Positions 1 through 64,000 of a DNA stretch of 64,000 nt are shown piece by piece (the first letter of the stretch is position 1; each line of letters opens with the position of its first letter). This stretch comes from Gluconobacter cadivus (GTDB lineage Bacteria; Pseudomonadota; Alphaproteobacteria; Acetobacterales; Acetobacteraceae), in contig NZ_JABCQI010000005.1 of NCBI RefSeq assembly GCF_015244745.1, positions 62,001 through 126,000 of the forward strand, given 5' to 3'. Both the position numbers and the translations under genes were made by a program. Under the pieces are notes generated by a model. That model was not told the DNA's origin and did no database searches. It saw only the letters and a list, made by a program, of their open reading frames with translations.

Positions 1-2
1 TG

Positions 3-290
3 TGGGGTCTGATCCTGGGCCTGCTGGGCGTTGTGGTGGCCGGCGTGGCGATCATCGAGGTCATGGCCCGTTCCGTGCTGAGCAGCCTAGGAATACAGGG
101 ACAGATCCAGACTGTTCTGCTGTTTCTGCTGCTGGGTGGGCTGATTCTCGGGGCGTTCAGAGTTTTCGGAAAACTGTTTGCCGTTCTGCTGGTCGCTGCG
201 TTTTCCGTCTATTTCGTACATGTCGTCTTCGGCGTTCTGAGCGATGCGCTCATCCCGGTTCAGACATCGAGCGCGACGACCGATATCTGA
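3..290 (+). CDS. small hydrophobic membrane protein, C-terminal part
   Basis: The reading frame is open to the left window edge, so the true start lies outside; 95 codons are visible. The visible part is almost wholly hydrophobic, with two or three likely membrane segments (roughly residues 1-18, 33-52 and 57-78) and a short polar tail ending TTDI. I do not recognise a family. It converges on the acetyl-CoA synthetase gene, whose stop is 21 bases away. Function unknown; the membrane location is the only supported inference. Confidence 0.6.
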   Translation, partial: WGLILGLLGVVVAGVAIIEVMARSVLSSLGIQGQIQTVLLFLLLGGLILGAFRVFGKLFAVLLVAAFSVYFVHVVFGVLSDALIPVQTSSATTDI

Positions 291-311
291 ACGCCGCCAA
301 TTGCGGACCAG

Positions 312-2219
312 TCAGTCCGCTGGCGTCTGGATGATGCGGATCAGCGTCTCCACGATTTCGGGATCGGCGAGGGTGGACAGATCGCCAAATCCTTCAGTCT
401 CGCCACAGGCAATCTTGCGGAGCAGACGGCGAACGCTTTTTCCGGAACGGGTCTTGGGCAGATCCGGCACAACATGGATGTGCTCGGGCGCCGCATAGCG
501 ACCCACTTTTGACGTAATCGCTTTTGCAGCCCGGACATGAAGATCGTCGGGAGCGTTGTCGCGCGGGACGACGTAAACGACAATTCCCTGTCCTTTGAGA
601 TCATGCGGGATCCCGATTGCTGCACTCTCCGCGATGGTCAGTTCAGTCGCCAGTGCATCCTCGATTTCAGCAGAGCCGATCCGGTGTCCCGAGACATTGA
701 TGACGTCATCCACCCGCCCGGTAATCCAGTAGTATCCATCTTCATCACGACGCGCGCCGTCACCCGTGAAATAATATCCGGCATAGGGCTGAAGATAGGT
801 GCGCTCGAAAAGAGCATCATCGTTCCAGATGGAGAGCGCGCGGCCGGGCCACGATCCCTTGAGGCAAAGTACGCCTTCTGTGGCTCCTTCGCGAGGCACG
901 CCTTGTTCGTTCAGAAGAACCGGATGCACGCCGGGGAGGGGGAGCGTTGCTGAGGCGGGCTTTTCACGAACGGCGCCCGGAACGGGAGAAATCATGATGC
1001 CGCCGCTTTCCGTCTGCCACCAGGTGTCAACGAAAGCGCAGCGCCCGCCACCGACATGATCGTTGAACCAGGACCAGGCTTCCTGACTGATAGGTTCTCC
1101 CACAGTCCCCAGAACACGCAGAGACGACAGGTCATAACGCTGCACGACCTCATCGCCTTCCCGCATGAGCGCACGAATGGCGGTTGGAGACGTGTAGAAG
1201 GTCGTCACCTTGTGATCCTGAATCACATTCCACCAGCGGCCCGGTCCGGGATACGACGGCATTCCCTCGAACAGGAGAACCGTCCCGCCGTTCAGGAGAG
1301 GGCCATAAACTCCGTAAGTGTGGCCAGTGATCCAGCCGATATCAGCCGTGCACCAGAAGATGTCTCCGTCCTGATGATCAAACACCAGTTCATGGGTGTA
1401 GGACGCCCAGACCAGATATCCACCCGTTCCATGCACGATGCCTTTGGGCTTGCCGGTACTGCCCGACGTGTAAAGCAGGAAAAGCGGAGCCGAGGAGGGC
1501 ATGTTCTGAGGCGCACAATCTGAGGCGGCCTTGTCCAGAAGGGGGGCAAGCCATCTGTCGCGCTCAGGCTTCATACCTATCTCGTCGTCCGTCACGCCCA
1601 CGACCAGAACAGTGTTGACGGCAAGGGTGTCCGGCCGGAGGTCAAGCGCCGCATCCAGTGTGGCCTTGAACGGAATTCTTTTAGGGCCCCGCCGCCCGAC
1701 ATTGGCCGTGATCACCAGAACCGCCCCGCTGTCAGCCAGTCTGTCCGCGATCGCCTCTGGGGAGAAGCCGCCGAAAAGCACCACATGGATCGCGCCGATC
1801 CGCGCGCAGGCGAGCATGGCGATCAGGCCTTCGGGAACGGAAGGCAGGTGAATGGCAACCCGATCCCCCGCCTGAATGCCCTGCTGCCGCAGGACGTTCG
1901 TCATCCGGCAGACATGTTCATGAAGGGTTTTATACGTAAAGGTCAGGACGCGCCCGGCGTCCTCAGCCTGCCAGATCAGGGCTTTCTGATCGCCGCGGGT
2001 TTCGAGGTGGCGGTCCAGGCAATTGACGCTTGCATTGAGCGTTCCACCGGGAAACCAGCCCTGCTGTTCGCTCTGGGCGTGCGTCGGCACGGTGTTCCAG
2101 GACAGTCTTTCGCTTTCGCGCATCCAGTAAAGCTCGGGCCCGGCAGTCGCCCGTTCCACCAGAGCGTTATAATCCGTCGGTGTCAGGCGGAATGAATGAG
2201 AGTGAGGAGAGGAGGGCAT
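312..2219 (-). CDS. acs: acetyl-CoA synthetase (acetate-CoA ligase, AMP-forming)
   Basis: Converts acetate, ATP and CoA to acetyl-CoA in the cytoplasm through an acetyl-adenylate. The 635-residue length is slightly below the usual ~650. Visible landmarks are the adenylate-forming P-loop YTSGSTGKPKG, the TWWQTESGG motif that contributes to the AMP/acetate pocket, YYFTGDGARRDEDGYYW around the hinge, and TRSGKSVRR near the C-terminus, whose lysine (about residue 594) is the catalytic residue that is acetylated in well-studied homologues. The start is an ATG at 2217-2219 with purine-rich sequence upstream. It stands alone; the next gene on this strand is the tRNA-Arg about 125 bases upstream. In an acetic acid bacterium it would allow re-use of acetate. 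A propionyl-CoA synthetase role cannot be fully excluded from sequence alone. Confidence 0.93.
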   Translation of the reverse strand: MPSSPHSHSFRLTPTDYNALVERATAGPELYWMRESERLSWNTVPTHAQSEQQGWFPGGTLNASVNCLDRHLETRGDQKALIWQAEDAGRVLTFTYKTLHEHVCRMTNVLRQQGIQAGDRVAIHLPSVPEGLIAMLACARIGAIHVVLFGGFSPEAIADRLADSGAVLVITANVGRRGPKRIPFKATLDAALDLRPDTLAVNTVLVVGVTDDEIGMKPERDRWLAPLLDKAASDCAPQNMPSSAPLFLLYTSGSTGKPKGIVHGTGGYLVWASYTHELVFDHQDGDIFWCTADIGWITGHTYGVYGPLLNGGTVLLFEGMPSYPGPGRWWNVIQDHKVTTFYTSPTAIRALMREGDEVVQRYDLSSLRVLGTVGEPISQEAWSWFNDHVGGGRCAFVDTWWQTESGGIMISPVPGAVREKPASATLPLPGVHPVLLNEQGVPREGATEGVLCLKGSWPGRALSIWNDDALFERTYLQPYAGYYFTGDGARRDEDGYYWITGRVDDVINVSGHRIGSAEIEDALATELTIAESAAIGIPHDLKGQGIVVYVVPRDNAPDDLHVRAAKAITSKVGRYAAPEHIHVVPDLPKTRSGKSVRRLLRKIACGETEGFGDLSTLADPEIVETLIRIIQTPAD

Positions 2220-2344
2220 AAACCTGAAACCTTACGCACAAAAAGCAGACGCCACAGAGCAGACTGCTGTTATATATTTGGCTTGCAGGTTCTGAAACAG
2301 AGAGAATTTCTGTCTTCTTGCAGAAAAGCTCCGCAAGGGATTGG

Positions 2345-2656
2345 TGGTGTCCGCGAGAGGATTCGAACCTCCGGCCCCAGGATTCTTACCACTTCGGTTT
2401 TCACCGCCATGCTGCGAAGCATGTTCGTGGTCTGGACTGTCTCTTCACCACAACTGCGAAAAACACAGTCAAGGTGTTGCCCGTACAGTCTCTACACCTT
2501 CGTTCCAGCGCACCGGAACGCTTGGCTCGGGATTGGCACGATCAAGACGATCAGAGCGTTCCCCGAATTTGAGCAAATCCACCATGCGGTTTCCCCTCAT
2601 GGCGCCCAATTCAAACCTTAGGAATCCTGTGCTCTATCCTGCTGAGCTACGCGGAC
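2345..2656 (-). tRNA. tRNA-Arg(CCU) interrupted by a group I intron
   Basis: Read on the minus strand, the 5' exon (2656-2620, 37 nt) opens with acceptor GTCCGCG, has a normal D arm (GCTC...GAGC) and anticodon 5' stem CAGGA, and ends at the anticodon CCT. The 3' exon (2384-2345, 40 nt) begins AATCCTG, has the T-loop TTCGAAT, closes the acceptor with CGCGGAC and encodes ACCA. Spliced, the anticodon arm is CAGGA-TTCCTAA-TCCTG, so the anticodon is CCU and the tRNA reads AGG. The interruption lies between U36 and A37, after the third anticodon base. Introns in tRNA-Arg(CCU) anticodon loops are known from Agrobacterium and other alphaproteobacteria. Only splicing gives a functional tRNA here. Confidence 0.95.
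2385..2619 (-). ncRNA. group I intron (Azoarcus-like, IC3-type) in tRNA-Arg(CCU)
   Basis: A 235-nt insert with no internal ORF. The RNA starts just after the U of CCU and ends in G (omega-G). P1 forms between exon CCU plus AA and UUGGG, giving the diagnostic U-G pair at the 5' splice site, closed by an 8-nt loop. P2 is GCCAUG/CAUGGU with a GAAA tetraloop. The core strings CAAAUUCGG, CCGAGCCAAGC, GAAGGUGUAGAGACU and GUGGUGAAG...AGUCC match the Azoarcus tRNA-Ile intron layout for J3/4, P4-P6, P3/P7 and P8-P7. A 3' hairpin CGGU-GAAA-ACCG supplies an L9-type GAAA loop. Known members self-splice with a guanosine cofactor. The secondary structure was drawn by eye. Confidence 0.93.
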
Positions 2657-2667
2657 AAACCATCTCG

Positions 2668-2696
2668 CTGATATCGCGGTTATGCTGTCTCTGCAA
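2668..2696 (-). promoter_or_regulatory. probable promoter of the tRNA-Arg gene
   Basis: On the minus strand, a TTGCAG box (2696-2691) is followed after exactly 17 bases by TATCAG (2673-2668), and the mature tRNA 5' end lies 12 bases further on. Spacing and position fit a housekeeping sigma-70 promoter. Confidence 0.6.
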
Positions 2697-3100
2697 CCAT
2701 GCCTGTATCATATTCGAAGGAGAGTGAAATTACGGATGCTCTGCATCAGGAGAAGCCGGAGAATCCGAACTGTCACATCCGCGATGCGCAGGTAAGGAGA
2801 AAATGGCAGGGTTTGTTTAGGCTATTTAAACCTTTTGCGGGTATTCTTGGAGGCGGTGCTTCTGCTACGGCACTTGCAGTGCACTTCTTTCCTGCCAAGG
2901 GGGAGGAGGGCTGTTTTTCTGGTAGCACCAAATCCTGAGTAGGATAGAGCGTATTCGCCTCTGGCATCCTACATATATATCTCTTGAGTGAGGGGTTTTG
3001 CGGGTTTGACAGAGTTGAGAATGGCCATGATCTGCGTTGCTTGCGACGATATATTGAAGCGGTTTGATGGTTCTGTGCTTTCGGCAATGGGGCGCTGACC
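2697..3100. other. intergenic region between the tRNA-Arg promoter and the BTAD/TolB regulator
   Basis: About 400 bases with no convincing gene. A 79-codon open frame at 2699-2938 has no family resemblance and no clear ribosome site. A TTGACA at 3006-3011 is followed 16-17 bases later by only a weak -10, and is the best promoter candidate for the downstream regulator. The stretch is AT-richer than its neighbours around 2970-2990. Confidence 0.4.
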
Positions 3101-3115
3101 GTGGGGATAATGAAG

Positions 3116-5224
3116 ATGATGGACAGTTCAGCCCGTTATGTCCGAGAAGCTGATCCAACCCTCTTGCGTCTGAAACTGATCGGGCAGATGGAGGCGAAAA
3201 CTCTTACGGGAGGGAGTGTTCTTCCTGTGGGGGGCAAGACGCGGGCGCTCTTGGCCATTCTTGCTCTTGCTGACCGAAAACCTGTCCTGCGATCCCGGCT
3301 GGCGGAACTTCTGTGGAGCCAACGCCCCGAAGACATGGCCCGTGCTTCTCTCCGGCAGGAAATACATCGTCTTCTCGACGCGTTAAGTCCGCTGGGTGTG
3401 GAGGTCATCGACGTTCAGAGGCATTCTCTTGCCCTGAAGCCTGCGCTGACGTCTGTGGACGCTGAAAGGCTTCTAACAGCCAGTCTTCGAACGATCGACA
3501 GTGTAGCCCTGCCAAGCGAACCTCTGCTCGGCGAACTGGTAGGCGTGGATCCCGCGCTTGATGAGTGGATCGGCCAGCAAAGGGAGCGCCTTACAACTCA
3601 TCTTCGGCAGCTTTATGAAAGTGCTGTCCGAGAATTGACGGATCCGGATCAGGTTGAAGAAATAGCCGAACGCCTTCTGAGGTTCGATAGCCTCAACGAA
3701 GTTGCCTGGCGCGCGCGAGTACAGACGGCTCTTCATCGTGGGGATCAGGCACGGGCAGCGGCACTTGCCGAGCAGATGATCTGTATTTTTGGAAGTGTCG
3801 AGGGGCATAGTTTTGCTCCCGCAACACAGACGCTGCTCAATGGTATCGGGGCTGAAAACTCCAGTAGTGAACACCTGAAGATATCGTCCCAGCCGACGCT
3901 GCTCCCGTCCGGTTCGGATGCGCTTTTTTCTGTTGCCATGCAGCGGTCAGACCCGATGCTGACATTGCCGCCGCATTACGCTTCCTCCCATTTCCCCGAA
4001 GCAGAATTGCGTAAGATCTCGCTGGTTTTTCTGGCTCCCTCCTGTGCCGATGAGAGCCTTGTGCGGCATGGACAGACTTTTCGGGACCAACTGGAACTCA
4101 TGTTTGTAAGCATGGGAACCTTCGATATTATTTCCCCTCCCGATACTCCTCCTTCTGATTCCATCAATGCCGCGATGGCGTACCAGGCGCTCGGTGCAGA
4201 CTATATCATCTCAGGCAATCTGCGGGCCGGGACAGATGGTGCTGACAGCCGCCTCATTCTTCGTGTGCTAGATGTGCGACGGGGTGGTGTCATCATCTGG
4301 GGAACGCATTATGACTTTCCGTCATCTGCGCCCGAGCAGGCCCAAAACAGCATCATGGCCCCCGCGCAGGCCATGCAGTGGAGTATTTTCGTTGCGGAAG
4401 CCCGACGTATTGCGGGGCGCCCGGACAACGAACTGTCTCCATTAGGAATGGCCCTAAGAGCTTTCACACTGCTTTTAAGGCACGATTTTTCGCTCTTCGA
4501 CAGGATCGATTCTCTCCTGGATCGTGCTGTCGATTGTGAAAAGGATGATGGGACGATCGCTCTTATTGACGCGATGTATTGCTATATCCGTTTTCAGAAT
4601 GAATGGGGCCCGGAAGCTGATTCCATCTTTGCTCGTGGGCTGCGAAGTGTGCGTGCAGCTATTTTGCTGATGCCTGATTTACATGCGGTCGAAGTCCTGT
4701 TGGCCGCATATCTCATGTATGATCCTGCCAAGCACGGTATGGCTGTATCGATTGTTCAGGATGCAATCGGGAGCATCGTTCGCAATGACAGCAATCACCA
4801 GGATTCTCCAGATGCTCTGATGGCTGGCGTCGTTATGAATCTTTTGCGGGGAGAAACAAAATCCGCCACCCGTAGCGTGAAGATTCTTTTGGAAAACGGA
4901 TGCCGTTCTCAGTTCCTTGAACTTTTGCGGCCTGTTTTCATGATGATCCTGTTATTGGGCGAAGAGTATCAGGACGTCATCTCAATGGGACGACTGATGT
5001 CTGGTCTGTATCCATCCTATCCGAGCGCTCTGGTGCACTACCTTGTTGCTTTGCTTCAGGTAGGGGGGGCAGCGGAAGAGGTCCATCAGGTCTGTCGTCA
5101 TCTTCTGCGTCTGGTGCCTGACCTGACGATTTCCAGAGTTGTCAGCCGCTTTGCGTTTGCAAAACCTGCACAGCAGGCGAGACTGGCTGAGGTGCTGAGG
5201 CAGACAGGTATGGCCGCAGAATAG
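3116..5224 (+). CDS. BTAD/SARP-like transcriptional regulator with TolB-like domain
   Basis: About 702 residues. The N-terminus (about residues 15-110) resembles the OmpR-type winged helix of SARP regulators: a hydrophobic strand (LKLIGQ), then GKTRALLAILAL, then a helix with LAELLW and ASLRQEIHRLL. Residues about 110-230 resemble the bacterial transcriptional activation (BTAD) helical domain. About 295-420 looks TolB-N-like (FRDQLELMF, YQALGADYIISGNLR, RGGVIIWGTHYDF), a module also fused to some adenylate cyclases. The rest is helical and may be TPR-like. No membrane segment is obvious, so it is probably cytoplasmic. Starts at GTG 3101, ATG 3110, 3116 and 3119 are all in frame; 3116 or 3119 best fits the GGGG at 3103-3106. 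Target genes are unknown. Confidence 0.7.
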   Translation: MMDSSARYVREADPTLLRLKLIGQMEAKTLTGGSVLPVGGKTRALLAILALADRKPVLRSRLAELLWSQRPEDMARASLRQEIHRLLDALSPLGVEVIDVQRHSLALKPALTSVDAERLLTASLRTIDSVALPSEPLLGELVGVDPALDEWIGQQRERLTTHLRQLYESAVRELTDPDQVEEIAERLLRFDSLNEVAWRARVQTALHRGDQARAAALAEQMICIFGSVEGHSFAPATQTLLNGIGAENSSSEHLKISSQPTLLPSGSDALFSVAMQRSDPMLTLPPHYASSHFPEAELRKISLVFLAPSCADESLVRHGQTFRDQLELMFVSMGTFDIISPPDTPPSDSINAAMAYQALGADYIISGNLRAGTDGADSRLILRVLDVRRGGVIIWGTHYDFPSSAPEQAQNSIMAPAQAMQWSIFVAEARRIAGRPDNELSPLGMALRAFTLLLRHDFSLFDRIDSLLDRAVDCEKDDGTIALIDAMYCYIRFQNEWGPEADSIFARGLRSVRAAILLMPDLHAVEVLLAAYLMYDPAKHGMAVSIVQDAIGSIVRNDSNHQDSPDALMAGVVMNLLRGETKSATRSVKILLENGCRSQFLELLRPVFMMILLLGEEYQDVISMGRLMSGLYPSYPSALVHYLVALLQVGGAAEEVHQVCRHLLRLVPDLTISRVVSRFAFAKPAQQARLAEVLRQTGMAAE

Positions 5225-5356
5225 CAACATCTTCCTTCAGGCGCTTGGCCTTGCGACGTCGGCGCGATATGAACACTCAAGAAGTTGCCGGCTACAGGCC
5301 TCGCCAGTCTGTATCCTTGCTTGTGACCGGCCCTGGCGCGGCCCGCAGGACCACCC

Positions 5357-5875
5357 ATGATGTCTCGCATCCAGTTGACCGTTCTTCGACCCTTCCACCG
5401 ACCAGCGGCCCGCTTTGCCCTTGGATGTTTGGCTCTTACCGCGCTTTCCGCATGCGGTGGTGGACGTGATCCCAGCACCCTGACTGCTCCACGCAACCAT
5501 CTTCTGGGCGTGGACCGTGGCGCTGAAGGCGGTGCCGACGAGCTTCGTGGCGGGGTCAATGCCTATCTGTGGCGCGGCGCGATCGATACGCTGTCGTTCA
5601 TGCCGCTGGCGTCCGCCGATGCTGTGGGTGGCGTCATTCTGACGGACTGGTACCAGCCTTCCGCCACTCAGAATGAGCGCTTCAAAATTGCGGCCTATGT
5701 TCTGGACCGCCGCCTGCGTTCGGATGCTCTGCGGGTTTCCGTCTTCCGGCAGGTTCTTCAGGATGGGCAGTGGGAAGATACCCCTGTTTCCGCAACGACA
5801 ACCTCCGATATCACTACCCGTATCCTGACGCGCGCGCGTCAGTTGCGCGCTGAAAATGGCGAGCGGGACAACTGA
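5357..5875 (+). CDS. DUF3576-family lipoprotein
   Basis: A 172-residue protein with a hydrophobic signal ending in the lipobox LSAC (cysteine about residue 33), so probably a lipid-anchored envelope protein. The rest ([22 protein letters not shown], then GGVILTDWY and [25 protein letters not shown], which are separate stretches) fits the DUF3576 family, which in alphaproteobacteria sits directly upstream of leuS, as here (7-base gap). Two tandem ATG codons at 5357 and 5360 follow AGGA at 5347-5350. Molecular function is not known; the link to lptE two genes downstream hints at an envelope role, but this is inference. Confidence 0.8.
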
Positions 5876-5882
5876 GCCAGAC

Positions 5883-8480
5883 ATGAACGATACCCCAGCC
5901 CCCGCATTCGATTTCCAGAACCGCGAACCCTTCTGGCAGAATGAATGGAAACGCCGGAACACTTTTGCCGTTCCTGATGTTCCTCCGGCCGACCGCCCGA
6001 AATATTATGTGCTGGAGATGTTTCCGTATCCGTCCGGACAGCTTCACGTCGGGCATGTGCGGAACTACACGCTCGGGGACGTGGTGGCGCGTTACAAGCG
6101 GGCCCGCGGATTTGCGGTCATGCATCCGATGGGCTGGGATGCCTTCGGCCTTCCGGCGGAAAATGCGGCTCGTGAGCGGAATGTTCATCCCGGCAAATGG
6201 ACGATGGACAACATCGCAGCCATGCGCGGCACACTCCAGCGTCTTGGTTTCTCGCTGGACTGGGATCGTGAGATCGCAACCTGCCTCCCCGAATATTACG
6301 GCAAACAGCAGAAACTGTTCGTCGATATGCTGGCGGCTGGGTTAGTTGAGCGCCGGGACTCTCTGGTCAACTGGGATCCGGTCGATGAGACGGTTCTTGC
6401 GAACGAGCAGGTCGTCGACGGACGCGGCTGGCGCTCGGGGGCTCTGATCGAGAAAAAGAAGCTTTCCCAGTGGTTCCTGAAGATTACGAAATTTGCCCAG
6501 CCGCTGCTGGATGACCTCAAGACGCTGGACCGGTGGCCCGAGCGCGTCCGCACGATGCAGGAGCGCTGGATCGGACGTTCCGAAGGCGCACGGGTGCGCT
6601 TTGCTCTCCATCAGCCTCCTGTGGGCTATGATGCGGATCTGGACAGTATCGAAGTCTTCACGACGCGCCCTGATACGCTGTTCGGTCTCAGCTTCGTCGG
6701 GATTTCGGCGGAGCATCCTCTGGCGCGCAAGGTTGCCGAGAGCAACCCGCAGGCCGCTGCGTTTATTGAAGAATGTCGTCGTCTCGGAACGTCGGAAGAG
6801 GTGATCGAAGCTGCTGAAAAACGTGGCTTTGATACCGGACTGCGTGTTGCCAATCCGCTCGATCCTGAAAAGACCGCTCCCGTCTGGATCGCCAATTTCG
6901 TGCTGATGGATTACGGTACCGGCGCTGTTTTCGGGTGTCCCTGTGGCGATCAGCGCGACCTTGATTTTGCCCGTAAATACGATCTGCCGGTTCCGCAGGT
7001 CTTGCTGCCTGCGGGACAGGATGCTGAAACTTTCGTTCTGGGCAAAAAGGCCGTTTCGGGCGATGCAACCCTGTTCAATTCAGGCTTTCTGGATGGACTG
7101 GATCCCGCGACCGCCCGCACGAAGGTGATCGAGCGTCTCGAAGGTCTGGGGGCAGGAAAAGGCGTCGTGAACTGGCGCCTGCGCGACTGGGGCATCTCTC
7201 GTCAGCGCTACTGGGGCTGCCCGATACCCATCATTCACTGCGAGACCTGTGGTCCGGTTCCTGTTCCCGACGATCAGCTTCCCGTTATCCTGCCGGAAGA
7301 CGTGACCTTTGACCGTCCAGGGAATCCGCTCGACCATCACCCGACCTGGAAGCATGTAAACTGCCCGCATTGCGGCACGCCCGCTGTCCGGGAAACTGAC
7401 ACCTTCGACACCTTCGTTGACAGTTCGTGGTATTTCGCCCGCTTCACCAGTCCCCATGCCGAGACCCCGACGGTCCCGGCTGCGGCGAATGGCTGGCTTC
7501 CCGTTGATCAGTATATCGGCGGCATTGAGCATGCGATCCTGCATCTGCTCTACGCACGGTTCTTCACTCGGGCTATGCATGAAACCGGTCATCTGGATGT
7601 GGACGAACCGTTTGCCGGTCTTTTCACTCAGGGTATGGTGACGCATGAAAGCTACCGTGACGAGAGCGGCTGGCTTTATCCCGAAGAAATCGAGCGTCGT
7701 GGTGACACGGTTGTGCGTCGGGACACGGGAGCGCCGGTGCAGATCGGCCGTTCCGAAAAAATGTCTAAATCCAAGCGCAATACGGTGTCTCCCGTCGACA
7801 TCATTGAGCATTACGGCGCTGACACGGCCCGCTGGTTCGTTCTGTCCGATAGTCCGCCTGAAAGGGATATGGAGTGGACGGCCTCCGGCGTGGCAGCTTC
7901 TGCCCGCTTCGGCCAGAGGCTGCATCGGTTGGTTGCATCGGTTGCAAGCCGTGATGCTGCCGAGAGCATCCACGGTCCCGTCGGGGAAGATCTGCGTCGT
8001 GTGACCCATAGGGCCATCGTCGCTGTAGGTGAGGCGCTTGAAGCCTTTACGCCAAATGTTGCTGTGGCGCGTCTGCATGAACTGACCTCGGCACTGGCCG
8101 AGGCCGAGCGTCTTGAAGGAGACGGCATCGCGGCGGCCCGCCGTGAAGCGGCGCAGGTCCTGTGTCTGTTGACAGCACCGATGATGCCGCATCTTGCGGA
8201 AGACATGATGGCGATTCTGGAGCCGGGAAGTGCACTGGTCGTGGATCGTCCATGGCCGGAAGCCGAAGAACAGTGGCTTGCCGTCCAGAGTGTGACGATT
8301 GGCGTGCAGATCCTCGGTAAGCTGCGCGGGACCATTGAGGTTCCGCCGGACGCACCGAAAGACGATGTGCTTGCCGCCGCCAAAAACGAGCCGAACGTGG
8401 CGCGTCTGCTTGAAGGAAAGCGTCTGGTGAAGGAAATTCATGTTCCGAACCGGATCGTCAACTTCGTGGTTGCCGGGTGA
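5883..8480 (+). CDS. leuS: leucyl-tRNA synthetase
   Basis: Class Ia aminoacyl-tRNA synthetase that charges tRNA-Leu, 865 residues from the ATG at 5883. The HIGH-equivalent is HVGH within [14 protein letters not shown] (about residues 49-62) and the KMSKS loop is EKMSKSKRN (about 625-633). Between them lies the editing (CP1) domain, including [10 protein letters not shown] and the [19 protein letters not shown] block. A zinc-ribbon-like pair CETCGP / CPHCG is also present (about 453-498). An in-frame ATG at 5856 overlaps the upstream gene; 5883 is preferred because homologues begin near the [11 protein letters not shown] motif. The stop overlaps the start of lptE by one base, so the two are probably translationally coupled. 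Confidence 0.97.
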
Positions 8481-9151
8481 TGTCTGACCGTCGCGGCACT
8501 TTTCTGCTCACGGCTTGTCTTCTGCTGGGGGGGTGTGGTTTCTCACCCCTCTATGGAAAGCTGACGCCAAAAACCGATATGTCGGAAGAGTTGGCCCAGG
8601 TTTATGTGGACAATATTCCAGGGCGTTACGGCCAGTTGCTGCGTCTGGCTTTGCAGAAAAATCTGGCGGGCGCCGGGCCGGAAGATCCTCACAAATACAT
8701 GCTGAAAGTCTATTCCAGCATGAATGAGGAAGCTGTCGACATCCATCAGGATAACACCTCGGGCCGGACACGCAGTACGGGTTCGGCGCATTGGGTGCTT
8801 ATAACGGTGGAGCAGAACCCGCGTATGCTGGCGCAGGGTGATGCGACGACGCTGGATGGTTTTAATACGAGTTTCGAGCAGTATTTTGCTCAAACCTTGA
8901 ATGATGAAACTCTTCAGGCGCGTGTTTCCGATACGCTGGCACAGACCGTGACGCAGCAGCTCGCGATCTGGTTCCGCAGTCATAACATGCCCGAGAAAGC
9001 GGCTCCCGATGAACTGCCGCGCTATCTGAACACAGACCGGATGCCTGACGACAACGGGAACGCAGCGACGGATCGGACGGGCGTTGACGGCTTCCCGGCA
9101 TCTGCCACCGGCCGTCTGTCCCGTAGCACGACCAGCACATCCGCCCAGTAA
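8480..9151 (+). CDS. lptE: LPS-assembly lipoprotein LptE
   Basis: LptE plugs the LptD barrel that inserts lipopolysaccharide into the outer membrane. The protein has a signal peptide ending in lipobox LGGC followed by GFSPLYG, the hallmark start of mature LptE proteins. The total is 223 residues, with an extended polar C-terminal tail (about residues 170-223) rich in Thr/Ser/Asp that is longer than usual. The ATG at 8480 overlaps the leuS stop (TGATG); a GTG at 8477 is an alternative. The leuS-lptE-holA order is common in Gram-negative bacteria. Confidence 0.88.
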   Translation: MSDRRGTFLLTACLLLGGCGFSPLYGKLTPKTDMSEELAQVYVDNIPGRYGQLLRLALQKNLAGAGPEDPHKYMLKVYSSMNEEAVDIHQDNTSGRTRSTGSAHWVLITVEQNPRMLAQGDATTLDGFNTSFEQYFAQTLNDETLQARVSDTLAQTVTQQLAIWFRSHNMPEKAAPDELPRYLNTDRMPDDNGNAATDRTGVDGFPASATGRLSRSTTSTSAQ

Positions 9152-10156
9152 GTGGTGAAAATCGACGCGCGGAATATTGGGCGAACACTGGATGATGCCG
9201 GCTCCTGGCGGGCGATCGTGCTTCATGGAGAGGATACCGGCCTTATCCGGGAACGGGCTGCGCAGGCGGTCCGGCGGGTTGCCGGCACGACGGACGATCC
9301 GTTTCAGGTGGCGCAGCTTGATCGGGAAACGCAGGACCGTCTTGAAGAAGAAGCCACCGCGCTCTCCCTGATCGGGGGCCGGCGTGTCGTCTGGGTGCGG
9401 GACGGGCAGGATAGCCTTGCTCCCCTATTCAAACGGGTACTGGACGCAGATACGGACGCTCTGGTCGTGCTCGAAGCTCCGGGGATTACAGCACGCTCGA
9501 AGCTGCGTGCTCTGGCGGAAGCCCACAAACAGGTTGCGTCCATCGCCTGCTACCCCGAAGAGGGGCGCGCTCTTTCCCAAACTGTGACGGAAGCACTGGC
9601 TCAGGCGGGCGTCACCATTGATCGCGATGCCCTTATCTGGCTTCTGGGCGTGCTGGGGTCTGACCGCAGCGGGGTGAGGGGGGAAGTTGAAAAACTTCTG
9701 CTGTATGCCGGGCCGAATGGCCGTCTTGATGTGCAGGCTGTTCAGGACTGCGTTGGCGATGCCGGTGGTAATTCTCTGGAAGATGCGGCGTTTTCGGCTC
9801 TGTGCGGAAATCGCATGATGGCCGATCAGGCGCTCGAACGGGCTCTGGCTGATGGGGCAAATCCTGTAGCGGTGGCGCGTACGGTTCTGGGTGTGCTGGT
9901 GCGGCTTCAGAAAGTTGCTCAGGCTGTGCAGGACGGGCAGGGGCGGGCTGAAGCCATGAAGGCCCTGAAGCCGCCTGTATTTTTCAAACGCACCGCGGCT
10001 TTCGGTCAGGCACTGGATCGCTGGTCTCTCCCGGCGCTGGCACTGGCAGCACGGGAAACACAGGCTTTCGAACTGGCCTGCAAGCAGAGCGCTTCGCCCG
10101 ATATGGCGCTATGCAGACGCCATATCGCGTCGCTTTGTACAGTTCGAAAAGCCTGA
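9152..10156 (+). CDS. holA: DNA polymerase III delta subunit
   Basis: The delta subunit opens the beta clamp as part of the clamp loader. The 334-residue length fits the family. Visible family features are the early hydrophobic strand WRAIVLHGED, the GLIRERAAQAVR helix, VVWVRDGQD and the helical C-terminal half (NSLEDAAFSALCGNR, ALADGANPVAVARTVLGVLVRLQKVAQ). The gene begins with GTG at 9152, directly after the lptE stop; a second GTG at 9155 is possible. It ends the leuS-lptE-holA string. The identification rests on family pattern and gene order. Confidence 0.9.
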   Translation: MVKIDARNIGRTLDDAGSWRAIVLHGEDTGLIRERAAQAVRRVAGTTDDPFQVAQLDRETQDRLEEEATALSLIGGRRVVWVRDGQDSLAPLFKRVLDADTDALVVLEAPGITARSKLRALAEAHKQVASIACYPEEGRALSQTVTEALAQAGVTIDRDALIWLLGVLGSDRSGVRGEVEKLLLYAGPNGRLDVQAVQDCVGDAGGNSLEDAAFSALCGNRMMADQALERALADGANPVAVARTVLGVLVRLQKVAQAVQDGQGRAEAMKALKPPVFFKRTAAFGQALDRWSLPALALAARETQAFELACKQSASPDMALCRRHIASLCTVRKA

Positions 10157-10208
10157 TTTAACAAGCTGGTTTGGGACATGCGCTCCTCTTCGCATGCCCC
10201 GATACGGC

Positions 10209-12728
10209 TTAGAAGCGCGCCGAAACGTCCAGGTAATAATATCCGCCGTTCATGCCGAGCTGCGATGTGCTCATGTAGTACTTGGGCACGCCGAGATAAC
10301 GGTTTCCTTCAGGCACCACAGACGGGAACTTGGCGAAGATATTGTTACCCCCAATCGTGGCGCTCCATTTGGGACTGATATTGTAGGTCACGGAAGCATT
10401 CGTCGTCCATTTCGGCACATTCTGGAATTCCAGATAGTGGCTCGTGGAGTAGGCGTAGGGCCCTGTGTAATAGGTGAGTTGGGACGTCGTCTCGCCGTAA
10501 CGGATCTCATGGACGGAGACCGCCCATTTGTTGCGCGCGGAATGCCAGGTCCCGCCGAAGATGATCTTGCTGCGCGGATATGCGGTGGTGATGTAGGCGA
10601 TATACTGCGCCGTCAGAAGCGGCGTGCCATTCGAGCTGCTGGCCTGATGGCGCAGGCGCGTGCGGTTGAGGTTGATCGCAACATCCCAGTCCGCATGGCC
10701 ATAACGTCCGAAATCGGTCGGATAGGTTGCTGTCAGGTCAAGTCCCTGCGTCCGGGTGTTGGCGACATTGGCAAACCAGTGCGTGGCGAGCTGACTGCCG
10801 GTCCAAGTAGAAGCTTCCGGCGGGAGTTTGAAATTATCGGCGAGGAGAGCCTTGCGGGCCTGGTCGCCATAGATCGAGCCGCCCGGCATGATCCGGTCTC
10901 GCAGATCGATCTGGTACACATCGACCGTGACATGCAGCTTCTTGATCGGTTCGACGATGATGCCGCCTTCAGCACTCGTGGAGGACTCCGATTTCAATGC
11001 TGATGCGCCGTTGGACAGCGCACCGGGGGAGTTTGCTGCAATGATGCCACTGGCAGCGGTCGGCGAGACGGATAGCGCGGAATAATGCTCCTGCGCCAGC
11101 GTCGGGGCATGGAAACCGTTGCTGAACGTACCGCGGATCGCGAAGCGCGGGCTGAAATCGTAACGGGTAGAGATCTTGCCGGTCTTGGTGTTGCCGACAT
11201 CCGTGTAATGCTCGACGCGTCCGGCAAGATCGACCTGCCAGTGCTTCATCAGGTTGGTGGAGATGTCGAGATAGCCTGCCGCAACGTCACGGGACCATTT
11301 TCCGGCATTGGCCGGGTTGGTGCCGGGAAAGCCGTCCGAGCTGGAATAGTTATAGCTGGCCGGAGAGCCGGTTCCGATTGCATAGGCTTCATAGCGATAG
11401 GACGCACCGCCTGCGACGTTGATGGCATATGGCCAGAACGACGTCCGGAACTTGCGGCTGAGGTCGACGCTGTTTGTCCATTGCGTGTTGTTATAGGACT
11501 GCGCGGCAAATGATGTCGGCGTCTCGCCCGTGGCTGTGTACAGTCCCACATTCGTGGTGCTGTCGGCGTTTACAGCATCATAATCCCGACCGAAAACCGA
11601 CGACACGTCCCAGTGCCAGCCCGCCAGCGTGCCTTTCAGGCCAGCCGTCAGTTCGTAATCGTCTTCTTCCAGAGCCTCGATGGGGGAATAGCCATACGGA
11701 TAGATCGCCGCGTAGCCGGGATATTTGGCGAGCGAAGAGGGCAGGCGGTAGTTCTGATAGGATTCCGCATGACGATGCGCATAGGTCGCACCGGCATAGG
11801 CCTGGATATCATCGGTGATGTCATAGCCCGCATTGATGGCGACGCTTTCACGCGTCTGTTCAGGCTGTCCCAGAAGCTGGTTGACGTCGGTGTGGGTGCG
11901 GTTGTCGTTCCCCGAGCGGAAAGTGTGGTCCTGATGGACGAAATCGCCGCCGATATGAACAAAACCGCGATTGTTCAGGTTCAGGCCGCCATCAATGAAC
12001 ACGCCCTGCTGGAAACCATCGCCTTCGCTCGTGATCCCGGTGTTCGAACGCATGGTCAGACCATGGTTCTGCTTCTTGAGAATGATGTTGACCACACCCG
12101 CAATGGCGTCGGACCCATACTGTGCGGACGCACCGTCACGCAGGACTTCGATATGGTCGATCATGGCCATGGGAATCATGTCGATATCGACAGGCGTGGA
12201 GCCCTGCGCTGGTCCGCCATCGGCATAGATATTGGCTGTGGTGTGGCGCCTCTTGCCATCCACCAGCACAAGCGTCTCATTGGGGTTGAGGCCACGCAGC
12301 GAAATGCTGTCGGTCAGCGCACCCGCATCGAAGCCACCTGTGGGAACGGTCAGGGAAGGCAGCAGCAGTGCCAGGGAGTCACGCAGCGTGGGCTGACCCG
12401 TTCCTGTTAACTGGCGGTTCGTTACAATATCGACCGGAGCGATCGAATCCCGCGCCTTTTTGCCAAACTCGCGCGTTCCCGTCACGACGACCGCTTCTGT
12501 TCCTCCCGAAACCTCGGTTTCATGCCGTGGCGTCTGGACAGGCTTCGCCTTTCTGGCCGCAGGCGTTGTCCGCGCCTGTTTATGCGCGCCTGAAACGGAG
12601 TGAGCCGGAACTGGCTGCGGTGTTGCAGCACGGCCTTCGGCGGTCACAAGGAGGAATGTGGAGCCGAGAAGAGACGTGCCCAGAAGGGTCAGATGACGAA
12701 GGGAAAGCTGGGTCAGCACTTTTACCAC
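10209..12728 (-). CDS. TonB-dependent outer-membrane receptor
   Basis: An 839-residue outer-membrane barrel for energised import of an unidentified ligand. It opens with a signal peptide (hydrophobic core LLGTSLLGSTFLLVTA), a Lys/Arg-rich linker, the TonB-box region TEAVVVTGTR, a plug domain (SISLRGLNPNETLVLVDGKRRH, VEVLRDGASAQYGSDAIAGVVN as separate motifs), then a long beta-barrel ending YYLDVSARF with the terminal aromatic expected for BAM insertion. The barrel has many Tyr/Trp/Asn repeats. The start codon is GTG at 12726-12728. It is divergently transcribed from the MRJP-like gene across 176 bases, so a shared control region is possible. Plug sequence resembles the class that binds diverse non-siderophore or unknown ligands; substrate cannot be assigned. 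Confidence 0.93.
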   Translation of the reverse strand: MVKVLTQLSLRHLTLLGTSLLGSTFLLVTAEGRAATPQPVPAHSVSGAHKQARTTPAARKAKPVQTPRHETEVSGGTEAVVVTGTREFGKKARDSIAPVDIVTNRQLTGTGQPTLRDSLALLLPSLTVPTGGFDAGALTDSISLRGLNPNETLVLVDGKRRHTTANIYADGGPAQGSTPVDIDMIPMAMIDHIEVLRDGASAQYGSDAIAGVVNIILKKQNHGLTMRSNTGITSEGDGFQQGVFIDGGLNLNNRGFVHIGGDFVHQDHTFRSGNDNRTHTDVNQLLGQPEQTRESVAINAGYDITDDIQAYAGATYAHRHAESYQNYRLPSSLAKYPGYAAIYPYGYSPIEALEEDDYELTAGLKGTLAGWHWDVSSVFGRDYDAVNADSTTNVGLYTATGETPTSFAAQSYNNTQWTNSVDLSRKFRTSFWPYAINVAGGASYRYEAYAIGTGSPASYNYSSSDGFPGTNPANAGKWSRDVAAGYLDISTNLMKHWQVDLAGRVEHYTDVGNTKTGKISTRYDFSPRFAIRGTFSNGFHAPTLAQEHYSALSVSPTAASGIIAANSPGALSNGASALKSESSTSAEGGIIVEPIKKLHVTVDVYQIDLRDRIMPGGSIYGDQARKALLADNFKLPPEASTWTGSQLATHWFANVANTRTQGLDLTATYPTDFGRYGHADWDVAINLNRTRLRHQASSSNGTPLLTAQYIAYITTAYPRSKIIFGGTWHSARNKWAVSVHEIRYGETTSQLTYYTGPYAYSTSHYLEFQNVPKWTTNASVTYNISPKWSATIGGNNIFAKFPSVVPEGNRYLGVPKYYMSTSQLGMNGGYYYLDVSARF

Positions 12729-12904
12729 GCAATAGGTTAGTATTTTATATGAGCCACAAAATTGGTTCGTATTTGCGGAAGGTCAACATAATTTTCCGGT
12801 TCCAGAAAAATTCCGATCACATTTTGCAGGGCCTGTGGCGTTCCTTACACGGATCGGGCGTTATGGAAACGGTTTGTTTTGAAAATGAATTTCGGAGAAT
12901 GCAC

Positions 12905-14101
12905 ATGAAACGACGTCATTTCCTGCAGGCAGCGTCGGCAGCCCCGGCATCTCTTGCAGTCACGGCAGCCCTGCCAAGTTCTCAGGCACGGGCCGCCGGA
13001 AACGAGGATAACGGAACCGGCCCCTATGGCGCGCTTGATGTCGTCGCCGAATTTGACGGCCCCGGTCCCTCCGGGATCGTCGTGCTTCCGAATGGCCGGA
13101 CCTTTGTCGGTTTTCCGCGCCATGCGGTGGATCATAAGGGCGCAACGCTTGGCGAACTGGTGGACGGAAAGGTCGTGCCATACCCCAACGCCGAGATGAG
13201 TCTTCCGGGCAATGCTCCGGCAGAGTGCCTTGTTTCCGTTCACGGCATGACCACGGATCGTGAGGGCCGCCTCTGGGTGATTGATGACGGCAAGCGCGCC
13301 GGGCATCCTCTTCAGCCCGGAGCCGCCAAGATCGTCTGTATCGACCCGACGACAAATCGTGTCGCTCACAAAATCATTCTCAAAGCGCCCGCCCTGTTGC
13401 CGGACAGTCACATGAACGATCTTCGGGTTTCATTGTCCCACGGCGCTGAGGGGACGGTTTTCGTGACGGATTCGTCTTTCGGAACCAGTCCCGCTCTTGT
13501 GGTTGTCGATGTTGCCACCCAGCAGGCACGGCGGCTCCTGACCAAACATCCCGCCATTCTGCCGGAGGCCGGTTTTTTGGCCATCGTGGAGGGAGAACCC
13601 CGTCGTTACATTCCCGGACATCCCCAACTGGTCTCTGGTGGCGTAGATGGGATTGCCCTGACGAAAGACGAAAAAACTCTCTATTTCGCGCCGTTAACCA
13701 GCCGTCGGCTCTACAGCCTGCCTGTGGACCTGCTGGCAGATCCGACATCGGACGACACGGTTCTGGCGCCTGCCATCCGCGACGAAGGCGAAAAGGGGGT
13801 GGCGGACGGACTGGCGCTGGATGACCATGACCGGCTTTACACGACGAATTATGAGCATGACTGCATCCTGAGGCGCGATCAGGATGGATCTTTCAAAATG
13901 ATGCTCCGTGATCCACGCGCCCTGTCACCCGACGGCATTTTCGCAACGGCGGATCATGTTTATTGCACGTTCGGGCAGTGGAACCGTCTGGCGTCGTTCA
14001 ATGACGGTAAGGACCGCAGGGTCACACCCTATCTGCTGATCCGCTTTCCGATCGAACAGAAGCAGCCTTATGATGCGCTACCAAACGGTCAGAAAACCTG
14101 A
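12905..14101 (+). CDS. Tat-exported yellow/major royal jelly protein family (MRJP-like) protein
   Basis: 398 residues from the ATG at 12905, which follows GGAG by seven bases. The N-terminus KRRHFLQAAS followed by a hydrophobic stretch and SQARA is a twin-arginine-type signal, so the protein is probably folded before export to the periplasm. The body is a beta-propeller-like repeat protein with the MRJP signatures MTTDREGRLWVIDDG, MNDLRVS, VDGIALTKDEKTLYFAPLTSRRLYSLP and DGLALDDHDRLYTTNYEHDCI. Some bacterial relatives are annotated as gluconolactonase-like or dopachrome-tautomerase-related, but activity is not established. A strong hairpin terminator follows the stop. It lies divergent to the TonB receptor. 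Confidence 0.8.
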   Translation: MKRRHFLQAASAAPASLAVTAALPSSQARAAGNEDNGTGPYGALDVVAEFDGPGPSGIVVLPNGRTFVGFPRHAVDHKGATLGELVDGKVVPYPNAEMSLPGNAPAECLVSVHGMTTDREGRLWVIDDGKRAGHPLQPGAAKIVCIDPTTNRVAHKIILKAPALLPDSHMNDLRVSLSHGAEGTVFVTDSSFGTSPALVVVDVATQQARRLLTKHPAILPEAGFLAIVEGEPRRYIPGHPQLVSGGVDGIALTKDEKTLYFAPLTSRRLYSLPVDLLADPTSDDTVLAPAIRDEGEKGVADGLALDDHDRLYTTNYEHDCILRRDQDGSFKMMLRDPRALSPDGIFATADHVYCTFGQWNRLASFNDGKDRRVTPYLLIRFPIEQKQPYDALPNGQKT

Positions 14102-14114
14102 ACCCGAACGCAAA

Positions 14115-14143
14115 ACGCCCCGGTGGACAGTTCCACCGGGGCG
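14115..14143. terminator. bidirectional hairpin terminator
   Basis: A perfect 12-13 bp stem (ACGCCCCGGTGGA / TCCACCGGGGCGT) with a 4-base loop lies between the convergent MRJP-like gene and the YidB-like gene. The plus-strand A-tract before it gives a U-tract for minus-strand transcripts. Confidence 0.8.
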
Positions 14144-14175
14144 TCTGAAGGCCTGTTGTCTGTCTGAACCGGATG

Positions 14176-14535
14176 TCAGGCCGTCGTGGACGGTGCCTGA
14201 CCTTCGGGTGTGTGTTTGTCGACAGCAGCCGGGAGAAGCTGTGCCAGCGCAGGCAGGATCGTTCCGGCAGGCAGGCCCGTCTTGGCGACGATCGTCTGGA
14301 TCTGCTGGTCCGTCAGCAGGCTGCGCAGTTCGTCAGTGGTGATGGGCAGGTTCTCGCCATTGCCGATCCAGGAATGGATCTTGTCGGTCAGACCGGCGCT
14401 CTGGGCCTGACTGATGAGCATGTTGAGGCCATCGCCCTTGAGGAATTCGCCGATGCTGCCGCCAAACTTGTCACCCAGCTGGCCGCCGATCGCGCCTACA
14501 GCCTGGTTCATGAGGTTTCCGAGAAAGCCGCTCAT
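14176..14535 (-). CDS. YidB-like / DUF937-type protein
   Basis: 119 residues beginning MSGFLGNLMNQAVG, with Gly/Ala-rich amphipathic helices (GGQLGDKFGGSIGEFL) and a middle block WIGNGENLPITTDELRSLL that matches the YidB family (SWIGTGENLPIS type). The family is widespread, soluble and of unknown function. The gene lies downstream of minE on the same strand with a 48-base gap, so it may be the last gene of the minDE transcript. An Ala/Pro/Thr-rich tail is probably disordered. Confidence 0.78.
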   Translation of the reverse strand: MSGFLGNLMNQAVGAIGGQLGDKFGGSIGEFLKGDGLNMLISQAQSAGLTDKIHSWIGNGENLPITTDELRSLLTDQQIQTIVAKTGLPAGTILPALAQLLPAAVDKHTPEGQAPSTTA

Positions 14536-14583
14536 CCGTGTTGTTCCGTTCTTTCAGACGCGGCGTTTCGGGCCGCAGTTGTG

Positions 14584-14865
14584 TTACGAAGTCCGTTTGC
14601 CGCTGAGTTCCTGCGGAACTTCGACGTCGATTTCGAGCATGGAGCAGCCGCTGCCACGATCAACCTTGATCTGGACCTTGTCCTGATCAACGGCGACATG
14701 GCGTGCGATGACTTCCATGATTTCCTTGTGAAGCTGGCGGATCAGATCGGACTCGCCGCTCTCACCGCCTGCGCTGCGTTCATGGGCGAGGAGGATCTGG
14801 AGCCGATCCTTGGCGACGCTGCTGGACTGCTGGCGACGCGCGAAGATGTTTGCGAGAAAACTCAT
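14584..14865 (-). CDS. minE: cell division topological specificity factor MinE
   Basis: 93 residues from the ATG at 14863-14865. MinE binds membrane-attached MinD, stimulates its ATPase and drives pole-to-pole oscillation. The N-terminal amphipathic membrane segment ([13 protein letters not shown]), the MinD-stimulating helix ([14 protein letters not shown]) and the dimerisation beta-strands ([20 protein letters not shown]) are all recognisable. An in-frame ATG eleven codons upstream would overlap minD and lacks family support. MinD ends only four bases upstream, so the two are cotranscribed. Confidence 0.95.
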
Positions 14866-14869
14866 GAAC

Positions 14870-15682
14870 TCATGCGTCCCTCTTGAAAAGCCAGTCAAGG
14901 AAACCGCGCTTTTCGACGGGTACCGAGACTTCGAGCTTCTCGCCGCTCAAGCGACGGGCTGCTTCGAAATAAGCGCGGGCAGGAAGGCTTGTGGGCGCAG
15001 CCAGAGTGACAGGCGCGCCGACATTGGAGGACTTCAGCACGTCCTCGCTCTCCGGGACGATGCCGAGCAGCGGAATGGAGAGGATCTCGAGGACGTCCTC
15101 GACGCTCAGCATTTCTTTTCGTGCCGCACGAGCCGGGTCATAGCGGGTCAGAAGCAGATGCTTGTCGACCTTCTCGCCCTGCTCGGCCTTCTTGGTCTTG
15201 CTGTCGAGCAGGCCGATGATCCGGTCGGAGTCACGCACCGAGCTGACTTCGGGATTGGTGACGATCACGGCCATATCGGCGTGATACATGGCAAGCTGCG
15301 CGCCACGTTCGATACCGGCCGGGCTGTCGCAGATCACCCAGTCGAACTTCTCCCGAAGCTCATCCATCACGCGGGCGACGCCCTCGGAGGTCAGGGCGTC
15401 CTTGTCCCGGGTCTGGGAGGCCGGAAGGATCGACAGGGTTTCGCAGCGCTTGTCGCGGATCAGCGCCTGCGACAGGCGGGCATCGCCCTGCACGACATTG
15501 ATGAGATCGAAAACCACCCGGCGTTCGGCGCCCATGACCAGGTCGAGGTTCCGAAGCCCGACATCGAAATCAACCACCACCACATTCTGTCCGCTCTGAG
15601 CGAGAGCGGCGCCGAGCGCGGCGGTCGATGTCGTCTTGCCGACGCCACCCTTGCCGGAAGTGACAACCAGAACCTTGGACAT
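14870..15682 (-). CDS. minD: septum site-determining ATPase MinD
   Basis: A 270-residue ParA/MinD ATPase that binds the inner membrane and carries MinC. The deviant Walker A KGGVGKTT follows [10 protein letters not shown]; the Walker A' signature lysine is the first K. Switch and Walker B regions [22 protein letters not shown] and [15 protein letters not shown] (two separate blocks) are typical. The C-terminal [10 protein letters not shown] is the amphipathic membrane-targeting helix. An upstream in-frame ATG would add 14 basic residues not found in MinD, so the ATG at 15680-15682 is preferred. Confidence 0.97.
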
Positions 15683-15750
15683 GAATACTCCAGAAAAACG
15701 TCTCTTCGGTCTGCGCCTGCCCATAACAGGCCAACGCGGGCCGATATCTT

Positions 15751-15780
15751 ATTCTATGAATGTTTTATGCGTCGCGGCAA
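15751..15780 (-). promoter_or_regulatory. possible minDE promoter
   Basis: In the 149-base gap between minC and minD, the minus strand shows TTGCCG (15780-15775), an 18-base spacer and TAGAAT (15756-15751), about 70 bases before the minD start. This would let minDE be made independently of minC. Confidence 0.4.
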
Positions 15781-15831
15781 CCTGCGAATAGGGGTGCTTT
15801 CATGGCAGCCCGCATCACGTTATTGCCCGGA

Positions 15832-16560
15832 TCACACGGGGAGCGGCAGAACACGGACACGGTCTTCATCCAGAGCAGCCTGTGCGGCCTGCCCCAGAAG
15901 GGCGGGGTCGATGTCTTCCGTCACGGCATAATAGCCATCGAGCGCCAGAAGTTCGGCCTGCATGCGGCTGGCGAAAATACGGCTCTGGGACTGCCCGCCC
16001 ACGCCCGCAATCGCTCGCCCACGCAAGGTTCCGTAAACGTGGATTGAACCCGCAGCCACGATTTCAGCACCAGAAGACACCGATCCTAGGATGATCACAT
16101 CGCCCTGCATATGTTGGATGCTCTGGCCCGACCGCACGGTCTGATCGATAATGAGCGTCCCACCGCCCGAAACCGGCCCAGCGGCGCTGGTGGACGGGTC
16201 TTCCGGAATTTCGACTTCCCCGGCAGGGCGGCCACCGTCCAGCATTTCCGGCCAGTCCCAGTGCGCGACAGCCGGCCAGTGACGGCTTCCTCCTTCAAGG
16301 CCGATGATCCGGACGCCTCGGCCCCGGATGTCGTCCAAAAGCGTCGCAAGGCCCGGCGTGTTTTCATCAAGAAGACCCAGATCCAGAATGATCGGTTTTC
16401 CGGTGAACAATCCGCCGGACCGGGCGACCTGATAGTCCAGACCGTCCAGCCAGAGGGGGAGGGGCGCCTCGGGCGACAGGACAAGCGCAAGGAAGGAACG
16501 GCCACGGGCACGGATGCGCATGGGGGCGGTTGAAGAGGGTACGGAAACGGGATCGGGCAT
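15832..16560 (-). CDS. minC: septum site-determining protein MinC
   Basis: MinC inhibits FtsZ polymerisation away from mid-cell. The N-terminal FtsZ-interacting domain (about residues 14-120) is less conserved; the C-terminal beta-helix is clear: TVRSGQSIQH, GDVIILGSVSSGAEIVAAGSIHVYGTLRGRAIAG as a run of family blocks, then the Q-S-RIFASRMQAELLALDG segment that contacts MinD. About 242 residues from the ATG at 16558-16560; an earlier in-frame ATG at 16662 and a later one thirteen codons downstream are alternatives. A 149-base gap separates it from minD, wider than usual. Confidence 0.9.
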   Translation of the reverse strand: MPDPVSVPSSTAPMRIRARGRSFLALVLSPEAPLPLWLDGLDYQVARSGGLFTGKPIILDLGLLDENTPGLATLLDDIRGRGVRIIGLEGGSRHWPAVAHWDWPEMLDGGRPAGEVEIPEDPSTSAAGPVSGGGTLIIDQTVRSGQSIQHMQGDVIILGSVSSGAEIVAAGSIHVYGTLRGRAIAGVGGQSQSRIFASRMQAELLALDGYYAVTEDIDPALLGQAAQAALDEDRVRVLPLPV

Positions 16561-16637
16561 CGTGAAAATCGTCGGACCTGTGTCGGGCAGTCGGTGAGGC
16601 TCTTGTGAGCGGGTATCGGCTGACTTAGAAAGTGGCA

Positions 16638-17306
16638 ATGCGTATCCTGCATCACCTTCCACTTTCTCCGCAATGCCGTCTCGTGAGGCTTGCCCTCACC
16701 GAGAAGCGACTCCCGTTCGAACCCGTCATCGAGCGGGTGTGGGAGCAGCGTGAGGAATTTCTGCATCTCAACCCTGCAGGCGAAGTGCCTGTGCTAGTTG
16801 AGGAAAATGGTCTGGCCGTGCCTGGCGGACGCGTCATCTGCGAATATCTGGAGGACGCCTATCCCGATACGCCGCTTCTGGGGCGTACTTTTGCCGACCG
16901 TGTCGAAACCCGGCGGCTCGTGGACTGGTTCGAGACCCGTTTCGCACAGGAAGTCACCCGGAACCTTCTGGGCGAGAAGGTGGACAAGCGCCAGTTCGGG
17001 CGTGGCCATCCGGACGGTAATGCGCTGCGGGCCGGTTATGCGAACATGCGTTTTCATCTCGATTATATCGGCTGGCTGGCGGAAACGCGGTCCTGGCTGG
17101 CGGGGCCTGCGCTGTCACTGGCGGATTTCGCGGCTGCGGCGCATCTGTCGGCGCTCGATTTCATCGGCGACGTGAACTGGTCCAAGGCACCCGCCGCGAA
17201 GGACTGGTATGCCCGGGTAAAGTCCCGGCCCTGTTTCCGGGGCCTGCTCTCTGACAAGGTCAGTGGCATCACGCCGCCCGCGCATTACGCCAATCTGGAT
17301 TTCTGA
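16638..17306 (+). CDS. glutathione S-transferase family protein
   Basis: 222 residues with the two-domain GST layout. The N-terminal thioredoxin-like part carries SPQCRLVRLALTEK, then NPAGEVPVLVEENG and the glutathione-binding acidic turn (VICEYLEDAYPD). The C-terminal helical domain has the hydrophobic staple-like SLADFAAAAHLSALD. The second codon of the ORF is bypassed: GTG at 16632 is possible, ATG at 16638 is preferred because MRILHH aligns with family starts. Substrate is unknown. It is divergent from minC with about 77 bases between starts, and 8 bases upstream of the flavoprotein gene, so the two are probably cotranscribed. Confidence 0.85.
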   Translation: MRILHHLPLSPQCRLVRLALTEKRLPFEPVIERVWEQREEFLHLNPAGEVPVLVEENGLAVPGGRVICEYLEDAYPDTPLLGRTFADRVETRRLVDWFETRFAQEVTRNLLGEKVDKRQFGRGHPDGNALRAGYANMRFHLDYIGWLAETRSWLAGPALSLADFAAAAHLSALDFIGDVNWSKAPAAKDWYARVKSRPCFRGLLSDKVSGITPPAHYANLDF

Positions 17307-17314
17307 GAGCCGCT

Positions 17315-18493
17315 ATGATGAACCCCGATGTGATTGTGCTCGGAGCCGGTGCAGCGGGGCTGATGGCGGCGGCTGTTGCAGGGCAGAACGGTGCGCGGGT
17401 TCTGGTTCTGGATCACGGGGCGGAGCCGGGACGCAAGATCCTGATCTCGGGCGGCGGGCGGTGCAATTTCACACATCTCGAAACCGGCCCGAACTGTTTC
17501 ATTTCCCAGAACCGTCATTTCGCCCGCTCCGCGCTGGCACGCTATACGCCGCAGGATTTTCTGAAACTCGTGAACCGCTATGGCATTGCCTGGCACGAGA
17601 AGGCGCGTGGACAGCTTTTCTGTGATGGCTCGGCCGGGCAGATCGTGGATATGCTGGTTTCGGAATGTCGGGCCGCTGGCTGCGAATTTAGGGTGCAGAC
17701 GCGGATTCTGGACGTGCGCCGGGCAGAGCACGGATTTATTGTCGTCACGGATGGCGGCGAGATCCGCACGGGCTCTGTGATCCTTGCGACGGGTGGGCTG
17801 TCCATTCCCAAGCTCGGGGCTTCTGATCTGTCGTTACGGCTGGCGCGGAAGTTCGGACTGCGCGTGGTGCCGACGGCCCCGGCGCTCGTGCCGCTGGTTC
17901 TGGAAGATGCCGATCCGGAGCTTGCAGGCGTTTCGCTGCCGATTGTGGCGCGGGTGGGCAAGAAAGGGCCGCGCTTTGAGGACGGGATGGTCTTCACCCA
18001 TCGCGGCGTGTCAGGTCCGGCGATTTTGCAGATTTCGTCCTATCTGGAAAACGGTGATGCGGCGCAGATTGATCTGCTGCCAGGGCAGAATGCGCTGAAC
18101 GTGTTGCTGAAGGTTAAAAAAGACCGTCCGAAAGCGCTCCCGCCGAGCCTGCTGGAAGCTCTGCCCCAACGGCTGGCGCGTGCTCTGGCGGTGGGAATGG
18201 GCGATACGATGCTGGCGAACCAGCCGGACCGTGCGATCAAGGCACTGGCTGAGCGGATTTCGAACTGGCAGCTTCGTCCCGCCGGGACGGAGGGCTACGC
18301 CAAGGCGGAAGTCATGCGTGGCGGGATCGACACGCGGGATCTGTCGTCCCAGACGCTGGAAGCCCGGGAAATTCCCGGGCTTTACGCGATCGGAGAAGCT
18401 GTGGACGTCACGGGCTGGCTTGGCGGACACAATTTCCAGTGGGCTTGGGCCAGCGGTGTGGCGGCAGGGCAGGCCGCAGGCGGGCATCGCTGA
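17315..18493 (+). CDS. HI0933-family (BaiN/RdsA-type) FAD-dependent oxidoreductase
   Basis: 392 residues. A dinucleotide-binding fold opens the protein (VIVLGAGAAGLMAA), followed by the family motif GRKILISGGGRCNFTH, the mid-domain ILATGGLSIPKLGASDL and a C-terminal FAD block IPGLYAIGEAVDVTGWLGGHNFQWAWASG. These are hallmarks of the HI0933 flavoproteins. Physiological substrate is generally unknown. Two tandem ATG codons (17315, 17318) are possible starts. It follows the GST gene closely. Confidence 0.88.
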   Translation: MMNPDVIVLGAGAAGLMAAAVAGQNGARVLVLDHGAEPGRKILISGGGRCNFTHLETGPNCFISQNRHFARSALARYTPQDFLKLVNRYGIAWHEKARGQLFCDGSAGQIVDMLVSECRAAGCEFRVQTRILDVRRAEHGFIVVTDGGEIRTGSVILATGGLSIPKLGASDLSLRLARKFGLRVVPTAPALVPLVLEDADPELAGVSLPIVARVGKKGPRFEDGMVFTHRGVSGPAILQISSYLENGDAAQIDLLPGQNALNVLLKVKKDRPKALPPSLLEALPQRLARALAVGMGDTMLANQPDRAIKALAERISNWQLRPAGTEGYAKAEVMRGGIDTRDLSSQTLEAREIPGLYAIGEAVDVTGWLGGHNFQWAWASGVAAGQAAGGHR

Positions 18494-18616
18494 GGTGGCA
18501 TTGCCACAGGATTGCCATGCTGGCGTTCGATCAGGCGGAAACCGATGACGTGGCGATCCGTTTGCGCTTCTCTAAGGACCGGTTTTCACCCTAGCCGATG
18601 TAAGGACACATCCATT

Positions 18617-18862
18617 ATGTCTCGTTCCGTTTTCCGTCATGTTCTGCGTACTGCGGCAGGTCTGTCTTTTCTGGGGCTGGGCGCATGTGTCGGGACAGCA
18701 GCGCCCGGGCCGATTGCGCCGGGAACGCCCATCGCCGGCTATGGCTACACCTGCAAGGCCGGGATCTATACCTGCAAGATGCCGACGCAGGTTCCGCTTG
18801 GCGCGCCGTGTTCCTGCCCCGGTCTGGGGGCAGCGTCTTACGGAAATATCCATCAGCCGTAA
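18617..18862 (+). CDS. small cysteine-containing lipoprotein
   Basis: 81 residues. A basic N-terminus and hydrophobic core end at the lipobox LGAC, so a lipid-anchored envelope protein is likely. The short mature part is Gly/Pro rich and contains four further cysteines in YTCKAG, YTCKMP and CSC, the first two forming a local repeat spaced eight residues apart. It ends SYGNIHQP. I do not recognise a named family. It lies between the flavoprotein gene and rmuC, all on the same strand. Confidence 0.65.
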   Translation: MSRSVFRHVLRTAAGLSFLGLGACVGTAAPGPIAPGTPIAGYGYTCKAGIYTCKMPTQVPLGAPCSCPGLGAASYGNIHQP

Positions 18863-18905
18863 GCGCGGCATTGGCCGGTTTGCGTTGAACGGCTAGGACT
18901 GCGCC

Positions 18906-20138
18906 ATGCAGGAGAATATTTCCGGAATGGCGCAGTTTTTCCCTTGGATTGTTGCGGCGGTCGCGCTGGTGGTTGCTTTGCTGGCGATCCTGCGGAGCGG
19001 TAATGGCAGCGGACGGTTCGAGCGCCTTCTTGAGCGTGAGGCGCAGGAGCGCTCGCAGGACGTCGAATATCATCGGGCCCATCTGTCGGAAGTCGAACGC
19101 GTTCTGTCGGGACGGCTGGATCAGTTCAGGCTGGAAACCAGCGAGCGGCTGAGTCTGCTGGCGCGTAATCTGGGGCAGGATCAGGCAGAAGGTCGCCTTC
19201 TGTTATCAGATGCGTTGCGTGAGATGGCGCAAAGCCAGAACGAGCAGATCGAGCGGATCCGGGCGACCGTGAATGAACAGCTTCACGGTGCTGTGGAAAA
19301 GCAGATGCAGACCAGTTTCCAGCGTGTGGTGGAGCAATTCAGCGCCATGCAGAAGGCGCTGGGCGAGGTCACGAGTGTGACCGCGCAGATCGGCGATCTG
19401 AAGCGGCTGTTTTCCAATGTGAAGACGCGTGGTGGCTGGGGTGAGGCGCAGTGCCGGTCCATTCTTGACGATATTCTTCCTGAGGGCAGCTACGATACGA
19501 ATTTCCGGCTGGGAATGGCGGGTGAGAATGTCGAATTCGCAGTCAAGATGCCGGTGCGCGGCACGGAAACGCCGCCACGGCTGGCGATTGACAGTAAATT
19601 CCCAACCGAAGCCTATGAAAGGCTGTTGAACGCCTCGGATGCCGGGGATGCGTTGGCGGAACGTCAGGCGCGGCGCGAACTGGAAAACGTGATCCGGTTC
19701 GAAGCCAAGAAAATTGCGTCGAAATATATTCTTCCGCCTGTGACGGTGGAATTTGCCGTGCTGTATCTGCCGACCGACGGGCTTTATGCCGAAATTGCCC
19801 GGATGCCCGGCGTGATTGACGAAATCGGGCGGCTGCATCGCGTGATGGTGATGGGACCCTCGCTGCTTCCGGCGATGCTCCGGACGGTGCATCTGGGATA
19901 TGTCACGCTCACGCTTGAAGAACGGACAGAGGCGATTGCCGGGCTTCTGGGGGCGACGCGGCAGGAAATGCTGCGGATGGATCAGGTGTTGGAAAAGCTG
20001 CATCGCAATGCCGGGACGATGGGCAATACGATCGAAGAAGCCCGTCGGCGGACACGTGTGCTCGGGAGGCGGCTGCGGGCGCTGGACGGAACGACCGACG
20101 AGATGGAAGAGGCTCTGGAAGATCCGTCCTCCCCCTGA
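18906..20138 (+). CDS. rmuC: DNA recombination protein RmuC
   Basis: 410 residues. An N-terminal membrane anchor (about residues 10-30) is followed by a long coiled-coil (about 35-150, rich in Glu/Gln/Arg) and then the RmuC nuclease-like core: VKTRGGWGEAQCRSILDDIL, PRLAIDSKFPTEAYERLL, KYILPPVTVEFAVLYLPTDGLYAE as separate blocks. RmuC limits certain DNA rearrangements in E. coli; its biochemical activity is inferred from the PD-(D/E)XK-like core. The gene is alone between the small lipoprotein and the two-component system. Confidence 0.92.
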   Translation: MQENISGMAQFFPWIVAAVALVVALLAILRSGNGSGRFERLLEREAQERSQDVEYHRAHLSEVERVLSGRLDQFRLETSERLSLLARNLGQDQAEGRLLLSDALREMAQSQNEQIERIRATVNEQLHGAVEKQMQTSFQRVVEQFSAMQKALGEVTSVTAQIGDLKRLFSNVKTRGGWGEAQCRSILDDILPEGSYDTNFRLGMAGENVEFAVKMPVRGTETPPRLAIDSKFPTEAYERLLNASDAGDALAERQARRELENVIRFEAKKIASKYILPPVTVEFAVLYLPTDGLYAEIARMPGVIDEIGRLHRVMVMGPSLLPAMLRTVHLGYVTLTLEERTEAIAGLLGATRQEMLRMDQVLEKLHRNAGTMGNTIEEARRRTRVLGRRLRALDGTTDEMEEALEDPSSP

Positions 20139-20190
20139 GATCCTGCCTTTAAGACCGATTTTAATTGGATGACATCGGGGGCTGCCCCAT

Positions 20191-20931
20191 GTGAAGATCA
20201 TGACCATGACGTCTGCACATGATTCCGGAGCGCCTGAGCGCCTTTCCGAACCTTCTCCCCGGCTTCTGCTGATCGAAGACGATGACAGCATTGCGGCCGA
20301 GGTCGTGGAGGAACTCACGACGCGCGGCTATGATGTCACGCGGGCCGCGACGGGCGTCGAAGGTCTGGATCAGGCCTGTACCGGGCAGTTCGATCTGATG
20401 ATCGTGGATCGGATGTTGCCGGAACTCGACGGGCTGACGGTGATTGAGAGTGTGCGGGCGCAGCGCATTACCATTCCGGTCCTGGTGCTTTCGGCGCTTT
20501 CCGCTGTGGACGACCGTGTTAGTGGCCTCAAGGCGGGGGGCGATGACTATCTGACCAAGCCCTTCGCGATGGAAGAGCTGGCTGCGCGTCTGGAAGCTTT
20601 GCTGAGGCGTCCGACGGATAGTCGTGTGACGGTGCTTCGCGTTGGTCCGCTTGAAATGGATCTGATCGAGCGTCGGGTGTTCCGGAACGGACAGGAAATT
20701 GAACTGCTTCCGCGGGAATTCCGCCTTCTGGAATACATGATGCGTCGCCCGGACACGGTGCTGACGCGGACGATGCTACTGGAAGACGTATGGAATTACC
20801 GCTTTGTTCCGCAGACAAATCTGGTGGACGTCCATATCGGAAAGCTGCGTCGCAAGATTGATCTGCCTGGCGAGCCGCCGCTCATTCACAGTATTCGCGG
20901 TGCCGGGTTCAGTCTGCGTGTCACGGGCTGA
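20191..20931 (+). CDS. OmpR-family response regulator
   Basis: 246 residues. The receiver domain has the acidic pair at about residues 30-31, the phospho-acceptor Asp73 in FDLMIVDRMLPE and the conserved Lys in DDYLTKPF. The C-terminal winged helix includes LLPREFRLLEYMMRRPDTVLTR and VDVHIGKLRRKID (two segments), the DNA-recognition region. A GTG at 20191 has GGGGG nine bases upstream; ATG codons at 20200 and 20206 are alternatives. It overlaps the histidine kinase gene, forming a two-component operon, and is followed by an RND pump operon that it may control (inference from position). Confidence 0.93.
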   Translation: MKIMTMTSAHDSGAPERLSEPSPRLLLIEDDDSIAAEVVEELTTRGYDVTRAATGVEGLDQACTGQFDLMIVDRMLPELDGLTVIESVRAQRITIPVLVLSALSAVDDRVSGLKAGGDDYLTKPFAMEELAARLEALLRRPTDSRVTVLRVGPLEMDLIERRVFRNGQEIELLPREFRLLEYMMRRPDTVLTRTMLLEDVWNYRFVPQTNLVDVHIGKLRRKIDLPGEPPLIHSIRGAGFSLRVTG

Positions 20932-22348
20932 ACTGCGCTTTTCCGAACTGTTCCGGGCTGATCTTTTCCGTACCGCGACCTTCCGCCTGACGCTGGCTTT
21001 TGTCGTGGCCATCATCGCCGCAATGGCATTGCAGTTCGGGCTCGTCTACGAGCAGATGAATGGATACGAGCAACAGCGCTCGACAGATCTGCTGCAGCGT
21101 GAAGCGGACCAACTCATTCAGGAAAGCCCTGCCCAGCTTGAATACGAGGTGCGGGAGCGCAGCAAGACGGACCTGCGTGTGATCCTCAACGGGGCTGCGC
21201 TCTTTGATATGAACCGCAACCGGATTGCGGGCGACATCAAGAAATGGCCTGTCGGACTGGAAGTTTCTCCCAGAACCCAGCGTCTTTGGGACGCGCCGCC
21301 TGGCGATACGCCCTATGAAATGCGCTATCTGGCCGTTGAGGTAGAGGGGGTGCAGGGAAACCGGGACCGTATTCTTGTTCTGGCGCGCTCTCTGCATATG
21401 GCCAACGAACTGCGCTACATCACCAAGCGTGCGGCGTTGATGTCCGTGGTGCCAATCGTTGTGTTCGCCCTGATGGCAGGAATTTTCCTGAGCCATCGGG
21501 CGCTGGGTCGCGTCAAGGATATGCATGAGGCGATCGACCGCATCATGGATGGAGACCTGCACGAACGTCTGCCGACCGGGCGCGAACGCGACGACATTGA
21601 GCGATTGGCCGTGTCGGTCAACCGGATGCTGGACCGTCTGGAGCATCTGCTCGACGAGATCCGGGACGTGGGCAACGACATTGCCCATGATCTGAGAACA
21701 CCTCTGGCGCGGGTGAAGGCCCGGCTGGAGCGGGTGTCGTCCGTTACCAACGACCCCGCAGCGCTTCAGGGGGCGATCGAGCGTGCCACGCTGGATCTGG
21801 AGCAATGCTTCTCCGTGATTACGGCTCTTCTTCGGATCGGCGAGATTGAGAATGGCCGCCGCCGGGCCGGGTTTGCGATGCTCGATCTGCGAGAACTGCT
21901 GGCCGGAGTGGTGGATCTGTACGAACCGATCGCCGAGACGGAAGGTATTCTGCTGGAGGTTGTAGACTCGGAGAAAGCGGTCCCGTTGTTCGGGGATATG
22001 GACCTGCTGAACGAGGTTCTGGCCAATCTCGTGGACAATGCGATCAAATTCACGCCCGCTCCCGGAATGGTCCGGCTGAGTGCGGGGCAGGGAGCAGACG
22101 GATCAAGCTGGCTGCGTGTCAGTGATACGGGAATCGGCATTGCCGAAGATGAGCGCAAGGCCGTCATGGGGCGTTTTTATCGCTCGGATAAAAGTCGCCA
22201 TGTTCCCGGAAGTGGTTTGGGACTGAGTCTTGTTTCGGCGATCCTGCGCTTGCATGGAGCATCGGTGGAGATCGTGTCTGCGAGGCCCGGTCACACGCTG
22301 CCTGGAGCGGTTTTTACCATTCATTTCGCGCCTGCGACGCCTGTCTGA
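20918..22348 (+). CDS. sensor histidine kinase
   Basis: About 476 residues from a GTG at 20918 that overlaps the regulator by 14 bases. Two membrane segments flank a ~130-residue periplasmic sensor region (about 25-45 and 170-190). A HAMP linker (ALGRVKDMHEAIDRIMDGDLHERLP) precedes the phosphorylated histidine in DIAHDLRTPLARVK. The ATPase domain has the N box NLVDNAIKF, the G1 box DTGIGI and G2 box GSGLGLSLV. It partners the upstream response regulator. No ATG lies near the expected N-terminus, hence the GTG choice. The signal is unknown. Confidence 0.92.
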   Translation: MSRAELRFSELFRADLFRTATFRLTLAFVVAIIAAMALQFGLVYEQMNGYEQQRSTDLLQREADQLIQESPAQLEYEVRERSKTDLRVILNGAALFDMNRNRIAGDIKKWPVGLEVSPRTQRLWDAPPGDTPYEMRYLAVEVEGVQGNRDRILVLARSLHMANELRYITKRAALMSVVPIVVFALMAGIFLSHRALGRVKDMHEAIDRIMDGDLHERLPTGRERDDIERLAVSVNRMLDRLEHLLDEIRDVGNDIAHDLRTPLARVKARLERVSSVTNDPAALQGAIERATLDLEQCFSVITALLRIGEIENGRRRAGFAMLDLRELLAGVVDLYEPIAETEGILLEVVDSEKAVPLFGDMDLLNEVLANLVDNAIKFTPAPGMVRLSAGQGADGSSWLRVSDTGIGIAEDERKAVMGRFYRSDKSRHVPGSGLGLSLVSAILRLHGASVEIVSARPGHTLPGAVFTIHFAPATPV

Positions 22349-22352
22349 AAAG

Positions 22353-22390
22353 ACACGGAATATTGCGCAACATGTCAATATTTGCCGTGT
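22353..22390. repeat. inverted repeat between sensor kinase and RND operon
   Basis: ACACGG (22353-22358) and CCGTGT (22385-22390) flank a second complementary pair of AATATT boxes with a 12-base centre. It could be a terminator for the sensor operon or an operator for the pump operon. No T-run follows. Confidence 0.45.
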
Positions 22391-22506
22391 GTCTTGATAT
22401 TTAAACAGAATTTTCCTTGTCGTCTGAGTCTCGATGGATATGACTCGGATCAATTTGCAAGGGGACGCCCGTTGAGAATGACCGGACCAGGAAGAGCCCC
22501 AAGGGG

Positions 22507-25500
22507 GTGTCTGATCGCATGAATGCTATTGTCGTTACCGCGCTGAAGCGGCCTTATACTTTCGTTGTCCTGTCGATCATGATCCTGATCTTCGGGGTTC
22601 GGGCTATCGTTTCGACGCCGACGGACGTGTTTCCTTCGATCAAGATCCCGATCGTGGCTGTCATCTGGTCCTATACGGGCCTGATGCCCGAGGACATGTC
22701 GGGGCGTATCGTCTATTATTACGAACGCTCCTTAACGGCGACCGTCAGCAATATCGAACATATCGAAAGCTCGTCCTATTATGGACGTGGCATCGTGAAG
22801 GTCTTCTTCCAGCCGGGAACCAATACGGCGGTTGCGCAGACGCAGATTACGTCGGTGTCCCAGACGGTCATCAAACAGTTGCCGAATGGTTCGACCCCAC
22901 CGCTGATTCTGGCAATGGATGCGTCGTCCGTTCCGGTTCTGACGTTGCAGGTCAACAATCCGACCATGTCCGGGTCGGAAATCTACAACATGGCGTCCAA
23001 CCTGATCCGGCCGGAACTGATTTCCGTGCCCGGGGCCGCGATCCCTAATCCCTATGGCGGTCTGGCTCCGGACATCATGGTGGATATCGACCCGATCAAG
23101 CTGCTGGCGCATCGCTTGTCCCCGGAAGACGTGGCGACGGCGCTGAACCTGCAGAATATCGTTCTTCCGGCAGGCGATCAGCGGATTGGCCAGCTTGACT
23201 GGATGGTGAAAACGAACTCGACGCCCCTTGATCTGGAGGTCTTCAACAAGATGCCGATCAAGCAGGTCGGCAATTCCGTGATCTATCTGCGCGACGTTGC
23301 GTGGGTGCATCGGGGAGGGCCACCGCAGATCAATGCGGTCCTTGTGAAAGGCCAGCAGGCGGTGCTGATCGTCGTTCTCAAGAGCGGTGACGCCTCCACG
23401 CTTTCCGTTGTGAGCGGCATCAAGAAACTCCTGCCACAGGTCGAGGCAACGCTGCCGGCCGGAACGACGGTGAATGTCCTGACCGATGCTTCAAGCTTCG
23501 TGAAGGAATCGGTTGTGGACGTGGTGCGTGAAATGATCACGGCCGCAATCCTGACCAGCCTGACGGTTCTGCTGTTTCTCGGCTCGTGGCGCTCAACCAT
23601 CATCGTGGCGACGTCCATCCCGCTGGCAATGCTGTGTTCGATCATCGGGCTGAGCATAGCGGGGCAGTCCATCAACGTTATGACGCTGGGCGGTCTGGCC
23701 CTGGCGGTTGGTATTCTCGTCGATGACGCGACAGTCATGATCGAAAACATCGACGCGCATCTCGAAACCGGGAAAGATCTTGAGGACGCCATCATTGATG
23801 CCGCCAACCAGATCGTCATCCCGACTTTCGTATCCACGACCTGTATCTGCATCGTGTGGCTGCCGCTGTTCGAACTGACCGGAATTTCAGGCTGGCTGTT
23901 CATGCCGATGGCTGAGGCCATCATCTTTGCCATGATCGCCTCCTTCATCTTGTCTCGGACGCTGGTGCCAACCATGGCGAACTGGATGCTGGCGGCTCAG
24001 GTGCGGATGCATCGTGACCCCGAGTGGCACAACCGCAAGCCCGGCTTTTTCGGGCGGTTCCAGCGGGGATTTGAGGCGCGGTTCACGAGTTTCCGCGAGC
24101 ATTACAAGGTCATTCTTGAAAACCTGATTGCGATCCGCGGACGCTTCGTCCTGCTGTTCCTGCTGGCGGCCGTGTCGTCCATGGCGCTGATTCTCTTCAT
24201 CGGTCAGGACTTCTTCCCTGAGATCAAGTCCGGAACGATGCAGATGCACATGCGTGCGCCGGTCGGTACCCGGCTTGAAGAAACGGGTAAGATCGCAGGG
24301 CTGGCTGAGCGTCGCATCCGGAGTCTGTTGCCGGGGCAGGTGGTCAATGTCGTCAATAACTGTGGCCTGCCGTTCAGTCAGTTGAATCAGGCCATGATCC
24401 CGTCTCCGACCGTGGGATCACAGGACTGCGACATCACTATCCAGCTTCGTAATTCCGAAAGCCCGATCCCCGAATACCGTCGTAAGCTCCGTAAAGGTCT
24501 GACGAACGATTTCCCAGGCACGGTGTTTACGTTCCAGCCGGGCGATCTGACGGCCAAGATTCTGAATTTCGGTCTGCCATCTCCGATTGACGTGCAGATC
24601 GTGGGTCGTGATCTGAGCGGGAACTTCAAGTTCGCGACACAGATTGCCCAGAAACTGCGGCATATTCCTGGAATTGCCGATGTTTCCATTCAGGAACCGA
24701 TGACGCAGCCGACCATTCTGGTGAACAACCGCCGCAGCTTCGCGCTGGGGACGGGGATTACCGAGCGGGACGTGGCGCTGAATGCTCTTGTCACGCTGTC
24801 CGGTAGCGGACAGGTTGGCCAGACCTATTATCTGAACGCGCAAGGAACGTCGCAGCTTATCGATGTACAGACGCCGGCAAACTATCTCCAGACCATGAAC
24901 GATCTGGAAATCCTCCCGATCGACAAGGGAGACGGCAACCCGACCAACCAGACGCCGCAGCTTCTGGGAGGGCTGAGTGCTCTGGTCCAGACCGGGACGC
25001 CTTCAGAGGTCGCGCATTACAACATCATGCCCGTGTTCGACATCTATGCCGCGCCGGAGGACATGGATCTGGGAACTGTCTCAAGAGCCGTGAACCGGGT
25101 CGTGGATGAAGAGCGCAAGCTCCTGCCTCATGGCTCGACCATGGTGGTCCGTGGACAGGCCGTGACGATGAACGATGCGTATGTCCAGCTTGTGGGTGGT
25201 CTCGCCCTGTCGATCGTGCTGGTTTACCTGATCATTGTCGTGAATTTTCAGTCCTGGCTTGATCCGTTCGTCATCATCTCTGCGCTTCCCGGCGCTCTGG
25301 GTGGCATTGCATGGAGCCTCTTCCTGACACACACCCCGATGTCGGTTCCAGCATTGACGGGAGCGATCATGTGCATGGGAACGGCCACGGCCAATGCCAT
25401 TCTCGTGGTTGCCTTTGCCCGTGAGCGGATGGAGGAGCACGGCGATGCTGTTCTTGCTGCTCTGGAGGCGGGATATGAGCGTATCCGGCCTGTCCTGATG

Positions 25501-25686
25501 ACGGCGATGGCCATGATCATCGGTATGATCCCGATGTCCATCAGCAATTCTGATAATGCCCCGCTGGGCAAGGCAGTGATTGGTGGCCTGCTGGTCGCGA
25601 CCGTTGCCACCCTGCTTTTTGTTCCCTGTGTTTTTGCCCTTATGCACTACAAGCGGCCTGCTGGGCCTGAAGGAGACCGCGCGTGA
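22507..25686 (+). CDS. RND efflux transporter permease (AcrB/HAE1-like)
   Basis: 1059 residues, the inner-membrane proton-driven pump of a tripartite exporter. TM1 begins at about residue 15 (FVVLSIMILIFG). The proton-relay acidic pair sits in TM4 (LALAVGILVDDATVMIEN), and a second TM bundle follows about residue 540, with the final TMs in the last 170 residues (LALSIVLVYLIIVVNFQSW, GAIMCMGTATANAILVV). Starts with GTG at 22507, preceded by AAGGGG. It overlaps the fusion-protein gene by four bases (GTGA). Drug or metabolite substrate cannot be told. Confidence 0.94.
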   Translation: MSDRMNAIVVTALKRPYTFVVLSIMILIFGVRAIVSTPTDVFPSIKIPIVAVIWSYTGLMPEDMSGRIVYYYERSLTATVSNIEHIESSSYYGRGIVKVFFQPGTNTAVAQTQITSVSQTVIKQLPNGSTPPLILAMDASSVPVLTLQVNNPTMSGSEIYNMASNLIRPELISVPGAAIPNPYGGLAPDIMVDIDPIKLLAHRLSPEDVATALNLQNIVLPAGDQRIGQLDWMVKTNSTPLDLEVFNKMPIKQVGNSVIYLRDVAWVHRGGPPQINAVLVKGQQAVLIVVLKSGDASTLSVVSGIKKLLPQVEATLPAGTTVNVLTDASSFVKESVVDVVREMITAAILTSLTVLLFLGSWRSTIIVATSIPLAMLCSIIGLSIAGQSINVMTLGGLALAVGILVDDATVMIENIDAHLETGKDLEDAIIDAANQIVIPTFVSTTCICIVWLPLFELTGISGWLFMPMAEAIIFAMIASFILSRTLVPTMANWMLAAQVRMHRDPEWHNRKPGFFGRFQRGFEARFTSFREHYKVILENLIAIRGRFVLLFLLAAVSSMALILFIGQDFFPEIKSGTMQMHMRAPVGTRLEETGKIAGLAERRIRSLLPGQVVNVVNNCGLPFSQLNQAMIPSPTVGSQDCDITIQLRNSESPIPEYRRKLRKGLTNDFPGTVFTFQPGDLTAKILNFGLPSPIDVQIVGRDLSGNFKFATQIAQKLRHIPGIADVSIQEPMTQPTILVNNRRSFALGTGITERDVALNALVTLSGSGQVGQTYYLNAQGTSQLIDVQTPANYLQTMNDLEILPIDKGDGNPTNQTPQLLGGLSALVQTGTPSEVAHYNIMPVFDIYAAPEDMDLGTVSRAVNRVVDEERKLLPHGSTMVVRGQAVTMNDAYVQLVGGLALSIVLVYLIIVVNFQSWLDPFVIISALPGALGGIAWSLFLTHTPMSVPALTGAIMCMGTATANAILVVAFARERMEEHGDAVLAALEAGYERIRPVLMTAMAMIIGMIPMSISNSDNAPLGKAVIGGLLVATVATLLFVPCVFALMHYKRPAGPEGDRA

Positions 25687-26975
25687 GCCATTCTACGGAT
25701 CAGGGGCACGTGCCTCCGACAAACCATCCGGTCCGCACGGGTTCAGGCGCGCGCGGCAAACTCATCCTGCTGGTGGTGATCCTGCTGGCGATTGCTCTGG
25801 CGGCCTGGGGGATCGTGCAGCGGGGAACGCATTATCATGCCCTGCGCGGCGCGACCGAAGAAGCCGCCATCCCGCCCGTTACGCTGATTACGCCGCAGCC
25901 GGGACCGAAGACGCGGCAGGTCGATCTGCCAGCCAATCTTGCCGCATGGTACGAGGCGCCGATTTACGCGCAGGTCTCGGGCTATGTGAAGATGTGGTAC
26001 AAGGACTATGGCGCGCATGTGAAGCGCGGGGACGTTCTGGCGGAAATCAGCACACCCAGCATCGACGCCCAGTTCGAGGCTGCCAAAGCGCATTACAACG
26101 TCATTCTGGCGCGCTATAATCTGGCCGTCATTACCACACAGCGCTGGACGGCGCTGAAAGGAACGCAGGCTGTTTCGCGTCAGGAAGTGGACGTGCAGGC
26201 TGCCAATGCTGCTGCCCAGAAAGCCGAGCTTGAAGCCGCACGTCATGACGTGGACCGTTTTCAGGCACTTGAGGACTTCAAAAAGATCGTCGCACCCTTT
26301 GACGGCATCGTTACGTCCCGTCTGGTGAATGTGGGCGATTATGTGAATGCGGGCGGTGGTAACGTCAATTCCCGCGGTGCGGCATCCGAACTGTTCTCGG
26401 TCGCCGACGTGCACCGGATGCGTGTGTTCGTCTCAGTGCCGCAGGATTTTGCGAGTGTGATTTCGCCAAAGATCGAAGCTGAACTGACGGTGCCGCAGTA
26501 TCCGGGCAGCCGTTTTAAGGCGACGTTCCTCGCAACCGCCAATGCCTTCAATGCCGCGACCCGCACAGTGACGACCGAGCTGACGCTGGATAACGATGAT
26601 AATTTGCTGTGGCCGAATTCCTATGCGACAGCGCATATCTCGGCTCCCGGAAACCCGAATATCCTGATTCTGCCGGAAGGCTCGATCATCTATCGGGCTG
26701 AAGGGACGCAGGTGGCAAAAGTCATCAACAACCATGCGCATCTGGTGAACGTCACCGTGGGCATCAATTTCGGGACGACAGTTCAGGTGCTCAGCGGTAT
26801 TACAAAAGACGACCGCGTGGTTGCCAACCCTACGGCTGATCTGCTGGAAGGGGACGAAGTCAGGATCGTCCCGACCACACCGGGATACAACACGCCAGGC
26901 AAGGCGGTGCAGGATGCGGATCAGCAGCCTGTCCGCCAGCATGACGCAAACCCCGAAGAGGCCGGATCGCGCTGA
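25683..26975 (+). CDS. RND periplasmic membrane fusion protein
   Basis: 430 residues. One N-terminal membrane segment (LILLVVILLAIALAAWGIV) is followed by the split lipoyl/hairpin fold of HlyD/AcrA-type adaptors: YAQVSGYVKMWYKDYGAHVKRGDVLAEI, a coiled hairpin (AAKAHYNVILARYNLAVITTQRW region) and the second lipoyl half KIVAPFDGIVTSRLVNVGDYV. A beta-barrel and membrane-proximal domain follow. The GTG start overlaps the permease stop and its own stop overlaps the next start by one base, so the three genes form a tightly coupled operon. Confidence 0.92.
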   Translation: MSHSTDQGHVPPTNHPVRTGSGARGKLILLVVILLAIALAAWGIVQRGTHYHALRGATEEAAIPPVTLITPQPGPKTRQVDLPANLAAWYEAPIYAQVSGYVKMWYKDYGAHVKRGDVLAEISTPSIDAQFEAAKAHYNVILARYNLAVITTQRWTALKGTQAVSRQEVDVQAANAAAQKAELEAARHDVDRFQALEDFKKIVAPFDGIVTSRLVNVGDYVNAGGGNVNSRGAASELFSVADVHRMRVFVSVPQDFASVISPKIEAELTVPQYPGSRFKATFLATANAFNAATRTVTTELTLDNDDNLLWPNSYATAHISAPGNPNILILPEGSIIYRAEGTQVAKVINNHAHLVNVTVGINFGTTVQVLSGITKDDRVVANPTADLLEGDEVRIVPTTPGYNTPGKAVQDADQQPVRQHDANPEEAGSR

Positions 26976-28630
26976 TGAAACCGGAAAGTTCCCAGTCATC
27001 CCCCACCCAGACGAATGTGACGGGCCGTAATCGTTCGATCTGGCGGATCACGACAGCGCTGGCCGGCGTTCTGTCGATCGGGCTTGCGTCCTGTGATCTG
27101 TCCCCCGACTATCATCCCCAGAAATTCCTTTATCCTGAAGGATGGGAAGGGAAGGGGCTGATGGTCAACGCGCAGCCTGCGGATGGTGTCGTCCGGAGTG
27201 ACTGGTGGACCATGTTCAACGATCCCATTCTCAATGGGCTTGAACAGCGTATGCTGGCCGTCAACCCAGACCTGCAGGCGGAGGCAGAGGCGTTCACGCA
27301 GGCCCGCGATGTTGCTCGTGAGACGGAAAGTCGCCTGTACCCGCAGGTGACTGGCTCCGCGCATATGAGTGACAACAAAGGCTCAATCGGGAGGCTGTAC
27401 AACAATCCGGCTCGCAGCAGCAGCCTCGTTTATGAATCCAATCAGGCTTACAGCGGCGCTGCGACGTGGGAGCCGGATTTCTGGAATTCCATTCGCAACA
27501 CGACGCGAATGCAGAAAAACCTCGCTCAGGCTTCAGCCGGACAATATGCGCTGGCACGACTGAGTCTCGAAGCAGAACTGGCATCAGATTACGTCGCCCT
27601 GCGCGGCCTTGATGCCCAGAACGCGGTCTATGATGATTCCATCCGCTACTTCCGTGCGGCCGTTGAGATCACGGAACTGCGTCAGGCCGGGTCGATCGGC
27701 GCGGGTCTGGACGTCTCGCGTGCAGAAACCCAGCTCTATTCAGCGCAGGCCGCAAAAAGCAATCTGATTGCCCGACGCAATGTCATGGAACACGCAATCG
27801 CCGTTCTGTTGAACACGGCCCCGGCAGGATTTCACATCGCGCCCGTCAAGGACGTGAAGATGCATTTCGGGGCTGTGAAGATCAACGCCGGGCTGCCCGC
27901 ATCCCTGCTGGAACGTCGCCCTGACATCGCGATTGCCGAACGCCAGATGGCGGCGTCCGCCCGGGCGATCGGTGTCTCGCGTGCTGCCTTTTATCCGCAC
28001 ATTACTTTCAGCGCGGAGGGCGGATTCGAGGATGGTGGCTTCGATCTGGCCAGTATTTCCCGCGCCTTCTGGAAAATTGCCGTGCAGGCGGTCGAGCCGG
28101 CCTTTACGGGTGGCCTGAGGCGTGCGGCATTGCAGCGGTCCTGGTCGCAGTACCGCGGGATGGTGGACAATTACCGTTCCGTTGTTCTGGCTGCGTTTCA
28201 GGACGTCGAGGACGGTCTGACGCAGACCCGGCAGTTCAAGACCGCTCAGGACCAGCAGCAGAAAGCCGTGGAAGCTGCGCTGCGGACGCAGAACATGACG
28301 ATGGCGCTCTATACAGGCGGGCTATCCAACTATCTTGACGCACTTGTGGCGCAGCAGGATGCGCTTCAGGCGCGTCTGGCGGAAGTCGAGGTGCAGACGG
28401 CGCAGGTGCAGTCTTCCGTGCGGCTGGTGCGCGCTCTGGGCGGTGGCTGGAGTGCCAGCGATTTGCCGGGCATCAAGCAGATCGATCCATTTGGTCCGCT
28501 TCAGTATAAGGATCTGCGGACTCCGAAGCCGGTCAGCGGCATCGACAACCATGCGTCGCCTCTGGACAATGATCTGCGGGGTGATCAGTCGTCGGTCAGT
28601 GTTTCGCAAGGCTTGACGGGACAGCCCTAA
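26975..28630 (+). CDS. RND outer-membrane factor, NodT-family lipoprotein
   Basis: 551 residues, the outer-membrane channel of the pump. A signal segment ends at lipobox LASC (about residue 41). NodT/OprM features are DWWTMFNDPILNGLEQRMLAVNPDL, AQARDVARETES-like coiled repeats, LERRPDIAIAERQMAASARAIGVSRAAFYPHI and the duplicated region ending ALGGGWS. The C-terminal tail beyond the ALGGGW motif is about 60 residues longer than typical and contains a possible promoter for rplK in its last codons. Forms an operon with the two preceding genes. Confidence 0.92.
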   Translation: MKPESSQSSPTQTNVTGRNRSIWRITTALAGVLSIGLASCDLSPDYHPQKFLYPEGWEGKGLMVNAQPADGVVRSDWWTMFNDPILNGLEQRMLAVNPDLQAEAEAFTQARDVARETESRLYPQVTGSAHMSDNKGSIGRLYNNPARSSSLVYESNQAYSGAATWEPDFWNSIRNTTRMQKNLAQASAGQYALARLSLEAELASDYVALRGLDAQNAVYDDSIRYFRAAVEITELRQAGSIGAGLDVSRAETQLYSAQAAKSNLIARRNVMEHAIAVLLNTAPAGFHIAPVKDVKMHFGAVKINAGLPASLLERRPDIAIAERQMAASARAIGVSRAAFYPHITFSAEGGFEDGGFDLASISRAFWKIAVQAVEPAFTGGLRRAALQRSWSQYRGMVDNYRSVVLAAFQDVEDGLTQTRQFKTAQDQQQKAVEAALRTQNMTMALYTGGLSNYLDALVAQQDALQARLAEVEVQTAQVQSSVRLVRALGGGWSASDLPGIKQIDPFGPLQYKDLRTPKPVSGIDNHASPLDNDLRGDQSSVSVSQGLTGQP

Positions 28631-28640
28631 CTGGTCTAGG
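28613..28640 (+). promoter_or_regulatory. probable rplK operon promoter
   Basis: TTGACG at 28613-28618 and TCTAGG at 28635-28640 (16-base spacer; 17 if the -35 is read as CTTGAC) lie across the end of the NodT gene, about 90 bases before rplK. This would free the ribosomal operon from the pump operon. Confidence 0.5.
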
Positions 28641-28643
28641 GGT

Positions 28644-28729
28644 CCGCCTCACTTCGAACGCGGGAGGAGGCGGCATGGCCGACTCCGTTGAACCGCGGTT
28701 CGGGAACGACAAACAGGGGAGTCCCGGAT
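28644..28729 (+). promoter_or_regulatory. structured rplK-rplA leader
   Basis: Contains a hairpin CCGCCTC / GAGGCGG (28644-28650 / 28667-28673) and a 12-base palindrome GAACCGCGGTTC (28690-28701) whose CCGCG can also pair with CGCGG at 28659-28663. In other bacteria this position carries the L1 autoregulatory site. Sequence between 28665 and 28670 is AGGAGG. Confidence 0.5.
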
Positions 28730-29164
28730 ATGGCCAAAAAAATCGTTGGCTACATCAAGCTTCAGATCCCGGCTGGTAAAGCCAATCCTTCTCCGCCGGT
28801 TGGTCCGGCTCTGGGTCAGCGCGGCCTGAACATCATGCAGTTCTGCAAGGAGTTCAACGCCAAGACCCAGCAGCTCGAGCCCGGCATGCCGATCCCGGTG
28901 GTTATCACCGCCTATGCGGATCGCACGTTCTCCTTCGTGACGAAAACGCCGCCGAACACGTACTTCCTGCTGAAGGCCGCCAAGATTTCCAAGGGCAGCC
29001 AGACGGTCGGCAAGTCCGCTGCAGTGGGTTCCGTGACGACAACTCAGCTCCGCGAAATCGCAGCAGAGAAGTTCAAGGACATGAACGCCAACGACATTGA
29101 TGGCGCCGTGCGTATGCTCGCCGGTTCCGCCAAGTCGATGGGCCTGAACGTGGTGGAGGGCTGA
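28730..29164 (+). CDS. rplK: 50S ribosomal protein L11
   Basis: 144 residues. Forms the GTPase-associated stalk base with 23S rRNA. The Pro-rich N-terminus [29 protein letters not shown] is essentially canonical, as is the C-terminal rRNA-binding domain ([34 protein letters not shown]). The in-frame extension upstream of the ATG at 28730 has no family support. First gene of the rplK-rplA string, separated by four bases from rplA. The usual neighbours secE and nusG are not upstream. Confidence 0.98.
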
Positions 29165-29168
29165 TTTC

Positions 29169-29861
29169 ATGGCCAAGAACAAGCGTCTGAACGCCGCGCA
29201 GGCAACTGTCGAGCGTAACAAGCCGTACGGTCTGACCGAGGCTGTGGCTCTGGTGAAGAGCAATGCCAAGGCAAAGTTCGACGAGACGATCGAAATCTCG
29301 CTGAACCTCGGCATCGACCCGCGTCACGCCGATCAGATGGTCCGTGGTCTGATCTCCCTGCCGAACGGCACGGGCAAGACCCTGCGCGTTGGCGTGTTCG
29401 CCCGTGGCCCGAAGGCTGAAGAAGCTCTCGCCGCTGGTGCGGAAGTCGTTGGTGCGGAAGATCTGGCTGAAAAAATCCAGGCTGGCGAAATCCACTTCGA
29501 CCGCTGCATTGCAACGCCGGACATGATGGCTCTCGTGGGGCGTCTGGGTAAGATCCTCGGACCGCGTGGTCTGATGCCGAACCCGCGTCTCGGTACGGTG
29601 ACCATGGACGTTAAGGGTGCCATCACGGCAGCCAAGTCCGGTCAGGTTGAATACCGCGCCGAGAAGGCCGGTATCATCCATGCAGGTGTTGGCAAGGCGT
29701 CTTTCGACGAAGCCAAGCTGGTTGAGAACATCAACGCTCTGGTCGATGCCGTTCAGAAGGCTCGTCCGACGGGTGCCAAGGGCACATATCTGAAGAAGGC
29801 AGCTCTGTCTTCCACGATGGGTCCGGGCGTTCGCGTTGACGTTTCGAGCTTCGAAGCCTGA
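29169..29861 (+). CDS. rplA: 50S ribosomal protein L1
   Basis: 230 residues; forms the L1 stalk and, in E. coli, represses its own operon by binding the leader. The signature [21 protein letters not shown] and the N-terminal [27 protein letters not shown] block are canonical. The start is four bases past the rplK stop. Confidence 0.98.
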
Positions 29862-29867
29862 TTGACA

Positions 29868-29895
29868 GGAGGTCTTCCTTCTGGGAAAGACCTCC
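29868..29895 (+). terminator. hairpin after rplA
   Basis: GGAGGTCTT (29868-29876) pairs with AAGACCTCC (29887-29895) around a 10-base loop, immediately after rplA. No U-tract follows, so it may be a weak terminator, a processing site or a 3' end stabiliser. Confidence 0.5.
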
Positions 29896-30160
29896 ACGAA
29901 ATGACGTCACGCTTTCGGGTGTGATGGCTGAGGGGCGGCCTGTTCGCGGGTCGTTTCCAAACCTGTCCAAGACCGCACGTGGGCCTTCTGGTCCTTAAGG
30001 ATTTTTCGAAATCGCGGGCGTCAGACGGGGCGACAGTATTTCAGTGGCTCTGCTGCGATGTGCTGGGTTCGCTCACTTCTGTGGACAGGCGAGCGGAGAA
30101 GGTTCGAAAGAGCCAACTCCATGGGTAACCTGGTCCGGCGCAAGTCGGACTGACGAGGAG
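29896..30160 (+). promoter_or_regulatory. rplJ-rplL leader region (probable L10 autoregulatory leader)
   Basis: About 265 noncoding bases. A long-range stem TGGCTCT / AGAGCCA (30045-30051 / 30109-30115) encloses a CGCTC / GAGCG hairpin. In many bacteria the L10(L12) complex binds a structured leader here to repress rplJL; the match to that leader class was not tested. GAGGAG at 30155-30160 is the rplJ ribosome site. Confidence 0.55.
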
Positions 30161-30167
30161 ACAGGTT

Positions 30168-30692
30168 TTGGACCGTACGGAAAAACGGGCCTTTGTTGAG
30201 TTCCTCGCCGATGTGTTTGGCAGCACGTCCATGGTTGTCGTCACCCAGAACAAGGGTCTGACGGTTGCCGATGTGACGGAACTGCGTCGACGCATTCGTG
30301 CGGCAGGAGCGACATACAAGGTTGCGAAGAACCGGCTGGCCAGCCGCGCTCTGGATGGGACCCAATTCGACGGCATCGCGCCGCTGCTCAAGGGGCCGAC
30401 CGCGCTTGCGTGGTCCGAGGACCCGGCATCGGTGGCGAAGGTGATCGTCGAGTTCGCCAAGACGAATGACAAACTGGTGGTGCTTGGTGGCGCCCTGGGT
30501 TCCCAGACGCTTGGCGTCGACGGAGTCAAGGCCCTCGCCGAGCTGCCGTCGCTGGACGAGCTGCGTGCGAAGCTGGTGGGTATGATCAATACCCCCGCAA
30601 CGCGTATCGCAGGCGTTGTCCAGGCGCCGGCTGGCCAGCTTGCTCGTGTTCTTGGTGCCTATGCCAAGGCCGGCGAAGCAGAAGCCGCCTGA
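30168..30692 (+). CDS. rplJ: 50S ribosomal protein L10
   Basis: 174 residues; anchors the L7/L12 dimers on the ribosome. The start is TTG at 30168, seven bases after GAGGAG; no ATG or GTG lies near the expected N-terminus ([16 protein letters not shown]). The core [22 protein letters not shown] and [12 protein letters not shown] is typical. C-terminal helix carries the L12 binding region. Followed after 67 bases by rplL. The weak start may help keep L10 below L12. Confidence 0.97.
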
Positions 30693-30759
30693 GAATGATG
30701 GTCTGCGCTGCGGCGTAGGCCTGAACCTGATCAACAGTACATCTATTTAGGATAAGACC

Positions 30760-31134
<375 letters not shown>

Positions 31135-31150
31135 TCTACTGATTTCGGGT

Positions 31151-31218
31151 TGCGGCGTTCGCGTCGCAGCCACTGCCTGGCAGACAGATGGGGCGGGGAT
31201 CGCATGCGGTTCCCGCCC
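31151..31218 (+). terminator. tandem hairpins (attenuator?) between rplL and rpoB
   Basis: The first hairpin is TGCGGCG-TTCG-CGTCGCA (31151-31168), capped by a UUCG tetraloop. The second pairs GGGCGGGGA (31191-31199) with TTCCCGCCC-type sequence (31210-31218), nine pairs with one G-U. No long U-tract follows, compatible with partial read-through. In E. coli an attenuator lies at this junction and lowers rpoBC output relative to rplL. Confidence 0.6.
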
Positions 31219-31374
31219 GATTTGCCGTTGGAGCGGAAGAGGCGTATAGTGCGCGGCTCGCCACGTACTGAAAATTTCATAATGGCCGGTCGTTCCGGTC
31301 GTCCGCAATGCAGGAGCCAGTTCTCCAGCGCAGTTTACGGGCGACTCGAAGGTCTGGTGCAGAGGGCAGAAGAG

Positions 31375-34300
31375 ATGAACGCGATCACCAAATCGTTCAC
31401 GGGACGCAAAAGGATCCGCAAAAGTTTCGGGCGTATTCCCGAAATTGCGCCGATGCCCAATTTGATCGACGTGCAGCGCGCCTCCTATGAGGCATTCCTG
31501 CAGATGAACGTAAGCCCTGACAGTCGGCAGGATGCCGGCCTTCAGGAAGTCTTCCGTTCGGTGTTTCCGATCAACGATTTCGCGGGTCGCGGCCGTCTGG
31601 ACTTCATGTCCTACGAATTCGAAGATCCGAAATATGATGTTGAAGAGTGCATTCAGCGTGGTCTGACCTATGCAGCGCCGCTGAAGGTCATTCTCCGTCT
31701 GACGACGTGGGACATCGACGAGGACACTGGTTCGCGCTCGATCCACGACATGAAGGAACAGCCGGTTTACATGGGCGACATGCCGCTCATGACCGATAAC
31801 GGCACCTTCATCATCAATGGCACCGAGCGTGTCATTGTCTCCCAGATGCATCGTAGCCCGGGTGTGTTTTTCGATCACGATAAGGGCAAGACGCATTCTT
31901 CGGGTAAGTATCTCTTTGCCGCCCGTGTCATTCCTTATCGTGGTTCCTGGCTCGACTTCGAATTCGATGCCAAGGATCTGATCTATGTCCGTATCGACCG
32001 TAAGCGCAAACTGCCGGTCACGACGCTTCTTTATGCGCTTGAAGGTGCAAATTACCTCGCGCAGCGTGAGCAGAAGATCGTCGAAGGCGGTGATGTCGAA
32101 GGTCTCGATATCCGTGGAATGGATCAGGATGAAATCCTGTCCTATTTCTACCAGACCGTTCCTTTCACCCGTCTGGGTGGCGAGTGGGCTCGTCCGTTTG
32201 ATCCCGATGCTTTCCGCGGCCTGAAGCTGCTCAGCCCGCTGGTCGATGCCGATACGGGTGAGGTGGTTGCCGAAGCCGATGCCAAGCTGACCGCGCGCAT
32301 GGTTCGCAAGATCGCCGAGAAGACCCGCGTTGTGCAGGTTGGTCGTCTCGATATTCTTGGCCGTTTCCTTGCCTATGATCTCGTGAACGAGAATACAGGC
32401 GAGATTTACGGTGAAGCAGGCGAAGAGCTGACGGAAGACCGTCTGGCGGCGCTTGAAGAGATGGGCATTACGGAGCTTCCGCTCCTGTCCGTTGATGGTT
32501 CGCACGGCCCCTGGATCCGCAACACGCTGTCTGCTGACAAGAACAGCTGCCGTGATGAAGCCCTGATCGATATCTATCGTATCATGCGCCCCGGTGAGCC
32601 GCCGACCAAGGAAACGGCTGAAGCCATGTTCCGTGGACTGTTCTTCGATCAGGGCCGCTACGATCTCTCCGCGGTCGGCCGTGTGAAGATGAACATGCGT
32701 CTTGATGTCGATGCGCCCGACACCCTGCGTGTCCTGCGCAAGGAAGACATTCTGCGCACGATCAAGATCATGTGCGAACTGAAGGATGGCCGCGGCCAGA
32801 TCGACGATATCGACAACCTCGGCAACCGTCGTGTCCGCTCTGTCGGCGAGCTGATGGAAAACCAGTATCGCGTCGGTCTGCTCCGCATGGAGCGTGCCAT
32901 TCGCGAGCGCATGGGGTCTGTCGATATTGATACGGTCATGCCGCATGATCTTATCAACGCGAAGCCCGCTGCTGCTGCCGTGCGTGAGTTCTTCGGCTCT
33001 TCTCAGCTCAGCCAGTTCATGGATCAGACGAACCCGCTTTCCGAAGTGACGCACAAGCGTCGTCTTTCGGCGCTTGGCCCGGGCGGTCTGACCCGTGAGC
33101 GCGCAGGCTTCGAAGTCCGTGACGTTCACCCGACGCATTACGGCCGTATCTGCCCGATCGAGACGCCGGAAGGCCCGAACATCGGTCTGATCAACTCCCT
33201 GTCGACCTATGCCAAGGTGAACAAGTACGGCTTCATCGAGACGCCGTATCGTCTGGTAGAAGAAGGCGTTCTTCAGGATGGCTGGAAATATCTTTCCGCC
33301 ATGGAAGAAGAGAAGCTCGTTGTCGCCCAGGCCGATGCCAAGCAGGACGATCAGGGTCGTCTGACGGACGAACTGGTTTCTGTTCGCCGCTCGGGTGACT
33401 TCCGCGTCGTTCCGCCGGAGCAGGTTACAGCGTGTGACGTTTCGCCGAAGCAGCTTGTGTCTGTTGCTGCAGCGCTCATTCCGTTCCTTGAGAACGATGA
33501 CGCCAACCGTGCACTGATGGGCGCGAACATGCAGCGTCAGGCTGTGCCGCTGGTGAAGGCTGACGCCCCCCTGGTCGGTACTGGTATGGAAGCTGCGGTT
33601 GCACACGATTCTGGTGCGACCATCGTTGCCAAGCGTCGCGGTGTGATCGACCAGATCGACGGTGCCCGTATCGTTGTTCGTGCCACGGACGAAGCAGGTG
33701 CCACGCAGGGTGTCGATATCTATCGTCTGCGCAAGTACATGCGTTCCAACCAGTCCACCTGCATCAACCAGCGCCCGCTGGTGAAGGTTGGTGATACGGT
33801 TCATGCTGGCGACATCATTGCTGATGGTCCGTCCACCGAGCTTGGTGAACTGGCGCTGGGTCGTAATGTGCTCGTCGCGTTCATGCCCTGGAATGGTTAC
33901 AACTTCGAAGATTCCATTCTGATCTCCGAGCGTATCGCCCGTGATGACGTCTTCACTTCGATCCATATCGAAGAATTCGAAGTCATGGCCCGTGATACGA
34001 AGCTGGGTCAGGAAGAAATCACGCGCGACATTCCGAATGTCGGCGAGGAAGCCCTGCGCAACCTCGACGAGGCCGGTATTGTGTATGTCGGCGCGGAAGT
34101 GAATCCGGGTGACATTCTCGTTGGAAAGGTGACGCCGAAGGGTGAAAGCCCGATGACGCCGGAAGAAAAGCTTCTGCGCGCCATCTTCGGTGAAAAGGCT
34201 TCCGATGTTCGTGACACGTCCCTGAAGCTGCCGCCCGGTACGACCGGCACGATCGTTGACGTTCGTGTCTTCTCCCGCCGTGGCGTGGACAAGGACGAGC

Positions 34301-35547
34301 GCGCCATGGCGATCGAGCGTGCCGAGATCGAGCGTCTCACGAAGGATCGTGATGACGAACGCGGCATTCAGGAGCGCAGCTTCTATAACCGTCTCCGTGA
34401 GCGTCTGGTGGGCCAGACGGCTGGTGCCGGCTTCAAGGGCCTCCGTTCGGGCACGCCGATCACGGAAGAGGTTCTGGACGAGCATCATCGCGCGACCTGG
34501 GCCAGCATTACGGTTACATCCGACGACGTCATGGCGGAGCTTGAAAAGCTTCGTGGTGAGTTCAAGGAAGCGACCCGCCGGATCGATGCGCGTTTCGACA
34601 GCAAGGTCGAGAAGCTGCAGCGCGGTGACGAGCTGCCGCCTGGTGTGATGAAAATGGTCAAGGTCTTCGTTGCCGTGAAGCGCAAGCTTCAGCCGGGTGA
34701 CAAGATGGCCGGTCGTCACGGTAACAAGGGTGTGGTCTCCCGCGTTGTTCCCGTCGAAGACATGCCCTTCCTTGAGAATGGTCAGGCCGTTGACATCGTT
34801 CTGAACCCGCTGGGTGTGCCGTCGCGCATGAACATCGGTCAGATCCTTGAAACCCATCTGGGCTGGGCCTGTGCCAATATCGGTGCAAGCATCGGTGATA
34901 TGGTTGATGAGTATCAGCGTACTGGTGAGCGCAAGCAGGAGCTGCTCGACCGTCTGCGTGAGGTTTATGGCGATGCGGTCTATAATGACGACATCACGAC
35001 CTTGCCGAACGAACAGCTGATCGAACTTGCGAACAATCTTCGCAAAGGTCTTCCGATCGCCACGCCGGTGTTTGATGGCGCTTCCATTCCCGACATCGAA
35101 GAGATGCTCGAGAAGGCAGGTGTCAACAAGTCCGGACAGTCGCAGTTGATTGATGGTCGTACGGGTGAGCTGTTCGAACGTCAGACAACGGTCGGCTATA
35201 TCTACATGCTGAAGCTGCATCACCTTGTCGACGACAAGATCCATGCCCGTTCGATCGGTCCTTACTCGCTTGTTACGCAGCAGCCGCTGGGTGGTAAGGC
35301 GCAGTTCGGTGGTCAGCGCTTTGGTGAAATGGAAGTGTGGGCCCTTGAAGCATATGGTGCAGCCTACACGCTGCAGGAAATGCTGACGGTGAAGTCGGAT
35401 GACGTATCCGGCCGTACCAAGGTCTACGAGGCAATCGTTCGCGAACAGGACGATTTCGAAGCCGGTATTCCGGAGAGCTTCAACGTTCTGATCAAGGAAC
35501 TGAAGTCGCTCGGCCTGAATGTCGAACTCGAGCAGAGCGGGCTTTAA
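31375..35547 (+). CDS. rpoB: RNA polymerase beta subunit
   Basis: 1390 residues from the ATG at 31375; the longer upstream frame is unsupported. Together with beta-prime it forms the catalytic core. Canonical segments include the rifampicin pocket ([19 protein letters not shown], then [12 protein letters not shown]), where every classic resistance position appears wild type, [36 protein letters not shown] and the C-terminal [17 protein letters not shown]. Start is preceded by GCAGAAGAG. It is separated from rplL by 240 bases with two hairpins, and from rpoC by 80 bases with one. Confidence 0.99.
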
Positions 35548-35586
35548 TTGCCCGCTCCCTCCTTCTCGCTACGGTTCATTTTTAAA

Positions 35587-35611
35587 GTGTCCGCGGTACG
35601 CCGCGGGACAC
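35587..35611 (+). repeat. hairpin between rpoB and rpoC
   Basis: GTGTCC-GCGG / CCGC-(G)-GGACAC, a 10-bp stem with one bulged G and a TACG loop, ending 16 bases before the rpoC start. Could affect rpoC initiation or mark RNase cleavage. Confidence 0.6.
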
Positions 35612-35627
35612 ATTGGGGTTTCGGCGC

Positions 35628-39947
<4,320 letters not shown>

Positions 39948-39953
39948 AAATGG

Positions 39954-40022
39954 GATCCCCGCTTTTAAAGAAGGCGGGGATCATCGCGTCCCGATTCTGG
40001 AAACTTTCAATGCAGAATCGGG
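39954..40022 (+). terminator. tandem hairpins after rpoC
   Basis: First stem GATCCCCGC / GCGGGGATC (39954-39962 / 39974-39982), then CCCGATTCTG / CAGAATCGGG (39990-39999 / 40013-40022), both perfect. Neither has a proper U-tract, so they may stop transcription in combination or protect the rpoBC mRNA end. Confidence 0.65.
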
Positions 40023-40040
40023 CCATTTCAGCTGAACCAC

Positions 40041-40069
40041 TTGACTTGGCGTCGAACCCTTCGTAGGTT
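40041..40069 (+). promoter_or_regulatory. probable str operon (rpsL) promoter
   Basis: TTGACT (40041-40046), 17-base spacer, TAGGTT (40064-40069). This would start the transcript about 250 bases before the rpsL ATG. Confidence 0.6.
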
Positions 40070-40075
40070 CCGCGC

Positions 40076-40324
40076 CCTCGGCACATGCCTTCTCGGAAGG
40101 CTGAGAAAGCCGACGAAGTTTAAAGAATCGCATGCGGTGCCGCTAATTTCCCTTTGGGAAAAATGCCAAGGCCGCACGCTGGAGAGAGAAGGGAACAGTT
40201 CAGGCTGTTTCCTTTTCACGATGTGGAAATGGCAGGCGGTCCTACCGCATGTCGGTTGGAACAAATGTCACGACAGGAACAGCAATGTTGCTGTCTGAAA
40301 TAGGACAAGGATTGGGAAGGGCGC
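40076..40324 (+). promoter_or_regulatory. long rpsL 5' leader
   Basis: About 250 noncoding bases downstream of the promoter. Small hairpins are visible: GCCTT/AAGGC near 40088-40102, GCGGT-CCT-ACCGC (40236-40248) and ACAGC/GCTGT (40279-40294). No protein frame is convincing. Function unknown; a ribosomal-protein binding site is possible. Confidence 0.45.
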
Positions 40325-40696
40325 ATGCCGACCATCAACCAGTTGATCGCGAACGGCCGTGAGCCGGCCGCAAAGCGGAACAAGGTCCCCGCACTGCAGG
40401 GCTGCCCGCAGAAGCGCGGCGTTTGCACGCGTGTGTATACCGTAACGCCGAAGAAGCCGAACTCCGCTCTGCGTAAGGTCGCCAAGGTGCGTCTGACCAA
40501 CGGGTATGAGGTCGTGAGCTACATTCCGGGTGAAGGTCATAACCTTCAGGAACACAGCGTTGTTCTGATCCGTGGTGGCCGCGTGAAGGATCTTCCTGGC
40601 GTCCGTTATCACATCCTGCGTGGTGTGCTTGATACACAGGGTCTCGCCAAGCGTCGTCAGCGTCGTTCGCTGTATGGCGCGAAGCGTCCGAAGTAA
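40325..40696 (+). CDS. rpsL: 30S ribosomal protein S12
   Basis: 123 residues at the decoding centre. Lys43 (in [15 protein letters not shown]) and Lys88 (in [14 protein letters not shown]) are both lysine, the streptomycin-sensitive wild-type state. Ribosome site GGGAAGG precedes the ATG at 40325. Separated from rpsG by 12 bases. Confidence 0.99.
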
Positions 40697-40708
40697 GAGG
40701 TATTTGGA

Positions 40709-41185
40709 ATGAGTCGCCGTCACCGCGCTGTAAAGCGCGAGATCCTTCCCGATCCGAAGTTCGGAGACGTCGTCATTACGCGCTTCATGAATGCGCTGAT
40801 GTACGATGGTAAGAAATCCACTGCCGAGGGCATCGTTTACGGTGCGCTCGAAGTCATGCGCCGTCGCGGCGGCACGACTGCAGATCCGGTGGCCATGTTC
40901 CACTCGGCTCTGGACAACGTGAAGCCTGCGGTTGAAGTCCGTTCGCGTCGCGTCGGTGGCGCAACCTATCAGGTTCCGGTTGAAGTCCGCGCCGAGCGTC
41001 GTCAGGCCCTCGCGATCCGCTGGCTGATCGACGCCTCCCGCAAGCGTGGCGAGAACACGATGCAGGAGCGTCTGTCCAACGAACTGATGGATGCGGTCAA
41101 CAATCGTGGCTCCGCTGTCAAGAAGCGCGAAGACACGCACCGCATGGCTGAAGCCAACAAGGCATTCAGCCACTATCGCTGGTAA
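40709..41185 (+). CDS. rpsG: 30S ribosomal protein S7
   Basis: 158 residues. Binds the 3' major domain of 16S rRNA and nucleates head assembly. Canonical N-terminus [21 protein letters not shown]-type and core [34 protein letters not shown]. In most bacteria fusA comes next; here tuf follows after 115 bases. Confidence 0.99.
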
Positions 41186-41211
41186 TCAGAACCGGTTAAA
41201 GGGCTTCCGGC

Positions 41212-41238
41212 AGTGTCACGATCTTGGGATCGTACACT
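41212..41238 (+). repeat. hairpin between rpsG and tuf
   Basis: AGTGT-(C)-ACGATC, loop TTGG, GATCGT-ACACT: 11 base pairs with a single bulge. Flanking AACCGGT (about 41190) and ACCGGTT (about 41240) can extend it. It occupies the place where fusA usually lies. Confidence 0.6.
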
Positions 41239-41300
41239 GACCGGTTTGAACTTTCAGTCTTACTCCCGTTCCAGGTGGAGCGGGGTTTTGGAGAAAGACG

Positions 41301-42491
41301 ATGGCAAAGGCTAAATTTGAGCGGACGAAGCCGCACTGCAACATCGGCACCATCGGTCACGTCGATCACGGCAAGACCTCGCTGACTGCTGCAATCACCA
41401 AGGTGCTGGCAAAGTCCGGTGGCGCAACGTTCAGCGCCTACGACCAGATCGACAAGGCTCCTGAAGAGCGTGCTCGTGGCATCACCATTTCCACGGCTCA
41501 CGTTGAGTACGAGACGGCTAACCGTCACTATGCTCACGTCGACTGCCCGGGTCATGCTGACTACGTGAAGAACATGATCACGGGTGCTGCTCAGATGGAC
41601 GGCGCGATTCTCGTCGTTTCCGCTGCTGACGGTCCGATGCCCCAGACGCGTGAGCACATCCTGCTCGCTCGTCAGGTCGGTGTTCCGGCTCTGGTCGTGT
41701 TCCTGAACAAGGTTGACCAGGTTGATGATCCGGAGCTGCTCGAGCTCGTGGAAATGGAAGTTCGTGAACTTCTGTCTTCCTACCAGTTCCCGGGCGACGA
41801 TATCCCCATCGTCAAGGGCTCCGCTCTTGTGACGCTGGAAGATGGCGACGCAGCAATCGGTGAAGACCGCGTTCTCGAACTGATGACGCAGGTTGACGCT
41901 TACATCCCGCAGCCGGAGCGTCCGGTTGACCGTCCGTTCCTGATGCCGATCGAAGACGTGTTCTCGATCTCGGGTCGTGGTACGGTTGTCACGGGTCGTG
42001 TTGAGCGCGGCGTTGTCAACGTGGGTGACGAAGTCGAAATCGTCGGCCTGAAGGACACCATCAAGACGACTGTTACGGGCGTTGAGATGTTCCGCAAGCT
42101 GCTCGATCGCGGTGAAGCTGGTGACAACATCGGTGCACTGGTTCGTGGCACGAAGCGTGAAGACGTCGAGCGTGGCCAGGTTCTGGCAAAGCCCGGTTCC
42201 ATCACGCCGCACAAGAACTTCAAGGCTGAGGCTTATATCCTCACGAAGGAAGAGGGCGGTCGTCACACGCCGTTCTTCACGAACTATCGCCCGCAGTTCT
42301 ATTTCCGTACGACCGACGTCACGGGCGTCGTGACGTTGCCGGAAGGCACGGAAATGGTCATGCCGGGTGATAACGTTGCCATGGACGTGGAGCTGATCGC
42401 TCCGATCGCCATGGACGAAGGCCTGCGCTTCGCGATCCGCGAAGGTGGCCGTACCGTGGGTGCCGGTGTGGTTTCTTCCATCACCGCCTAA
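41301..42491 (+). CDS. tuf: elongation factor Tu
   Basis: 396 residues. GTPase that delivers aminoacyl-tRNA. G1 GHVDHGKT (residues 19-26), switch I RGITIS, G3 DCPGHADY, G4 NKVD and C-terminal barrel motifs ([34 protein letters not shown]) are canonical. Preceded by AGAAAG near the ATG and followed by a textbook terminator, so it ends the str transcript. Another tuf copy elsewhere is possible but not visible. Confidence 0.99.
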
Positions 42492-42521
42492 AGTCCTGCG
42501 TTTAGCTGTTGGCTTTGACAG

Positions 42522-42548
42522 CCCCGGTCAGATTTTTTCTGACCGGGG
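42522..42548 (+). terminator. terminator after tuf
   Basis: CCCCGGTCAG (42522-42531), loop ATTTTTT, CTGACCGGGG (42539-42548), then TTCCCTTTC. A perfect 10-bp GC-rich stem that separates the str operon from rpsJ. Confidence 0.75.
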
Positions 42549-42611
42549 TTCCCTTTCAGGGGCAATGGCAGTAGGACGACACCCGAATTTTTGAGTTGGA
42601 CGAACAAGAAC

Positions 42612-42920
42612 ATGGACAACCAGAACATCCGCATTCGCCTTAAGGCGTACGATCATCGCGTGCTGGACAACAGCACCAAAGAGATCGTAAACACGGCGAA
42701 GCGTACGGGTGCGCGGGTTCGGGGTCCGATCCCGCTGCCGACGCATATCGAACGGTTCACGGTGAACCGCTCGCCACACGTGGATAAGAAAAGCCGCGAA
42801 CAGTTCGAAATTCGGACTCACCGCCGGCTGCTCGACATCGTCGAGCCGACCCCGCAGACCGTGGACGCCCTCATGAAGCTCGACCTCGCCGCTGGCGTGG
42901 ACGTCGAGATCAAACTCTAA
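42612..42920 (+). CDS. rpsJ: 30S ribosomal protein S10
   Basis: 102 residues, also the NusE antitermination partner of NusB. Core motifs ELKAYDH-type [21 protein letters not shown] and [17 protein letters not shown] are canonical. Starts at ATG 42612; the 21-base upstream extension is unsupported. First gene of the S10-spc-alpha cluster. Confidence 0.98.
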
Positions 42921-42930
42921 GGTCCAGACG

Positions 42931-43614
42931 ATGCGAACCGGATTGATTGCAAAGAAGCTGGGAATGACCCGGCTGTTTAAGGAAGATGGCACGCATGTGC
43001 CTGTGACGGTCCTTCACCTTGACAATGTCGAGGTTGTGGATGCCCGCACGAACGAGCGCGATGGCTATACCGCCATTCAACTCGGACTTGGTAATGCCAA
43101 GGTGAAGAATGTCACCAAGGCGAACCGTGGCCATTTCGCCCGGACCAAGGTCGAGCCAAAGAAGCATCTGGCAGAGTTCCGCGTCTCTGAAGACGCCCTG
43201 CTGGAAGCTGGAACCAAGCTGTCCGCTGCTCACTTCGTTGTGGGACAGAAAGTTGACGTCACGGGCCAGAGCAAGGGCAAGGGTTTTGCGGGTGTTATGA
43301 AGCGTCATAACTTCGCAGGTCTCGAAGCATCCCACGGCGTCTCCATCAGCCACCGTTCCCATGGTTCTACAGGCCAGCGCCAGGATCCTGGCAAGGTCTT
43401 CAAGGGAAAGAAGATGGCAGGTCACATGGGTGACGAGCGTGTTACCACGCTGAACCTTGAGATCGCTGCCGTGGATGAAGAGCGCAACCTGATCATGGTC
43501 AGGGGTGCAATTCCTGGTGCGAAAAACGGCCTTGTGCTGATTCGCGATGCAATCAAGAAGGCTCGCCATGCTGATGCGCCGTACCCGGCAGCAACAGTGG
43601 CAGCCGCCGGTTGA
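42931..43614 (+). CDS. rplC: 50S ribosomal protein L3
   Basis: 227 residues; reaches toward the peptidyl transferase centre. [16 protein letters not shown] start, the basic loop [22 protein letters not shown] with the methylatable Gln, and [18 protein letters not shown] are typical. Ten bases after rpsJ. Confidence 0.98.
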
Positions 43615-43625
43615 GGACGAGGGGC

Positions 43626-44240
43626 ATGGAATACGATATCAAGACCCTCGATAATGGTAGCGCAGGCTCTGTCGCGCTTCCGGAAGAGATTTTCGCGGTC
43701 ACTCCGCGCTCTGACATCATGGCACGCGTCGTGCACTGGCAGCTGGCAAAGCGCCGCGCCGGTACGCACCGTACCAAGGGCATGGGTGAGATTTCTGGCA
43801 CGACCAAGAAGCCTTTCCGTCAGAAGGGCACGGGTTCTGCCCGTCAGGGCTCTCTGCGTGCGCCGCAGTTTCGTACGGGTGGCGTTGTTCATGGTCCGGT
43901 CGTTCGCGATCACGGCTATGACCTTCCCAAGAAGGTCCGTCGTCTCGGCCTGATCTGCGCCCTGTCGCAGAAGGCTGCCGAGGGCAAGCTGATCGTTCTC
44001 GACGCAGCCAACGGTGTCACCAAGACCCGTGAAGCCGCAGCGAAGATCAAGGCTTTGGGCTGGACGTCCGCACTGATCGTTGATGGCGCTGTTGACGAGC
44101 AGTTCGCTCGCGCAATCGCCAATCTGCCGAAGATCGACGTTCTGCCGACCATTGGTGCAAACGTCTATGACATCCTCAACCACGACGTGCTGGTCATCAC
44201 CCGCGCCGGTCTTGAGGGTCTTAAGGAGCGTCTGGCATGA
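43626..44240 (+). CDS. rplD: 50S ribosomal protein L4
   Basis: 204 residues; lines the exit tunnel and, in E. coli, represses the S10 operon. The tunnel loop [19 protein letters not shown] is clear. Starts at ATG 43626 after GAGGGGC; the frame is open a little upstream. Its stop overlaps the rplW start (ATGA). Confidence 0.98.
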
Positions 44241-44578
44241 CCACCAATACCGTCATGAACGCACACAAGACTGCACAGAACATGTCTCAGGAAACCCTGT
44301 ATGACGTGATCCGTGCACCGCTGATCACCGAAAAGGCGACGCTTCTTTCCGAGCGTAACCAGGTGGTGTTCAAGGTCGCTCCCGGTGCGACGAAGCCTCA
44401 GATCAAGGTCGCGGTTGAGAAACTCTTCAACGTGAAGGTGACCGGCGTGAGCACGCTGGTCCAGAAGGGCAAGGTCAAGCGCGTCAAGGGTCGTCCCGGC
44501 CGTCGCTCGGACATCAAGAAGGCGTATGTACAGCTTGCTGAAGGTCAGTCCATTGACCTTACAGCCAAGCTGGGCTGA
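44237..44578 (+). CDS. rplW: 50S ribosomal protein L23
   Basis: 113 residues; forms the docking site for trigger factor and SRP at the tunnel exit. Core: [46 protein letters not shown] nine bases upstream supports the ATG at 44237, giving a 15-residue N-terminal extension over the minimal family start at 44282. Confidence 0.97.
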
Positions 44579-44594
44579 CGCGGGGTAGGATACC

Positions 44595-45425
44595 ATGGCA
44601 CTCAAGCACTTTAATCCCACGACGCCGAGCACACGCGGCACCGTGCTGATTGATCGCAGCGAGCTCTTCAAGGGCAAGCCGATCAAGCAGCTCACGGAAG
44701 GCAAGAACAAGTCCGGCGGCCGTAACAATCACGGTCGTACCACAGTTCGTTTCCGTGGCGGCGGGCACAAGCAGTCCTATCGTTATGTCGACTTCAAGCG
44801 TCGCAAGTTCGATGTGGCCGCAACGGTCGAGCGTCTCGAATACGATCCGAACCGCACGGCGTTCATTGCGCTGATCAAGTATGAAGACGGCGAACTCGCC
44901 TACATCCTTGCTCCGCAGCGCGTGAAGGTTGGCGATCGCGTCATCTCCGGCGCCCACACGGACGTCAAGCCTGGCAACGCCATGCCGCTGGGTGCAATGC
45001 CGGTCGGAACGATCGTGCATAACATCGAGCTGAAGCAGGGCGCTGGCGGCAAGCTGGCCCGTTCCGCTGGCACCTATGCCCAGCTGGTCGGTAAAGACGC
45101 CGGTTACGCTCAGATCAAGCTGCAGTCCGGTGAGCTGCGTCTTGTTCGTGGTGAATGCATGGCAACCGTTGGTGCCGTGTCCAACCCGGACAACATGAAC
45201 CAGCACATGGGCAAAGCTGGTCGTTCCCGCTGGCTCGGACGTCGTCCGCACAACCGTGGCGTTGTCATGAACCCGGTCGACCATCCGCATGGTGGTGGTG
45301 AAGGCCGGACCTCTGGTGGCCGTCATCCGGTTACCCCGTGGGGTGTTCCGACCAAGGGTTACAAGACGCGTGTTAACAAAAAGACGGATAGCCTGATCAT
45401 CCGTCGCCGTAAGTCCGGCAAGTAA
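44595..45425 (+). CDS. rplB: 50S ribosomal protein L2
   Basis: 276 residues; needed for subunit association and peptidyl transfer. Canonical [18 protein letters not shown] and the C-terminal [19 protein letters not shown] with the conserved histidine. Sixteen bases after rplW. Confidence 0.99.
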
Positions 45426-45441
45426 GAGGGGGCAAACAGAG

Positions 45442-45720
45442 ATGGCACGTTCCGTCTGGAAGGGCCCGTTCGTTGACGGGTATCTGTTCGGTAAGGCCGA
45501 AGCGTCTCGCGCTTCGGGTCGTAATGAAGTGATCAAGATCTGGTCGCGTCGTTCGACGATCCTTCCGCAGTTCGTTGGACTTACGTTCGGCGTCTATAAT
45601 GGTCACAAGTTCCTGCCAGTGCAGGTCACGGAGAACATGGTCGGTCACAAGTTCGGTGAGTTCTCGCCGACACGGACCTACACCGGTCATGGCTCTGACA
45701 AGAAGTCGAAGCGGGGCTGA
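45442..45720 (+). CDS. rpsS: 30S ribosomal protein S19
   Basis: 92 residues in the 30S head. [39 protein letters not shown] and [16 protein letters not shown] are family blocks. Stop is two bases before rplV. Confidence 0.98.
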
Positions 45721-45722
45721 AA

Positions 45723-46151
45723 ATGAGCAAGCCAAAGCATATCCGCACGCTTGCTGACACGGAAGCGCAGGCTATCGCCCGCAATATCCGCGTCAGCCCG
45801 CAAAAGCTGAACCTGGTTGCGGCGATGATCCGCAATCAGCCGGCTGACAAGGCTATCGCCGCTCTTGCCTTCTCGCGTCGTCGTATCGCGCAGCAGGTTA
45901 AGAAGACTCTTGAGAGCGCCGTGGCCAACGCTGAGAACAACCATCAGCTCGATGTCGATCAGCTGGTGGTCAAGACTGCAGAAGTCGGCAAGTCCATTGT
46001 CATGAAGCGTTTCCACGCTCGTGGCCGTGGCCGTTCTTCTCAGATCCAGAAGTTCTTCAGCCACCTGAAGATTGTTGTTGCCGAGCGTGCGGAAGCACCG
46101 GAAGAGACGAAGCCGTCTCGCGGAACCAACAAAGAGCAGAAGGCAGCCTGA
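45723..46151 (+). CDS. rplV: 50S ribosomal protein L22
   Basis: 142 residues; its hairpin lines the exit tunnel. [19 protein letters not shown], the beta-hairpin [27 protein letters not shown] region. A Glu/Lys tail (about 20 residues) is longer than in E. coli, as usual for alphaproteobacteria. Confidence 0.98.
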
Positions 46152-46154
46152 TCC

Positions 46155-46832
46155 ATGGGACATAAGGTCAATCCGATCGGGCTTCGGCTCGGCGTCAACC
46201 GTACCTGGGACAGCCGCTGGTACGCTGGTCAAGACTATGCGCGTCTGCTGCATGAAGATCTGAAGCTTCGTGCATTCCTGCGTCGCAAGCTGTCCGGCGC
46301 AGGCGTGTCCCGCGTTGTTATCGAGCGTCCGGCAAAGAAGCCCCGCGTGACGATCTACGCTGCCCGTCCGGGCGTCGTGATCGGCAAGAAGGGCCAGGAC
46401 ATCGACGCGCTGCGCAAGGAACTGAGCCGTATGGCGAAGACCGATGTGGCGCTGAACATCGTCGAGATCCGCAAGCCGGAAATCGATGCCACTCTCGTTG
46501 CCGAGAACATCGCTCAGCAGCTGGAGCGTCGCGTTGCATTCCGTCGTGCCATGAAGCGCGCAATCCAGTCCGCAATGCGTTTGGGTGCCCAGGGCATCCG
46601 GATCACCTGCGGTGGTCGTCTGGGTGGTGCTGAAATCGCTCGTGCCGAAAAGTATCGTGAGGGACGCGTTCCCCTGCATACCCTTCGCGCCGATATCGAT
46701 TACGGTACGGCAACTGCCAAGACAACGTATGGTACCTGCGGTGTGAAGGTATGGATCTTCAAGGGTGAGATCCTGGCTCATGACCCGCTGGCACAGGATC
46801 GTCGTGCTGCGGAGCAGGCTCCCCAGCGCTAA
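46155..46832 (+). CDS. rpsC: 30S ribosomal protein S3
   Basis: 225 residues at the mRNA entry site. The KH domain shows [17 protein letters not shown] (GxxG loop), and the C-terminal domain [25 protein letters not shown] start is canonical. Confidence 0.98.
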
Positions 46833-46833
46833 G

Positions 46834-46855
46834 ACTGTGAGCGAAAGCTCACAGT
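46834..46855 (+). repeat. GNRA-capped hairpin between rpsC and rplP
   Basis: ACTGTGAGC-GAAA-GCTCACAGT, a perfect 9-bp stem starting right after the rpsC stop and followed by TCCTTT. Possible attenuator or mRNA stability element inside the S10 operon. Confidence 0.7.
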
Positions 46856-46889
46856 TCCTTTGCTGGTGCTGATTTGAGGATTTAACAAC

Positions 46890-47306
46890 ATGCTTTCCCC
46901 GAAGCGGACAAAGTTTCGTAAGGCCCATAAGGGCCGCATTCACGGTCTGGCGAAAAGCGGAACCCAGCTGAACTTCGGTGCCTTCGGCCTGAAGGCGCTG
47001 GAGCCGGAGCGGATTACCGCTCGCCAGATCGAAGCCTCCCGTCGTGCGATCACGCGTGCCATGAAGCGTGCCGGTCGCGTGTGGATTCGTATCTTTCCGG
47101 ACACTCCGGTCTCGACAAAGCCTGCAGAAGTGCGTATGGGCTCCGGTAAGGGTAACCCCGAATACTGGGCCGCACGTGTCAAGCCGGGTCGTATCCTGTT
47201 CGAGATCGAAGGCGTTCCGCCTGAGGTTGCCAAGCTGGCCCTGAGTCTGGGGGCTGCAAAGCTTCCGATCAAGACCAAGTTCGTTCAGCGTATCGGAGAC
47301 GCGTAA
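46890..47306 (+). CDS. rplP: 50S ribosomal protein L16
   Basis: 138 residues near the A-site tRNA elbow. [48 protein letters not shown] are canonical. Its stop overlaps the rpmC start by one base (TAATG). Confidence 0.98.
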
Positions 47307-47539
47307 TGGCCGACACGTACAAGCCTGCCGATCTGCGCGCGAAGAGCGAAGATGAGCTGAATGCTCTTCTGCTCGACCTCAAGCGCGAACAGATCAACCA
47401 TCGTTTTTCGGCTGCCACGGGGCAGTCGGAGAACACAAGCCGCGTCAAGGTCGTGCGCCGTGCAGTAGCACGTATCAAGACACTGGCTCACACATCGAAG
47501 AACCGTGCGGGCGCCAAAACGTCCGCCGCTAAGTCCTGA
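47306..47539 (+). CDS. rpmC: 50S ribosomal protein L29
   Basis: 77 residues, two-helix protein at the tunnel exit ([25 protein letters not shown]). A basic C-terminal tail adds about 10 residues to the usual length. Translationally coupled to rplP. Confidence 0.96.
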
Positions 47540-47552
47540 GAGGAGACGGACG

Positions 47553-47825
47553 ATGCCAAGGCGCGTCCTGACAGGTCGGGTCACGAGCGACAAGATGGAC
47601 AAGACGGTTACCGTTCTTGTCGATCGTCGCATCATGCACCCGCTCTACAAAAAGTTTATTCGCCGCTCCAAGAAGTACGCGGCTCATGACGAAGAAAACG
47701 TCTGCCAGACGGGCGATCTGGTTCGTATTGAAGAATGCGCACCGATCTCCAAGCGCAAGACGTGGTCTGTCGTGTCGCGCAACGGTGAGGAGCTGGCTTC
47801 AGCGTCCTCTTCCGTCAGCGCATAA
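47553..47825 (+). CDS. rpsQ: 30S ribosomal protein S17
   Basis: 90 residues, OB-fold. [21 protein letters not shown] is the family start, so the ATG at 47553 (after GAGGAGA) is chosen over the longer frame. Core: [19 protein letters not shown] and [15 protein letters not shown]. Confidence 0.98.
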
Positions 47826-47837
47826 GGGGGTAGGCAC

Positions 47838-48206
47838 ATGATTCATCCCGAGACCAACCTTGACGTCGCCGATAACTCCGGCGCGCGTCGGGTGCAGTGC
47901 ATCAAGGTGCTGGGCGGCTCCAAGCGGAAGACTGCCTCGGTCGGCGACGTCATTGTCGTGTCCGTCAAGGAAGCAATTCCCCGCGGCAAGGTGAAGAAGG
48001 GTGACGTCCATCAGGCCGTTATCGTTCGCACCTCCTATCCGGTTCGTCGTGCAGATGGCTCAGCCATCCGCTTCGACAAGAATGCCGCTGTTCTTCTGAA
48101 CAAGCAGCAGGAGCCGATTGGTACGCGTATCTTTGGCCCGGTGGTTCGTGAGCTGCGTGCGCGCAAGTTCATGAAGATCATCTCGCTGGCTCCGGAGGTG
48201 CTGTAA
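47838..48206 (+). CDS. rplN: 50S ribosomal protein L14
   Basis: 122 residues at the subunit interface. [28 protein letters not shown] and [13 protein letters not shown] are canonical. Stop overlaps rplX start by one base. Confidence 0.98.
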
Positions 48207-48526
48207 TGGCTGCTCGTATCAAAAAGGGTGACCAGGTTCTGGTCCTCTCCGGCAAGTCCCGTGGTGTTCGCGGCGAAGTTCTCGCGGTGATGCCGAAGGC
48301 CGAAAAGGCTGTTGTACGTGGCGTGGCTATTGCCAAGCGTCACACGAAGCCCAACCGCGCAGGCGGAGAAGGTGGAATCATCGAGCGCGAAATGCCGATC
48401 CATCTCTCCAACCTGAAGCTGGTTGATCCGAAGAGCGGCAAGCCGACGCGTGTTGGCTTCCGCATTCTGGAAGACGGTCGCAAGGTTCGTGTTGCCAAGG
48501 CAACCGGCGAAGTGATCGAAGGCTGA
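48206..48526 (+). CDS. rplX: 50S ribosomal protein L24
   Basis: 106 residues; assembly initiator with KOW motif ([21 protein letters not shown]). In E. coli it follows L14 exactly as here. TAATG overlap couples its translation to rplN. Confidence 0.98.
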
Positions 48527-48537
48527 GGAACGCAACA

Positions 48538-49101
48538 ATGAGCGAACAGAAGAACGCTTTGCCGCGTCTGCACCAGCGTTACGAAGACGTGCTGAAGAAG
48601 CAGCTTCGTGAGCAGTTTGGCTATGCCAACGAACTCCAGGTTCCCAAGCTCGAGAAGATCGTGCTGAACATGGGCGTTGGTGAAGCCGCCGGTGACCAGA
48701 AGAAGCTTGATGCCGCTTTTGCGGAAATGACTGTGATTTCGGGTCAGAAACCTGTCAAGACCCTTGCTCGCAAGGCTATTGCCGGTTTCAAGATCCGCGA
48801 AGGTCTGCCCATTGGCTGTAAGGTCACGCTCCGTCGTGCCCGCATGTACGAGTTTCTTGACCGTCTGGTGACGATCGCCATGCCGCGCATCCGCGATTTC
48901 CGCGGCCTGCCGGCAAACAAGGGCTTTGATGGACACGGCAATTTTGCCATGGGCATCAAGGAACAGATCGTGTTTCCTGAGATCGAGTATGACAAGATCG
49001 ATGCCGTTCGTGGCATGGACATCATCTTCGTGACCAGCGCCAAGTCTGATGCTGAAGCAAAGGCCCTGCTGAAGGCCTTTGATCTGCCGTTCAACGGCTG
49101 A
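48538..49101 (+). CDS. rplE: 50S ribosomal protein L5
   Basis: 187 residues; binds 5S rRNA and contacts S13. Core: [66 protein letters not shown] as separate blocks. Followed by a 132-base gap with a terminator-like hairpin before rpsN. Confidence 0.98.
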
Positions 49102-49141
49102 TCCATAATTTTTCAGACCGATCACGGTTAAAATCAGGATT

Positions 49142-49162
49142 CGGCCTTCCATTGGAAGGCCG
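49142..49162 (+). terminator. terminator-like hairpin between rplE and rpsN
   Basis: CGGCCTTCC-ATT-GGAAGGCCG, a perfect 9-bp stem with a 3-base loop, followed by CTTTCCTTTA. It looks like a moderate intrinsic terminator inside the spc operon. Confidence 0.7.
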
Positions 49163-49233
49163 CTTTCCTTTATAGACACGCTGATTGGAAAACCGTCGGG
49201 ATAGGCCTGACAGGTTCCGGGAGAAAATTCGAG

Positions 49234-49539
49234 ATGGCGAAGGTCTCAGCGGTAAACCGTAATAACCATCGCGCTGCCCTGGTGAAGCGCGACAAGGAAA
49301 AGCGGACCGCTCTCAAGAACATCATCAAGGATCGTACACTGTCGGTTGAAGACCGCTTTGATGCGACCCTTAAGCTGGCCCAGATGCCGCGCAATGGATC
49401 CGCGACCCGTGTCCGTCTGCGTTGCAAGCTTTCTGGTCGCCCCCGTGCCAACTATCGCAAGTTCGAACTGAGCCGTATTGCTCTGCGTGATCTTGCCTCC
49501 GCCGGCCAGATTCCTGGCATGGTCAAGTCGAGCTGGTAA
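49234..49539 (+). CDS. rpsN: 30S ribosomal protein S14
   Basis: 101 residues, zinc-independent type: the two CxxC pairs of zinc-binding S14 are absent, and only one Cys remains ([13 protein letters not shown]). Family blocks [15 protein letters not shown] and [22 protein letters not shown] 49234 follows GGGAGAA. Confidence 0.98.
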
Positions 49540-49551
49540 AGGGTAGATCGA

Positions 49552-49950
49552 ATGTCTTTGTCTGATCCACTGGGCGATATGCTGACCCGGATCCGCAATG
49601 CGCAGCGTGCCCGTCATGCTGTCTGCGTTGCGCCTGCATCCAAGCTGCGCGCAAGCGTTCTGGAAGCCCTGAAGCGTGAAGGCTACATCCGTGGCTTCGC
49701 TGCTGAAGAGCTCCGCAAGGGTGTTGCACAGCTCCGTATCGAGCTGAAGTATGTAGAAGGCCAGCCGGTCATCAAGGAAATCCATCGCGTTTCCAAGCCC
49801 GGCCGTCGCGTCTACTCGAAGATCAAGGAACTTCCGCGCGTTTATGCCGGCCTTGGTGTGTCGATCCTGTCCACCCCGCGTGGCGTCCTGTCGGACGTCG
49901 AGGCTCGCGCTGCCAACGTTGGCGGCGAGGTCCTCTGCCGCGTCTTCTAA
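49552..49950 (+). CDS. rpsH: 30S ribosomal protein S8
   Basis: 132 residues; binds central 16S rRNA and in E. coli represses spc operon translation. [18 protein letters not shown] start and C-terminal [26 protein letters not shown] are canonical. Confidence 0.98.
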
Positions 49951-49960
49951 GGAGGGTCGC

Positions 49961-50497
49961 ATGTCTCGCGTAGGTAAATATCCCGTCGAAGTTCCGGCTG
50001 GCGTGCAGGTTTCCGTTGCTGATGGCATCTTCAAAGCCAAGGGCAAGCTCGGTGAACTGACCGTTCCGGTTTCCCGTCATGTGGAAGTCAAGATCGAAGG
50101 TAGCAATGTTTCCGTTGCTCCTCTTGGTCGTCGTTCGCGTGAAAACTGGACCATGTGGGGAACCACCCGCGCTCTGATCGCCAATACGGTCAAGGGTGTG
50201 TCGGACGGCTTCACCAAGGGGCTTGAAATTCAGGGTACGGGTTTCCGTGCTGCTGTTCAGGGCTCGAACCTGGTGATGAACCTCGGCTTCTCGCACGATG
50301 TTGTCTATCCGATTCCGGAAGGCATCAAGATCACCACGCCGCGTCCGACCGCGATTGTCGTTGAGGGTAACGACAAGCAGCGTGTTGGTCAGGTTGCGCT
50401 CGATATCCGCAGCTTCCGCAAGCCTGAGCCTTACAAGGGCAAGGGTGTTCGGTATGAAACCGAGGTTCTGCGTCGCAAGGAAGGTAAGAAGAAGTAA
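49961..50497 (+). CDS. rplF: 50S ribosomal protein L6
   Basis: 178 residues near the sarcin-ricin loop. [15 protein letters not shown] start at 49961 after AAGGAGG. C-terminal signature [14 protein letters not shown] is present. Stop overlaps rplR start by one base. Confidence 0.98.
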
Positions 50498-50859
50498 TGG
50501 CAACGCAGCAAGGATTGCAGGAACGCCGCCGTCAGCGGCTGCGCTTCCAGCTTCGTCGCAAGAGCGGCGGCCGGCCGCGTCTGTCGGTCTTCCGTTCCAG
50601 CAAGCATATTCACGCCCAGATCATCGACGATGCACAGGGCCGTACGCTCGCCAGCGCCTCCACGCTGGAAAAGACGCTTCGCGATGCTGGCAAGACCGGT
50701 GCCGACGTGTCTGCAGCTACGGCTATCGGTAAGCTGATTGCCGAACGCGGTGTTGCAGCTGGTGTGAAGACTGTCGTGTTCGATCGCGGCTCTTATCTGT
50801 ATCATGGCCGGGTCAAAGCCCTGGCAGAGGCTGCCCGTGAGGGCGGACTCTCGTTCTAA
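50497..50859 (+). CDS. rplR: 50S ribosomal protein L18
   Basis: 120 residues; binds 5S rRNA. Core: [20 protein letters not shown] and [32 protein letters not shown] overlap with rplF. Confidence 0.98.
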
Positions 50860-50870
50860 GGAGATCACAC

Positions 50871-51446
50871 ATGGCACGTGAGCCAAGAGAAGGCGGCCGT
50901 GGTGGTCGTGAGCGCGAGCAGGGCGATGATCTGATCGACAAGCTCGTCACCATCAACCGTGTTGCCAAAGTCGTAAAGGGTGGTCGCCGTTTTGCGTTCG
51001 CCGCCCTCGTTGTTGTCGGTGATCAGAAGGGTCGCGTTGGTTACGGTGCGGGCAAGGCTCGTGAAGTTCCCGAGGCAATCCGCAAGGCAACCGAGCGTGC
51101 AAAGCGCACGATGATCCGTGTGCCGATGAAGGAAGGTCGTACCCTCCATCACGACACGTTCGGTCATTACGGTGCTGGCAAGGTTGTTGTTCGTGCGGCT
51201 GAAGCCGGTACGGGTATCATCGCTGGTGGTCCGATGCGCGCAGTGTTCGAAAGCCTCGGCGTCAATGACGTTGTGGCCAAGAGCCTGGGAACGCGGAACC
51301 CGCACAACATGATCAAGGCAACTTTCGCTGCGCTTGAAAAGGCCAGCAGCCCGCGTCATGTTGCGTCCCGTCGCGGCAAGAAAGCTGCTGAACTGTTTGG
51401 CAAGCGCGAGCAGGGCCAGACGGAAGCGGAGGTGACAAATGGCTGA
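50871..51446 (+). CDS. rpsE: 30S ribosomal protein S5
   Basis: 191 residues near the decoding site. N-terminal Gly/Arg-rich extension ([15 protein letters not shown]), then [27 protein letters not shown] and [15 protein letters not shown]. Overlaps rpmD by eight bases. Confidence 0.98.
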
Positions 51447-51627
51447 GAATGGCAAGACCGTTCAGGTTACGCAGATCGCTTCGGTCATCGGTCGTAAACC
51501 GGGCCAGGCTGAGACCATCACTGGTCTTGGTCTGCGTGGAATTGGTTCCACGCGCACGCTGGAGGACACTCCGGCCGTGCGTGGAATGATCCGCAAGGTT
51601 GCCCACCTCATCAAGGTGGAGGGTTGA
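51439..51627 (+). CDS. rpmD: 50S ribosomal protein L30
   Basis: 62 residues. [38 protein letters not shown] blocks are typical. Overlaps rpsE and ends one base before rplO. Confidence 0.97.
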
Positions 51628-51628
51628 A

Positions 51629-52117
51629 ATGAACCTCAACGAACTGCGTGACAACGAGGGTTCTCGTTATCGCAAGAAGCGTCTTGGACGTGGCATCGGG
51701 TCCGGCAAGGGCAAGACGTCAGGCCGTGGCGTCAAGGGTCAGAAGGCTCGTGAAGGCGTCTCGCTCAATGGCTTCGAAGGTGGTCAGCTTCCGCTGTACC
51801 GTCGTATGCCGAAGCGTGGCTTCGTGAACATTTTCCGCAAGGAATATGCTCCGGTGAACCTCGGTGCGATCTCCAAGGCCATCGAAAACGGAAAGCTGGA
51901 CAAGGCTGCAACCGTCACTGAGGAGACCCTGCGTAAGGCTGGTCTCGTCAACGGAAGCAAGCTGGCTGGTGTCCGTCTTCTGGCCCATGGTGAACTCTCG
52001 CATGGCGTGACCATCGAAGTTGCTGGCGCTTCTGCTGCTGCTCTGGCAGCAGTCGAGAAGGCTGGTGGTACCGTTAAGGTGCTCGAGACCAAGAAGGACG
52101 CCCAGGCTGAGGCCTGA
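51629..52117 (+). CDS. rplO: 50S ribosomal protein L15
   Basis: 162 residues. [38 protein letters not shown]-type Gly/Lys-rich N-terminus, then the core with [27 protein letters not shown]. Starts at ATG 51629 immediately after the rpmD stop. Confidence 0.98.
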
Positions 52118-52161
52118 GTTCTCTTCTCCCGGGCTTTGTTCGGGTTAGGGTTGGATAGTGA

Positions 52162-52194
52162 ACAGCGTCCCGTGCTTATGTGCGGCGACGCTGT
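52162..52194 (+). terminator. hairpin between rplO and secY
   Basis: ACAGCGTC (52162-52169) pairs with GACGCTGT (52187-52194), with an additional CCG/CGG pair inside, followed by TTTC. May be a partial terminator that lowers secY expression. Confidence 0.6.
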
Positions 52195-52214
52195 TTTCAT
52201 GAAAGGACAGGTGG

Positions 52215-53588
52215 ATGGCTTCCGCAGCAGAGCAGCTCGCCGCCAATCTCAATATGAGTTCGTTTTCCAAGGCGACCGAACTCAAGAAGCGCATCTGGTT
52301 TACTCTCGGAGCGCTGATCGTCTATCGACTTGGCACCTATATTCCGGTGCCCGGCGTCGATGCGACCGTGATGGGGCAGCTTCTTGCCCAGCATCAGGGT
52401 GGCATTCTGGGGATGTTCGACATGTTCACGGGCGGTGCGCTTGGGCGTATGACCGTGTTCGCATTGAATATCATGCCGTATATCAGCGCCTCGATCATTA
52501 TTCAGCTTCTTTCCACGGCGCTTCCTTCCATGGAAGCGATGAAGAAGGAAGGTGAGGCGGGTCGTAAAAAGCTCAATCAGTACACGCGCTATCTTACTGT
52601 GTTTATCGCTCTTTTCCAGGCTTACGGCATTGCCGTCGGGCTTGAAAACATGACGGCGCATGGTGCGAATGCTGTGGTAGCTCCGGGAGCGTTCTTCATT
52701 GCCTCCTGTGTGGTGACGCTTGTCGGCGGGACGATGTTCCTGATGTGGCTGGGCGAGCAGATTACGTCCAGGGGTGTCGGGAATGGCATTTCCCTCATTA
52801 TCTTTGCGGGTATCGTCGCCAATCTGCCGAATGCTCTGGCCAGTCTTTTCGAACTGGGACGGACAGGAGCGCTTTCGCCAATTTTTGTGGTGATTTTTCT
52901 GGTTCTGGCGATTGCTGTCATTGGCTTCATCGTCTTCATGGAGCAGGCACAGCGTCGCGTTGTGATTCAGTATCCCAAACGTCAGGTTGGGAACCGTATT
53001 TTCGGCGGTGACTCCACCCACATGCCGCTGAAGGTCAACACTGCTGGCGTTATTCCGCCAATTTTCGCATCATCCGTATTGCTGATTCCTGTGACCATTT
53101 CCGGTTTCATGAACGGTCATTCGATGCCGGGATGGCTCTCCATTCTGGGGCAGCAGCTTGGCCAAGGGCAGCCGCTCTACATGCTGTTCTATGCTGCGAT
53201 GATCCTGTTCTTCTCCTATTTCTATGCGGCGATTACATTCAATCCCGAGGAAACGGCAGAGAACCTGCGGAAGCAGGGGGGATTCATTCCGGGGATTCGA
53301 CCGGGTGCGAGCACGGCAACGTATTTTGACAAGATCCTGTCCCGTCTGACCGCGATCGGCGCTCTGTACTTGGTTGTGGTGTGTCTGTTGCCGCAGATCC
53401 TGATCAGTAAATATAATGTCCCGTTTTATTTTGGGGGCACGAGTCTGATCATTATCGTCTCGGTCACGATTGATACGGTCACGCAGATTCAGTCTCATCT
53501 GGTGGCGCATCAGTATTCGGGTCTGATCCGCAAGCAACGCAGTCGCGGAAGCCGTGGCGGAGTGCAGGGAGGCACGAGGCGTCGATGA
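52215..53588 (+). CDS. secY: preprotein translocase subunit SecY
   Basis: 457 residues with ten membrane segments; the protein-conducting channel. Landmarks: [28 protein letters not shown] at TM1, [27 protein letters not shown] at TM2, and the C-terminal cytoplasmic loop ([13 protein letters not shown]) that contacts SecA and the ribosome. secE is not in the window. ATG overlap with adk. Confidence 0.98.
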
Positions 53589-54166
53589 ACATCATTCTTC
53601 TTGGGCCGCCCGGAGCCGGTAAGGGAACGCAGGCCAAACGGCTTGAAACCCTCTATGGCTTCAAGCAGATTTCCACGGGCGATATGCTGCGCGCTGAAGT
53701 GGCCGCTGGTTCGGCAATTGGCAACGAAGCCAAGGCGATCATGGAGAAGGGACAGTTCGTTCCAGACCCGATTATCGTTGCCATGATTCAGAACCGTATC
53801 GCACAACCGGATTGCCAGCGTGGATTCATCCTTGATGGCTTTCCCCGGACAGAAAGTCAGGCCGAGGCGCTCGATGCGATGCTGTCTCTGCGTGATCTGA
53901 CAATCGGTGCGGTCATTCTGCTGGACGTCAACGAAGACGAACTTGTGGAGCGTATCGCCAGTCGCAGAGGCGAGGACGGAACGCGGCGTCCGGACGACAA
54001 CCCCGAGGTCGTCCGTGCGCGTCTTGACGTCTATCGCAAGCAAACCGCTCCGATCCTTCCTTATTATGAGAAAGCCGGGCGTCTGCTTCATGTTGACGGT
54101 ATGAAAGACGTTGAAAGCGTTGGCGAAGCGATTGATGCCATCGTCACAGGCGCGGCAAAAAACTGA
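53585..54166 (+). CDS. adk: adenylate kinase (short-LID form)
   Basis: 193 residues; interconverts ATP, AMP and ADP. P-loop [10 protein letters not shown] (residues 7-16), AMP-binding [24 protein letters not shown]. The LID region is short ([24 protein letters not shown], so no zinc finger or long lid), as in other alphaproteobacterial short Adk. Start overlaps the secY stop (ATGA), the usual secY-adk pairing. Confidence 0.97.
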
Positions 54167-54204
54167 GTTTCAGACAGATATCACGAAAAAGTGATCTCTA
54201 TTAT

Positions 54205-54234
54205 TTGACTCAGGTGGGGTGGGCAGTCTATTGC
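54205..54234 (+). promoter_or_regulatory. probable promoter of the alpha operon
   Basis: TTGACT (54205-54210), 18-base spacer, TATTGC (54229-54234), about 150 bases upstream of rpsM. Confidence 0.45.
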
Positions 54235-54251
54235 GCGCCCTCGACATAGGT

Positions 54252-54305
54252 GTAGCCAAACTGTTCGTGCGTCTGCCGGAATCGGTAGGCAGCAGGTTTG
54301 GCTAC
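54252..54305 (+). promoter_or_regulatory. large hairpin in the rpsM leader
   Basis: GTAGCCAAAC (54252-54261) and GTTTGGCTAC (54296-54305) form a perfect 10-bp stem; inside, CTGCC pairs with GGCAG. In E. coli, S4 binds a structured alpha-operon leader, but S4 is not encoded here, so the ligand (if any) is unknown. Confidence 0.6.
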
Positions 54306-54382
54306 AAGATCATCGACCTGGCCATGGCTGGGGATATAACAGTCTGAAGCGGCTCCGGGCCGTTTCAATGGGAGTAACAAGC

Positions 54383-54760
54383 GTGGCACGTATTGCCGGC
54401 GTAAACATTCCGACCAACAAGCGGGTCGTCATTGCCCTGCGTTATGTCTATGGCATCGGTCCGGCGACAGCGCAGTCCATCTGCACGAAGCTCGAAATTC
54501 CCGATGCCAAGCGCGTCAACGAGCTGTCTGACGACGAAATCGTCAAGATCCGCGAACTGATCGATTCCGAACTGCGCGTCGAAGGCGATCTTCGTCGTGA
54601 AACCGCAATGAACATCAAGCGTCTGATGGACCTCGGTTGCTACCGTGGCCTTCGTCACCGTCGTGGCCTCCCGGTCCGCGGTCAGCGTACGCACACCAAT
54701 GCCCGTACCCGCAAGGGCAAGGCTGTGGCGATTGCAGGCAAGAAGAAGGTTACGCGCTAA
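54383..54760 (+). CDS. rpsM: 30S ribosomal protein S13
   Basis: 125 residues from GTG at 54383. S13 contacts L5 and tRNA. Core [26 protein letters not shown] and C-terminal [20 protein letters not shown] are canonical. An in-frame ATG at 54368 would add five residues, but GGAG at 54371-54374 sits eight bases before the GTG, which favours the GTG. Confidence 0.95.
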
Positions 54761-54818
54761 TCCGCGCATGATTTTTTTTCATCGACGTTTTGCTTAAACT
54801 TTTAGGACGACCTCTCTC

Positions 54819-55211
54819 ATGGCGAAGGCCGCTGCTCCGCGTATCCGTAAAAAGGAACGCAAGAATATCATTTCCGGTGTTGCTCACGTGCTTTCCACGT
54901 TCAACAACACCATGATCACCATTTCTGACGCACAGGGCAACGCGATTGCCTGGTCGTCGTCGGGTGCGCAGGGCTTTAAAGGCTCCCGTAAGTCCACGCC
55001 GTATGCTGCTCAGGTCGCTGCAGAAGATGCCGGCCGCAAGGCACGCGAGCATGGCATGGAAACGCTTGAGATCGAGGTCTCCGGTCCGGGTTCGGGGCGT
55101 GAAAGCGCTCTTCGTGCTCTTCAGGCCGTAGGGTTCAACATTACGTCCATCCGCGACATGACGCCCGTGCCGCACAATGGCTGCCGTCCCCGGAAGCGTC
55201 GTCGCGTCTGA
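54819..55211 (+). CDS. rpsK: 30S ribosomal protein S11
   Basis: 130 residues on the platform. Canonical [27 protein letters not shown] and C-terminal [16 protein letters not shown]. Preceded by a short U-rich stretch after rpsM, followed by a strong hairpin before rpoA. Confidence 0.98.
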
Positions 55212-55220
55212 GTGATGCTG

Positions 55221-55248
55221 TGCTGCGTATCGCGTGCGATACGCAGCA
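55221..55248 (+). terminator. hairpin between rpsK and rpoA
   Basis: TGCTGCGTATC (55221-55231), loop GCGTGC, GATACGCAGCA (55238-55248), an 11-bp perfect stem. No U-tract follows; partial termination or processing is possible. Confidence 0.65.
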
Positions 55249-55342
55249 TCTGTAAGTGATTGCATCTTTTACCGCACCGATGGTGCGGGCCCAGGTGCCG
55301 CCAATCCCCTTGGCGTGCTTCGTTGTTTGAAAGGCCACGACC

Positions 55343-56362
55343 TTGGTTCTCCAGAAAAACTGGCAGTCCCTCATCAAGCCGGAGAAGCTTGAAGTCGAGC
55401 CCGGACCGGTTGCCTCGCGCATCGCCACTGTCGTGGCCGAGCCTCTGGAACGCGGCTTCGGCATGACGCTCGGTAATGCACTGCGTCGTATTCTCCTGTC
55501 GTCACTGCAGGGCGCTGCCGTGACCGCCATTCAGATCGATGGTGTGCTGCATGAGTTCTCCGCCGTGCCGGGTGTGCGTGAAGACGTCACGGACATCGTC
55601 CTGAACGTCAAGCAGCTTGCTCTTCGCATGCATGGTGAAGGCCCCAAGCGCATGATCCTGACGGCCACTGGCCCAGGTGAAGTGACGGCTGGCCAGATCC
55701 AGGCAGGTCATGACATCGAGATCATGAATCCCGATCTGGTGATCTGCACGCTCGATGACGGCGTGAAGCTCGGCATGGAATTCACCGTCAATATGGGCAA
55801 GGGCTATGTTGCAGCAGCAGCAAACCGTCCCGAAGATGCTCCGATTGGCCTGATTCCCATCGATGCGATTTATTCGCCAGTCCGTCGGGTTTCCTACAAG
55901 ATCGAGCAGACGCGTGTCGGTCAGGTCACTGACTATGACAAGCTGTTGTTGACGGTTGAGACCAACGGTGCGGTGACGCCTGAAGACAGTCTGGCTCTTG
56001 CAGCCCGGATTCTTCAGGATCAGCTGCAGCTGTTCATCAACTTTGATGAGCCGCGTCCGGTCCAGCATGAAGAGCCGCAGGATGACCTGCCGTTCAACCG
56101 CAATCTTCTCCGCAAGGTTGACGAACTTGAGCTGTCGGTGCGTAGCGCCAACTGCCTTAAGAACGACAACATTGTTTACATTGGCGATCTGGTGCAGAAG
56201 TCCGAACAGGAAATGCTCCGTACGCCTAATTTCGGGCGCAAGTCGCTCAACGAGATCAAGGAAGTTCTCACCGGTATGGGGCTGTCGCTCGGCATGAGCG
56301 TCCCAGCCTGGCCGCCCGAGAACATCGAGGATCTGGCCAAGCGTCTCGACGAGACGTTCTGA
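55343..56362 (+). CDS. rpoA: RNA polymerase alpha subunit
   Basis: 339 residues, starting with TTG at 55343, nine bases after AAGG; the in-frame stop at 55328 leaves no better start. N-terminal dimerisation domain ([23 protein letters not shown]), linker, and C-terminal domain with [44 protein letters not shown] that contacts UP elements and activators. Followed by rplQ after 27 bases. Confidence 0.98.
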
Positions 56363-56389
56363 GAACTTTCAAGGTAAGGAAAACTAGCA

Positions 56390-56812
56390 ATGCGTCATGG
56401 TGTGAGCGGGCGTAAGCTCAATGTCACCTCTTCTCACCGCGCTGCCATGTTCCGCAACATGGCCGTGGCTCTCATCAAGCACGAGCAGATCACGACGACG
56501 CTCCCGAAGGCGAAAGAACTTCGTCCGGTCGTCGAAAAGCTGATCACGCTCGGCAAGCGTGGTGATCTGCACGCCCGTCGTCAGGCCTTCGCGCAGCTGC
56601 GTGACGATGCCGTCGTGACGAAGCTGTTCTCGGCTGTCGCCGAGCGTTACAAGGGACGTGCCGGTGGCTACTCCCGCGTTCTGAAGGCTGGCGTGCGTTA
56701 TGGCGACAATGCCGATATGGCCGTGATTGAACTGGTCGATCGCGATGTCGCTGCGAAGGGCCAGGACAGCGGACCGAAGCAGAACGTTGCTGCGGAGCAG
56801 GAAGCCGCCTGA
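56390..56812 (+). CDS. rplQ: 50S ribosomal protein L17
   Basis: 140 residues. [46 protein letters not shown] blocks are canonical. Last gene of the supercluster. Confidence 0.98.
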
Positions 56813-56834
56813 GGCTCCTGTTTTTGAAGCGTTG

Positions 56835-56869
56835 AAAAAGGCCGGGGCAGGAATGTCCCGGCCTTTTTT
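56835..56869 (+). terminator. intrinsic terminator after rplQ
   Basis: AAAGGCCGGG (56837-56846) pairs with CCCGGCCTTT (56857-56866) around a 10-base loop, with a T-run to 56869. Ends the alpha operon. Confidence 0.9.
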
Positions 56870-57150
56870 GATTCGTGGTTTCTTGGTCACGCAAGTGTGT
56901 GATATGTAGTCAGCACTCTTTGCAGAATCTTTCCTGTCTCTTTCAGAGACAGTCTGAATTTCCGCTCCTTCACAAGGCGCGGGTTCTCCCTTTTGAAGAA
57001 TGCTCCGTCGTTCTTTTTCATAGGGGCTGCATCATTCTGAGAAACAGGCCCGAGCACTCTCGTAGGGCCTGCCACGACGCATCGAATATGTATCCCGGCA
57101 ATGAGGCCCGGATGGGTTCGTGATGCGTCCAGCGTTTGGAGAGCGTTATA
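56870..57150 (+). promoter_or_regulatory. hairpin-rich leader/control region before the MFS transporter
   Basis: No gene seen. Three stems are visible: CTGTCTC/GAGACAG (56934-56940/56946-56952), CAGGCCC/GGGCCTG (57045-57051/57065-57071) and GACGCATC-GAA/TTC-(GT)-GATGCGTC (57076-57086/57117-57129). The last ends 21 bases before the ATG. Could be a structured 5' leader or paired operator half-sites. Confidence 0.5.
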
Positions 57151-58461
57151 ATGTCTGAATCTTCCCCTCCAAAACATGGGTTGGCGGAAACCCTTGGAAT
57201 ACCCAGAGCCCTGTTCTGGGCGTTCGTGGGACAGCTCCTGTTCATGGTCGGTGATGGTGTGGAGGCGGGGTATCTCGATACCTACATGCTCCATCATGGC
57301 CATACGCAGGGTTTCGTGAATGAAATGTTCACGTTTTATGGCATCACCGTGATGATCGCCGCCTGGTTCTCCGGGCCTCTGTCGGATCTCATGGGACCGA
57401 AGAAAGTCATGTGGCTTGGCCTCATTCTGTGGAGCGTGCTTGAAGTCGGGTTTCTGGCTCTGGGACTTGGGCCAAACAGTGGGCCGATGATTCTGCTGTT
57501 CTATACGCTGCGAGGGTTTGCATACCCGCTGTTTGCGTATGGCTTCCTCGTCTGGATTGCCGCCGCAACGCCGACAGCCATGCTGGGCTCGGCCGCGGGC
57601 TGGTTCTGGTTTTCCTTTTCAGCAGGTCTGCCCACTCTCGGGTCGCAATTCGCACGCTTTGCCATTCCGGAAATTGGCGAGCTTCGCACCTTCTGGTGTT
57701 CCCTGGGGCTTGTGATTCTGGGTGGTCTTGTTGCGCTGCTGTTCACGCATGAACCGACGGGTAAGAAACGCCTTCTGCCGGACCATATTCCGACCAAGGA
57801 TATTTTCTTTGGCTCCATGAGCATCATGTGGCGTGAGCCGAAAACGCTGATCGCCGGTATCGTCCGCGTGATTGATACATCTTCGGAATATGCGTTTCTC
57901 GCAATCATGCCTGCGTTTTTCGTGGATCATCTCGGCTTCTCTCTTGCCCAGTGGCTGAACCTCCTGTCGCTCATTTTCCTGAGCAACATCTTGTTCAACC
58001 TTGTCTCGGGCATGGTTGCCGATACGCTTGGACACCGGTTTGTCGTGGCCGTTTTCGGTGGGATCGGTGGTTTCGTAGCCATTCCGCTGTTTTATTATGT
58101 ACCGCTCTGGTTTCCGGGAAATTTCTGGGCCGTGGCCGCAGCAGGAATTTTCTATGGCGCGACTGTCGCGGCTTTCGTGCCGCTGTCGGGCCTGATGCCG
58201 CAGATCTGCCCGCGCGAGAAAGCGGCTGCACTGTCCATTCTTGGTTTGGGTGCGGGCGCATCCACATGGGTTGGACCAGCTGTTGTTGCCGGCTGTGAGG
58301 CGGTTTTCGGACCGGGCATGCAGTATGTGATCTGGACGTTTGCGGTGATTTATCTGCTGTCTGCCGGGATGACGATGGCTTTGACCATCTCTCCTGAAGC
58401 GCAGCGCTATAATGAAGAAACCGCACGTCGGGGCGAAGATGCTCCGGCAGTCGGTCACTGA
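57151..58461 (+). CDS. MFS transporter, polyol permease-like (RbtT/DalT/CsbX type)
   Basis: 436 residues, twelve likely membrane segments. MFS motif-A-like GPLSDLMGPKKVMW lies in the loop between TM2 and TM3. RVIDTSSEYAFLAIMPAFFVDHLG in the second half and the N-terminal FVGQLLFMVGDGVEAGYL resemble ribitol/arabinitol-type permeases. The substrate is a guess; polyol uptake would suit an acetic acid bacterium. ATG 57151 follows GGAGAG by seven bases; an upstream in-frame start is rejected. Confidence 0.82.
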   Translation: MSESSPPKHGLAETLGIPRALFWAFVGQLLFMVGDGVEAGYLDTYMLHHGHTQGFVNEMFTFYGITVMIAAWFSGPLSDLMGPKKVMWLGLILWSVLEVGFLALGLGPNSGPMILLFYTLRGFAYPLFAYGFLVWIAAATPTAMLGSAAGWFWFSFSAGLPTLGSQFARFAIPEIGELRTFWCSLGLVILGGLVALLFTHEPTGKKRLLPDHIPTKDIFFGSMSIMWREPKTLIAGIVRVIDTSSEYAFLAIMPAFFVDHLGFSLAQWLNLLSLIFLSNILFNLVSGMVADTLGHRFVVAVFGGIGGFVAIPLFYYVPLWFPGNFWAVAAAGIFYGATVAAFVPLSGLMPQICPREKAAALSILGLGAGASTWVGPAVVAGCEAVFGPGMQYVIWTFAVIYLLSAGMTMALTISPEAQRYNEETARRGEDAPAVGH

Positions 58462-58508
58462 GTGGACGGTCTCATTCAGATCATCCCTTAAGTGTTCTGA
58501 CGATGTAA

Positions 58509-58544
58509 AAGAAAAGGCAGTCCGATAGCGGACTGCCTTTTCTT
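58509..58544 (+). terminator. intrinsic terminator after the MFS gene
   Basis: AAGAAAAGGCAGTCCG pairs perfectly with CGGACTGCCTTTTCTT (16 bp) around loop ATAG. Symmetric A/T flanks make it potentially bidirectional. Confidence 0.88.
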
Positions 58545-58560
58545 GTGTTGGGAGGATGTC

Positions 58561-58779
58561 ATGGCGGGAAGAAAATTTACGAACACGGACTCGGAGCGCT
58601 TGCAGCCCGGGATGATCGAGAGTTCCTGTAAAAGCGCGCTCGTAACAAAAATTTCTCGGGTAACAAAAGAAACGGAAGCACTTGTCAGTGATCTGATGGT
58701 GGATCAGCCACTCTTCTGGCTGTTGGCCGCATCTTTTATCGGGTTTTTCCTGGGAAAGCGTCTTTTAAGAAGAAATTAA
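58561..58779 (+). CDS. ElaB/YqjD-like small membrane-anchored protein
   Basis: 72 residues from the ATG at 58561, seven bases after GGGAGG. A charged helical N-terminal part is followed by a single C-terminal membrane helix (PLFWLLAASFIGFFLGKRLL) ending RRN, the layout of ElaB/YqjD/DUF883 proteins, which tether stationary-phase ribosomes in E. coli. The match is by layout, not strong sequence identity. Confidence 0.55.
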   Translation: MAGRKFTNTDSERLQPGMIESSCKSALVTKISRVTKETEALVSDLMVDQPLFWLLAASFIGFFLGKRLLRRN

Positions 58780-58840
58780 ACTTCCGCACGTGCGTGACGT
58801 TACGACATGACCACGAACTCTTGGGCAAGGAACTGCCGTC

Positions 58841-59011
58841 ATGCTGCACTACGCGATTGTTTTCTTCATCATTTCCATCATCGCCGGCGTTTTCGGTTTC
58901 TCAGGCATCTCTGCCGCCACAGCAGGCATTGCCAAACTGTTTTTCATTCTCTTTCTGGTTCTTGCGGTGCTGGCCATTCTCGCAGGTGTGGCAGGACTGC
59001 ACGCGCTCTGA
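58841..59011 (+). CDS. DUF1328 (YtjA-like) two-helix membrane protein
   Basis: 56 residues: [19 protein letters not shown], then [16 protein letters not shown] and [15 protein letters not shown]. This is the classic DUF1328 pattern with the FGFSGISA turn and two membrane helices. GGCAAGGA lies about ten bases upstream of the ATG. Function unknown. A terminator follows. Confidence 0.85.
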
Positions 59012-59037
59012 TCACCTGATACGATGCTGATATGAAG

Positions 59038-59069
59038 AGGGCGGGTGCCGATGGCCCCGCCCTTTTTTA
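59038..59069. terminator. terminator between DUF1328 gene and convergent RND operon
   Basis: AGGGCGGG (59038-59045) pairs with CCCGCCCT (59056-59063), followed by TTTTT. Stops the plus-strand transcript just before the convergent outer-membrane factor gene. Confidence 0.85.
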
Positions 59070-59075
59070 TGATCT

Positions 59076-60620
59076 TTAGTTCCCGTTCTTGTCCCTCTGG
59101 ATGAAGGAAGGCAGGAACGGATTATCCGTCTGAAGCGAATTTTTGCTCGGGAGCTGTTGCGTCGTCCAGCCTCCGCCCAGATCCGTCATGAGCTTGACCT
59201 CGGCGAGAAACTGCTGCTGCCGCACGCTGAGCTGGGTTTCCTGATACTGAAGGGCGTTCTGTTCGGCGGTGATGACCGTTGTGTAGATCTGCGTTCCGGC
59301 GAGATACTCGTTCATGGACACCTGAACGGCGCTTTCGGCGGTTTTCACGGCAGCATTCTGTAAGGCAAGCTGCTGATCGAGATAGCGCAGGCCGGACATC
59401 TGATCTTCGGTGTCCTGAAGGGCTGCGAGAACCGTCTGGCGGTAGGTGGCCACGGCATTGTCGTAATCGGCTTCTGCGCTGCGCACCGCAGCAGAACGCG
59501 CGCCGCCTTGGAAGATGGTTTCACTTGCAGCCGCACCGAGGCTCCATGTGCGCGTAGCGGTCTGGATCAGCTGTTCAAGAGGATTGCCGCTATAGCCATA
59601 AGACGCGGAGAGCGTGACCTGTGGGAAGAACGCGCCGATCTCGTACCCGATTTCCGCATTATAGGCTTCCATATTGCGCTCGGCCTGCGCCACGTCCGGA
59701 CGACGCTGAAGCAACATGGAGGGCACGGCGACGGGGGCGGCGGGGATCGTCTCGGGAAGGGGAGAGGCTGCCAGCGTGAGTTCTGCTGGAGCCCGGCCCG
59801 TCAGCATGGCGATGGCGTGCTCGTACTGTGCGCGGGCGATATGGGCGTTGGACAGGCTGGCCTGCGTCGATTGCAGCAGGTAGCGGGCCTGAAGAACGCT
59901 GGTCGGATCAGCGACACCGGCATCAAGCTGGTTCTGGAGGATTTCCAGATTGTGGCGATACAGATCCACGTTACGGGCATAAAGCGCAATCAGGCTGTCC
60001 TGATAGCGCAGATCGAAATAATCCTGTGCGAGCTGGAGCTGATAGGACAGTCGCATGTTCGCAACGAGGGCGGCGTCAGCCTGTGTGGCAGCAACCTGCT
60101 GCTGAACCTGCCGGCGGATCATACCCCAGACGTCGACGGTCCAGCTTGCGGATGGGCCGGTCGTCCATGTGTTGGACGTGTAGGACTGGCTGGACGTGTA
60201 GGGAATGCCGTTACTGGCATTCGAGGTGCTGCCGCCCTGTGAGTTGCGGTTGAAGCTGAATTTGCCGCTCAGGGTCGGGAAAAGCTGCGCGCGGATCGAA
60301 TCAATCGTCGCGGCCGCCTTGCGATACTGCGCCTCATATTCCTTCAGGCTCTGGTTGGACGTGGCCACGCGTTCTTCAAGGTCGTTGAGAACGGGATCGT
60401 TGAAGATTGTCCACCAGTCTCCTTTGGGCATTTTCGCAAGATCGGGGGCAGCCATCTGCCAGCCCGGCGGCGGAGGCGCTTCCTTGAATTTGGCGGAGAT
60501 GATGGCTTTCGGACGATGATAGTTCGGCCCGACCATGCCGCCGATACAGCCGCTCAGGAAAGGCAGGGTCGCCGCCCCCAGCAGGGCAGTGCGCAGGGTG
60601 GATTTACGGAGGGCGGGCAT
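59076..60620 (-). CDS. RND outer-membrane factor, NodT-family lipoprotein
   Basis: 514 residues. Lipobox LSGC (about residue 25) after a basic, hydrophobic signal. Family blocks: MVGPNYHRP, GDWWTIFNDPVLNDLEERV, coiled hairpins (EYEAQYRKAAATIDSIRAQLFPTL) and LLQRRPDVAQAERNMEAYNAEIGYEIGAFFPQV, then DLGGGWTTQQLP near the end. Its start overlaps the permease stop by one base. Third or later gene of an MdtABC-OprM-like set. Confidence 0.93.
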   Translation of the reverse strand: MPALRKSTLRTALLGAATLPFLSGCIGGMVGPNYHRPKAIISAKFKEAPPPPGWQMAAPDLAKMPKGDWWTIFNDPVLNDLEERVATSNQSLKEYEAQYRKAAATIDSIRAQLFPTLSGKFSFNRNSQGGSTSNASNGIPYTSSQSYTSNTWTTGPSASWTVDVWGMIRRQVQQQVAATQADAALVANMRLSYQLQLAQDYFDLRYQDSLIALYARNVDLYRHNLEILQNQLDAGVADPTSVLQARYLLQSTQASLSNAHIARAQYEHAIAMLTGRAPAELTLAASPLPETIPAAPVAVPSMLLQRRPDVAQAERNMEAYNAEIGYEIGAFFPQVTLSASYGYSGNPLEQLIQTATRTWSLGAAASETIFQGGARSAAVRSAEADYDNAVATYRQTVLAALQDTEDQMSGLRYLDQQLALQNAAVKTAESAVQVSMNEYLAGTQIYTTVITAEQNALQYQETQLSVRQQQFLAEVKLMTDLGGGWTTQQLPSKNSLQTDNPFLPSFIQRDKNGN

Positions 60621-63600
60621 CAGGACTGTGTTCCCCGGGCTGAAAGATGGAAAAAGGAAGCGACGTGGGCACGCAGACGGCCCATGGCGCGTCCGAACCG
60701 GTCGAGATACAGGAAAATGACGGGCGTGCTGTAGAGCGTCAGCAACTGGCTGACGACGAGGCCGCCGAGAATGGCGATCCCCAGCGGGCGGCGGAGTTCG
60801 CAGCCATATCCGTTGCCGATGATGAGGGGCACGGCACCGAACGCAGCGGCCAGAGACGTCATGAGGATGGGACGAAAGCGCAGATGGCTGGCCTGACGGA
60901 TGGCCTCTCTGGCCGACAGCCCTTCACGCTGCGCCACGAGGGCGAAGTCGATCAGCATGATGGCGTTTTTCTTGACGATGCCGATAAGCAGGATCACGCC
61001 GATCATGGCCATGAGGGAGAATTCCTCTCCGCAGATCTGAAGAGCCAGAATGGCGCCGACGCCTGCGGATGGCAGCGTTGAGAGGATCGTCAGGGGATGG
61101 ATCAGGCTCTCATACAGGACGCCCAGCACGATATAGACGGCGGCGAGGGCGGCGAGGATCAGCAGAACCTCACTCCCTGCGGATTTCTGGAAAGCCGCCG
61201 CGTTGCCCGCAAACCCGCCGTGAATGTCTGACGGGACATGCAGCTTTACCATGGCGGCCTGAACGGCATCCACGGCCGTGCCAAGCGAGACGCCGGGAGC
61301 AAGGTTGAAGGACACGGTCGTCGCGACGGATTGTCCTTCATGGCTGACGGTCAGGGCCGTGTTGGTATTGCGCTGGCGTGAGAGGACGGACAGGGGGACC
61401 ATGTTGTCCACGCTGGTGGCGACGGCTGCACCGCTTGATGCCGATTTTCCACCTGCCAGCGCGTTGGCGACCGAGTTCTGATAAGACTGCTCACTCTGCG
61501 ACAGGGTCGTGACAGCCGTTGTGGTGCGGGCGCGGATGTTGTTCGATGCCGTTCCGCCTGCTGCTGTTCCGCCGGACGTGCTGATCCACATCTGTTGCAG
61601 CATCGACGGATCCTGCCAGTAGCGGGGCGCTGCTTCCATGATGACGCGGTACTGGTTGAGGTTGCCGTAGATAATGGAGGCGGCGCGCTGGCCGAACGCA
61701 TCATAGAGCGTGTTGGAAATGAGCTGTGGCGTGACGGAGTAGCGGGCTTCCGTGTCGCGGTTGATCGCGATGTTGATCCCCTGACCGCCCTGTTCCACGT
61801 CCGATGTCACGTCCATGAGCTCCGGCAGTCTGGAAAGCGCGGTCACGATCTTGGGAGTCCATTCGAACAGGTCTTCCGCGGAAGGGCCCTCAAGCGAATA
61901 CTGATAGGCGGCGTCTCCGGGCCGCGCGCCCGTCCGGACACTGCCGGGGGCCATCAGACGGAGCTGCGCGCCAGGAATATGGGAGAACCTGCGGGTCAGG
62001 CGCTGGATGGTGGTCGCAAGATCGTCCGTTCGCTCGGACTTGGGCTTAAGTGCGATGAACATGTTGGCTGAGTTGGCCGAACGTCCACCGACACCGCCCA
62101 TGACGCCTACGACATCCCGGTCGGACGCGACGCTCTTCATGGCCTTGACCACGATTTTCTGAAGCGCCTGAAACGAGATCGACTGATCGGCAACCACACG
62201 CCCCATGATCTGTCCGGTGTCTTCGGAAGGGAAGAAACCTTTGGGCATTTTCACATACAGCACACCGGCCAGCACCAGAGTGGCGGGCAGGGACATCGCG
62301 ATCAGGAACTGATGCCCCAAGGCCCAGTCCAGCGATTTGCCGTAACCCGACGTGGTGGCGCTGATCATGCGTTCGAGGAAACGGCCGGTTTTCTTCCACA
62401 GACCCGGACCGTTATCGTCCGTGTGGGTCAGAAGCTGGGCGCTGATCATAGGCGTCAGCGTCAGGGAAAGGAGCAGCGAAATGCAGAGCGTGATGACCAT
62501 GGTCATCGCGAACTCATGGAACAGCCGCCCCGCGATCCCGCCCATGAGCATGATTGGCGCAAACACCACGATCAGCGAGACCGTGATCGAAACGACCGTG
62601 AACGCGACTTCGGTCGTGCCTTTGATGGCGGCGTCCTGCCGGTTGTAACCCATCTCCATGTAGCGCGCGATGTTTTCCAGAACGACGATGGCGTCATCGA
62701 CCACGAAGCCCGTCGAAATCGTCAGGGCCATCAGCGACATATTGTCGAGCTGGTACCCCATCAGCGCCATGGCCCCGAAGGTCCCGACGATCGAGACCGG
62801 CACCACGATGGCAGGAACCATGATGGCAGAGAGGCTGCGCAGGAACAGCAGGACGACCACGACCACGAGTACGACGGCGATGACAAGGGTCTGTTTCGTA
62901 TCGTCCAGCGAGGCCCGGATTGTTTTGGAGCGATCGATCAGGATTGAAATATTGGTATTACCGGGCAGGGCGGACTGAAGGGCTGGCAGGCGGCCGCGGA
63001 TGCCGTCGATCGTCTTGATGACGTTTGCGCCACCCTGCGAGAAGACCGTACAGATAATGGCGGCGTTGCCGTTCAGATACCCCGCCTGACGAAGATCTTC
63101 GACACTGTTCTTGACGTCCGCGAGATCCGTCAGGCGGACCGGCTGGTTGTTGCGATAGGCGATGACCAGATCGCGATATTCTTCCGCATCCGTCGCCTGA
63201 TCGTTGGTAGAGAGCATCATGCGCTCGCCATTGGCGTCCAGAAAACCTTTGGGCGTATGGGCATTGGCGGAGGCGAGGGCGGCGCGCAGATCTTCGAAGC
63301 CGATCCCGTAATGGAACAGGCGCAGCGGATTGATTTCAACACGCACGGCGGGAAGGGACGCGCCGCGGATTTCCACATCACCGACGCCCTGGATCTGGCT
63401 GAGCTGCGGGATGAGGATGTTGCTTGCGAAATCGTAGAGTTCCTGCGGCGTCCGGGTGCTGGACGATAGCGTCAAAGCGAGAATGGGCGGACCGTTGGAG
63501 TTCGCCTTCATATAGGTCGGGTTGCTGCGCAGACTGGTGGGCAGATCCTGCCGTGCGCCTTGCAAAGCGGCTTCCACGTCACGCGCAGCGCCGTTGATGT

Positions 63601-63898
63601 CTCGTGACAGGTCGAACTGAAGGGTGATGCGCGTCTGGTTGACCATGGATTCCGAGGTCATTTCCGTGACGCCGGAAATCGCCCCCAGATGCCGCTCCAA
63701 AGGCCCTGCGATCGTGCTCGCGATTTCGGACGGAGAGCCTCCGGGCTGGTTTGCGGTCACCATGATGACCGGAAAGTCCACGTCCGGCAGATCGGCGACG
63801 GGCAGGGCGAAATAGCCCATAACGCCGCCGATCACGAGAGCGACCGCCAGCAGCGTCGTGCCAACGGGCCTTAGGACAAAGAGGCGAACCAGATTCAC
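60620..63898 (-). CDS. RND efflux permease (MdtC/MuxC-like, second of a pair)
   Basis: 1092 residues. The proton-relay pair is in MALTISTGFVVDDAIVVLENI (TM4). The N-terminus is LVRLFVLRPVGTTLLAVALVIGGVMGYFALP. A Ser/Ala/Gly-rich insertion (about residues 790-840, with ASNNIRARTTTAVTTLSQSE and ALAGGKSASSGAAVATS) distinguishes it from AcrB. The GTG start (63896-63898) overlaps the stop of another permease-like gene, so this is probably an MdtB-MdtC-type heteromeric pump. Substrate unknown. Confidence 0.93.
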   Translation of the reverse strand: MNLVRLFVLRPVGTTLLAVALVIGGVMGYFALPVADLPDVDFPVIMVTANQPGGSPSEIASTIAGPLERHLGAISGVTEMTSESMVNQTRITLQFDLSRDINGAARDVEAALQGARQDLPTSLRSNPTYMKANSNGPPILALTLSSSTRTPQELYDFASNILIPQLSQIQGVGDVEIRGASLPAVRVEINPLRLFHYGIGFEDLRAALASANAHTPKGFLDANGERMMLSTNDQATDAEEYRDLVIAYRNNQPVRLTDLADVKNSVEDLRQAGYLNGNAAIICTVFSQGGANVIKTIDGIRGRLPALQSALPGNTNISILIDRSKTIRASLDDTKQTLVIAVVLVVVVVLLFLRSLSAIMVPAIVVPVSIVGTFGAMALMGYQLDNMSLMALTISTGFVVDDAIVVLENIARYMEMGYNRQDAAIKGTTEVAFTVVSITVSLIVVFAPIMLMGGIAGRLFHEFAMTMVITLCISLLLSLTLTPMISAQLLTHTDDNGPGLWKKTGRFLERMISATTSGYGKSLDWALGHQFLIAMSLPATLVLAGVLYVKMPKGFFPSEDTGQIMGRVVADQSISFQALQKIVVKAMKSVASDRDVVGVMGGVGGRSANSANMFIALKPKSERTDDLATTIQRLTRRFSHIPGAQLRLMAPGSVRTGARPGDAAYQYSLEGPSAEDLFEWTPKIVTALSRLPELMDVTSDVEQGGQGINIAINRDTEARYSVTPQLISNTLYDAFGQRAASIIYGNLNQYRVIMEAAPRYWQDPSMLQQMWISTSGGTAAGGTASNNIRARTTTAVTTLSQSEQSYQNSVANALAGGKSASSGAAVATSVDNMVPLSVLSRQRNTNTALTVSHEGQSVATTVSFNLAPGVSLGTAVDAVQAAMVKLHVPSDIHGGFAGNAAAFQKSAGSEVLLILAALAAVYIVLGVLYESLIHPLTILSTLPSAGVGAILALQICGEEFSLMAMIGVILLIGIVKKNAIMLIDFALVAQREGLSAREAIRQASHLRFRPILMTSLAAAFGAVPLIIGNGYGCELRRPLGIAILGGLVVSQLLTLYSTPVIFLYLDRFGRAMGRLRAHVASFFHLSARGTQS

Positions 63899-64000
63899 GG
63901 AGCGCCTGTATGGGGGCTTGGAGTCTGGGGCTGCGACGGCGGGTTGTTGCGGCGGTGGCGCTGTATGAAGGCGCGCGTTTTTGTCCCCAACTCATCCATG
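63895..64000 (-). CDS. C-terminal end of an upstream gene, probably the paired RND permease
   Basis: Only the last 34 codons are visible (the frame is cut by the window edge), reading MDELGTKTRAF...HTGAP then TGA. The piece resembles the terminal cytoplasmic tail seen after the last helix of RND permeases (compare LDRFGRAMGRLRAHV in the next gene). It overlaps the next start as GTGA, so it is in the same operon. A membrane fusion protein cannot be excluded. Confidence 0.55.
   Translation of the reverse strand, partial: MDELGTKTRAFIQRHRRNNPPSQPQTPSPHTGAP

Follow-up and report, generated by a model that had tools for sequence, protein, structure and literature searches.

The tRNA-Arg(CCU) gene of Gluconobacter cadivus is split within its anticodon loop by a group I intron, which we predict with high confidence to be intact and to self-splice, here and, most simply by descent, across the sampled genus. 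In the window, the 64-kb stretch of DNA that we analysed, ARAGORN with introns allowed found a sole tRNA, tRNA-Arg(CCT) at c[2345,2656] with an intron of 235 nt. Without introns, the program found zero tRNAs across the same 64 kb. Joining of the exons between U36 and A37 gave a 77-nt tRNA with an encoded CCA, a 5-bp anticodon stem and the 7-nt loop UUCCUAA. ARAGORN thus reproduced a sequence-only reading of this DNA, in which the exons rebuilt a tRNA with anticodon CCU around a 235-nt insert. The gene consists of three parts:

2620..2656, minus strand: 5′ exon of tRNA-Arg(CCU), from position 1 to U36 (at 2620), ARAGORN -i
2385..2619, minus strand: group I intron of 235 nt, beginning AAGG, with its final G at 2385
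2345..2384, minus strand: 3′ exon of tRNA-Arg(CCU), from A37 to the encoded CCA, ARAGORN -i

The 5′ exon (query bases 1-39) was 100% identical in many relatives and the 3′ exon (query bases 38-77) in several. On its own strand the intron contains no ORF of at least 80 aa, as expected from its earlier description as ORF-free. A simple scan of 2200-2800 found no promoter- or terminator-like sites.

The sequence-only reading had suggested a covariance search with a group I model. RF00028 matched the Arg intron from end to end in a 501-base stretch (42.9 bits, E 1e-9), below the gathering cut-off of 50 bits, which is a search threshold and not a biological defining feature. Across its whole genome, the Arg intron was the sole match at E up to 10 (E 1.6e-9). 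Since 42.9 bits falls short of the cut-off, a default Rfam scan of the window listed nothing, and since the intron splits the gene, the default tRNA scan was also silent. The suspicion that annotation overlooks this element was therefore justified for both default ARAGORN and default Rfam. All 20 loci scanned (18 Arg introns, including the window's own, and two Lys introns) matched RF00028 at E 6e-5 or better, and as 5 of the 20 reached the cut-off, the intron family is readily missed. For annotation, this means that default tRNA and Rfam scans overlook the only tRNA-Arg(CCU) gene found in the genome.

The strong evidence for the predicted fold is comparative and does not come from single-sequence folding, which beat shuffled sequences by a modest margin (z −2.46; one shuffle in 200 did equally well). 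We wrote a structure of 69 pairs by hand from the window copy and counted its pairs on a MAFFT alignment of 44 Arg introns, drawn from the 66 loci assigned to Arg. Of 3,029 cells, 92.8% pair, compared to 81.2% in shuffled alignments and 32-43% with partners slid. Forty-one of the 69 pairs changed on both sides, and none of 500 shuffles scored as high on any of five measures. Since the structure was derived from one member, the cells-paired measure is favoured and the double changes are the stronger sign. Compensatory changes were seen in P2, P3, P6a, P8 and P9. The helices that define the core and the 5′ splice site are:

2605..2622, minus strand: P1, exon CCU and intron AA (2622-2618) with UUGGG (2609-2605), U36.G at the splice site
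2477..2576, minus strand: P3, UUGCUC (2576-2571) with GGGCAA (2482-2477)
2526..2567, minus strand: P4, UUCGGG (2567-2562) with CCCGAG (2531-2526)
2435..2490, minus strand: P7, the guanosine-binding helix, GACUGU (2490-2485) with ACAGUC (2440-2435), a pseudoknot with P3

The P1 pairs C-G, C-G and U.G occur in all 44 sequences, whereas in eight of the 44 the fourth pair does not form. Both the U-G pair in P1 and the GAAA loops described earlier are present in the window intron. In the 44 sequences, P3 is paired in 100% of cells and three of its six pairs changed on both sides, the first two varying by full compensation (C-G/U-A). P4 is paired in 93.9% of cells, with five of six pairs invariant, and P7 in 91.3%, with five of six pairs invariant and the sixth paired in 21 of 44. 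P6 and proximal P8 are paired in 100% of cells. As P4, P6 and P7 are nearly invariant in Arg introns, covariation speaks for P3 and P8 and not for these three helices. By eye, P7 of the Lys relatives is GACUU/AAGUC, changed on both sides. The fit is weaker for P5 (78.8% of cells) and distal P8 (143 of 219 cells); P5 is short and P5abc is absent from the fold. The intron's terminal G (G243 in the first row) does not vary in the alignment, but an ending in G was part of how we set the 3′ boundary, so the terminal-G rule is not independent. Overall, the fold combines a pseudoknotted P3-P7 core with P4, P6 and P8, a U.G pair at the splice site and a terminal G. The P3/P7 pairing, whose absence the earlier reading had named as evidence against an intron, is present. 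Together, ARAGORN, RF00028 and the 44-sequence fold support bear out a group I intron in the anticodon loop of tRNA-Arg(CCU), as that reading had claimed.

In the predicted reaction, P1 would, after transcription, set U36 of the anticodon opposite a G of the internal guide GGG, and a guanosine bound by P7 would attack after U36. Attack by the freed 5′ exon behind the intron's final G would then link U36 to A37 and yield a complete tRNA that reads AGG.

The window finding is already known in kind and in genus, since PMC4596401 covers five acetic acid genera that include Gluconobacter. Note c to Table 1 of that paper gives one tRNA (Arg) split by a group I intron-homologous sequence in Asaia, Acetobacter pasteurianus, Gluconobacter oxydans, Komagataeibacter and Gluconacetobacter; structure, boundaries and anticodon are absent from the passages available. 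In Bartonella, the tRNA-Arg(CCU) group I intron BbgpI splices in vivo and in vitro (PMC7717549, with Paquin 1999 in its reference list). These two papers agree with the earlier statement that the family is not new. Like the alphaproteobacterial tRNA-Arg(CCU) introns of Agrobacterium and Bartonella, as they are described in the text available (PMC7717549), the window intron is small, lies in the same tRNA and is inserted after CCU, where they splice. It differs from them in host genus and sequence; we saw no functional difference, with Bartonella compared by description. The subgroup IC3 introns of Azoarcus tRNA-Ile(CAU) and cyanobacterial and plastid tRNA-Leu(UAA) are likewise small group I introns of tRNA anticodon loops, according to the available part of PMC3984707, and differ by description in tRNA and insertion site. 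From the portion available, PMC5733544 lists cyanobacterial tRNA-Lys(CTT) "group I introns" of 22-49 nt; in our judgement, these inserts are too short for a group I intron.

We determined which tRNAs could read AGG in this genome (32 contigs, 99.99% complete). Apart from the split gene, we found 45 tRNAs, including Arg ACG (two), CCG and UCU, and no second tRNA-Arg(CCU) was among the tRNAs found. The list also lacks tRNA-Ile(GAU) and tRNA-Ala(UGC); these genes sit in rRNA operons and are often lost from draft assemblies. AGG is rare but used, making up 53 of 16,322 codons and appearing in 22 of 29 largely non-overlapping window ORFs of at least 250 aa. The sequence-only reading had AGG decoding depend on splicing unless other tRNAs read the codon. 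Its proviso matters here and the dependence is not clear-cut, since tRNA-Arg(UCU) (L056) is present and may share the reading of AGG by wobble, so that decoding need not depend on splicing.

The presence of tRNA-Arg(UCU) and the rarity of AGG would also suit a cell in which the intron is inactive and no tRNA-Arg(CCU) is produced, leaving both AGA and AGG to tRNA-Arg(UCU). We regard such a cell as very unlikely, because a dead gene would drift, whereas here both the exons and the core helices have been kept in the genus and in more distant relatives, with compensatory changes. In addition, the 12 contiguous matches that we fetched from the 40 intron-bearing genomes, excluding weaker ones (at most 80%, within bases 4-67), were all Lys, Thr-CGT or Arg-TCT genes and none was CCU. 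The low Rfam score might instead mean that some other kind of insertion landed in the anticodon loop by chance. This is less probable still, to the point of being negligible: the match to RF00028 runs from end to end at E 1e-9, the P3/P7 pseudoknot is present, and the U.G and terminal-G splice-site rules hold.

Our preferred reading, a self-splicing group I intron, fits the distribution among relatives. With the Arg intron as query, 79 of 195 relatives matched, including its own genome and 25 of 25 others of the genus; all 26 sampled genus genomes thus carry the intron. With the joined tRNA as query, 193 of 195 matched, and the seven contiguous genes fetched from intron-free relatives (G104, G160, G151, G107, G063, G146 and G092) were all tRNA-Arg(CCT). 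The simplest account is descent within the genus, all sampled members of which have the intron; intron-free alleles occur in other parts of the family and class.

Related introns also occur in other tRNAs. We fetched 87 loci around intron matches, of which 86 gave an intron hit. Since ARAGORN splice choices tie in score, we assigned hosts by exon patterns and by eye; with long introns, the program mislabels many relatives (His, Phe, Tyr, Leu-AAG). The host was Arg(CCU) at 66 of 86 loci (63 by exon pattern; L048, L119 and L127 by eye), Leu(UAA) at 12, Lys(UUU) at three (two with the intron at 35/36, one at 34/35) and Thr(GGU) at three. A further locus, L043, is Thr-like and cut off by a contig end. 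At L044 (G049:C1 around 444449), a related intron lies in a tRNA-Leu-like gene for which the splice choices weighed by eye gave no normal 7-nt loop; a tRNA-Leu(CAA) lies ~100 bases downstream. In G128, the intron-bearing tRNA-Leu(UAA) has a neighbour 1.5 kb away (L188, C1 around 2159086) that, by eye, is an intact but unusual tRNA-Leu(UAA)-like gene. In each group the guide suits the host tRNA, being GGAG in 10 of 10 Lys introns, GAGT in 12 of 12 Leu introns and TTGCC in 3 of 3 Thr introns.

We built a tree of 91 introns with the first 8 nt removed, adding eight further named Lys introns and omitting L134 and L137 (duplicates), L043, L119 and L127. The tree is consistent with a single origin for each of the Leu, Lys 35/36 and Thr groups. 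The Lys group adjoins the Arg intron of G094 on a branch of 1.09 changes per column with unsettled bootstrap, and we are unsure of its parent. The Lys(UUU) intron at 34/35 rather than 35/36 (L132, G130:C38) groups with the Thr introns. A search with the Lys junction pattern returned 12 named hits, of which 10 were genuine split tRNA-Lys(UUU) genes, from Gluconobacter, Acetobacter, Brytella and Gluconacetobacter; the other two (L136 and L145) were chance matches. This pattern is rare, with 3 of 397 in an evenly drawn family sample that does not include G010. We dropped the corresponding Arg count (349 of 397 in the family), as that pattern was too loose and many listed matches were chance.

One Lys intron lies in a prophage. 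In Gluconacetobacter dulcium (G394), the native tRNA-Lys(UUU) is broken in its anticodon loop by a 39-kb prophage at C3:114927-153928 (L175-L177). The intron-free halves share a 9-bp core, ACTTTTAAT, at C3:114927 and C3:153920, 38,993 bp apart. The 46-kb stretch examined contains no further copies of the core, and ARAGORN called no intact tRNA at either junction. Two genes lie near the ends of the element:

G394 C3:115089-116393: integrase, PF00589, adjacent to the left core
G394 C3:153514-153797: split tRNA-Lys(UUU), 122 bp inside the right core

The intron of this tRNA-Lys(UUU) splits the core into ACTTT and TAAT. Eight of 10 proteins tested fall between the cores, in the order, from the left, integrase, tail sheath, tape measure, terminase, portal, capsid and two baseplate proteins. 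Thus, the element is a prophage of a contractile-tailed phage. It has 50% GC, compared to 63-67% in the flanks.

This arrangement resembles the tRNA-dependent lysogeny of mycobacteriophage Fionnbharth, for which the available text of PMC10865867 describes a short core in tRNA-Lys(UUU), a native tRNA that is not rebuilt and the same tRNA on the element. The G. dulcium prophage likewise has a short core in tRNA-Lys(UUU), leaves the native gene unrebuilt and carries its own tRNA-Lys(UUU), with a tyrosine integrase adjacent. Unlike in Fionnbharth, the core in the replacement tRNA is interrupted by a group I intron. The available text of PMC10865867 uses the word "intron" once, in a reference title, and that of PMC11476347 never uses it.

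A second case involves tRNA-Thr(GGU). In G049, the native gene is broken in the anticodon loop at the core CTTGGTAA, and ~107 bp past the break is an intron-bearing tRNA-Thr, after which come an integrase and a relaxase (L184, C23:518520-523456). The 3′ half of the broken gene is on another, unlinked contig (L185, C10:31237-31282). This insertion is probably a mobile element with an integrase and a relaxase.

We searched for further broken genes. A joined tRNA-Lys query found both intron-free halves in G394, the 5′ half alone in G465 and G010, and none in the Brytella genome (G103). Thus, a broken intron-free copy accompanies the intron-bearing copy in three of four Lys 35/36 genomes, the four being part of at least 10 species with this intron; G130, with its Lys intron at the other site, was searched and lies outside this count. 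In G465 and G010, the intron-bearing gene is not assigned to an element. A broken intron-free copy was found in 1 of 4 Thr genomes (G049), 0 of 12 Leu genomes and 0 of 40 Arg genomes. Two apparent broken Leu genes were rejected, as that in G045 is a contig overlap and that in G128 is another, intact tRNA. In Gluconobacter sphaericus (G010), the intron-free tRNA-Lys(UUU) is broken after the anticodon loop (L180, C12:48013-48051) and the intron-bearing copy is on another contig; by eye, the broken gene adjoins insertion element- or transposase-like sequence. The neighbours of the Acetobacter Lys loci, viewed by eye, gave no sign of an element.

These layouts suggest, tentatively, that group I introns of this lineage shield replacement tRNAs, an idea we hold to be possible though doubtful and against which the above counts of broken copies weigh. 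Some phages and elements of acetic acid bacteria and their relatives would insert in the anticodon loop of an essential tRNA (Lys-UUU, Thr-GGU), destroying it, and would bring a substitute gene. An intron placed exactly in the loop would break the integrase core and keep the element's own tRNA safe from attack, and self-splicing of that intron would restore a working tRNA. The available text of PMC10865867 raises the speculation that the tRNA gene of one plasmid may become the integration site of a second; an intron in the loop could prevent such an attack. We observed the layout in one prophage and, over two unlinked contigs, in one probable mobile element; from it we infer the choice of integrase, the recombination, the essentiality of the tRNAs, the shielding and any link to Arg. 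Chromosomal intron-bearing tRNAs, perhaps including the tRNA-Arg(CCU) of the window, might be left-overs of such substitutes, with the Arg link itself of low probability. If true, bacterial tRNAs would have a reason to hold introns in the anticodon loop beyond the "selfish element": the introns would keep the tRNA working and hidden from integrases that recombine there. Among titles and abstracts of the open-licence PMC literature, we found no report of the Lys or Thr introns or of shielding.

Applied to the window, this idea would make the Gluconobacter tRNA-Arg(CCU) intron what remains, now fixed, of a replacement tRNA brought by a mobile element, the origin proposed for its Lys and Thr relatives. 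Such an origin has some appeal, as a prophage and, probably, an integrative element have introns of this lineage in their replacement tRNAs, and the tree puts the Lys introns among the Arg introns of acetic acid bacteria, albeit on a very long branch. We nevertheless judge it improbable. At E up to 1e-6, a second tRNA-Arg(CCU) 5′ half was found in none of the 40 genomes with an Arg intron (40 of 66), and the tRNA end is not repeated elsewhere in the window. Extra 3′ pieces in G086 (18 kb from tRNA-Lys(UUU)) and G045 (28 nt) are, on the evidence seen, not parts of a broken tRNA-Arg(CCU). On the sole virus-labelled contig that has an Arg intron, the repeat is of the tRNA's 3′ end and not of the loop. 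Since the second 5′ half is absent from the 40 genomes, we keep the Arg intron as an ordinary resident intron.

That contig came from a search of virus contigs with exact patterns, in which an intron-bearing tRNA was called when the 3′ exon lay at a fitting distance. The Arg pattern gave one such tRNA among six stretches, and the Lys, Thr and Leu patterns gave none among two, 10 and 14 stretches, respectively. On the 18.5-kb IMG/VR contig (L195/G484:C1), the intron-bearing tRNA-Arg(CCU) is at 1845-2160 and a 17-bp repeat of its 3′ end is at 17785-17801, 15.6 kb away. Given this repeat, the case looks like a host gene beside a provirus. A provirus that attached at the 3′ end of the split tRNA would give such a layout.

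Plasmids also matched the window gene. Six of 18 matching plasmid records come from E. coli or Klebsiella; their matches are intron-like, at ~68-70% identity. The two that we opened, LR890263.1 (L146) and NZ_CP139688.1 (L147), each carry an aac(3) resistance gene within 1 kb.
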